NCBI GenBank assembly: GCA_022767075.1
Contig: JALEPP010000085.1
Location: 1-33,709, forward strand
Reading direction: 5' to 3'
DNA from: Agathobacter sp.
Lineage (GTDB): Bacteria > Bacillota > Clostridia > Lachnospirales > Lachnospiraceae
DNA length: 33,709 nt
The position numbers were made by a program, and so were the translations under genes. Shown here piece by piece: positions 1 through 33,709 of the stretch. The stretch's first letter is position 1; every line of letters starts with the position of its first letter. The notes under the pieces are model-generated. The model was not told where the DNA came from, did no database searches, and saw only the letters and a program-made list of their open reading frames with translations.

Positions 1-61
<61 letters not shown>

Positions 62-66
62 ACAAA

Positions 67-137
67 AGCGGGTGATGGGAATCGAACCCACGTATCCAGC
101 TTGGAAGGCTGGTGTTCTACCATTGAACTACACCCGC
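67..137 (-). tRNA. tRNA-Gly (anticodon TCC)
   Basis: Complete 71-nt cloverleaf. GCGGGTG pairs with CACCCGC in the acceptor stem, the anticodon loop CTTCCAA gives TCC, and the T-arm contains GGTTCGATT. The discriminator base is T and CCA is not encoded. Confidence 0.97.
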
Positions 138-171
138 ATATCTCGAGTTATTTACTTGTAAAAATAAAAAG

Positions 172-246
172 TCGGGGTGACAGGATTCGAACCTGCGACC
201 TCCTGGTCCCAAACCAGGCGCTCTAGCCAAGCTGAGCCACACCCCG
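172..246 (-). tRNA. tRNA-Pro (anticodon TGG)
   Basis: Complete cloverleaf with acceptor CGGGGTG/CACCCCG and the anticodon stem CCTGG/CCAGG around TTTGGGA (anticodon TGG). It is the first gene of the left tRNA cluster, directly behind a strong promoter. Confidence 0.97.
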
Positions 247-250
247 ATTG

Positions 251-306
251 CTTGCGTCATTTCTTAACGCAAGTAGAATAATACATGATAGTTTTTGGAA
301 TGTCAA
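251..306 (-). promoter_or_regulatory. Strong sigma-70 promoter of the Pro-Gly-Arg tRNA cluster with a leader hairpin
   Basis: On the minus strand TTGACA (301-306) is followed 17 nt later by TATTAT (278-283), which also carries a TG just upstream (extended -10). The expected start, near 271, falls at a perfect 7-bp inverted repeat, CTTGCGT/ACGCAAG (251-273). The primary transcript would therefore begin with a short hairpin before tRNA-Pro. Confidence 0.85.
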
Positions 307-336
307 CCTATTTTTGAAGTATTTTTTAATGTATTT

Positions 337-930
337 TTACATATTCTCTTCCAAAAGGGCTCTCATTTCCCTCAATGCTTTTCCTCTGTGGCTGATTGCA
401 TTTTTCTGTTCCCTGGAGAGAGCAGCTGACGAGCAGCCGTACTCATCGAGAAAAAGAATGGGATCGTAGCCAAATCCGTTCTCTCCCTCCGGGGCATATC
501 CGATATATCCCTCCATGGTTCCTTCTGCGGTAAGTACCCGTTTATCCGGAAGCACTGCTGCAATCACCGCCACAAATCTTGCGGTACGTTTCTCCTTTGG
601 GACACCCTCCAAGCGCTGAATAAGATTTGCATTTTTAATATCATAGGAGGTATCCTCTCCCATGTATCTTGCAGAATATACTCCCGGCTCCTTATTTAAA
701 TAATCGATTTCAAGTCCGGAATCATCCGCAAGCACAATGGCATCTGTATGCTCTGCAACGGCTTTTGCCTTGATAATTGCATTTTCCGCAAAGGTGGTGC
801 CGTCCTCTACGATATCCACCTGGATGCCAGCTTCCCGCATAGACCAAATCTCCACATCCATATCCGCCATAATCTCGCGGATTTCTCTCATCTTGTCCTT
901 GTTTCCGGTTGCAAAAATAATTCTATTCAT
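337..930 (-). CDS. rdgB: XTP/dITP diphosphatase (Ham1/RdgB family)
   Basis: This 197-residue protein matches the usual Ham1/RdgB length. It opens with the nucleotide-binding signature IIFATGNKDKMREI (residues 4-17). It also has the family's acidic metal and substrate motif ADDSGLEIDYL (about residues 68-78) and the C-terminal substrate-recognition stretch GFGYDPIL followed by SHRGKAL. The family hydrolyses dITP, XTP and ITP to monophosphates in the cytosol and so keeps deaminated purines out of DNA and RNA. It is the last gene of a minus-strand run behind the amidase, 32 nt downstream of it, probably in the same transcript. The start at 930 begins the conserved N-terminus, so no alternative is needed. 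Confidence 0.95.
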   Translation of the reverse strand: MNRIIFATGNKDKMREIREIMADMDVEIWSMREAGIQVDIVEDGTTFAENAIIKAKAVAEHTDAIVLADDSGLEIDYLNKEPGVYSARYMGEDTSYDIKNANLIQRLEGVPKEKRTARFVAVIAAVLPDKRVLTAEGTMEGYIGYAPEGENGFGYDPILFLDEYGCSSAALSREQKNAISHRGKALREMRALLEENM

Positions 931-962
931 CTCATTCCTCTTTCTATATGGTAAATTTGTTG

Positions 963-2003
963 CTAGAATCCCTGAGCAAAGGCTTCTTTAATTGCCTCAT
1001 AGATTCCCCTTGCTGCACTCTTTTGGTATTCCTCATTTTGCAGTTTTTGAAGCTCCGATGCATTGGTCATGAAGCCTACCTCAATCAATGCCACAGGTAC
1101 ACTACTGGTTCGGATAATATAGATATCGTCCCCCTCCATAAGTCCTCTGCTGTTGCTTTCGAGGTTGGCACACACGTTATCCAGACATATCTGTGCAAAG
1201 GCCTTGCTTTTTGACTCTTCCTGGGACTCACTGTACATCACAAGAGTTCCATGCTGATTGTTCATTCTCCCACTTGCAGAAGAATTGTTGTGAACACTGA
1301 TGAACAAATCTGCGTCTGTCTTATTTGCCAAATCTACCCTTCTCTGAAGGCTTGGATTGCTGTCATCGATGCGGGTAAAATAAAACTTTACGTTTTCCAT
1401 CGGTTCATCCTGAACAAGAGCTAACAACTGATTAGTAATTGCCAAATCAATATCCTTTTCGTAAACTCCTTGTTTTACAGCACCTGCTGCCCGGCCGCCA
1501 TGTCCGGCATCCACCACGACCACCTTCTCATATCGGTCATGTAAATCTGTGAAATTCATATAGAGGGCATTCTGGGCATACTGGTAGTCTGCCTCGTACA
1601 CCTTATCGGTTCGAATCACCAATGTTCCCTGATTTTCTTTGTAATAATAGCTGATATCTGCAATGTAATCACTTTTTCCAATAACCTTGTACTCTGAGAA
1701 ATAATCGGTAATCTCTCCGGGAAAATAAATGGATATCTCCTGATACAAGGGATTCTCCACCATGTAGATATCTTCTTCCTTTGTCCCCTCCGGCAATTGA
1801 ATCCTTAGGTGAGCATCAATCTCTTCCGCGGGCGCCTCCATATCCTCCAGCGCCAGCACCTGCATCTCCTCCTGCAGCTTCCTATTTTCCCTGGCAAGAA
1901 CAGACCACTGATGAAGCTTCGGAAAGAAAGGCAGAGAGAAGCATACCCCAAGGCACAGAATCACCAGAAAGCAGGAGGTTGCTTTTAATAGTTTCTTTTC
2001 CAT
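963..2003 (-). CDS. N-acetylmuramoyl-L-alanine amidase (Amidase_3), membrane-anchored
   Basis: A 346-residue exported cell-wall hydrolase. Residues about 8-28 form one hydrophobic segment that acts as a signal anchor, followed by a short Glu-rich helical stretch and a domain of about 100 residues of unknown type. The Amidase_3 catalytic domain runs from about 160 to 343. Its zinc ligands are visible: His168 in DAGHGG, Glu182 in the EKDIDLA segment and His238 in ISVHNN. The catalytic Glu308 lies in ALIEVGFMTN. The family cleaves the bond between MurNAc and the stem peptide outside the membrane. It follows the C1 protease by 31 nt, suggesting co-transcription of two surface hydrolases. The exact physiological role (cell separation, turnover or sporulation) cannot be read from the sequence. 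Confidence 0.92.
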   Translation of the reverse strand: MEKKLLKATSCFLVILCLGVCFSLPFFPKLHQWSVLARENRKLQEEMQVLALEDMEAPAEEIDAHLRIQLPEGTKEEDIYMVENPLYQEISIYFPGEITDYFSEYKVIGKSDYIADISYYYKENQGTLVIRTDKVYEADYQYAQNALYMNFTDLHDRYEKVVVVDAGHGGRAAGAVKQGVYEKDIDLAITNQLLALVQDEPMENVKFYFTRIDDSNPSLQRRVDLANKTDADLFISVHNNSSASGRMNNQHGTLVMYSESQEESKSKAFAQICLDNVCANLESNSRGLMEGDDIYIIRTSSVPVALIEVGFMTNASELQKLQNEEYQKSAARGIYEAIKEAFAQGF

Positions 2004-2034
2004 GTTCTTTCGTTATATAATGGTTTCTTTCTAA

Positions 2035-3690
2035 TTATTTCCTGTCTGTATATGCCTTAATGCAGATATTACAATCCTTCTTGGTCTTCACATCCACAAA
2101 CTTTGCGCCATTGTAACTGATGTAGCCTTCCCCATCGTCCAAATCAACGGTAGATAATCGGTAATCACCGGAATCGAATTCCACCGCAAGAGGACGGATT
2201 GCACCCGGTGTCTCCAGATAGACAACCACTGCATAGCGTTCTCCGGAAGAAACCTCCACCGGATTGTCAAAATCAATGGTGTAATACCCTGCCTGGCCAA
2301 TAGTTCCCTGGGCCACCTCAACCATGTAGTCAAAGGAGCTCTCATTCTCAAACCGGTTCACAATATAGACACGATACTTGGTCTGCGGTCCCGTCACATA
2401 GAATCCTGCAGCCCTTATCCATTCGTCTTCCTCTGCGGTAAACACATTGGCTCCGAAGATGGATTCCTGATTGTATCCCATCTGCCCTACCCAGCCACAT
2501 AGGTCACTTTGGTAGATCTTGTCGTAGTTGTCTGCATCATCAATTCTGGTATACACAATGTTGTGTGTACCAATGTTACTGTCATAATAAGAGACGTAAA
2601 ATACACCGTTTTCTCCAAAACCGTCTCCCCAGCTGTTTTGACAGATAAATGCACCGTCCCCTTCCAGCTCAACGGAGAAGTTATTCTTGGAGTAATTGTC
2701 GTCCCACCCGATGATTACCACGTCATGGTTCGGTTTCTCCGTACCGATATAACAGTATGCACTATGCTCAGGATTGTAATAGCCGGAGCCACCGGCCGCA
2801 CTGGTAAGTGTACTGTAAAGCGAGGTCTGAACCCCACCGTATTTGAGCACAGCGGTCTTGATGGCCTCATAATTCTTTCCTTCGATAATCTGCATTTCCT
2901 GTACGTGGCGAACTGCCTCAAGCTCCGAATTGGTCTCCCCGTCTCCGTATGGATCCTGCTCCTCATACACAGGTCCCTGCCATGCTGCAAGGTAGGCCAT
3001 ACCCATCGTATATTCCCCGCCATCATACTGATTGGCAAGGAAGGAATTGCTCATGGTCATATGATCCACCGAGAACATAGTCTTTTGCTCCGGCAGAAGT
3101 GTGGATTCCAAAGCACTGGTTGCGGCAAATGCCCAACAGGTTCCATAATTCCCCTGGTTGCGAATCGTGGATACACGCTGTTTCTCCCGCAGATCATACC
3201 TTGCAGGAACCACCGATGTGGAATCGGAAGAATCCGTTGCAATGATGGTCTTATTGGAGATGTCAAAGGAATAGTTATACTCCATCAGTAAGGATAAGTC
3301 CTTGACATCTACGTAATAGACTCCATCCTTTTCTACAGGTCTTAATGTCACACTGAGGTTTCTCTTCTCCACCACCAATTCTGTAGGACTATACAGATGA
3401 GCACTACAGTTTAAGGCATCCCTGAGCATATCTACCGGTACCATGATACTTCTATCGTCCGCCATGTAGATTGGATACTTCTCATTGGTGTAGGTCTTAT
3501 TGTCAATCAACGCCGTCAAAAGGCTGTCGTTGACATCAGCCGCCACCAGTGGACTCCAGTGGTCTGATTCCAGCTCTCCGCCTCGGAAATCTCCGATTTT
3601 GGAATAATCCTCTCCAAACGTATTAAATTTCAAAAGCAAAGCCATCACCATAATCAAGGTAAAGGCGATATATCGCTTGGAATACTTCAT
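2035..3690 (-). CDS. Secreted papain-like cysteine protease (peptidase C1) with lectin-like C-terminal domain
   Basis: A 551-residue exported protein. Residues 8-20 are a hydrophobic signal or anchor. Residues about 70-155 resemble the 'copper amine oxidase N-terminal' stalk domain common in Firmicute surface proteins. The C1 domain follows (about 160-385): oxyanion Gln179 and nucleophile Cys185 in NQGNYGTCWAF, His322 in NHDVVIIGW, and Asn352 in CQNSWGDGFG. All four catalytic positions are intact, so it should be active. The last 150 or so residues are beta-rich and match the region often annotated 'lectin-like' in clostridial C1 proteases. It sits between the methyltransferase and the amidase with about 30-nt gaps on each side. 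The substrate is unknown. Confidence 0.9.
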   Translation of the reverse strand: MKYSKRYIAFTLIMVMALLLKFNTFGEDYSKIGDFRGGELESDHWSPLVAADVNDSLLTALIDNKTYTNEKYPIYMADDRSIMVPVDMLRDALNCSAHLYSPTELVVEKRNLSVTLRPVEKDGVYYVDVKDLSLLMEYNYSFDISNKTIIATDSSDSTSVVPARYDLREKQRVSTIRNQGNYGTCWAFAATSALESTLLPEQKTMFSVDHMTMSNSFLANQYDGGEYTMGMAYLAAWQGPVYEEQDPYGDGETNSELEAVRHVQEMQIIEGKNYEAIKTAVLKYGGVQTSLYSTLTSAAGGSGYYNPEHSAYCYIGTEKPNHDVVIIGWDDNYSKNNFSVELEGDGAFICQNSWGDGFGENGVFYVSYYDSNIGTHNIVYTRIDDADNYDKIYQSDLCGWVGQMGYNQESIFGANVFTAEEDEWIRAAGFYVTGPQTKYRVYIVNRFENESSFDYMVEVAQGTIGQAGYYTIDFDNPVEVSSGERYAVVVYLETPGAIRPLAVEFDSGDYRLSTVDLDDGEGYISYNGAKFVDVKTKKDCNICIKAYTDRK

Positions 3691-3720
3691 GTGTTATCTC
3701 CGTTTTCCGTAAGTCTGAAA

Positions 3721-4878
3721 TTATGCTTGCTCTCTTGGACGTTTTGGTGGCTTAGGCCCCATAAACTGGTAGAAATAGGTTTTTAACATACCATTATAAA
3801 TCTTGCGATTCTTATCCGCCTTGCGTCCAATATATTTCTCGGTATCCTCGTAGCTGGTAATCAGATACATGGACCAGCTGTCCAAATTGCGATAGCTTGC
3901 TCCAATCTCACTGTAGAGCTGTGGCAAGTCCTCTTTGTCCTCCAGTCGCTCTCCATATGGGGGATTGGTGATAATAAATCCGTACTTCTTAGGATGAGAC
4001 AAATCTGCTACCGCTCTCTGTTGGAAATGAATCATATGCTCCACTCCCGCTCTCTTGGCATTTTCTCTGGCAGCCTTCACCACCTCCGGATCAATATCGT
4101 AGCCTTGAATATCTACCTTCACTTCCGTATCCATCTGTTCCTGAGCTTCTTCCACCGCTTCATACCACAGATTCTTTGGAATAAAGTTCGTCCATTCCTC
4201 CGCCGTAAAGCTACGGTTCATACCCGGAGCGATTCCCGATGCAATCATAGCTGCCTCAATGGGAAAAGTACCTGATCCACAGAAGGGATCCACAAGGATT
4301 CGATCTCTTCTCCATGGAGTCAAAAGAATCAGCGCAGCTGCTAAGGTCTCTGTCAGCGGTGCCTTACTGGTCATAAGACGGTAGCCTCTCTTGTGAAGGG
4401 AATCCCCGGATGTATCCAGGGTCACCATAACCTCATCCTTTAACAGGAAAATACGGACCGGATAAGGGGCTCCATCCTCTTCAAACCAGGACACATGGTA
4501 CACTTCCTTTAGTCTCTCCACCATAGCCTTTTTTGCAATGGACTGGATATCCGAAGGGCTGAAAAGCTTACTCTTAATGGAGGACGCCTTCTTCACCCAG
4601 AACTTTCCGTCCCTTGGAATATAGTTCTCCCATGGCAGTGCCTTTATTCCTTCAAAAAGCTCATCAAAGGTTGTGGCATGAAATCTTCCCACCTGAAGCA
4701 GCACTCGCTCCGCAGTTCTTAAAAAGATATTACTGCGACAAATCGCTTCCTCATCTCCAATAAATGTGACACGTCCATCCTCTACTCGGGAAATCTCATA
4801 TCCCAAATCATATATTTCTCGTTTTGTCACGGCCTCAAGCCCAAAATGGCAAGGCACTACTAATTCGTATCTACTCAT
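3721..4878 (-). CDS. THUMP-domain class I rRNA methyltransferase (RlmL/YpsC-like)
   Basis: A 385-residue cytosolic enzyme. Residues about 45-155 form a THUMP RNA-binding domain, and 165-375 form a Rossmann-type methyltransferase. The latter has a SAM-site motif DPFCGSGTFP (197-206), an acidic loop GYDIDPEVVKAA, and the amino-methylation motif TNPPYGERL (304-312). NPPY is typical of enzymes that methylate exocyclic amines. The closest named family makes m2G in 23S rRNA (the RlmL N-terminal half, YpsC in Bacillus). The length fits the single-function Firmicute version, not the RlmK-fused proteobacterial one. The start at 4878 gives the canonical MSRYELVVPCHFGLEAV N-terminus. Confidence 0.9.
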   Translation of the reverse strand: MSRYELVVPCHFGLEAVTKREIYDLGYEISRVEDGRVTFIGDEEAICRSNIFLRTAERVLLQVGRFHATTFDELFEGIKALPWENYIPRDGKFWVKKASSIKSKLFSPSDIQSIAKKAMVERLKEVYHVSWFEEDGAPYPVRIFLLKDEVMVTLDTSGDSLHKRGYRLMTSKAPLTETLAAALILLTPWRRDRILVDPFCGSGTFPIEAAMIASGIAPGMNRSFTAEEWTNFIPKNLWYEAVEEAQEQMDTEVKVDIQGYDIDPEVVKAARENAKRAGVEHMIHFQQRAVADLSHPKKYGFIITNPPYGERLEDKEDLPQLYSEIGASYRNLDSWSMYLITSYEDTEKYIGRKADKNRKIYNGMLKTYFYQFMGPKPPKRPREQA

Positions 4879-4921
4879 TTTTATCCATTTCTATCTTCTA
4901 TATATAGGTATCCATTTGGCT

Positions 4922-5251
4922 CTATTGTCGCATATTCCATCCGTTTTTGAAATAGTTTTCTTGGATTTTTTTCATTCCTTCATACCCGCCAATCACCGAG
5001 TAGATGTGATGGGTTTTCGCAAGCTTCTTTGCAATGACCATACTCATTCCGCCGTGGTCACAATACAAGATGATTGGTCTTTCGGTAGGAATCTGTCTTC
5101 CCAGCTCCTTTGCATCTTCAAACTCATACCATCTTGCTCCCGGCCAATGTGATGCCTGATATTCCTTCCACTCTCTCAAATCCACAACCAGTGCCCCTTT
5201 CTCCTGCTGCATGGCTGCTATCTCTTTGGGATAGATTACTTGAAAGTCCAT
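4922..5251 (-). CDS. Single-domain rhodanese-like protein
   Basis: A 109-residue protein that is one rhodanese domain. It has a conserved VVDLREWKEYQASHWPGA segment (residues 22-39) and an active-site loop centred on Cys64 (ILYCDHGGMSM). Family members carry persulfide sulfur or act as small phosphatase-like modules. With this loop a sulfurtransferase is more likely, but the partner is unknown. It is the first gene of a leftward run (rhodanese, methyltransferase, C1 protease, amidase, rdgB). The Shine-Dalgarno AGGAG lies before the start, and a TATAAT -10 (5278-5283) without an obvious -35 lies about 30 nt upstream. Confidence 0.88.
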   Translation of the reverse strand: MDFQVIYPKEIAAMQQEKGALVVDLREWKEYQASHWPGARWYEFEDAKELGRQIPTERPIILYCDHGGMSMVIAKKLAKTHHIYSVIGGYEGMKKIQENYFKNGWNMRQ

Positions 5252-5379
5252 AAGCTCTCCTGCATATTCTCTTTCCTATTATAGTATTGCTCCGTCCCTC
5301 CGTTGGTGCCAGTTTCCAAAAAAACCCACATTATCAACATTTACATTCCTAAAAAATTTATAAAGTTTTCTATTTTCTC

Positions 5380-5408
5380 TTGCCAAGCGTTCTTATATCT
5401 CCTATAAT
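5380..5408 (+). promoter_or_regulatory. Sigma-70 promoter of a candidate small RNA
   Basis: TTGCCA (5380-5385), exactly 17 nt, then TATAAT (5403-5408) on the plus strand. No plus-strand protein gene follows, but an intrinsic terminator lies about 85 nt downstream of the -10. Confidence 0.75.
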
Positions 5409-5414
5409 CTAACT

Positions 5415-5523
5415 CGTAAAAGCAAAGCTTTTACTGTGATGCCAAAGCTCTTGGCATTGCACCCCTTATTAATTATTTATACTCCCCTCAAGAGAGATGC
5501 TCCCGCATCTCTCTTACTTTTTT
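5415..5523 (+). ncRNA. Candidate small regulatory RNA, about 105-110 nt, with exposed CCCC stretches
   Basis: Between a near-consensus promoter and an intrinsic terminator lies a stretch with no ORF but clear hairpins. These are GTAAAAGC/GCTTTTAC with a 3-nt loop, then ATGCCAA/TTGGCAT with loop AGCTC, then about 30 nt without structure, then the terminator stem. The unpaired part holds CACCCC and CTCCCC, which could pair with Shine-Dalgarno sequences as in C-rich Firmicute sRNAs. The predicted start is near 5415 and the end just after the T-run. It stands alone in a 410-bp gap (5252-5661) between two minus-strand genes. I do not recognise a specific Rfam family. Confidence 0.6.
5491..5523 (+). 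terminator. Intrinsic terminator of the candidate sRNA
   Basis: A perfect 10-bp stem AGAGAGATGC/GCATCTCTCT with loop TCCC, followed on the plus strand by TACTTTTTT. The orientation fits the sRNA and not the neighbouring minus-strand genes. Confidence 0.8.
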
Positions 5524-5570
5524 CCTTTCTCCCCCTTCTTGCTCCTAGTTGTGAACCACTAACAAACGAA

Positions 5571-5602
5571 GAGAGCTGTATATTACAGCCCTCTCAATAA
5601 GA
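5571..5602 (-). terminator. Weak intrinsic terminator behind the cNMP-domain gene
   Basis: On the minus strand GAGAGGGCTGTA-ATA-TACAGC-TCTC forms a stem with one bulged G, followed by a poor T-tract (TTCGTTTGTT). It lies about 60 nt past the stop of the large cNMP-domain gene, so it is its likely but inefficient terminator. Confidence 0.5.
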
Positions 5603-5661
5603 TAAATTATTAATTTGCTACGATTGAGCTTACCAGCATCCGAATAATAGAAAGAACTAAT

Positions 5662-7998
5662 TTAAAGTTCAAAATATGTCAGGTACTGCTTCATTTCAGG
5701 CAGAAGCTCTCCTCCCGATTTTTCGTACTTGTCGAAGATTTTTTCAACCTTCTCCTTCTCCTTCTGGGTGAGGATTTCATAACGCTCTATCATTTCACGG
5801 AACACCGGGCTCTCTCCCATCTGGCGGCGTCTCGGTTTCGCCAATGGACAATAGCGGAACAGGATGCTTCGTGCCACCTTGTTCAGACGCATGCTTCCTC
5901 TAGCTTCAAACTTAATCCAGTTCACATAATCCCGAACAAAGACCTCTCTGTAATTGTTCTTTCCTTTTTGAAGTGCACTCTTTACTTTCTCTCTTGCTTC
6001 ATTGGTCAGGTCACGATTCTTGCGGTAGAACTGGAGATAATCACAGTATTCCGCTGTAAGGGAATTCTCGCGAATATCATTCCATCTCATGCCCTGAATC
6101 TTTCGGCAAATCTCCCAGCGATATCGTCCACAGCTTTCAATCATCATATCGGTCACATCCGATGGTGTGAAAATCGGGAACGTAAATCGAGCCGGAGATA
6201 ATCTGCTCTGATTTCCAATCTCCTGCCACATCATTGCTCTTGTTCCCACCGTAGGCATAAGAACAATCTCCGGCATTACCTCTGTCTTAATCTCCATCCT
6301 CGGAAGATTCTTTTCCTCATCGCTGACTAACATATCTCGGTAGAAGCAACTAAAATCCACTCTGCGAACCGTGTTCAGTGCCTCTCCCAGTTTATCCACA
6401 CTTACCAGCATCTCCTCCACCGAGCGAATCATTTCCTCTTCCCTGAGGATCGGACAATACGTAGAAAGGCGACCATAGGTGGTTCGGTTATTCATCTGGA
6501 AGAAGTTGTTGATTTCAAAGCGAACCTTCGCCTCCAGATCCTGTTCCTTAGCAGCTGCCTGCTCCCTGGTAATCTGGCCGGTCTTAATCTGCTCTCTCAG
6601 ATTCTGCGTATAATCTAAGTCAAATTCATTTCTGGACGGCTCTCGTTCACCCAGGTAAATACTCCTGAGCCACTGATAAATGGTAAATACATATGGGGAC
6701 TGAAAATGAAACAGCTGATCCGCTATCTCATACAAGGCATTGGCATTTTCCTCCCCTGCAAGCTTTACATCCATAAATCCAAACTGGAAGAACATCATTA
6801 GGATTTCATCCATCTCCTCTTGATCTTCCTGGAAGGAACGAAACAGCGCTGCCTCATAGACCTCAAAGTACATCTTCGTCAGCTCTCTTCTCATTCTTCT
6901 GGTATCATCGTCCGTTGCAAATGGATCCGGAAGTTCACGAAATGCCTCAATTTCCTTTCGGATCTGGTCAATCTCCTCCTCTGACTTACCTGCATAAGAA
7001 AGGATGGTCTCCAGACAATCGGTGCTTTCCTCCTCTTCCTCTTCGATTTGAAGCTCCAGCGTGTTGGCCACTTCCTCCTCATCCCCAAAGAAAATCTCTG
7101 TATCTTCCATGGTTCCACCCTGAAGTGCTTCAAACTCAAAGCTGTTATATTCCTGAACTCGCTTTGCCACCATATCCGGATGAAACAAAAAGTGTTCTCC
7201 TGCTTTTGCATTCTGGATGTATGCAATCAAATCCTCCATCATGGTAGCTACATCCATCTGATTCTCTCCTGTCTCTGCCACCTTTTTGCGCAGTTCAAAC
7301 AGAAGTGCAAAATAATCCTTTTTCTGGTCATTCATAAGAATCTGGCTTTTTGCAGCCAGATAATCCACGGCATCCTGCATAAAAATGACCGATCGCTGCA
7401 TAATATCTGAGGCATGCTGAATCTCCCCAACGCAGAGTGGCAGGTCTGAAGCGTACATCGCCTTAATCAGCGCCTGATCCTTCTTGGCAAATGCACGGTT
7501 GTAGGCGCGCTCCCACTCCTCAACGTTCTGGAAGCTGCTGGTATGTTTGGTAAAGCTTACACTTGGTACCCCGGAAGGGCTCACTCCATGTCTCTCACAT
7601 AGACTGTGATAATCCTCCTGAATGGTATCTGCCACTTTGTGATATTCCTGAATCTGTGCCTCCAGCTTTTCATAACGCTCTAATACACTGTGACACTGGA
7701 TAATAGCACCATGTACAAATGCATACTGATACTGTGGATATGCCTCAAAAATAGCATGATAGTCTCCCACCCCATGATATGGATAAGCAACCAGCGTGGA
7801 CGTCTCCTCCGCCTTGTAGCTACACACATAGGTAGAACCCACCGTATCTAAAAGCCCAATGATGGAACCACTTCCCCACAAAAACCGATCATTCTTTGTC
7901 TCCATCCACACTGAGCCTTTTAGCAAAATATAGACATTGTTCACCAGTTCCCCTGTTCTTACCAGATACTGGCCTTTTTCTAATACTATTTTTTCCAT
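5662..7998 (-). CDS. Large cyclic-nucleotide-binding-domain protein, function unknown
   Basis: A 778-residue soluble protein. Residues about 1-115 resemble the Crp/cNMP-binding beta-roll (start VLEKGQYLVRTGELVNNVYI, then LLKGSVWM). The phosphate-binding cassette is not well conserved, so the ligand is uncertain. After a coiled-coil-like linker (about 110-150) the rest is mostly helical and charged, with an acidic patch rich in Glu (about 300-325). No helix-turn-helix, membrane segment or known enzyme motif is visible, so it is not a standard Crp/Fnr regulator. The start at 7998 follows GAGGGATGGAAC and lies near an extended -10 (8047-8052). It is monocistronic. I do not recognise the C-terminal 650 residues. 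Confidence 0.75.
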   Translation of the reverse strand: MEKIVLEKGQYLVRTGELVNNVYILLKGSVWMETKNDRFLWGSGSIIGLLDTVGSTYVCSYKAEETSTLVAYPYHGVGDYHAIFEAYPQYQYAFVHGAIIQCHSVLERYEKLEAQIQEYHKVADTIQEDYHSLCERHGVSPSGVPSVSFTKHTSSFQNVEEWERAYNRAFAKKDQALIKAMYASDLPLCVGEIQHASDIMQRSVIFMQDAVDYLAAKSQILMNDQKKDYFALLFELRKKVAETGENQMDVATMMEDLIAYIQNAKAGEHFLFHPDMVAKRVQEYNSFEFEALQGGTMEDTEIFFGDEEEVANTLELQIEEEEEESTDCLETILSYAGKSEEEIDQIRKEIEAFRELPDPFATDDDTRRMRRELTKMYFEVYEAALFRSFQEDQEEMDEILMMFFQFGFMDVKLAGEENANALYEIADQLFHFQSPYVFTIYQWLRSIYLGEREPSRNEFDLDYTQNLREQIKTGQITREQAAAKEQDLEAKVRFEINNFFQMNNRTTYGRLSTYCPILREEEMIRSVEEMLVSVDKLGEALNTVRRVDFSCFYRDMLVSDEEKNLPRMEIKTEVMPEIVLMPTVGTRAMMWQEIGNQSRLSPARFTFPIFTPSDVTDMMIESCGRYRWEICRKIQGMRWNDIRENSLTAEYCDYLQFYRKNRDLTNEAREKVKSALQKGKNNYREVFVRDYVNWIKFEARGSMRLNKVARSILFRYCPLAKPRRRQMGESPVFREMIERYEILTQKEKEKVEKIFDKYEKSGGELLPEMKQYLTYFEL

Positions 7999-8046
7999 GT
8001 TCCATCCCTCATTACATGTAGTTCATCCTTGAACCATACTATCCAT

Positions 8047-8052
8047 ATTATA
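8047..8052 (-). promoter_or_regulatory. Extended -10 element upstream of the cNMP-domain gene
   Basis: TGATATAAT on the minus strand, 49 nt before the start codon and directly after the stop of the lipoprotein gene. No good -35 is visible 17 nt further upstream. The extended -10 could compensate. Confidence 0.5.
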
Positions 8053-8652
8053 TCATTTCAGATACTTAATTGCTACGACCAAGTCTCCATCCAGCACAAA
8101 CTCAAGCCTCATCTCTCCCTTTGGATAACTCATCTGCTCCAGCGTGCCCTCATACTCCGCTCCGTATATTTCCTGGATCTGTGCTCTTGTCATTCCAACC
8201 TCGGCGCCTTCCACCGTGCTCACCATGTCATCCAACAGAATAATGGAACTAATACGCTCCTCGTTCTCCCCCGGATAGGTATAAATCATAAAATGGTCAT
8301 AGGAATAATGCTTCTCAATTCCTTCCCCTGCACAGGCAGGCACCTCAAAGTACTCTGTAGGAGGAGGTAATTGATCTGTGACCTCCCTTGCAATAGCATC
8401 CACAGGTATCTCCAGCTTTTTTTCTACACCTTCCACCCGGAATACATAGCCTAACGCACCTTGAAAGGTTTGCATCGTCTCCCCGGAAACCTGCTGTTCC
8501 TCTCCCTGCGTATCCATCTGATTGCCCCTACACCCGGTAAGGAGGGCAGCTATCAGTACCAACGCAACACCAAGAGACAGACGCCATCCTGCAACCGGGC
8601 TTCTTGTGCCTTTTCTACTTTTGTCATAAAATCTATTGTTCTTTGCTCTCAT
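8053..8652 (-). CDS. Lipoprotein of unknown function in a surface-acylation operon
   Basis: A 199-residue protein with a basic N-terminus, a hydrophobic segment (about 25-39) and the lipobox LLTGC, so Cys41 would be lipid-modified and the protein anchored outside the membrane. The mature part is acidic, with no domain I recognise. The end, TRAQIQEIYGAEYEG and later LEFVLDGDLVVAIKYLK, looks like a small alpha/beta fold of the kind seen in bacterial SmpA/OmlA-like lipoproteins; this is only a resemblance. It overlaps the end of the SGNH-like gene by 20 nt, indicating translational coupling, so it probably serves the same modification pathway outside the cell. Confidence 0.72.
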   Translation of the reverse strand: MRAKNNRFYDKSRKGTRSPVAGWRLSLGVALVLIAALLTGCRGNQMDTQGEEQQVSGETMQTFQGALGYVFRVEGVEKKLEIPVDAIAREVTDQLPPPTEYFEVPACAGEGIEKHYSYDHFMIYTYPGENEERISSIILLDDMVSTVEGAEVGMTRAQIQEIYGAEYEGTLEQMSYPKGEMRLEFVLDGDLVVAIKYLK

Positions 8653-9637
8653 CTCTTTGGTCCGTCACCTCCGCCTTTTCCATGAGCATCTGTCCAATGG
8701 CACGTGCCAGCTTTTTCGCGCCCTCATCATTTAAGTGCAAGCCTCCATCATAGGTATCCGTAGAATAATCAATCCCGATATCCTCTGCCATTTCCAGATA
8801 ATTGTAATAAGAAAGCTCATAGCTTCTTGCATATTCTTCTATCTGCTCTTCGTATCCTTCATACCAGGTAGGATACAGACTTGGAGCCTTTATCAATATC
8901 AGTGTAATTCCATTTTCCTCACAGAGCAAACGAATCTTATCCAAATACTCATAGGCCTGCTGCCCAAAGTTCTCATCTCCTATGGGAACCTGGGGCCATT
9001 CCTTGGCTGCCTTCACGCCATAATGAGGAAGGTATCCGTGTATGGTTCTGTTCGGTCTCTGAAAAAAATAGGTGAAGTCCTCTTCTGTCAGCTGATTCCA
9101 CCTCTCATGATAGCGCAACACCGGAAAAACATAGCTTAAAAAGCTCTCTTTCTCTGTCATAGAGGCCCTTATGGTTTCTACCTTTTCCTTGGACCATCTC
9201 ATAGAGTCCAGCATCATGCGGTTGTAGATTTCTGACTGCGGCGCATCAAACTGCATGGCAAATACACTTAGAATAACTACCTTTGGAGTTTCATATTTTA
9301 AGGTCTCCTGCAAAAGCCCATAGGACTGCCACATGGTCTGCTTGGGATTTCCCCTGATATAACTGCGAATCCCATACTCCTCCCATAGGGTTTCCGTGGA
9401 AATATTCTCGTACACCTCACAATCTCCCAGGATGATCACATCATGCTGTGCGGTCTTAGGGTCTGCCATCTCCAGATAGTATTCACCTGTCATACTCCCC
9501 TCCGGCACATCCCCCATATATTTGGGAACCACAAGTCTCTGAAGCCCCCCAAGAATCAATAGGGTACAAAGAGTCACCGCTACCGCTCTTACCGCTGTGA
9601 GAGCGCGTCTATGTACTTTTCTATTTTTCTTGTCCAT
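8633..9637 (-). CDS. SGNH-hydrolase-like exported protein, GDS motif changed to GDC (acylation module 1)
   Basis: The start at 9637 is preferred over the longer ORF because AGGAGGG lies 8 nt upstream of it. The 334-residue product has an N-terminal membrane segment (about 15-33). An SGNH/DltD-AlgX-like domain follows, with the block I sequence IILGDCEVYENIS: Cys73 replaces the usual Ser of GDS. A C-terminal GGLHLNDEGA carries the conserved His region. In MBOAT operons such proteins act outside the membrane with the acyltransferase. It follows the MBOAT gene by 34 nt and overlaps the lipoprotein gene. The paralogue at 18625-19635 has the normal GDS. Cys may still act as nucleophile, or the protein may be non-catalytic. 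Confidence 0.82.
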   Translation of the reverse strand: MDKKNRKVHRRALTAVRAVAVTLCTLLILGGLQRLVVPKYMGDVPEGSMTGEYYLEMADPKTAQHDVIILGDCEVYENISTETLWEEYGIRSYIRGNPKQTMWQSYGLLQETLKYETPKVVILSVFAMQFDAPQSEIYNRMMLDSMRWSKEKVETIRASMTEKESFLSYVFPVLRYHERWNQLTEEDFTYFFQRPNRTIHGYLPHYGVKAAKEWPQVPIGDENFGQQAYEYLDKIRLLCEENGITLILIKAPSLYPTWYEGYEEQIEEYARSYELSYYNYLEMAEDIGIDYSTDTYDGGLHLNDEGAKKLARAIGQMLMEKAEVTDQRDESKEQ

Positions 9638-9671
9638 AAGCGTCTCCCTCCTGCCCGGCATTGCTCAAGTC

Positions 9672-11216
9672 TTAGTAGCTATGATAGATAAAGTCCTTTG
9701 GCACATAGGCAATCCCATAACTTCCCATAAAAAGCACCGCCAAAAAAAGTCCAAGCACCAAAAGATAACGAACCAGCCAAGGCTTCCTGTGATACCAGCT
9801 CCATAGTCGATCCGCTCCTGTATCTGTGCCATCCTCCAATGTCTTTTTCTGTATCCCTTGAAAAAGGAAAAAGACAACAATACCCACTCCAAGGATTCCA
9901 TAATCCCATCCGTCTAATCCAAGGGTTGGAAGTACTTTTTCATAGGCCCATCCCATCTCCAATGGGGATTGGATTCCAAACAACATCTGAATCAGGGATA
10001 CCACCATTCCACCAAGCATCATCAGAGTCTCTCCGGCACTTTCATAGCAGTCAAACAATCTAAGAGCGCTCATCAATAGGAAGGTTCCCATGACCTTTAA
10101 TGCTACTATCCAAGGAGAAGCTCCGGAAGAATCGGATGCTTTCCTCTTCTGTTTTCTTCGAGTCTCCAGCTTGTCACAAACCATAAGGAATACGAAGTTC
10201 AAAAATCCCCAGCAGATTGTAGCACTTCCCCTGCCATGCCATGCACCGATAAGCAACCAGGTAACTCCCGTCGTGATGAATACGGTTAACCTTCTGGCAG
10301 CTTGGTTCCCCAAATGGTTCTTTATTCGCCTTCGGACCATCCCCATAACCTCTGATGTAGACAAGGGATAGAACACATAGTTCGAAAACCATCTTCCCAT
10401 AGTCACGTGCCATCTCCTCCAATAGTCCTTGATGGAGATTGCCAAATAGGGACAGTCAAAGTTTTCCGGCAACACAATTCCAAAGCATCTGGCGGCTCCG
10501 ATGGCCATATCAATTCCCCCGGTGAAATCCCCATACAACTGAACGGAGTAAAACAGCATCACAAGCAATACCGCACCGCCACCATACTCCATGGTATTAC
10601 CGGTCAAGGTCTCCACTGCTACTGCCGCGCGATCTGCGATTACCAGCTTCTTTGCCATGCCAAGTAGGATGCGGATGCTTCCCCTTTTCACATCCTCCCA
10701 CCGAAGGGAATGCCCTTCAAAAAGCTGCGACTTCATCTCCCTGTAATTGCAGATAGGTCCCTGGATTACGCAAGGGAAAAAGGATAGGAACAACAGCAGA
10801 CGAAGAGGATTCTTCTCCGCCGGAAACCGTTTCCAATTCACATCCATGAGGTACGAATAGGCTTCCAGCATATAAAAGGATATTCCCACAGGCAAAAGCC
10901 ATTGAACCCCAGACATCCATGGTCTAAGGTTTTTTAATCCAAAAAGACAGACTGCATCCAAAAAAATTACCATAGTAAACGCAAGCTTCCTTATAAGCTT
11001 CCTTTGGTCATGCTTCCACCTTTCTATCATTATTGCAGCCCCATAATGTATCAGGGTCACGAAAATCAGCACCGAGAGGCTATATACCCCGCCGGTGCTG
11101 TAAAAAGCAATACTTCCTGCCAACAATATGTACCATGCATATTTTTTTGGCACACAGTAATAGAGCAATAATGCAATTCCCATAAAAGCCAAAAATGTAG
11201 CTGAAATCATGCTCAT
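9672..11216 (-). CDS. MBOAT-family membrane O-acyltransferase (DltB/AlgI-like), module 1
   Basis: A 514-residue polytopic membrane protein with about 10 or more hydrophobic segments. It has the family hallmarks RRWHVTMGRWFSNYVFYPL and a catalytic-His region LIGAWHGRGS. In DltB-like systems it takes an acyl or aminoacyl group from a carrier protein on the cytosolic face and passes it to an extracellular acceptor. The carrier gene lies 12 nt upstream and the SGNH-like gene 34 nt downstream, giving a compact ACP-MBOAT-SGNH-lipoprotein operon. The start at 11216 has GAGGG at good spacing. The acceptor polymer and acyl group are unknown. Exopolysaccharide acetylation is less likely because a dedicated carrier protein is present. 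Confidence 0.9.
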   Translation of the reverse strand: MSMISATFLAFMGIALLLYYCVPKKYAWYILLAGSIAFYSTGGVYSLSVLIFVTLIHYGAAIMIERWKHDQRKLIRKLAFTMVIFLDAVCLFGLKNLRPWMSGVQWLLPVGISFYMLEAYSYLMDVNWKRFPAEKNPLRLLLFLSFFPCVIQGPICNYREMKSQLFEGHSLRWEDVKRGSIRILLGMAKKLVIADRAAVAVETLTGNTMEYGGGAVLLVMLFYSVQLYGDFTGGIDMAIGAARCFGIVLPENFDCPYLAISIKDYWRRWHVTMGRWFSNYVFYPLSTSEVMGMVRRRIKNHLGNQAARRLTVFITTGVTWLLIGAWHGRGSATICWGFLNFVFLMVCDKLETRRKQKRKASDSSGASPWIVALKVMGTFLLMSALRLFDCYESAGETLMMLGGMVVSLIQMLFGIQSPLEMGWAYEKVLPTLGLDGWDYGILGVGIVVFFLFQGIQKKTLEDGTDTGADRLWSWYHRKPWLVRYLLVLGLFLAVLFMGSYGIAYVPKDFIYHSY

Positions 11217-11228
11217 AGGTGTCCCTCT

Positions 11229-11465
11229 TTAGCAGCCTTTTTGTACCAGCAGACGCCAGATGGCATCCAAGGAATTAAAATTTTCCGGTACAATTTCCTC
11301 TCCATGTATCACCACGCCAAAGCGGTCCTTGATATCTCCAATGAGACACACCAGATCAAAGGAGTCTATGATTCCCTCCTCAATGAGTCTTGTGTGTGTA
11401 TCATAATCCACCTCAGGGTGAAGATCCAATAACAGTTCTCTTAATGCTTCCCTATCTATGTCCAT
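11229..11465 (-). CDS. Acyl/aminoacyl carrier protein (DltC-like), module 1
   Basis: A 78-residue acidic protein with the phosphopantetheine site IIDSFDLVCLI (Ser35) and the helix pattern of carrier proteins. Ser35 should carry 4'-phosphopantetheine. It is the first gene of acylation module 1, immediately before the MBOAT. No adenylation or ligase gene lies in this operon, so loading must come from elsewhere, perhaps the enzyme at 22641-24164. Its paralogue in module 2 (21166-21393) shares DSF and the ending V/VPxNFNSxxA. The Shine-Dalgarno is weak (AAGAGA). Confidence 0.88.
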   Translation of the reverse strand: MDIDREALRELLLDLHPEVDYDTHTRLIEEGIIDSFDLVCLIGDIKDRFGVVIHGEEIVPENFNSLDAIWRLLVQKGC

Positions 11466-11570
11466 ATGGTATCTCTTACGTATCCTTTCTCACCGATATA
11501 TAACTGTGTACAATGTCTTTATCCGGATAGCCTTATCGTGATGTGTCCTATCCTAGTGAGGAACTCTCCG

Positions 11571-12608
11571 CTACCGGATTTCCGGATAATCTTCCCTATT
11601 ATACAGATGGGAATCTCCATGGGCTTTGGAATACGCCATCAACTCCTCATCCGTCACATAACAAAAGGTTGTATGATCCGCTCTAGGGCAGGTGTCATAA
11701 TGAAACCAGCCATCTCCAATGTTCACAAGATTCCAATAATGCATCTGACCATCCGGAAGCTTCTGGATATCCATATTTTCGATTCCTGCAACCGTCAAAA
11801 GCTCTTTTGCCACGCTGGCATAGACATAGCAGTCTCCCTGGCCTCCGGTCAAGCCTTCATAGGCCGCTTTTCTCCATCCATTTTTCTCCCAATAAGTCAC
11901 ATATGTGATGTGAGCTTGTATCCATTGGTAGATTGACGTCAGCTTCTGTTCCTGAGTCATGTCTCCACTGATGATGGTAGCAAGTATCTCTTTTGCCTTT
12001 TCATCCACCATCTCTTTTGGATATTCTCTGGATTCAACAATGACATTACATGCGACGGATGCCATGTTTCCCGCTTCATCAGTGGCGTAATATACCACCT
12101 CATAGGTACCTTCTGTTGAAAGTCGTACTTTGCTACTGTCCACCTTTAATTCTGGCGATGCATCATAGTTGTCGGAGACAGTAACCCCTTTCTTATAGCT
12201 GATCCCTTCTCCGAGAAACACTACAATATCCGACACCCCATCAATCACAGGAGGTGTCGTATCCACCACGCTAAGCTCACAAGGAAAAGAAATCATTCCC
12301 TTCTTCAGCTCCACATGATACACCCCCGGTATGTTGTAATCAAAGGCATCACTCTTTGGTCCATATCCATATCCGGAACAATCATCCTCCTCATCCACAA
12401 AAAAGTTCTTAAGCACCACCTTGGTGCCCACTTCCACCTGCAGATTTTTTCGAATCTTCCCCCTCATGTCCCGATAAATCAGAAAGAAAAAGCAGCCCAT
12501 CGCAAACGCAACCGCAATGGTGGCATAGAGAAAGCCTCTCGCCAATACATATTTGATTTTCTTACGTCTTTTCTTTTTTTCCAGCCTTTTCTTATCTCGT
12601 GTGTTCAT
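11571..12608 (-). CDS. Membrane-anchored transglutaminase-like protein with Ig-like domains
   Basis: 345 residues. A very basic N-terminus (KKRLEKKKRRKKIK) and one membrane segment (about 25-45) indicate a type II anchor. Residues about 55-190 contain beta-sandwich repeats with the DTTPPVIDGVSDIVV and YYATDEAGNMASV signatures of DUF5011/Ig-like wall domains. The transglutaminase-like domain (about 200-335) has its Cys in GQGDCYVYASV, His in MHYWNLVNI and Asp in WFHYDTCP, so the triad is intact. Such proteins act outside the cell as proteases or crosslinkers. It lies 15 nt after pflA, possibly in its transcript, and 105 nt before the carrier protein gene. Confidence 0.85.
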   Translation of the reverse strand: MNTRDKKRLEKKKRRKKIKYVLARGFLYATIAVAFAMGCFFFLIYRDMRGKIRKNLQVEVGTKVVLKNFFVDEEDDCSGYGYGPKSDAFDYNIPGVYHVELKKGMISFPCELSVVDTTPPVIDGVSDIVVFLGEGISYKKGVTVSDNYDASPELKVDSSKVRLSTEGTYEVVYYATDEAGNMASVACNVIVESREYPKEMVDEKAKEILATIISGDMTQEQKLTSIYQWIQAHITYVTYWEKNGWRKAAYEGLTGGQGDCYVYASVAKELLTVAGIENMDIQKLPDGQMHYWNLVNIGDGWFHYDTCPRADHTTFCYVTDEELMAYSKAHGDSHLYNREDYPEIR

Positions 12609-12623
12609 GGTTTTATTCTACTA

Positions 12624-13364
12624 CTATTGCTTTTTCCCTTCAAGAATGGCCTTGGCATTTTCTACCCTGTCTTTTGTAGGGGGCTCAATCCCCTCCAGGG
12701 TATATGGAATTCCAAGATTCTCCCATTTAAACACACCCAATGTATGATAGGGAAGCACCTCCACACGTTCCACCGTATCTAAGGTATCAATAAATGCTCG
12801 AAGCTTGTACAAATCCTCATCCACATCAGTCCGTTCCGGAACCAGCACATGGCGAATCCACATTGGTTTCCCCATATCAGACAACACTCTTGCCATATCC
12901 AGAATGTTTGCATTGGTATGTCCTGTGAGTTTTTTGTGTTTTTCTTCGTCGATTTCCTTGATATCTAAAAGCACAAGATCCGTATATTTCATCAGCTCCT
13001 CAAACTTTGAGAAAAAAGGTTCCTCTCTGGTGAACGGATTCCCGCTGGTATCAATTACTGTGTGGATTCCCTGCTCCTTTGCCTTCCGGAACAACTCCAA
13101 AAGAAAATCTATTTGCAGAAGAGCTTCTCCTCCACTCACAGTGATTCCACCCTTTTCTCTCCAGTACGGGCGATATCGTACCGCCTTTTTCAAAAGCTCA
13201 TCTGCTGTATAAGGTGTCCCTGCCTCCCTCTTCCATGTATCCGGATTATGACAAAACTCACACCTCATGGCACAGCCACTCAAAAAAATAATTGTACGCA
13301 CTCCGGGGCCATCCGCAGACCCAAAGCTCTCAAAAGAATGCACATAACCGATTTGATTACTCAT
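12624..13364 (-). CDS. pflA: Pyruvate formate-lyase activating enzyme (radical SAM)
   Basis: The start at 13364 is chosen over the longer ORF because GGAGG lies 5 nt upstream, giving 246 residues, the normal length. The radical-SAM cluster motif is CAMRCEFC (Cys31, 35, 38). It is followed by HNPDTW and the conserved GGITVSGGEALLQ. It uses SAM and a [4Fe-4S] cluster to place the glycyl radical on PFL (Gly725 of the PflB encoded here) under anaerobic conditions. Unusually for a Firmicute pfl pair, a 0.8-kb palindromic element separates it from pflB, and it has its own promoter at 13395-13423. Confidence 0.96.
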   Translation of the reverse strand: MSNQIGYVHSFESFGSADGPGVRTIIFLSGCAMRCEFCHNPDTWKREAGTPYTADELLKKAVRYRPYWREKGGITVSGGEALLQIDFLLELFRKAKEQGIHTVIDTSGNPFTREEPFFSKFEELMKYTDLVLLDIKEIDEEKHKKLTGHTNANILDMARVLSDMGKPMWIRHVLVPERTDVDEDLYKLRAFIDTLDTVERVEVLPYHTLGVFKWENLGIPYTLEGIEPPTKDRVENAKAILEGKKQ

Positions 13365-13394
13365 CCCATCCTCCATCAATAAAATACTACTCTC

Positions 13395-13423
13395 ATCATA
13401 CAGTTTTTCCACAATATTGTCTA
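13395..13423 (-). promoter_or_regulatory. Promoter of pflA
   Basis: On the minus strand TAGACA (13418-13423), 17 nt, TATGAT (13395-13400), each 5 of 6 to consensus. It lies just outside the left end of element E1 and 31 nt before the pflA start. Confidence 0.72.
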
Positions 13424-13429
13424 ATCATT

Positions 13430-13471
13430 CTTATCGGGGACGTTCCTTTTCTTATCGGGGACGTTCCTTTT
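13430..13471. repeat. Perfect 21-bp tandem duplication at the left end of E1
   Basis: CTTATCGGGGACGTTCC plus TTTT occurs twice in immediate succession. The right end of E1 carries a single copy. This is a terminal duplication from slippage or from insertion at an existing end. Confidence 0.9.
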
Positions 13472-13800
13472 TCCACGGCCATCGCCCTTTGGCCTTAGGA
13501 GCGCCCTTTGGCTTGACCTCCTGTCGGAACCGCATCCCGGCGAGGGAGCTTTTTTGTCTTTTCCCCCCAGCCCAGAGAACGGCCATCCAAGCGCTTCCGT
13601 TGGGGGATGGAGGTGGAAGTTTTTTTGCCAGTTATTCGGTTGCAAGGATTTTCGTGATATGATTTTGCCTCTTTCGATAATTCGAGTTCGGCAAAGTTGG
13701 GACAATTTCACAGGAGAATTCGTGGATGGGGAGAATTCCTTAAAGTAGCTTTGTTATTTTTCTTAGGCGCGTCTCCAAGGAAAATCGTGCACGCGGTTCG

Positions 13801-13885
13801 GTTTGCGGCTCGAAGAACGACATAACCGAGGTCCTAGTCGTCCGGGGGACGACTGTTTAGGACGGACCGGAGCAGAGCGGAGACC
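13801..13885 (+). ncRNA. Conserved structured core of E1
   Basis: 85 nt, nearly identical to 16937-17019 in E2 (reverse strand) apart from a 1-nt indel and a few changes near the end. It contains a nested hairpin: outer stem GTCCTA (13831-13836)/TAGGAC (13858-13863), inner stem GTCGTCC/GGACGAC with loop GGG, a 3'-side bulge TGTT, then the tail GACCGGAGCAGAGCGGAG (13865-13882). Upstream lies GTTTGCGGCTCGAAGAACGA. Whether it acts as RNA or as single-stranded DNA is not known; type ncRNA is provisional. Confidence 0.55.
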
Positions 13886-14120
13886 GTGCACAATAAAATC
13901 TCCTTGGAGCGCGCCTTAGAAAAATTCAAAGGTACGTCCTGGAATTCATCCCCACCACGGATTTTCCTGTAAAATTGTTCAAACCTTGCCGTACACGAAA
14001 ATTGAGGCAAAATCATACCACTGAAAATTCCTAAACAACCTCATAAAAGCAAAAAACTTCCACCTCCATCCTCCCAACGGAAGCGCTTGGATGGCCGTTC
14101 TCTGGGCTGGGGGAGAAGAC

Positions 14121-14161
14121 AAAAAAGACCCCTCGCCGGAGAATAACTCCGACAAGAGGTC
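14121..14161 (-). terminator. Intrinsic terminator of pflB, inside E1's right arm
   Basis: On the minus strand a 15-bp stem including G-U pairs (GACCTCTTGTCGGAG/CTCCGGCGAGGGGTC) with loop TTATT, followed by TTTTTTG. It is about 60 nt past the pflB stop and should end the pflB transcript. A degenerate mirror copy in the left arm (about 13517-13556) faces the other way. Confidence 0.85.
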
Positions 14162-14221
14162 AAGCCAAAGGGCGCTCCTAAGGCCAAAGGGCGATGGCCG
14201 TGGAAAAAGGAACGTCCCCGA

Positions 14222-16474
14222 TTAAAGAGATTCGTGGCAGGTTCTTGAAATAACGTCAAGCTGCTGTTCTCTTGTGAGGTCGATGAATTTAACTGCATAT
14301 CCGGATACACGGATTGTGAAGTTTGCGTACTCCTCTTTCTCCGGATGCTCCATTGCATCGATCAGTTTCTCTTTTCCGAATACATTGACGTTGAGGTGGT
14401 GTGCACCCTGATCAAAGTATCCGTCCAATGCGCTCTCTAAGTTCTCGATGCGCTCTTCTTCTGTATTTCCAAGTGCTCCAGGGTTGATGGTCTGGGTGTT
14501 GGAAATTCCATCTAATGCTTCTTCGTATGGAAGCTTTGCTACAGAGTTCAAGGAAGCCAAAAGTCCATTCTGCTCTGCACCGTATGCTGGGTTTGCACCA
14601 GGAGCTAAAGGTGCTCCGGCTTTACGTCCATCCGGTGTAGAACCGGTTGCCTTACCGTATACCACGTTTGAGGTGATGGTAAGAATCGATGTGGTTGGCT
14701 CAGAATCGCGGTAAGTATGGCAGCTTCTAATTTTCTTCATGAAGGTGCGGAGTAACCATACTGCGATTTCATCTGCACGCTCATCATCGTTTCCGTATTT
14801 TGGGAAATCTCCTGTGGTCTCGTAATCAACTACGATTCCATTCTCATCACGGATGGTTTTTACCTTTGCGTATTTGATTGCAGAAAGAGAATCTACTACA
14901 TGTGAGAATCCTGCAATACCGGTAGCGAAGGTACGGCGTACATCGGTATCAATTAAAGCCATCTGAGTAGCTTCATAGTAATACTTGTCATGCATGTAGT
15001 GAATCATGTTCAAGGTCTCTACATAAGCACGGGCAAGCCATGTCATCATCTTATCAAAACGATCCATAACCTCATCGTAATCTAAGTACTCTGAAGTAAT
15101 CGGACGATACTCAGGTCCAACCTGCTCCTTTAACTTCTCATCAATACCACCATTGATTGCGTAAAGAAGACATTTTGCAAGGTTTGCACGAGCTCCGAAG
15201 AACTGAATCTCTTTACCTGTCTCTGTAGCAGATACACAACAGCATACACTGTAGTCATCGCCCCATACCGGACGCATTACATCGTCGTTCTCATACTGGA
15301 CAGAGCTGGTGTTGATTGAAATCTTTGCTGCGTATTTTTTGAAGTTCTCCGGCAAATGTGATGAATAGAGAACGGTAAGGTTTGGTTCCGGTGAAGGTCC
15401 CATGTTCTCCAATGTGTGGAGGAAACGGAAACAGGTCTTAGTAACCTCACTTCTTCCATCCATACCGATACCAGCCACATCAACGGTAGCCCATACCGGG
15501 TCTCCTGAGAATAACTGATTGTATGACTCGATACGAGCAAATTTTACCATACGGAATTTCAATGTCATATGGTCGATAAGCTCCTGAGCCTCAGCCTCTG
15601 TAAGGATACCCTTCTTTAGGTCTCTCTCAATATAAATATCAAGGAAGGTTGAAACACGTCCTACTGACATTGCAGCACCGTTCTGGGTTTTGATTGCTGC
15701 AAGGTATCCGAAGTAAAGCCACTGGCATGCTTCTTTTGCATCCTTTGCAGGCTCTGAAATATCAAAGCCGTATACAGCAGCCATTTCCTTCATACCCTTT
15801 AAGGCACGAATCTGCTCTGCAAGCTCCTCACGGATACGGTAGTCCTTACTTCTCATGGCAAGTCTTGCACTTGCATCAAAGTCTTTTTCCTTCTCTTCAA
15901 TCAGGTAGTCAATACCGTAAAGTGCCACACGACGGTAGTCACCAACGATACGTCCTCTTCCGTAAGTATCCGGAAGTCCTGTTAAAATATGGCTGTGACG
16001 CATACGCTTCATCTCCGGAGTGTATACATCGAATACTGCCTGGTTATGTGTTTTATGGTAAACGGTAAAAATCTCATGAAGCTTTGGACTTGGCTCGTAT
16101 CCATACATTCTGCATGACTGCTCTGCCATCTTGATTCCACCGTAAGGCATAAATGCTCTCTTTAATGGTTTATCAGTCTGAAGGCCGACTACCTTCTCTA
16201 ACTCCTTCATTTCAGGATCGATATATCCCGGGCCGTATGCAGTAAGTGAAGACACTACCTCTGTCTCCATATCCAAAACACCGCCTTTTGCACGCTCTTC
16301 CTTCTGGAGCTCCTGCACCTTTCCCCACAACTTATTGGTAGCTTCTGTAGGACCTGCTAAGAACGATTCATCTCCCTCGTATGGGGTATAGTTGTTCTGA
16401 ATGAAATCACGAACGTCAATTCCTTCTTTCCAAAGTCTTCCCTCGAAGCCTTCCCACTGTTTAAAATCCTTCAT
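14222..16474 (-). CDS. pflB: Formate C-acetyltransferase (pyruvate formate-lyase)
   Basis: 750 residues, full length for PFL. It converts pyruvate plus CoA to acetyl-CoA plus formate in anaerobic fermentation. The active-site cysteines lie in [13 protein letters not shown] (Cys411-413, corresponding to the Cys418/419 pair of E. coli), and the glycyl-radical site is RVSGYAVKF (Gly725) near the C-terminus. The start at 16474 has AAAGGAT upstream. A promoter lies at 16525-16552. The stop codon TAA directly abuts element E1. It needs the activating enzyme encoded downstream (pflA), which here has a separate promoter. Confidence 0.98.
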
Positions 16475-16524
16475 AAATTATCCTTTCTAAAAAAGCCAAC
16501 TTACTATTTCTCTTCGACTCCTAT

Positions 16525-16552
16525 ATCTTACAAAAATCTGCCGAAAATTCAA
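16525..16552 (-). promoter_or_regulatory. Promoter of pflB
   Basis: On the minus strand TTGAAT (16547-16552), 16 nt, TAAGAT (16525-16530), about 50 nt before the pflB start. The 16553-16630 stretch upstream is AT-rich without other clear motifs, followed by element E2. Confidence 0.65.
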
Positions 16553-16936
16553 TAGATTTCGCGCATCTTTTCTCTTTTCCCTTTATTGCATTTAAAACTC
16601 TCATTTTCTCTATTTTTTTTGTCCATTTTACCTAAAATCTATACACGGTGAGACTCCTTTTCTCCAATTTCTGGATTTTTCCTTTTCCACCTTCTCCCAG
16701 ATTATGTATCACTTTCCACCCGGGGTGGCGCTCTCCCCATCCAAAACAGTAGGGGGCATCCATAACGGCACTGTACTTTTACAAGGTTACTTAGTATTTT
16801 GGGAAGGCGCCCTCACACTTTATTTTTCTGTACGCCAAGGTTTGAACAAGGGGCAAAAATTGTCTACCAAAATGCGTGCTAGCCGCTCCTCGTCTGCTAC
16901 TCTAGGGAGCCGCCTTCACGAATTTTATTACGGGGG

Positions 16937-17019
16937 GTCTCCACTCCGCTCCGGTCCGTCCTAAACAGTCGTCCCCCGGACGACTAGGACCTCGGTTTGT
17001 CGTTCTTCGAGCCGCAAAC
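16937..17019 (-). ncRNA. Conserved structured core of E2
   Basis: Reverse complement of E1's core, with the nested hairpin at 16958-16990 identical to E1's. The tail reads GACCGGAGCGGAGTGGAG. Provisional type, as for E1. Confidence 0.55.
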
Positions 17020-17285
17020 AGACCCGCCCCCGTTCTATCGTTCAGGACGGCTCCAAGAGTAGCAACGACTCGTCGCTGAATCGCTGCGCATTTTTGGCAG
17101 ACAACTTTTTGTCCCTTGTCCCAACTTTGGCGAACTGAAATCATCGAAAAAGTGTGAGGGGGGCCTTCCCAAAAATACTTGTGGCCTTGTAACTGGTACA
17201 GTGCCCTTATGGATGCCCCCTACTGCTTTGGATGGGGAGAGCGCCACCCCGGGCGGAAAGCGTGCGAAAAACCGGGGAGAAGGTA

Positions 17286-17343
17286 TAAAAAGGAAAAATC
17301 CCTGCACCGGGAGAAAAGGAGTCTCACCGTGTACAGGGATTTT
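17286..17343 (-). terminator. Intrinsic terminator of rpoD, formed by the right end of E2
   Basis: On the minus strand AAAATCCCTG pairs with CAGGGATTTT (17334-17343 with 17295-17304). An inner, partly paired stem CACGGTGAG/CTCCCGGTG lies between them, and TTTCCTTTTT follows. It is 9 nt past the rpoD stop. A degenerate mirror copy sits at the left end of E2 facing plus-strand transcription. Confidence 0.8.
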
Positions 17344-17351
17344 AGGGGAAT

Positions 17352-18461
17352 CTAGCCCACGAAACCAACCAGTTTCTTGGAGCGAGATGGTGCTCTTAAT
17401 TTTTTGAGGGATTTTGCTTCGATCTGGCGAATACGCTCTCTGGTTACGCCCATGGTCTGTCCTACTTCCTCTAAGGTGTGAGGAATTCCGTCTGCAAGTC
17501 CAAATCGCATGGTAATGACATACTGCTCCCGCTCGGTAAGGGTGGCAAGGGCTTCCTTTAGGCATTCGTTACGCACGGTTTCCATAGCGTGCTGCTCCGG
17601 TGCCTTGGTGTTGAAGTCCTCGATGAAATCACCAATGGAGGTGTTCTCCTCTTCACCTACCGGGGTATCGAGAGATACGGTATCTCCGGTGTATTTTAAA
17701 GCCTCCCTTACTTTTTCAACTTCAAGGGATGTTGCCTCAGCGATTTCTTCCTCGTTTGGCTCTCTTCCGGTCTCCTGAAGAAGTGCTTTCTGGGTGCGGA
17801 CTACCTTGTTGATTACCTCAACCATGTGTACAGGAATACGAATGGTCTTTGCCTGATCGGCAATGGCTCTGGTGATGGACTGGCGAATCCACCAGGTTGC
17901 ATAGGTGGAGAATTTGAAGCCCTTCTCATACTCGTACTTGTCTACTGCCTTCATAAGACCGATATTTCCCTCCTGAATAAGATCCAGAAAGGTAAGGCCT
18001 CGTCCGATGTATTTCTTTGCCACACTGACAACAAGTCTTAGGTTGCAATTGATAAATAATTCTTTTGCGGCAGCATCGCCATCCTGGATTTTCTTAGCAA
18101 GACTCTGCTCTTCTTCCGGGGAAAGGAGCTGATAGCGTCCGATCTCTTTTAAGTATGCACGAACCGGATCATCTACGTTTAATGCTACGTCCTGGATGGT
18201 TGCGGCCATATCTTCTGACATGTCGATTTCCACGTCCTCAAAGTTATCCTCTGGCTTCTCAAGAAGCTGCTCTTCCTTTTTCAATACAATGATGTCATTT
18301 CCTTCAATGTACTCAACAATCGCACCATACTGTTCTCTGCTTAAAGAAAAGCTTTTCAGCTTTTTCTGAATGATTTCCTCTTCCAAAACATTATTGTTTT
18401 TCTTGGCGTCTTCAATAATCTTTCCGACGATTTCCATCATTTGTTTCTTGTTATCTTCCAA
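17352..18461 (-). CDS. rpoD: RNA polymerase primary sigma factor
   Basis: Group 1 sigma-70. Region 1.1 is about 1-75 and region 1.2 includes [21 protein letters not shown]. Region 2 has the [20 protein letters not shown] and [19 protein letters not shown] blocks. Region 3 follows, and region 4.2 carries the -35-binding helix [20 protein letters not shown] and ends SRSKKL. I place the start at the TTG at 18461 because AAAGG lies 11 nt upstream and the longer ORF's TTG has no ribosome site. This gives 369 residues. The usual dnaG partner is absent upstream, and the gene has its own promoter at 18522-18551. Confidence 0.95.
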
Positions 18462-18521
18462 TGTAACTTCGACCTTTCTAACTCTGTATGTAAAGCGGGG
18501 TTTACGACCCCACAAGAAGGT

Positions 18522-18551
18522 ATTGTAACAAAATTTTCATGGTAGAAACAA
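18522..18551 (-). promoter_or_regulatory. Promoter of rpoD
   Basis: On the minus strand TTGTTT (18546-18551), 18 nt, TACAAT (18522-18527). The 5' leader of about 55 nt holds GGGG-TCGTAAA-CCCC (about 18497-18511), a small hairpin near the ribosome site. Confidence 0.65.
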
Positions 18552-18569
18552 GCCTTTTTTCAAAAAAAG

Positions 18570-18602
18570 CAAAAGGCACAATCCATAGGATTCTGCCTTT
18601 TG
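18570..18602 (-). terminator. Intrinsic terminator of acylation module 2
   Basis: The stem CAAAAGGCA/TGCCTTTTG with inner ATCC/GGAT is followed on the minus strand by CTTTTTTT, and on the plus strand by TTTTTTG, so it could work both ways. It is 23 nt past the SGNH gene stop at 18625 and separates module 2 from rpoD. Confidence 0.85.
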
Positions 18603-18624
18603 TTTTTTGTTAATTTTCACAAAT

Positions 18625-19635
18625 TTATGCAATTTTTTTGTGATATTCTTCTAGACTAATGTCCCATTCCTTCAGATTTTCATCTCCTCTGTGGTCCTCC
18701 AGATCAAACTGGTCTTTCAGATACGTACCAAGAAATCTGGTTGTTTTCTGGGCGCCGGAGAGATTTAGATGATCCCCATGGTCTGCCGTATCCTTTGCCC
18801 AGTCAATTTCAAGCTCACTGGTCTTTAAATTCAGGTCCACATAGGCAAGATTTTTCTCGTTGGCATAGCATTCAATTCCGTTATGCTTTTCTCCATCGTA
18901 GTTCTTTGGGGAAGGCGCACTGTAAAGGACCAGGGTCACATTGTTCTCTTTACACAGGGAAATAATTTCATCCATCTGCTTTTGAATGCTCTTTGGGATT
19001 TCTCTGTGTAGACTGGTCTCCTCCATATATTCTCCCCCTGTATATGCCTTACACCATTTGCGGATTTCAAAGCCCTTCAAATTCTCCAGAGATTTTTTCC
19101 CTGTGAGTACATTTTTCCAGGCATTGTGATATTGGAAAATGGGGAAACGACTTTGAAGTCCTTCAAGGGATGAGCTTAAAATTCCATCCGCACTTCCCTT
19201 GCTTCTGTATAACACATTGGTCTCTAAGAGAATCAGCTTCGGTTTTTGGGTCTCCAAGGCAATTCGAATTGCCTCCTTGGTCTCCCCGATTTTTTGTCCA
19301 TATTGTCCGGATATGTAAGAGGTAATTCCGGTCTCATCATATAGCTGCATGGGAGATATCGACGTATAGGTCTCACTGTCCCCCACCACAAGTACATCAA
19401 TGGAATTCTCTTTCTCGTTGCGTATTCCAAAGACCTTGCTGTTTCTTCCAACACAGTTCTTTCCATTTTTACATTCCATGGCATAGACCACGATAGACGC
19501 CCCATGCAAAAGCAATACCAGTCCCAGGAAAAAGCACACAACCCGGAAGCCCTGATGCCATCTACTCTTCCCGGCACGGATATTCTCCCCCCTTTTTTTC
19601 TCATTATGGAGATTGCCTTCTAGATTCTGATTCAT
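18625..19635 (-). CDS. SGNH-hydrolase-like exported protein with intact GDS (acylation module 2)
   Basis: 336 residues. A membrane segment (about 31-53) precedes a DltD/AlgX-like SGNH domain with VLVVGDSETYTSIS (Ser87) and a C-terminal HGDHLNLSGAQK that supplies the Asp/His block. It works outside the membrane, probably receiving or transferring the acyl group presented by the MBOAT 38 nt upstream. AAGGAGGG 5 nt before the ATG supports this start. It is the last gene of the operon, followed by a strong terminator. It is homologous in layout to the module 1 protein, which has GDC instead. Confidence 0.83.
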   Translation of the reverse strand: MNQNLEGNLHNEKKRGENIRAGKSRWHQGFRVVCFFLGLVLLLHGASIVVYAMECKNGKNCVGRNSKVFGIRNEKENSIDVLVVGDSETYTSISPMQLYDETGITSYISGQYGQKIGETKEAIRIALETQKPKLILLETNVLYRSKGSADGILSSSLEGLQSRFPIFQYHNAWKNVLTGKKSLENLKGFEIRKWCKAYTGGEYMEETSLHREIPKSIQKQMDEIISLCKENNVTLVLYSAPSPKNYDGEKHNGIECYANEKNLAYVDLNLKTSELEIDWAKDTADHGDHLNLSGAQKTTRFLGTYLKDQFDLEDHRGDENLKEWDISLEEYHKKIA

Positions 19636-19673
19636 GGTTGCCCTCCTTTTTCTTACGTTTCTTCATTCACTAA

Positions 19674-21164
19674 TCAGAACTGTGCGTATATCAGATCCAC
19701 CTTCTGATAGCCTGTTCCATATGCTCCAAAAATGATGATTGCAAAAATAAATGCATAATAGATTCCCCAGCGTACCGGTGTACGATATTCCTGAAGCTTT
19801 TCATAATAGTCCAAGCCCGCTTCCTTTTTGTGTTCCATGACCGCCACCAGAATAGTAAAGGCAAATGCACACAGAAAATCCGGAATGGAAAGGCCAAGGG
19901 CAAGCAGTGAACCATCCCACAGGGTCTGTAGGGTGAAGCCCTTGAAGATGCTGCCAAACATAGAAAGACCTACTGATAAACGCTCTGCCCTGAAAAACAG
20001 CTCTCCTGTGAAAATAATCACCCAGGTCTTTGCCATGCGAATTCCATCCCACACCGGACCAACGCATTTCTTCTTCACAATCGGCTCCAGCGCCGCTTCT
20101 ACAAGTAGAATCACAAAGTAATACATTCCATAAAAAATATATCCCCATTGTGCCCCATGCCAGATTCCATTGCAAAGCCATACCGGAAACAGCGTTGCTG
20201 CTGAGACTCCAAGCTTCGCCACATATTTTCCAAATTTCTTTGTGGCAAACTTATTCCATTTCTTTACAGGCTTTGAAATGGAAACCGGATAAAAAATATA
20301 GGTCTTAAACCAGGTTCCAAGGGTGATATGCCATCTTCTCCAGAACTCCCCTGCATTTTTGGATACGAAGGGCAGTCGGAAATTCTCCGGCAGGGTCACA
20401 CCAAATATCTTTGCAGTTCCTATTACAATGTCCATGCATCCGGAAAACTCCATGTAAAGCTGAACGGTGTAGCAGATTGCAGCCACTACAATCACAAGAC
20501 CACTGTATGTCCGGTAATTGTCGTAAACCTTGCTTACAAGGATGTACAGACGATCTGCTATTATCATCTTCTTCAAAAGACCCCAGGTTATCCGCATGAT
20601 TCCGCGCTTTAGATTTTCACCATTAATGGGCTCTCCACTCCAAAGCTCCTTCACATGATTGTCGTAGAGGCAGATAGGTCCTTCCAGCACATGAGGGAAA
20701 AAGCCCATATATAATGCAATCTTTCCAAAATGCAATTCCGGCTTATACTTTTCCCAATATACATCCACCAGATACGCAACACCCTGAAGCGTGTAAAAGG
20801 AGATTCCGATAGGCACCATGAGTTTTATGGGCGGAAGCAAGGTATCCCCTGCTAGTGCATTGACATTTTCCGTCACGAAACCAGAATACTTTAAGATGCC
20901 AAGGACACCTATCAGCATTCCAGTTGAACAGCCAAGAACCCATTTTTTCCGGTTTCCTTTTGCTTTTTCCAGGAGCAATCCCCCTACATACACCACTATC
21001 GTTGCTCCAATGAGATAGCACACCAGGTATCGGCTAAAGCTCCAGAAAAACACATAGCTTGCCAAAAGCAAAATCCATGGCCTTAGCTTTTTGGTACACA
21101 GCTGATAGAGAAGCATTACCACCGGCAGGAATACCCCTAGGAAAATCGGTTCATGATATCCCAT
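19674..21164 (-). CDS. MBOAT-family membrane O-acyltransferase (DltB-like), module 2
   Basis: The start at 21164 is chosen because AGGAG lies 7 nt upstream and the carrier gene's stop ends 1 nt before it. This gives 496 residues. It is polytopic, with the MBOAT signatures WRRWHITLGTWFKTYIFYPV and the catalytic-His segment CNGIWHGAQWG. In DltB-type systems it moves an acyl group from the carrier protein across the membrane. Its position in the order adenylation enzyme, PLP enzyme, carrier, MBOAT, SGNH makes it the transfer step of module 2. The acceptor is unknown. Confidence 0.9.
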   Translation of the reverse strand: MGYHEPIFLGVFLPVVMLLYQLCTKKLRPWILLLASYVFFWSFSRYLVCYLIGATIVVYVGGLLLEKAKGNRKKWVLGCSTGMLIGVLGILKYSGFVTENVNALAGDTLLPPIKLMVPIGISFYTLQGVAYLVDVYWEKYKPELHFGKIALYMGFFPHVLEGPICLYDNHVKELWSGEPINGENLKRGIMRITWGLLKKMIIADRLYILVSKVYDNYRTYSGLVIVVAAICYTVQLYMEFSGCMDIVIGTAKIFGVTLPENFRLPFVSKNAGEFWRRWHITLGTWFKTYIFYPVSISKPVKKWNKFATKKFGKYVAKLGVSAATLFPVWLCNGIWHGAQWGYIFYGMYYFVILLVEAALEPIVKKKCVGPVWDGIRMAKTWVIIFTGELFFRAERLSVGLSMFGSIFKGFTLQTLWDGSLLALGLSIPDFLCAFAFTILVAVMEHKKEAGLDYYEKLQEYRTPVRWGIYYAFIFAIIIFGAYGTGYQKVDLIYAQF

Positions 21165-21165
21165 A

Positions 21166-21393
21166 TTAATTCTCCTGTAGTCTTTGAACCATCGCAAAGA
21201 GGGCTTCTACGGAGTTAAAATTCGCCGGCACCATCTCTTTTGCCCCAATTGTGATATCAAATGCATCCTCAAGCTCTGAGACAAGAGAAATCACTCCGAA
21301 TGAGTCCAGAATATGGTCGTCAATCAGTGCCTTTTCGTTTTCGTAATCAATTGTGTCATCAATCTCATTTAAAATTTCTAAAATCTGTTCCAT
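21166..21393 (-). CDS. Acyl/aminoacyl carrier protein (DltC-like), module 2
   Basis: 75 residues, acidic, with the phosphopantetheine site ILDSFGVISLV (Ser31) and the ending VPANFNSVEALFAM, like its module 1 paralogue. AAGGAG lies before the ATG. It is 9 nt after the PLP decarboxylase and 1 nt before the MBOAT. The adenylation enzyme two genes upstream presumably loads it. Confidence 0.9.
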   Translation of the reverse strand: MEQILEILNEIDDTIDYENEKALIDDHILDSFGVISLVSELEDAFDITIGAKEMVPANFNSVEALFAMVQRLQEN

Positions 21394-21402
21394 TTTGTCT
21401 CC

Positions 21403-22641
21403 TTATCTACTGTTCAGAAAGTAAGTACTCTTTCTCTCTCTTAACACCTGTAAATCGTTTTTCTTTTCCGTGTCAATCACTGCAACTGCAGGAAGCTCAT
21501 GGCTTAGAAACAGTGCCATTCCTTCCATCGCCGAATATGCTCCGGTGTTTTCAAACACCAGATAGTCCCCCACACGAGGTTCTTCCATTGGATACTCCTG
21601 TACCAAAACATCATTGGTGGTGCAAAGGGAACCACAGATGGTCCACGGCTCCTCCGGGGGATCCCCTTTGGCGTTTATCTCCTGGTGGCGCAGCGCCTCT
21701 TGAGCCCTATCATTAACCAGCACTTCTATGTAAGGAAAATACATTCCTCGAATCTGTCCGTGATAATTAAGCTGATGACTTCCCCCGTCCACCATGAGAT
21801 AGCGGTTTCCCTCATTGATCTTCTTATCACTGATTCTTGTAATGTAGACACCACATGCTGCGCTTAAGGCTCTCCCCATCTCTAAAGTGACCTTACCCTT
21901 CCACTTCATGGAGCCAATCGCCTCCCCAAGCTCTCTGATTCCCGCCTCTGTGTAAAGCGGCACCTCCTGGTCCTTAAAATAGGCAAATCCGATGCCCGGA
22001 CCGTATTCTAACTCCGGTATTTCTACCCCGGTGCGCTTCCGGATTTCCTCAAAAAATCCATCCAGCATCTGAAGCTCTTTTTTTAGCACGGACACCTTTT
22101 TCTTCTGGGTTCCGGTAAAATAATGGATTCCCTCCAGATGAAGTCTTGGATTTTCCTCTATGCGTGCAAGCATCTCAAAAATCTCCTGTGGATTTACCCC
22201 AAACTGGCTTCCATTGGTTAATCGCAGGAAAAGATGTAAATCCACCCCCTCCTTTTGGGACCACTGATCAAAAAACTGAAACTGTCTTAGGGATTCTACT
22301 GTGTACACACTGGCATCTTTGCAGTAGCTTAGCACCTGAGGCAAATCCCCCTCTTCCTTTACCACACCGCTAATCAACAGCTTCTCTTTGGGAATCTCTA
22401 GTTTTTCACAAATCAGAAACTCTCCAAAGGAACAGACCTCGATACGGTCTGTGAGACCGGCGTACTGCTCCGTCAAAAAGGGATTGGCCTTCATGGCAAA
22501 GCATAACCCAACATTTTGAGGGAGCTGCTCTCGAAAACGTCTCACTTCCCTTTCTACCACTGCAACATCATATAGATAAAGGGGAGTACTCAACTGATTG
22601 ATTGCGTTTTCGTAGACCTCTTTTTTATAGGTATCAATCAT
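21403..22641 (-). CDS. Fold-type III PLP-dependent amino acid decarboxylase in an acylation operon
   Basis: The start at 22641 (not the longer ORF) has AAAGGAGGGG upstream and overlaps the previous stop as TAATG. The 412-residue enzyme belongs to the Orn/DAP/Arg decarboxylase 2 family: PLP-Lys51 in CFAMKANPF, an EYGPGIGFAYF phosphate-binding loop, CGSLCTTNDVL (336-346) and ENTGAYSAMEG. It is not a typical LysA, whose motif is CESSD; CTxxD resembles the BtrK-type decarboxylases that act on a carrier-bound amino acid. It lies between the adenylation enzyme and the carrier gene. Substrate not determined. Confidence 0.82.
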   Translation of the reverse strand: MIDTYKKEVYENAINQLSTPLYLYDVAVVEREVRRFREQLPQNVGLCFAMKANPFLTEQYAGLTDRIEVCSFGEFLICEKLEIPKEKLLISGVVKEEGDLPQVLSYCKDASVYTVESLRQFQFFDQWSQKEGVDLHLFLRLTNGSQFGVNPQEIFEMLARIEENPRLHLEGIHYFTGTQKKKVSVLKKELQMLDGFFEEIRKRTGVEIPELEYGPGIGFAYFKDQEVPLYTEAGIRELGEAIGSMKWKGKVTLEMGRALSAACGVYITRISDKKINEGNRYLMVDGGSHQLNYHGQIRGMYFPYIEVLVNDRAQEALRHQEINAKGDPPEEPWTICGSLCTTNDVLVQEYPMEEPRVGDYLVFENTGAYSAMEGMALFLSHELPAVAVIDTEKKNDLQVLRERKSTYFLNSR

Positions 22642-24164
22642 TATCCAAGCCCCTCCTTTGCCCATGTCATCAGCTGGTTCCTATCCATCTTTCCATTTTT
22701 GTTCATAGGCATCTGGTCAATGGAGCATAATTTTTGTGGAACCATGTATCCTGGAAGAGAAAGCTTTAGTTGTTTTTTCAGCTGGGTCTTCTCCACATCC
22801 CCCACATAAAAGCAAATAATCTTATTTTTTTCTCTATCAAACAGACAACAGCTTCTGACGATTCCTGCAAGGCTGTTGAGGGCATTTTCGATTTCCTCTA
22901 ACTCGATACGATGCCCCATATGCTTAATCTGAAAATCCTTTCGACCATCAAAAACAAGCTGGTTCTTAGGATTCCAGTAGGCCATGTCCCCGGTTCGGTA
23001 GGTTCGCTTTTTCTCCGGACCGTACAGGATAAAGCTTTTCTTCGTCTGCTCGGTGTTATGGTAATACCCCAGTGAGATGGATTCTCCTGTGACACATATT
23101 TCTCCGGATATTCCGGGTTGTGTCACCCTTTGTCCCCTTTCATCCAACAGAAATACTTCCCTTCCTCCAAAGGCCTTTCCTATGGGCAGCTTCTCAGGAA
23201 GCGGCTCCCCGGGAGCAATCCAATAATAGGTACAGTTGCAGGTAATCTCAGTAGGTCCATAGAGATTCACAAAGGGAAGCTCCGGTAAAGCCTCTCTCCA
23301 AATCTTAAGCTGCTTTATCGGCATGGATTCTCCGCTGAACATTACCCTTCTAAGGTCTGTGGGGATGCGATAATCAAATCCTTTCAAGCCTGAAATCTGA
23401 CACATGGCTGACACTGCCCAGATTAGCACCGTAGCATGATTGTCACAGATGTAATCCAGCAAGCAGGTCGGCAGAGCAAACAATTCTTTTGGAATCAGTA
23501 AAATGGTCGCCCCAAGCGCCAGACTGCTATAGATATCTTTTACCGACACATCGAAATCAAACGGTGCCTGATTGGCAAAGACATCTGTGGACAGCAACCC
23601 CGTTTCTTCTATAAAATGTGGAATAAAATCAAGCACACATTGATGACTCACCAACACACACTTCGGCGTGCCTGTGGAGCCGGAGGTAAAAATTCCATAA
23701 AGCGGATCCTCCTTGTGGGCTTTTCTTCTTCTCTCTCTAAGCAGGTCATCCTCTATCTTTGTCCCAACACAGGTATCAAAGGAAACAATTTCCCCGGAAA
23801 AAGCAAGGTCTTTCGCCCTCTCCATGCACGCTGCAGAGACCAGCATCACCTTGGGCTGTAACACCTCCAGAATTTTCTCCACACGTTCCTTGGGTTGCTC
23901 CGGATTCAACGGCACATAGAAGCATCCCCCCTGTACCACTCCAAGCATACATGCTAAGGACAGGTTGCTCTTCTCTCCGAATACCACAACAGGTGCTGAC
24001 TTTTGGCATTTTCCGGCAACCAAGGTGCCAGCTCTTCTTGTGAGTTCCAGCATTTTTTCGTAGGTGATGGATTCCCCCTGGTCGATTACTGCTAGCTTCT
24101 TAGGATTCCTGTTGGCCGCAGCTTCCAGATACTCTATCACTGACTTCATCTCATTTTTTGTCAT
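22641..24164 (-). CDS. Amino acid adenylation enzyme (DltA-like AMP-forming ligase)
   Basis: A 507-residue stand-alone ANL-superfamily A domain of DltA length. It has the P-loop GIFTSGSTGTPKCVLVSH (157-174) and FDFDVSVKDIYSSL (202-215), the A4 segment with the Asp that in DltA and NRPS binds the substrate amino group. It also has NLYGPTEITCN (300-310), YRTGDMAYW, and a C-terminal NKNGKMDRNQL with catalytic Lys492. It should adenylate an amino acid and load it on the carrier encoded two genes downstream. It is the first gene of module 2, behind a TTAACA repeat array. The residues around the pocket differ from DltA, so D-alanine is not assured. Confidence 0.87.
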   Translation of the reverse strand: MTKNEMKSVIEYLEAAANRNPKKLAVIDQGESITYEKMLELTRRAGTLVAGKCQKSAPVVVFGEKSNLSLACMLGVVQGGCFYVPLNPEQPKERVEKILEVLQPKVMLVSAACMERAKDLAFSGEIVSFDTCVGTKIEDDLLRERRRKAHKEDPLYGIFTSGSTGTPKCVLVSHQCVLDFIPHFIEETGLLSTDVFANQAPFDFDVSVKDIYSSLALGATILLIPKELFALPTCLLDYICDNHATVLIWAVSAMCQISGLKGFDYRIPTDLRRVMFSGESMPIKQLKIWREALPELPFVNLYGPTEITCNCTYYWIAPGEPLPEKLPIGKAFGGREVFLLDERGQRVTQPGISGEICVTGESISLGYYHNTEQTKKSFILYGPEKKRTYRTGDMAYWNPKNQLVFDGRKDFQIKHMGHRIELEEIENALNSLAGIVRSCCLFDREKNKIICFYVGDVEKTQLKKQLKLSLPGYMVPQKLCSIDQMPMNKNGKMDRNQLMTWAKEGLG

Positions 24165-24230
24165 TTCTCTTCACTCCTTTATCCGAATAAAATACTATCA
24201 TTCCTGTAGATTAATTCCCATAAAGAAGCA

Positions 24231-24300
24231 CTTAACAATCCTTAAGAACTGGTTAACATTTTCTTACATCCCCTTTTCATGTCTTAACAGATTCTTAATC
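24231..24300. promoter_or_regulatory. Phased TTAACA-like repeats (PhoP-box-like array) upstream of acylation module 2
   Basis: On the plus strand CTTAACA 24231, CTTAAGA 24241, GTTAACA 24252, CTTACA 24263, CTTAACA 24283 and CTTAATC 24294 are spaced 10, 11, 11, 20 and 11 bp, so all lie on one face of the helix. Bacillus-type PhoP binds TTAACA-like direct repeats at about 11-bp spacing. The array begins 67 bp upstream of the adenylation gene but is oriented opposite to it. Confidence 0.5.
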
Positions 24301-24306
24301 TTAGGG

Positions 24307-24341
24307 CAAAAAATAAGCCCCGACAAACATGTCAGGGCTTT
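24307..24341 (-). terminator. Intrinsic terminator of the PurF-like gene
   Basis: On the minus strand AAGCCCTGAC/GTCGGGGCTT (one G-U pair) around a short loop is followed by ATTTTTTG. It is about 20 nt past the stop. Confidence 0.9.
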
Positions 24342-24360
24342 ATCACCTACCATATGTTTC

Positions 24361-25767
24361 TTATTCTTTTCCGTTCCAGCAGTAGGTACAGAGCTTGCAA
24401 GGCTCAACTCCGGTGGACTCAAGCATGTCATCCAGACGGTTGAATCTCAGGGATGTAAAGTTCAGCTCTTTTCTGATTTCCTCTACCATTCTCTCGTACT
24501 TCTCTGATTCCGGATCTGCATATTCCTCTAAGATTTCGTCGGTTACATTGCCATTTTCCAGTCTTGCAATGACACGTCTTGTAATCAGATCCATCTCGGA
24601 GGTAGATCTTGAGAAGTTCAAGTATTTACATCCGTATAAAAGTGGTGGGCAGGCTGGTCTGATATGTACCTCCTTGGCACCGCTCTGGTATAAGAACTCC
24701 GTGGTCTCACGCAGCTGTGTTCCACGTACGATGGAATCATCGATAAGTAACAGGCTCTTATCCTTAATTAAATCATCTACCGCAAGGAGCTTCATCTTTG
24801 CAATAAGATTTCTCTTGCTCTGGATGGTTGGCATGAAGGAACGTGGCCAGGTTGGCGTATATTTGATAAATGGTCTTGAGAATGGGATTCCCGATTCGTT
24901 GGCATAGCCTACTGCATGGGCGATACCGGAGTCCGGAACTCCTGCCACGATATCCGGCTTCACGTTATCTCTTCTGGCCATTCTCTCGCCACAGTTATAA
25001 CGCATTTTCTCTACACTGATTCCTTCGTAGCTGCTTGCCGGATATCCATAATATACCCAGAGGAAGGTACAAATCTTCATCTCTTTTCCCGGGTCCACCA
25101 TGGTAACGCAGTTTTGAGGCGTTACCACAACAACCTCTCCCGGTCCAAGCTCCTTGTAATCGGTGTAGCCTAAGTTCTTGTATGCAAAATTCTCAAAGGA
25201 TACACAAAAGCCATCTACTTTCTTTCCGATTTCGATTGGAGTTCTTCCGTATTTATCTCTAGCCGCATAGATTCCTGCACGGTTCAAAAGTAAAATGGAC
25301 ATGGAGCCCTTGATGACTTCCTGGGCATAGGTAATTCCTTCAATCAGGTTTGCCTTGCAGTTAATCAAGGCTGCCACAAGCTCTGTGGCGTTGATTTCTC
25401 CGGTAGTCATCTCCTGGAAATGAACATTTCCCTGATCTAACACCAGCTGAGTTACTTCTTCGGTATTATCAATCTTACCTACGGTACATAATGCGTAGGT
25501 TCCGTGATGGGAACGGATTAAAAGTGGCTGTGGTTCGAAATCAGAGATACAACCAATTCCATAGGTTCCCTTCATCTCCTGCACATCCTTGTCGAACTTT
25601 GTACGGAATGGAGAGTTCTCGATGTTATGTATTGCTCTCTCGAAACCATCCTCTCCCAGTACGCACATACCACCACGTCTGGTTCCCAGATGTGAGTGAT
25701 AATCGATACCGAAAAACAAATCAAAAACGCAATCCTGTTGGGATGCTACTCCAAAAAATCCACCCAT
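24361..25767 (-). CDS. Amidophosphoribosyltransferase-like protein lacking the N-terminal catalytic cysteine
   Basis: 468 residues with PurF architecture. An Ntn glutaminase-like domain (about 1-225) precedes a phosphoribosyltransferase domain with the PRPP-binding motif LLIDDSIVRGTQLRE (about 340-354). PurF makes phosphoribosylamine from PRPP and glutamine, the first step of purine synthesis. Here the N-terminus reads MGGFFGVAS, so the Cys that follows Met in active glutaminases is Gly. The RRGG region is kept. C-terminal Cys residues (CKLCTYCWN) could bind a metal or cluster. It may use free ammonia, be regulatory or do another reaction. It is monocistronic, with a TTGACA promoter and a strong terminator. 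Confidence 0.82.
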   Translation of the reverse strand: MGGFFGVASQQDCVFDLFFGIDYHSHLGTRRGGMCVLGEDGFERAIHNIENSPFRTKFDKDVQEMKGTYGIGCISDFEPQPLLIRSHHGTYALCTVGKIDNTEEVTQLVLDQGNVHFQEMTTGEINATELVAALINCKANLIEGITYAQEVIKGSMSILLLNRAGIYAARDKYGRTPIEIGKKVDGFCVSFENFAYKNLGYTDYKELGPGEVVVVTPQNCVTMVDPGKEMKICTFLWVYYGYPASSYEGISVEKMRYNCGERMARRDNVKPDIVAGVPDSGIAHAVGYANESGIPFSRPFIKYTPTWPRSFMPTIQSKRNLIAKMKLLAVDDLIKDKSLLLIDDSIVRGTQLRETTEFLYQSGAKEVHIRPACPPLLYGCKYLNFSRSTSEMDLITRRVIARLENGNVTDEILEEYADPESEKYERMVEEIRKELNFTSLRFNRLDDMLESTGVEPCKLCTYCWNGKE

Positions 25768-25847
25768 CTTTTGCGACCTCTTTCTTCTATAATATCTACA
25801 TTGTCTATAAAGCTCTATATCCTCTATAGGCTTATAATTCCAAATAA

Positions 25848-25877
25848 TAAATAATCACGAACCTATAAGATTGTCAA
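25848..25877 (-). promoter_or_regulatory. Promoter of the PurF-like gene
   Basis: On the minus strand TTGACA (25872-25877), 18 nt, TATTTA (25848-25853). Between it and the start codon four TATAGA repeats occur at 25786, 25804, 25814 and 25823. Confidence 0.65.
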
Positions 25878-25885
25878 GAAAAAAA

Positions 25886-27118
25886 TCACCGGTTCTCACT
25901 TTCATACAACAATGGAAAACGCTTTGGATCCTGAACACAAAGCCAGGTAAGCAAGAGCATCGTGCCTGCACCTGCAAGTCCTACCGCCAGCCATGCCCGG
26001 TCTATGGAGCCATTGTCCACAATGTTTCCAATCATCAGGTTGCCCAAAACCAGAAAGGTTCCCGACAAGATATTGATGAAGGAATTCAGTCGTCCCCAGT
26101 GGGTGGAAGGAATTCTTCTGGTCATGTAAGGCTTGCTTCCCACAGTCACAAAAATCTCTCCAATGGTAAAGATAATCATGAGCACAAAATACATAGGAAT
26201 CATACCCTGTACAAATCGATAGCTGAACAAGCCCAGAATAATCAGGATTTCACCTACAAACATCTTTCGCACATCCATGAGTCTGCCAAATATGGTGGTA
26301 ATCAGCGGGGTACATGCAATTACCACAAAGGCATTGACACTGGTCATAAAGCCAAAGATGGTTGCACCCTTTGCTCCATACAAGGCTTCCATATTCAATG
26401 GGAGTAAATAGTTAAACTGCGCATATACCACACCTGCCAAAGCGCCTTCTAAGGCAAACAATACCAGAATCTTTCTCTCCCACAGAATCGTAAATACGCT
26501 GGTATTCTCTCTCTTTTCCTCATATTCGCTCACATAGTCTTTTTCCACAGAAAGCTTCTTTACAAAGAATACAATCAGCAAAGTGGATGATAAGGTGGCA
26601 AGACCGGTGATTATGAACGCCAATCCCAAATGATTTTCAAACAATAATCCACCCAGCATCGGTGCAAGCACAAGTCCAAGATTCATTCCCAGATACTGTA
26701 AGCTGTAGACACGCTCCCTGCTCTCACTGTCACATAAATCTGCCACCAACGCATCGTAGCTTGGTCCCTCTACCGTTGCAAATACACTGGCCGTAAAGAA
26801 GATCAGGATACTATACCTGGTAAGTGGAAGTATGCCACAAATAATATAGGAAGCTACCGTAATCAAATCGCAGACAATGATAATATACTTGCGATTCCAT
26901 TTATCTGCCACCTTGCCACCAAGTATTAACATCGGAAGCTGTAGCAGAGATAGGACCATGGTGATCACTGCAATCTCTGATGCGCTGTATCCAAGCTTGT
27001 TCTTTAAAATCAAGGTCAACAGCGGCCAGATAAGTGAACCCATACTGGTTACAATTCTTCCAAAGAATAGCACATAGATTTCTTTTCCGAGGTTCTTATA
27101 CTGTTCAAAAAATCTCAT
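25886..27118 (-). CDS. MFS drug/solute exporter
   Basis: The start at 27118 is chosen over the longer ORF because AAGGGGGAG lies just upstream. The 410-residue product has about 12 hydrophobic segments and the MFS motif GGKVADKWNRKY in the first intracellular loop (DHA1-type GxxxDRxGRK-like). It resembles multidrug-type efflux permeases of Firmicutes. Substrate unknown. A promoter with a palindrome over its -35 (27155-27184) suggests control by a local repressor, though none is encoded next to it. Confidence 0.85.
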   Translation of the reverse strand: MRFFEQYKNLGKEIYVLFFGRIVTSMGSLIWPLLTLILKNKLGYSASEIAVITMVLSLLQLPMLILGGKVADKWNRKYIIIVCDLITVASYIICGILPLTRYSILIFFTASVFATVEGPSYDALVADLCDSESRERVYSLQYLGMNLGLVLAPMLGGLLFENHLGLAFIITGLATLSSTLLIVFFVKKLSVEKDYVSEYEEKRENTSVFTILWERKILVLFALEGALAGVVYAQFNYLLPLNMEALYGAKGATIFGFMTSVNAFVVIACTPLITTIFGRLMDVRKMFVGEILIILGLFSYRFVQGMIPMYFVLMIIFTIGEIFVTVGSKPYMTRRIPSTHWGRLNSFINILSGTFLVLGNLMIGNIVDNGSIDRAWLAVGLAGAGTMLLLTWLCVQDPKRFPLLYESENR

Positions 27119-27154
27119 TGATGTCTCCCCCTTATGAAAACTAAGATGTGCTAC

Positions 27155-27184
27155 ATTATGGCACAAACCTTGTATAATTACAAG
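27155..27184 (-). promoter_or_regulatory. Promoter of the MFS gene with an operator-like palindrome
   Basis: On the minus strand TTGTAA (27178-27183), 17 nt, CATAAT (27155-27160). The palindrome CTTGTA-TAAT-TACAAG (27169-27184) covers the -35 and part of the spacer. Confidence 0.65.
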
Positions 27185-27189
27185 AGAAA

Positions 27190-27217
27190 AGTAGCTCCCT
27201 GCCAATTGGGAGCTACT
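27190..27217 (-). terminator. Intrinsic terminator of the surface-protein operon
   Basis: A perfect 10-bp stem AGTAGCTCCC/GGGAGCTACT with an 8-nt loop, followed on the minus strand by TTTTCTCTT. It lies 34 nt past the stop of the gene at 27252. Confidence 0.88.
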
Positions 27218-27251
27218 TCTATATCCACACTATTCTCTTCTCCGGATTCTG

Positions 27252-28274
27252 TTAGGACTTCTTCCCTCTTTTCCGATAGCAGATAACTGTAGTGCCTACA
27301 ATCACAAGACCTACAAGCAGTACCAGTACAAGCTGCAGGATTGGTGCCCGGTCACCGGTAGGGGTTGGTGCCGCAGCGGCCGGGGCCTGTACCTTTACAA
27401 AAACGTAGGTACTAAAATGGTCGGTCTCAAAGGTCAGCTTTCCGTCTGAAATCTTAGAGGTACACAAAACCAGCTTTTCTCCATCCACACGATACACGAG
27501 TATGTCTTCATTTGCAGACAACTGGAAAGGAACTGCAATCGTAACCTCAACCTTATCTGCCAGCTGATGTAACTCTGTTGTACCATCCAACAGATTCAAC
27601 TCGTAAACCACCAATTCCTTGAACTCTTTTTTGATGGTATCCGAGCTCTTAATGGTATTCTTGACAAGCTCTGTTACCTTTTCTATCACCTTCTGTTCGG
27701 TGACCTTTTTGGAGTCCAGCTTGGTATTCACCGGTAAGACACCCTTACTATCCTTTAGGGATGTATTGCTGTCTGATCCACTGGTAATCACAGTTCCCGC
27801 TGAAAGTGTCGGCTTTGACTCCGGCTTGGTATCCGTTCCAGTGTCCGGTTTCGTGTCTGTTCCGGTGTCCGGCTTGGTGTCCGGCTTGGTGTCTGGAACC
27901 GCCTGCACCTTCTTTGGCACCTGATACTCTGCCGACGCAGGCTCGCCTTCTCCGTTGAAGTTCGTTACATAGAACAGATAGGTTGCACCCTCTGTCAGCT
28001 TCGCATCGATGGTGGCCTCGTATTTACCACCCGCTGCCTTGTGGGTCTCCATGGTCAGCAGGTTATTGTCCTTGTCGAAAATCTCTACCAGCACAGCAAC
28101 TACATCTGCACCTGTAGTTCCGGTTACCTTTACGGTACCATCTTTCACCTCCGGTACTACAGAGGTGATATTATCTGTGGTAGCAGCTTTTACCTGAACC
28201 GGAACAAGAGTCAGACAAATTGCTACCAAGAAAACCATGATCCTAGATAATCTCGTTCTTCTCATTCTCTTCAT
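27252..28274 (-). CDS. Membrane-anchored surface protein with Pro/Thr/Asp repeats
   Basis: 340 residues. A signal peptide (about 1-31, ending VKAATT) is followed by a beta-rich domain (about 38-122) with Ig/fibronectin-like spacing and a low-complexity stretch of PDTKPDTGTD units (about 127-157) that looks like a wall-spanning spacer. A second domain (about 160-300) and a C-terminal membrane helix with a basic tail (VLVLLVGLVIVGTTVICYRKRGKKS region) complete it. There is no LPxTG motif before the helix, so sortase anchoring is not supported. It is 29 nt downstream of another exported protein. Function unknown; no catalytic motif seen. Confidence 0.75.
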   Translation of the reverse strand: MKRMRRTRLSRIMVFLVAICLTLVPVQVKAATTDNITSVVPEVKDGTVKVTGTTGADVVAVLVEIFDKDNNLLTMETHKAAGGKYEATIDAKLTEGATYLFYVTNFNGEGEPASAEYQVPKKVQAVPDTKPDTKPDTGTDTKPDTGTDTKPESKPTLSAGTVITSGSDSNTSLKDSKGVLPVNTKLDSKKVTEQKVIEKVTELVKNTIKSSDTIKKEFKELVVYELNLLDGTTELHQLADKVEVTIAVPFQLSANEDILVYRVDGEKLVLCTSKISDGKLTFETDHFSTYVFVKVQAPAAAAPTPTGDRAPILQLVLVLLVGLVIVGTTVICYRKRGKKS

Positions 28275-28303
28275 AGTCGTTTCCTTTCTCTGATTCCAGT
28301 TTG

Positions 28304-30547
28304 CTATTCGTCAAATACCACATCGCAATGAACACCTTTTCCGGCTCCAAGCTTCGCACCGTTAAATCTGCCGCTTTCATCTGCATTTTCTACCGCAATG
28401 GCTTCTACATAGGTAGGAAGCAAATCTTCTAAGTTTCCTTCTTGTGGAGCTATGGCAATCACATAATCACTCATGGCCGTATGTCCGCTGTCTTCTTCTT
28501 TAAAGAACGATGCTTTGATAATCCTTTGCTCGGTTCTACCATCGCGATAATGAAGAGTCACATAGAGGGAGGTATCTGAGCTTTCGATATTTCCCGTTCC
28601 CTGTGGATGATAGTAGGTAGCATAGATGACGCCACCCATCTCCTTTCCGTCATTTGAAATGAATTCGCCGGATTGATGTCCATGGTAAATTTGTACGCGA
28701 GTCTTATCGTCTCCCGGTGTTCTGCCATATTGAAGCACAATTCCCACACGGTTGATGGTTAAGGTATTTTGCTTCTCGGTCTCATCATTCATAAGGTAGG
28801 TAAGCTGAAGCTGAACCTGGTCATAAAAGTCTGATAAAAACTCTAAGGTAAAGGTTTTATCCGCATTTTTTACTACCTTAACGGCATTTTCCGGAATACC
28901 GCCTAACACTTCCACATTGGTAAGCTCCTTAACCGGTATTCCATCAAGGCTTGTTCCGGTTAAAGGTGAGATAATTGCTTTTCCATAGCCGAAATAAAAG
29001 TCGGTCTCAGACTTTTCTCCGGACTCCTTGATGTCGTAGCTGGTGTTCGTCTCCCACGCCCATGCTTCCTTGTTGGTTTCGCTATCCGGTTTCAGGAATA
29101 CTCCCGTAAAGGTAGGCCTATAGATAGCGACCTTACCGCCCATCCCCACGCCGTTTTCATTCGAGTTGAAATTGTTAACAAAATATTCCTTGGCGCTGTC
29201 ATCGGACAGCTTTTCACTGCTTAAGCTTGCATTGTTACCAAATACCACTACCGACTCGCTGCCATTCAGCTGCTCTGTCACAATATTGAGAGCTCTGGTA
29301 TTGTCGTTGTTGCCAGAACCAAGACACTTGTATTCCTCATTTTCCCCGCCTGCTGCGTTTCGAATATAGAATTCATTTCCAACCTTAATCACAACCTGAG
29401 CATAGGTGTTGCCGCTTGAGACATCCCCCTTCTCAATCATATATGCGGTGGTGGTTACTTTAATAGCCTCTAATTCTACCCGTTCTTCCGGGGTGTACTG
29501 CTGCGTTTCCACAAGTACCGGTTTAAAGGTTAAGGTGTACGCAGAAAGCTCATGGTTTGCTCCGGACATATCCTTTGCCACAATTTTATTCTCAGCAGGC
29601 TGAGGCAAACAGGTAATCATGTTCAGTACTTTTTCATCATTGCTACGTTTATTCTCTTCTGTATTTGCGGCAAGTCCTATGGCTTCTCCAATTCCCTGAT
29701 AACGGCCCTCACCAACTGCAAACTCTCTTGCAAGATATTTGGCCCAGCCAAGCCTCAAATCATCTACTGTGGTATTCTCATTATCATCATTATTGGTGAT
29801 TTCTTGATCCGAATATACCTGATTGCCGTAGGCATGATAGGCCACACCCTGCTCCTCATCTAGGCGTTTCAACCCTTCTTGAAGCATTCCCACCTTCTCG
29901 CTCTCCTGAGGGTCACCGGCTCCGCCTCCCTCCGGACCACTTGGAACCAGAACCCATCTGCCCGTTACTTCGCCTTCAAGAACCGTGTATTCAATCTCTG
30001 ACCTATCAATTCCTGCCAGATCGCTTTCTTCTAAAGCAAGGACAAGCGGGTCACCGCCCTCCACTTCTTCTTCCGGTGATCTCCACCTGTATATTTGCAT
30101 TCCCTCCGGGATGTTTACCTTGCTCTGCAGTCTCATTCTTGCACCCGGTTCTGCAACCAGATTGTTCCAGGAAAGTGCTCCAATGTCTGTTGGATCAGAC
30201 TCCACAGGGTGGTTAACCACCTCTACACTAGCCCTCTCCTTCAGGTTAAGAGTCTGCACATGAACCCTGGCTCCTTCAATTATGACAAAGTGGTCTGGTT
30301 CAATAGTAAGGCTATCTATGGTTACCAACCCATCCGCGATTGTTACTTCTCCACTTGTAACCGAAGAGCCACTAATAGCATCTACAGTACTATCCACACC
30401 AATTACCAAATCAGGCTGTGGTTCTGTCCCTTCTGCTCTTACGACCATAGCCTCCTTCAGCGGTATTCCTGTGATAGCCATGACCATCACAAGAAATAAT
30501 GCCAACAGCACTTTTGGTCTTTTCTTTCTATTACCATTACCTCCCAT
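28304..30547 (-). CDS. Large secreted protein of unknown function
   Basis: 747 residues with a signal peptide (about 10-38, ending VVRAEGT), then an acidic, beta-strand-rich polypeptide with no membrane helix. The first 150 residues contain short repeated strand patterns (SGEVTIADGLVTIDSLTIE). The later part includes sugar-free, Asn/Asp-rich segments with no catalytic motif I recognise. The ATG has AAGGAGGAAG upstream. It is first in a two-gene operon with the membrane-anchored protein (27252-28274) and diverges from the LuxR-type membrane regulator, which is the likely regulator. Confidence 0.72.
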   Translation of the reverse strand: MGGNGNRKKRPKVLLALFLVMVMAITGIPLKEAMVVRAEGTEPQPDLVIGVDSTVDAISGSSVTSGEVTIADGLVTIDSLTIEPDHFVIIEGARVHVQTLNLKERASVEVVNHPVESDPTDIGALSWNNLVAEPGARMRLQSKVNIPEGMQIYRWRSPEEEVEGGDPLVLALEESDLAGIDRSEIEYTVLEGEVTGRWVLVPSGPEGGGAGDPQESEKVGMLQEGLKRLDEEQGVAYHAYGNQVYSDQEITNNDDNENTTVDDLRLGWAKYLAREFAVGEGRYQGIGEAIGLAANTEENKRSNDEKVLNMITCLPQPAENKIVAKDMSGANHELSAYTLTFKPVLVETQQYTPEERVELEAIKVTTTAYMIEKGDVSSGNTYAQVVIKVGNEFYIRNAAGGENEEYKCLGSGNNDNTRALNIVTEQLNGSESVVVFGNNASLSSEKLSDDSAKEYFVNNFNSNENGVGMGGKVAIYRPTFTGVFLKPDSETNKEAWAWETNTSYDIKESGEKSETDFYFGYGKAIISPLTGTSLDGIPVKELTNVEVLGGIPENAVKVVKNADKTFTLEFLSDFYDQVQLQLTYLMNDETEKQNTLTINRVGIVLQYGRTPGDDKTRVQIYHGHQSGEFISNDGKEMGGVIYATYYHPQGTGNIESSDTSLYVTLHYRDGRTEQRIIKASFFKEEDSGHTAMSDYVIAIAPQEGNLEDLLPTYVEAIAVENADESGRFNGAKLGAGKGVHCDVVFDE

Positions 30548-30617
30548 ACAGCTTCCTCCTTCTTAGTACTTTCGAACTGTTTTATAGAAATATTTTACCA
30601 CTATAAGCCAAAACAAA

Positions 30618-30669
30618 TAGGATAGTTTTAGGATAGGAGGATACTATACTCCCTATCCTATGGTATAAT
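30618..30669 (+). promoter_or_regulatory. Divergent control region with GGATAG repeats and palindrome
   Basis: The plus-strand -10 TATAAT lies at 30664-30669. Just upstream are a direct repeat TAGGATAG (30618, 30629) and an imperfect palindrome, TAGGATAGGAG (30629-30639) against CTCCCTATCCTA (30649-30660), covering the place of the -35. It lies between the regulator and the divergent secreted-protein operon, so it is probably the LuxR-type regulator's operator. On the minus strand no convincing core promoter for the operon was found beyond TAAAAT-like -10 sequences. Confidence 0.55.
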
Positions 30670-30716
30670 TGTGACATCAACAAATGAATCAACATAACAC
30701 ACATTTAGGAGATTAC

Positions 30717-32120
30717 ATGGAGAAGATACGTAAAAACACAATGCTTTCTTATATCATGAAGCACAAACAGGATAGTAGACTTACTCTGCTAATAGGTATT
30801 GCTTTCCTGCTCACGGGGGCAGAGTATATCACCTGGTGGCTGTACAAGCTGGTGCCAACCTTTTCCGGCTCAGCCCCTGATTTGCTGTCCGAAGGGATAG
30901 GATATTTGTTTCAGGTTCTGGGAATCCTTCTGTTTGCCATGGCCACACGCACAAACCAGAGATGGATCGCAGGCCAATACTTTTTCCCACTTTTACTGTT
31001 CTTTGACTTGATTTTTTGTATGGCGTCCTTCCTTTCCACATCACCGGCACTGATTCTCCTATTTGGTTTTTCTATGAATCTGCTCCATGGGGTGATTGCA
31101 GGACATTACCTTACCTGTCTCTCCCTCTATGGCACTCGGCAAAACACAGGAAAAGTCTTTGGATTTGCCTATGCCTTTGGCAGCATTGGAACCTTTCTTT
31201 TGTCCTCTGTGATTGAAGGGTCCCTTGGCTCCATCTACATCTTTGTGATCTATGGATTCCTTACGATAGCTGCCATTGCCATTCACGAGAGCATCCGTTT
31301 TTCCACCTATGCACCGGACGAACCAAGACCTCTTCCTGCCGTCTCATTTACAGGCAGACAAATCCTTTTAGCAGGTATTCTTGTGGTATTATTGTCCTTT
31401 GTGAAGAATATTGGTTTCTATTTTCCCACAGAAGATATTATTACAGGGTCGGTTAACCCCATCTTAACCAGATGCTTTTACGGAGTAGGGCTTATCCTTG
31501 CAGGCATCCTCAATGATAAAAGCAGACGCTATGGTTCCGTCTGCTGTATCTGTGCCCTGGTATTTCCATTTCTTGCGCTTACCCTTGGAAATTTCCCTCT
31601 TGCAGGAAGCATCACCTGGATTCTTGGATATCTGTTCTTCGGATTTTTCTCCGTGTACCGGGTTGTTGTCTTTTCTGACATTGCCAAGTCCCAGCCCTCG
31701 GCTCTTTATCTGGCAGGATTTGGACTGTTATTCGGACGACTTGGAGATTCCACAAGCTCCATGCTGGGAATACTGCTCTCTCCCCATACCACTCTGCTGA
31801 TTGCCATTTCCACAGTTTTGTTTGTGACCACAGTATTGGTATTTTTCGTGTTTTACAATGACACGTACGTCCCAGCAGTACCCCCAAAGAAGAATCAAGA
31901 AGATCTGTTTTCAGATTTTTTAGAACGGTATCAGATATCACACAGAGAGGCCGAGGTTCTTCGAATTGTGTTGGAGGGACTCTCAAATTCCGAGATTTCC
32001 GCCAAACTATTTATTTCTGAGAACACGGTAAAATTTCACATGCGCAATATTTTAAAAAAGACCGGATGTACCAAGCGCTCTGAGGTAATATCCTTGTATC
32101 AAAGCTATCAGGAAAACTGA
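30717..32120 (+). CDS. LuxR-family regulator fused to a multi-pass membrane domain
   Basis: The start at 30717 is chosen because TAGGAG lies 5 nt upstream, giving 467 residues. The first 380 or so residues contain about 10-12 hydrophobic segments resembling an MFS-like sensor. The C-terminal 60 hold a LuxR/GerE helix-turn-helix: SHREAEVLRIVLEGLSNSE, then ISENTVKFHMRNILKKTG. No receiver or kinase domain is present. It is a one-component membrane regulator, a type frequent in Eggerthellaceae and Lachnospiraceae. It diverges from the secreted-protein operon (27252-30547), which is its likely target. The ligand is unknown. Confidence 0.85.
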   Translation: MEKIRKNTMLSYIMKHKQDSRLTLLIGIAFLLTGAEYITWWLYKLVPTFSGSAPDLLSEGIGYLFQVLGILLFAMATRTNQRWIAGQYFFPLLLFFDLIFCMASFLSTSPALILLFGFSMNLLHGVIAGHYLTCLSLYGTRQNTGKVFGFAYAFGSIGTFLLSSVIEGSLGSIYIFVIYGFLTIAAIAIHESIRFSTYAPDEPRPLPAVSFTGRQILLAGILVVLLSFVKNIGFYFPTEDIITGSVNPILTRCFYGVGLILAGILNDKSRRYGSVCCICALVFPFLALTLGNFPLAGSITWILGYLFFGFFSVYRVVVFSDIAKSQPSALYLAGFGLLFGRLGDSTSSMLGILLSPHTTLLIAISTVLFVTTVLVFFVFYNDTYVPAVPPKKNQEDLFSDFLERYQISHREAEVLRIVLEGLSNSEISAKLFISENTVKFHMRNILKKTGCTKRSEVISLYQSYQEN

Positions 32121-32145
32121 TGGAATCCCTGGATTCTATCAGTTT
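32117..32145 (+). terminator. Intrinsic terminator of the LuxR-type gene
   Basis: CTGATGGAATC/GATTCTATCAG with loop CCTG, then TTTGT. The stem begins within the last codon and stop. The remaining gap to 32366 holds small palindromes (ACAACcttGTTGT near 32191, ACTGG/CCAGT near 32286) but no clear promoter. Confidence 0.6.
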
Positions 32146-32366
32146 GTCCGGAATTGCATATTCTTCCGTTTGACAAATCCGTTACTGCGTCCACAACCTT
32201 GTTGTAGGTATGCATAGATCAATCGTAATCTTCTCTATCATTTCTCAAATCGGACAAAAAATTTCCCTTAACAAGAATAAAAACACTGGATGAAACCAGT
32301 ATTCTGAAGTAAGATACTAATATCTGAAAACAAACAGACAACGATACCAATTGATAAGGAGTTTTT

Positions 32367-33044
32367 ATGTATCAGTATTTACTATTCGACCTAGACGGCA
32401 CACTCACTGACCCCAAAATCGGAATTACCTCATGCGTTCAGCATGCATTAAAAGCATTCGATATCCACGTGGATAACCTGGATGAACTGGAGCCTTTCAT
32501 CGGGCCTCCATTAAAAGACAGCTTCATGGAGTTCTATGGTCTCACCCCGGACGAAGCCATACATGCCATCGATGTCTATCATGAACGATTTGATGATATC
32601 GGAGTCTACGAAAACGAAATCTACCCGGGAATCCCAGAGCTTCTTGACCACGCAAAAAAAGCCGGATGCAAAATCGCCATCGCATCCAGCAAACCAACCT
32701 ATCTGGTGAAAAGAGTTCTTGAATATTTTCATATTGACCAATATTTTGATGAAGTAGTGGGAAGCGAGCCATACGGAGTGCGCGGTTCCAAGGAAGAAGT
32801 AGTGGAGGAAGCTCTCCGACGCCTTGTCCCGGAAGAATTGCTTCTGGCCTCATCAGACACCAATCGAAGAAAAGAAATGATCGCCATGATTGGTGATCGA
32901 AAATTCGATATCCAGGGAGCCATTGCCCATGGTCTCACCGGCATCGGAGTAAGCTATGGATATGCTCCGGAGGGGGAGCTGAAGGAAGCCGGAGCTGATA
33001 TCATAGCAGACACAGTAGCGGAGCTGGAAAGAATGATTTTATAA
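32367..33044 (+). CDS. HAD-superfamily phosphatase (phosphoglycolate phosphatase-like)
   Basis: 225 residues. HAD motif I FDLDGTLTDP (8-17, nucleophile Asp10), a helical C1 cap (about 20-85), motif II IASSKPTYLV, and motif IV GDRKFDIQGAIAHG. The size and the TDPKIGI start match the Gph/PgmB-like group of Firmicutes. Real substrates of such enzymes vary (phosphoglycolate, sugar phosphates, nucleotides). AAGGAG lies before the ATG. It is monocistronic, followed by element E3 and a terminator. Confidence 0.88.
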   Translation: MYQYLLFDLDGTLTDPKIGITSCVQHALKAFDIHVDNLDELEPFIGPPLKDSFMEFYGLTPDEAIHAIDVYHERFDDIGVYENEIYPGIPELLDHAKKAGCKIAIASSKPTYLVKRVLEYFHIDQYFDEVVGSEPYGVRGSKEEVVEEALRRLVPEELLLASSDTNRRKEMIAMIGDRKFDIQGAIAHGLTGIGVSYGYAPEGELKEAGADIIADTVAELERMIL

Positions 33045-33053
33045 TACGTGCGT

Positions 33054-33150
33054 GGGAGGGCGGGGCGGTCCGGTGGACCGCGTCTTTCCCGCCGACCGGA
33101 GCGGAGCGTAGATCGAACCCGGTGTTCGAAGCGGCCACGGCCGCTTCTTT
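33054..33150 (+). repeat. Element E3: GC-rich triple-hairpin sequence sharing the E1/E2 core motif
   Basis: It begins about 10 nt after the HAD gene stop. It has a nested hairpin, outer GGCGGG (33059-33064)/CCCGCC (33088-33093) and inner GCGGTCC/GGACCGC with loop GGT, then GACCGGAGCGGAGCG (33094-33108). Two further hairpins follow, TCGAAC/GTTCGA and GCGGCC/GGCCGC. The first hairpin and tail have the same layout as E1/E2 cores but changed stem sequences that still pair. Confidence 0.6.
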
Positions 33151-33190
33151 AACCAAAAAAGACAGGACTCAATGTCCTGTCTTTTTGGTT
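33151..33190. terminator. Bidirectional intrinsic terminator between the HAD gene and the right tRNA cluster
   Basis: AACCAAAAAAGACAGGAC pairs with GTCCTGTCTTTTTGGTT around TCAAT. The A-rich and T-rich flanks are part of the stem, so it can stop plus-strand transcripts from the HAD gene and minus-strand transcripts from the tRNAs. Confidence 0.9.
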
Positions 33191-33197
33191 AAACTAG

Positions 33198-33271
33198 CGT
33201 GCGTGAGAGGATTCGAACCCCCGACACCTTGGTCCGTAGCCAAGTGCTCTATCCAGCTGAGCTACACACAC
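33198..33271 (-). tRNA. tRNA-Arg (anticodon ACG)
   Basis: Complete 74-nt cloverleaf. Acceptor GTGTGTG/CACGCAC, anticodon stem CTTGG/CCAAG around CTACGGA (anticodon ACG), T-loop TTCGAAT, discriminator G. Confidence 0.97.
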
Positions 33272-33291
33272 ATATTATCTAATTGTTTAAA

Positions 33292-33375
33292 TGCCGGCGA
33301 CCGGAATCGAACCGGTACGATGTCGCCACCACAGGATTTTAAGTCCTGCGCGTCTGCCAGTTCCGCCACGCCGGC
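33292..33375 (-). tRNA. tRNA-Leu (anticodon TAA)
   Basis: 84-nt class II tRNA with a long variable arm. Acceptor GCCGGCG/CGCCGGC, anticodon stem CAGGA/TCCTG around CTTAAAA (anticodon TAA). Confidence 0.97.
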
Positions 33376-33380
33376 ACAAA

Positions 33381-33453
33381 TGGGACCTACAGGGCTCGAA
33401 CCTGTGACCCTCTGCTTGTAAGGCAGATGCTCTCCCAGCTGAGCTAAGATCCC
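33381..33453 (-). tRNA. tRNA-Val (anticodon TAC)
   Basis: 73-nt cloverleaf. Anticodon stem TCTGC/GCAGA around CTTACAA gives TAC, and the T-loop is TTCGAGC. It is 5 nt from tRNA-Leu. Confidence 0.97.
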
Positions 33454-33462
33454 TCGCGTTAC

Positions 33463-33604
33463 TTGTAGTGAGTGTTAGATGGAAATTATCTGGGACGTGA
33501 CAAGCTTGCTTGGCTAAGGCTCTGATAATTTCTATCTATCCGAGCGTTAGCGCGGGATGACGATGCGAAGCATCGGCATACACTCACGTTCATCATCACT
33601 ACAA
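33463..33604. repeat. Structured foldback sequence between tRNA-Val and tRNA-Asp
   Basis: A 142-nt foldback. The outer stem is TTGTAGTG (33463-33470)/CACTACAA (33597-33604). The alternative or added stem GTGAGTGT/ACACTCAC is at 33468/33580. A long inner stem TAGATGGAAATTATC (33476-33490) pairs with GATAATTTCTATCTA (33524-33538), 15 bp with one wobble. A small hairpin CGATGC-GAA-GCATCG lies near 33561-33575. No ORF and no promoter is evident. Confidence 0.6.
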
Positions 33605-33605
33605 A

Positions 33606-33679
33606 CGACCCAGAAGGGACTCGAACCCTCGACCTCCGCCGTGACAGGGCGGCGCTCTAACCAACTGAGCCACTAGGCC
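33606..33679 (-). tRNA. tRNA-Asp (anticodon GTC)
   Basis: 74-nt cloverleaf. Acceptor GGCCTAG/CTGGGTC with wobble pairs, anticodon stem CCGCC/GGCGG around CTGTCAC (anticodon GTC), discriminator G. It is the first gene seen of the right cluster Asp-Val-Leu-Arg; its promoter is outside the window. Confidence 0.97.
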
Positions 33680-33709
33680 TTATCGTATAGTAATTAGGTA
33701 TTTAATGGA

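Follow-up and report, generated by a model that had tools for sequence, protein, structure and literature searches.

E1 (13430-14223) and E2 (16631-17347), two palindromes flanked by pflA, pflB and rpoD in the window (the whole 33,709-nucleotide stretch of Agathobacter sp. DNA analysed here), are near full-length hairpins built on a common core that bears asymmetric blocks. On balance, we believe that both are copies of a non-autonomous foldback element whose hairpin seeds template switching during replication, so that one flank is mirrored on the opposite side up to the point where coding sequence halts the process. In this reading, the heritable part of the element is the core.

Structure of E1 and E2

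The original prediction described both elements as nearly full-length inverted repeats, and this is borne out by long arm stretches matching at 78-99% and by folding. In E1, 75 nt are 99% complementary (13454-13528 with 14148-14222) and a further stretch is 78% complementary (13551-13628 with 14049-14126); in E2, the corresponding values are 95% (16712-16776 with 17196-17260) and 79% (16639-16686 with 17289-17336). Folded as a single RNA strand, E1 reaches -554.7 kcal/mol, whereas its shuffles average -261.8 (z -55, 20 shuffles), and E2 reaches -456.1 kcal/mol with a shuffle average of -230.8 (z -29, 20 shuffles). Eleven of the 12 inverted pairs in the window (minimum length 22, distance limit 900) fall inside E1 or E2. 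The two cores match over 76 nt at 91% and 30 nt at 93%, and their asymmetric blocks over 37 nt at 86% and 28 nt at 89%; the predicted shared core and pair of asymmetric inner blocks are thus real, the quoted motifs occur as written, and neither element holds a transposase, again as anticipated. The features are listed below, with arm and core ends drawn by a boundary definition that gave no boundary for many other copies.

13428..13469, + strand: pair of tandem 21-bp units at the E1 left end
13454..13628, + strand: E1 left outer arm, 175 nt, its outermost part REP-like (GGGGACGTTCC)
13629..14048, + strand: E1 core, 420 nt including the nested hairpin
13686..13705, + strand: E1 5' asymmetric block, GTTCGGCAAAGTTGGGACAA
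13802..13822, + strand: E1 apical 21-nt motif; 25 of the 27 core copies carry it exactly
13830..13884, + strand: E1 nested hairpin in the core loop, ends approximate; four further copies have one
13975..13994, + strand: E1 3' asymmetric block; the other strand reads GTACGGCAAGGTTTGAACAA
14049..14222, + strand: E1 right outer arm, 174 nt, terminating at the pflB stop codon
14127..14161, - strand: terminator-like hairpin and T-run past pflB, inside the E1 arm (by eye); the left-arm version is less perfect
16631..16776, - strand: E2 outer arm on the pflB side, 146 nt
16777..17195, - strand: E2 core, 419 nt including the nested hairpin, in the orientation opposite to E1
16936..16991, - strand: E2 nested hairpin in the core, ends approximate
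16998..17018, - strand: E2 apical 21-nt motif
17196..17346, - strand: E2 outer arm on the rpoD side, 151 nt, starting 5 nt past the rpoD stop codon
17298..17340, - strand: rpoD terminator-like hairpin inside the E2 arm (by eye); its mirror in the opposite arm is degenerate

A conserved core family

The window's genome (G000) has 27 forward core sites, and diverged core copies occur in five further Lachnospiraceae genomes, including Roseburia faecis, giving six genomes in total. One of the five, G147, which is rated 100% complete, has 41 core sites. The core forms a hairpin of ~370 nt, or ~420 nt with the nested hairpin, whose asymmetric internal loops are conserved. Across a core alignment of 40 rows from five genomes (A2), 96.6% of cells are paired, two-sided changes occur in 32 of 40 helix pairs, and two-sided cells number 315 (shuffle mean 88), compared with 32 that changed on one side only. 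The unpaired loops AATA and TTAG are each kept in 38 of 39 rows, the last row, a reverse-strand match of L091, having been dropped for loop and mismatch counts. That identical unpaired loops recur in other species agrees with the earlier suggestion that the asymmetry is not mere duplication of one end. Within G000, the inner cores of 18 of the 19 arm-scored copies (see below) are 78-98% identical.

The expectation of a repeat family without a known match also held. No Rfam covariance model matched the window at the gathering threshold, or positions 13400-17400 and one arm-less copy at up to E 5; plasmid and phage records had no match to the E2 core and viral contigs none to two exact patterns, and our literature search, whose scope excluded most subscription journals, returned no description of this foldback core family. 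Since no more than 7-8 candidates per genome were scored in the family-level and order-level searches, absence from them carries little weight; indeed, one of five genomes not picked for known matches (G003) became positive once 150 candidates were scored. The family as described here leaves out three loci from unrelated organisms and a weak match in G372.

Outer arms and neighbouring genes

Arms were scored in 19 of the 27 G000 copies, leaving out L066, which has no arms, and seven copies cut by contig ends. Within-copy scores were 61.5-115.5 in 15 of the 19 (shuffled maximum 15.5), whereas cross-copy pairs scored below 20 in 141 of 171 cases and at least 30 in 10, every one of them within the E1 type. 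L063 (22.5) and L064a (13.0) have unlike arms, one being of the E1 type, and within-copy matches are weak in L064b and L099. Arms of the E1 type extend over 200 nt at eight further places (C1, C5, C92, C95, C119, C158 and two in C170); shared arms are therefore not rare. The outer arms had been called unrelated, which is correct for E1 against E2, but those of E1 recur elsewhere in the same genome. By eye, the arms of G127 and G003 look alike.

Copies lie between convergent genes far more often than between divergent ones (27 versus 6 of 62 copies, p = 0.0003; counted in G000, at 37 of the 41 G147 sites and in G003, with G002, G047 and G127 left out). For G000, G003 and G047 together, 10 of the 11 copies between convergent genes have a palindrome that reaches both stop codons, coming within 18 nt of them or overlapping them. 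In G147, this holds for only 6 of 17 convergent copies, and palindromes there measure 195-304 nt in 26 of 37.

A neighbour's coding end is mirrored across the core beyond chance in 4 of 26 copies (L073, L087, L095 and L105; 0-2 of 1382 null pairings). These four show the inverted copy of adjacent sequence that template switching would leave in an arm, with a clear source, rplQ, in one: TIGR00059 matches rplQ through its last residue, so that the rplQ end is native. In the other 22, among them E1, E2 and the five copies tested from G003, coding overlap did not exceed chance. By eye, L097 and L094 had seemed good cases, yet 180 and 353 of the 1382 null pairings scored as well, and both were rejected; L268 (0 of 1382) was left uncounted because its ORF differs from the called neighbour.

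A model for palindrome growth

Based on these observations, we propose that the core would be a mobile element whose spread depends on an enzyme acting in trans. Its long hairpin may cause replication to switch templates, such that one flank is copied inverted onto the other, and repeated events of this kind would lengthen the palindrome and keep its arms matched. Selection would remove events that overwrite coding sequence or promoters, which could explain why arms end at gene boundaries and why the arm on the stop-codon side keeps a terminator. The loops may have kept their asymmetry because they are required by the element, presumably so that the folded strand can be recognised. Our searches found no moving enzyme, clear target duplication or strain-level empty site. 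That template switching makes and repairs stems is, as far as the available portions of the sources go, established (PMC8794818, PMC8604942).

With its recognisable core, the family offers natural cases of palindrome growth and arm repair, including apparently mirrored gene ends, in which template switching could be studied at scale beyond short hairpins. In bacteria, a long palindrome would be expected to be unstable, yet G000 carries many, up to nearly 800 bp, that fill intergenic gaps, and the family illustrates a way in which near-perfect palindromes of several hundred bases may arise in a bacterial chromosome.

Alternative explanations

Could the core instead be a new structured RNA or a cis-acting mRNA element, with the long arms selected as double-stranded RNA? 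We consider this a credible, if less probable, reading. Loops are fixed while helices change, and the copy at C119:8850 retains the loops and apical motif despite altered stems and the absence of long arms. Core mismatches in the five genomes of A2 lean towards G.T (38 versus 8 cells, excluding one fixed T.G column; 20 versus 7 as distinct events, p = 0.02), a bias that an RNA would account for. However, G147 core mismatches show no such lean (8 versus 9; alignment A3, three reverse rows dropped), and neither do the outer arms, with 46 G.T versus 54 A.C in 22 copies (omitting E1, E2, L068, L073 and L080, where extension halted at the nested hairpin) and 261 versus 257 over 41 copies with core. 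Given that the arms have no G.U preference and mostly match only inside their own copy, the idea that the whole foldback is one selected structure is not upheld. Moreover, copies in tandem contexts lie on either strand relative to neighbouring transcription (13 along, 16 opposite), two-sided changes exceed one-sided ones about ten to one, and no Rfam family matches. The covariation check proposed with the original prediction did yield a very strong signal, but since copying from arm to arm in DNA can also give two-sided changes, strong arm covariation alone need not prove RNA. A linked gene was sought at C119:8850, where the next gene resembles, by eye, an ABC-transporter substrate-binding protein; this candidate was not retained.

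A bolder version of template switching, which we hold to be rather unlikely, would make the core itself a palindrome-building machine: the folded strand would prime copying of the flank in its own replication cycle, each insertion could mirror a neighbouring gene's end on both sides, and the asymmetric loops would be the enzyme's recognition sites.

It is improbable, slightly more so, that the core was inserted repeatedly into the centres of older palindromes, such as terminators or REPINs, that then became arms. Terminator-like hairpins do lie inside arms (by eye), and a core-less palindrome of two REPs exists at C29:43579-43728, but an ordinary terminator would not account for the four copies in which the coding end of a gene lies in one arm and is mirrored in the other.

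We consider it very unlikely that a RAYT (REP-associated tyrosine transposase) moves the elements as oversized REPINs. While REP sequences on either side of a 264-aa RAYT-like gene on contig C118 match the E1 outer ends, most other G000 arms are unlike those of E1, and the locus of the PF01797-type gene in G127 lacks that genome's end motif. PF01797 matches, some of them not RAYT, occur in G000, G002, G003, G047 and G127, but there is none in G147 despite its 100% completeness rating and many core sites; this absence of a Y1 transposase rules out a RAYT as the family-wide mover. A RAYT is possible as the mover of the E1 type only.

An assembly artefact of a fragmented genome (G000 comprises 180 contigs and several copies stop at contig ends) can be practically dismissed, as E1 and E2 sit within the contig interior, away from its ends, and both R. 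faecis M72 and a genome assembled as one contig of 3,592,125 bp have core-bearing long hairpins as well.

Comparison with known systems

The foldback element proposed here shares arm homogenisation and multibase two-sided changes with template-switch quasipalindromes (PMC8794818, PMC8604942, PMC7202029), but these, in the portions of the sources available, are short repeats or RNA stems, whereas here arms of >100 nt surround a repeated core. The repetitive hairpin-forming elements of sponge mitochondria and the coding palindromes of Nematomorpha mitochondria are similar as hairpin repeats or long inverted repeats, albeit, in the parts of those papers available, in organelle genomes (PMC2800124, PMC6649704). 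The PATEs (palindrome-associated transposable elements) of Haloquadratum are likewise transposase-free repeats tied to palindromes but, unlike our family, carry palindromes close to their termini, lack terminal inverted repeats and have ends akin to those of IS605-type elements, as the accessible part of the source describes them (PMC3119063). REPs and REPINs with their RAYT (TnpA_REP) are also palindromic and extragenic, and E1 has REP-like ends; known REPs are, according to the available section of one source, processed as folded single strands (PMC8266576). The foldback family is far longer, and G147 has no RAYT.

Like MITEs, the family is non-coding and dispersed, with inverted ends. In contrast to MITEs, it is paired over its whole length with conserved asymmetric loops, no parent transposon was identified, and most G000 arms vary between copies, so that constant terminal inverted repeats do not hold for most copies there. 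The short G147 copies (~240 nt) share an end motif present at 58 sites (reversed control 0). A/T-rich repeats beside a few of the 12 listed two-ended G147 places hint at target duplications, and the 16 of the 58 sites viewed 250 nt inward held partial copies, mini-hairpins and unrelated sequence.

Core structure and distribution

The two long hairpins of the original prediction are both present in the window, each far beyond chance.

13430-14223: foldback element E1
13830-13884: nested hairpin in the core loop of E1
16631-17347: foldback element E2, its core in the orientation opposite to that of E1
16936-16991: nested hairpin in the core loop of E2

E1 occupies the gap between pflB and pflA entirely and E2 most of that between rpoD and pflB (gene names by NCBIfam); the right arm of E1 extends to the pflB stop codon, and the right arm of E2 starts 5 nt past the rpoD stop codon. 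Read by eye, both carry a terminator-like hairpin that is intact in the stop-codon-side arm and degenerate in the mirror arm, and in the convergent copy L076 such hairpins are intact in both arms. The nested hairpin, about 52 nt long, was found in five copies (E1, E2 and copies on contigs C74, C121 and C35; loci L068, L073 and L080), lies on the opposite strand in the C35 copy (L080), and looks like a separate small insertion into the core loop.

In the genome to which the window belongs (G000; 180 contigs, 83.7% complete), Blast returned 93 matching pieces for E1 and 56 for E2. A covariance model built from 21 inner cores gave 36 matches there, namely 27 forward sites and nine reverse-strand matches to the same hairpins; 25 of the 27 core sites match an apical 21-nt motif exactly, and inner-core identity is 78-98% among 18 of the 19 copies whose arms were compared. 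One site, C119:8850 (L066:1451-1586), is a minimal inner core without long arms, its apical motif intact; downstream of it lies a gene whose product looks like an ABC-transporter substrate-binding protein.

In an alignment of 40 cores from five genomes (G000, G002, G047, G127 and G147), 96.6% of helix cells pair, and pairing falls to 42-50% when the partner is shifted by one column. Covariation, proposed earlier as a check, is evident in these cores: 32 of 40 helix pairs show two-sided changes, which affect 315 cells versus 32 for one-sided changes. Since the loops AATA and TTAG are each kept in 38 of 39 rows, the core asymmetry originally noticed in E1 and E2 holds across genera. Core mismatches favour G.T over A.C (38 versus 8 cells, one fixed T.G column excluded; 20 versus 7 when counted as events, p = 0.02), and those in G147 show no G.T lean (8 versus 9 events). 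The strand selected in the core may be either RNA or DNA.

At genus level 3 of 62 genomes had matches, at family level 3 of 397 drawn and at order level 2 of 392 drawn, one of these weak; each count includes G000, and few candidates were scored per genome. Fuller scoring of ten chosen genomes gave six positives, extending the family, as the proposed Lachnospiraceae search had sought, beyond G000: G002 (Roseburia faecis M72; 4 matches), G003 (a single contig of 3,592,125 bp; 6 matches, E 2e-7 to 4e-5), G047 (10), G127 (Lachnospiraceae MAG SUG111; 8) and G147 (41). Folding copies from other genomes likewise gave long hairpins.

In the suggested comparison with relatives lacking E1, the pflB-pflA gap is roughly 0-150 bp in about 10 of the 12 closest (estimated); this is presence or absence between species and not a strain-level empty site. 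In G008 and G039 the gap is roughly 430-550 bp (estimated) and holds a different hairpin, with no core match on the fuller scoring. That hairpin (L152 and L151, respectively) is about 250 nt long, has CTTAG on both strands and is partly deleted in G008. The same gap in G034 (L156) contains several REP-like GGGGACGTATCTT hairpin units.

Outer arms and gene ends

Own-partner arm matches are strong in 15 of 19 copies (scores 61.5-115.5; shuffled maximum 15.5), weak in L064b (23.0) and L099 (35.5), and the arms are unlike in L063 (22.5) and L064a (13.0). Across copies, 141 of 171 arm pairs score below 20, 20 score 20-30 and 10 score at least 30, all of the last among E1, L060, L063, L064a and L072. 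G000 thus holds one REP-ended group with shared arms, the remaining copies being chiefly self-matching. L063 and L064a, the first copy of its locus, are hybrids of one E1-type arm and one other, mutually unmatched. There are E1-type arm pieces longer than 200 nt at eight further places, most of them at a contig end or lacking a core. In G127 and G003 the arms look related from copy to copy by eye, and arm inheritance therefore varies by host. G.T and A.C mismatches are about equally frequent in the arms (46 and 54, respectively, in 22 copies), the pattern predicted if pairing is maintained at the level of DNA or for both strands.

Both stop codons are present in 11 convergent copies of G000, G003 and G047, and in 10 of these the palindrome overlaps them or comes within 18 nt; that of L063 ends 55-59 nt short. 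In G147 both are reached in only 6 of 17 convergent copies, by an extension method that can overshoot. Neighbours on both sides could be called, by crude ORF calls, for 62 copies (19 of them in G000, 37 in G147 and 6 in G003); of these, 27 are convergent versus 6 divergent (p = 0.0003, assuming the two kinds of gap equally frequent on a circle), and tandem copies lie 13 with and 16 against transcription.

A mirrored-position test, run on 14 copies and then on 26 with pairings between different copies as the null (n = 1382), found coding overlap beyond chance in four of the 26, whose scores were reached by 0-2 of these null pairings.

Neighbours that the palindrome runs into in the four copies
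L073: rplQ
L087: mraY-like gene
L105: clpX-like gene and glycosidase-like gene (named by eye)
L095: ECF transporter-like gene

The final 30 nt of rplQ are mirrored in L073 (24/30 identical) immediately past the opposite gene's stop codon, and because the L17 model matches rplQ through its last residue, rplQ is the source of the mirror. Coding overlap beyond chance was found in neither E1, E2 nor the five G003 copies tested. In L105 and L087, one neighbour's last codons appear to consist of the other neighbour's end in mirror image.

Proposed mechanism and mobility

A single template-switching event can make stems and repair them (PMC8794818; PMC8604942). We propose that the core, a repeated sequence that folds strongly, would trigger such events over and over, mirroring one flank onto the other, and that purifying selection would halt the mirror wherever it meets coding sequence or a promoter. 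Together these would explain why arms match only themselves, why they lack wobble bias, why they end at stop codons and why coding ends are mirrored. Template switching alone leaves the asymmetry of the core loops unexplained, which needs selection on the core. We lean slightly towards this account as a whole, a little less so following the 26-copy test.

Spread of the core itself we infer to be movement in trans via some enzyme, perhaps differing among hosts. The E1-type end in G000 is similar to REPs that lie on either side of a RAYT-like gene (REP-associated tyrosine transposase; 264 aa, L083 on C118, about 34090-34880), which NCBIfam REP_Tyr_transpos matches below its cut-off. A search of G147 for PF01797 (Y1 transposase) gave no match. 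The copies of about 240 nt in G147 have a common end, CCCTTTTCGGATTTGTGTTCC, present at 58 sites (reversed control 0); among the places inspected were a two-ended element of 80 nt, partial copies and mini-hairpins. Three loci there (L278, L290 and L296) are solo mini-hairpins consisting only of the element's end sequence.
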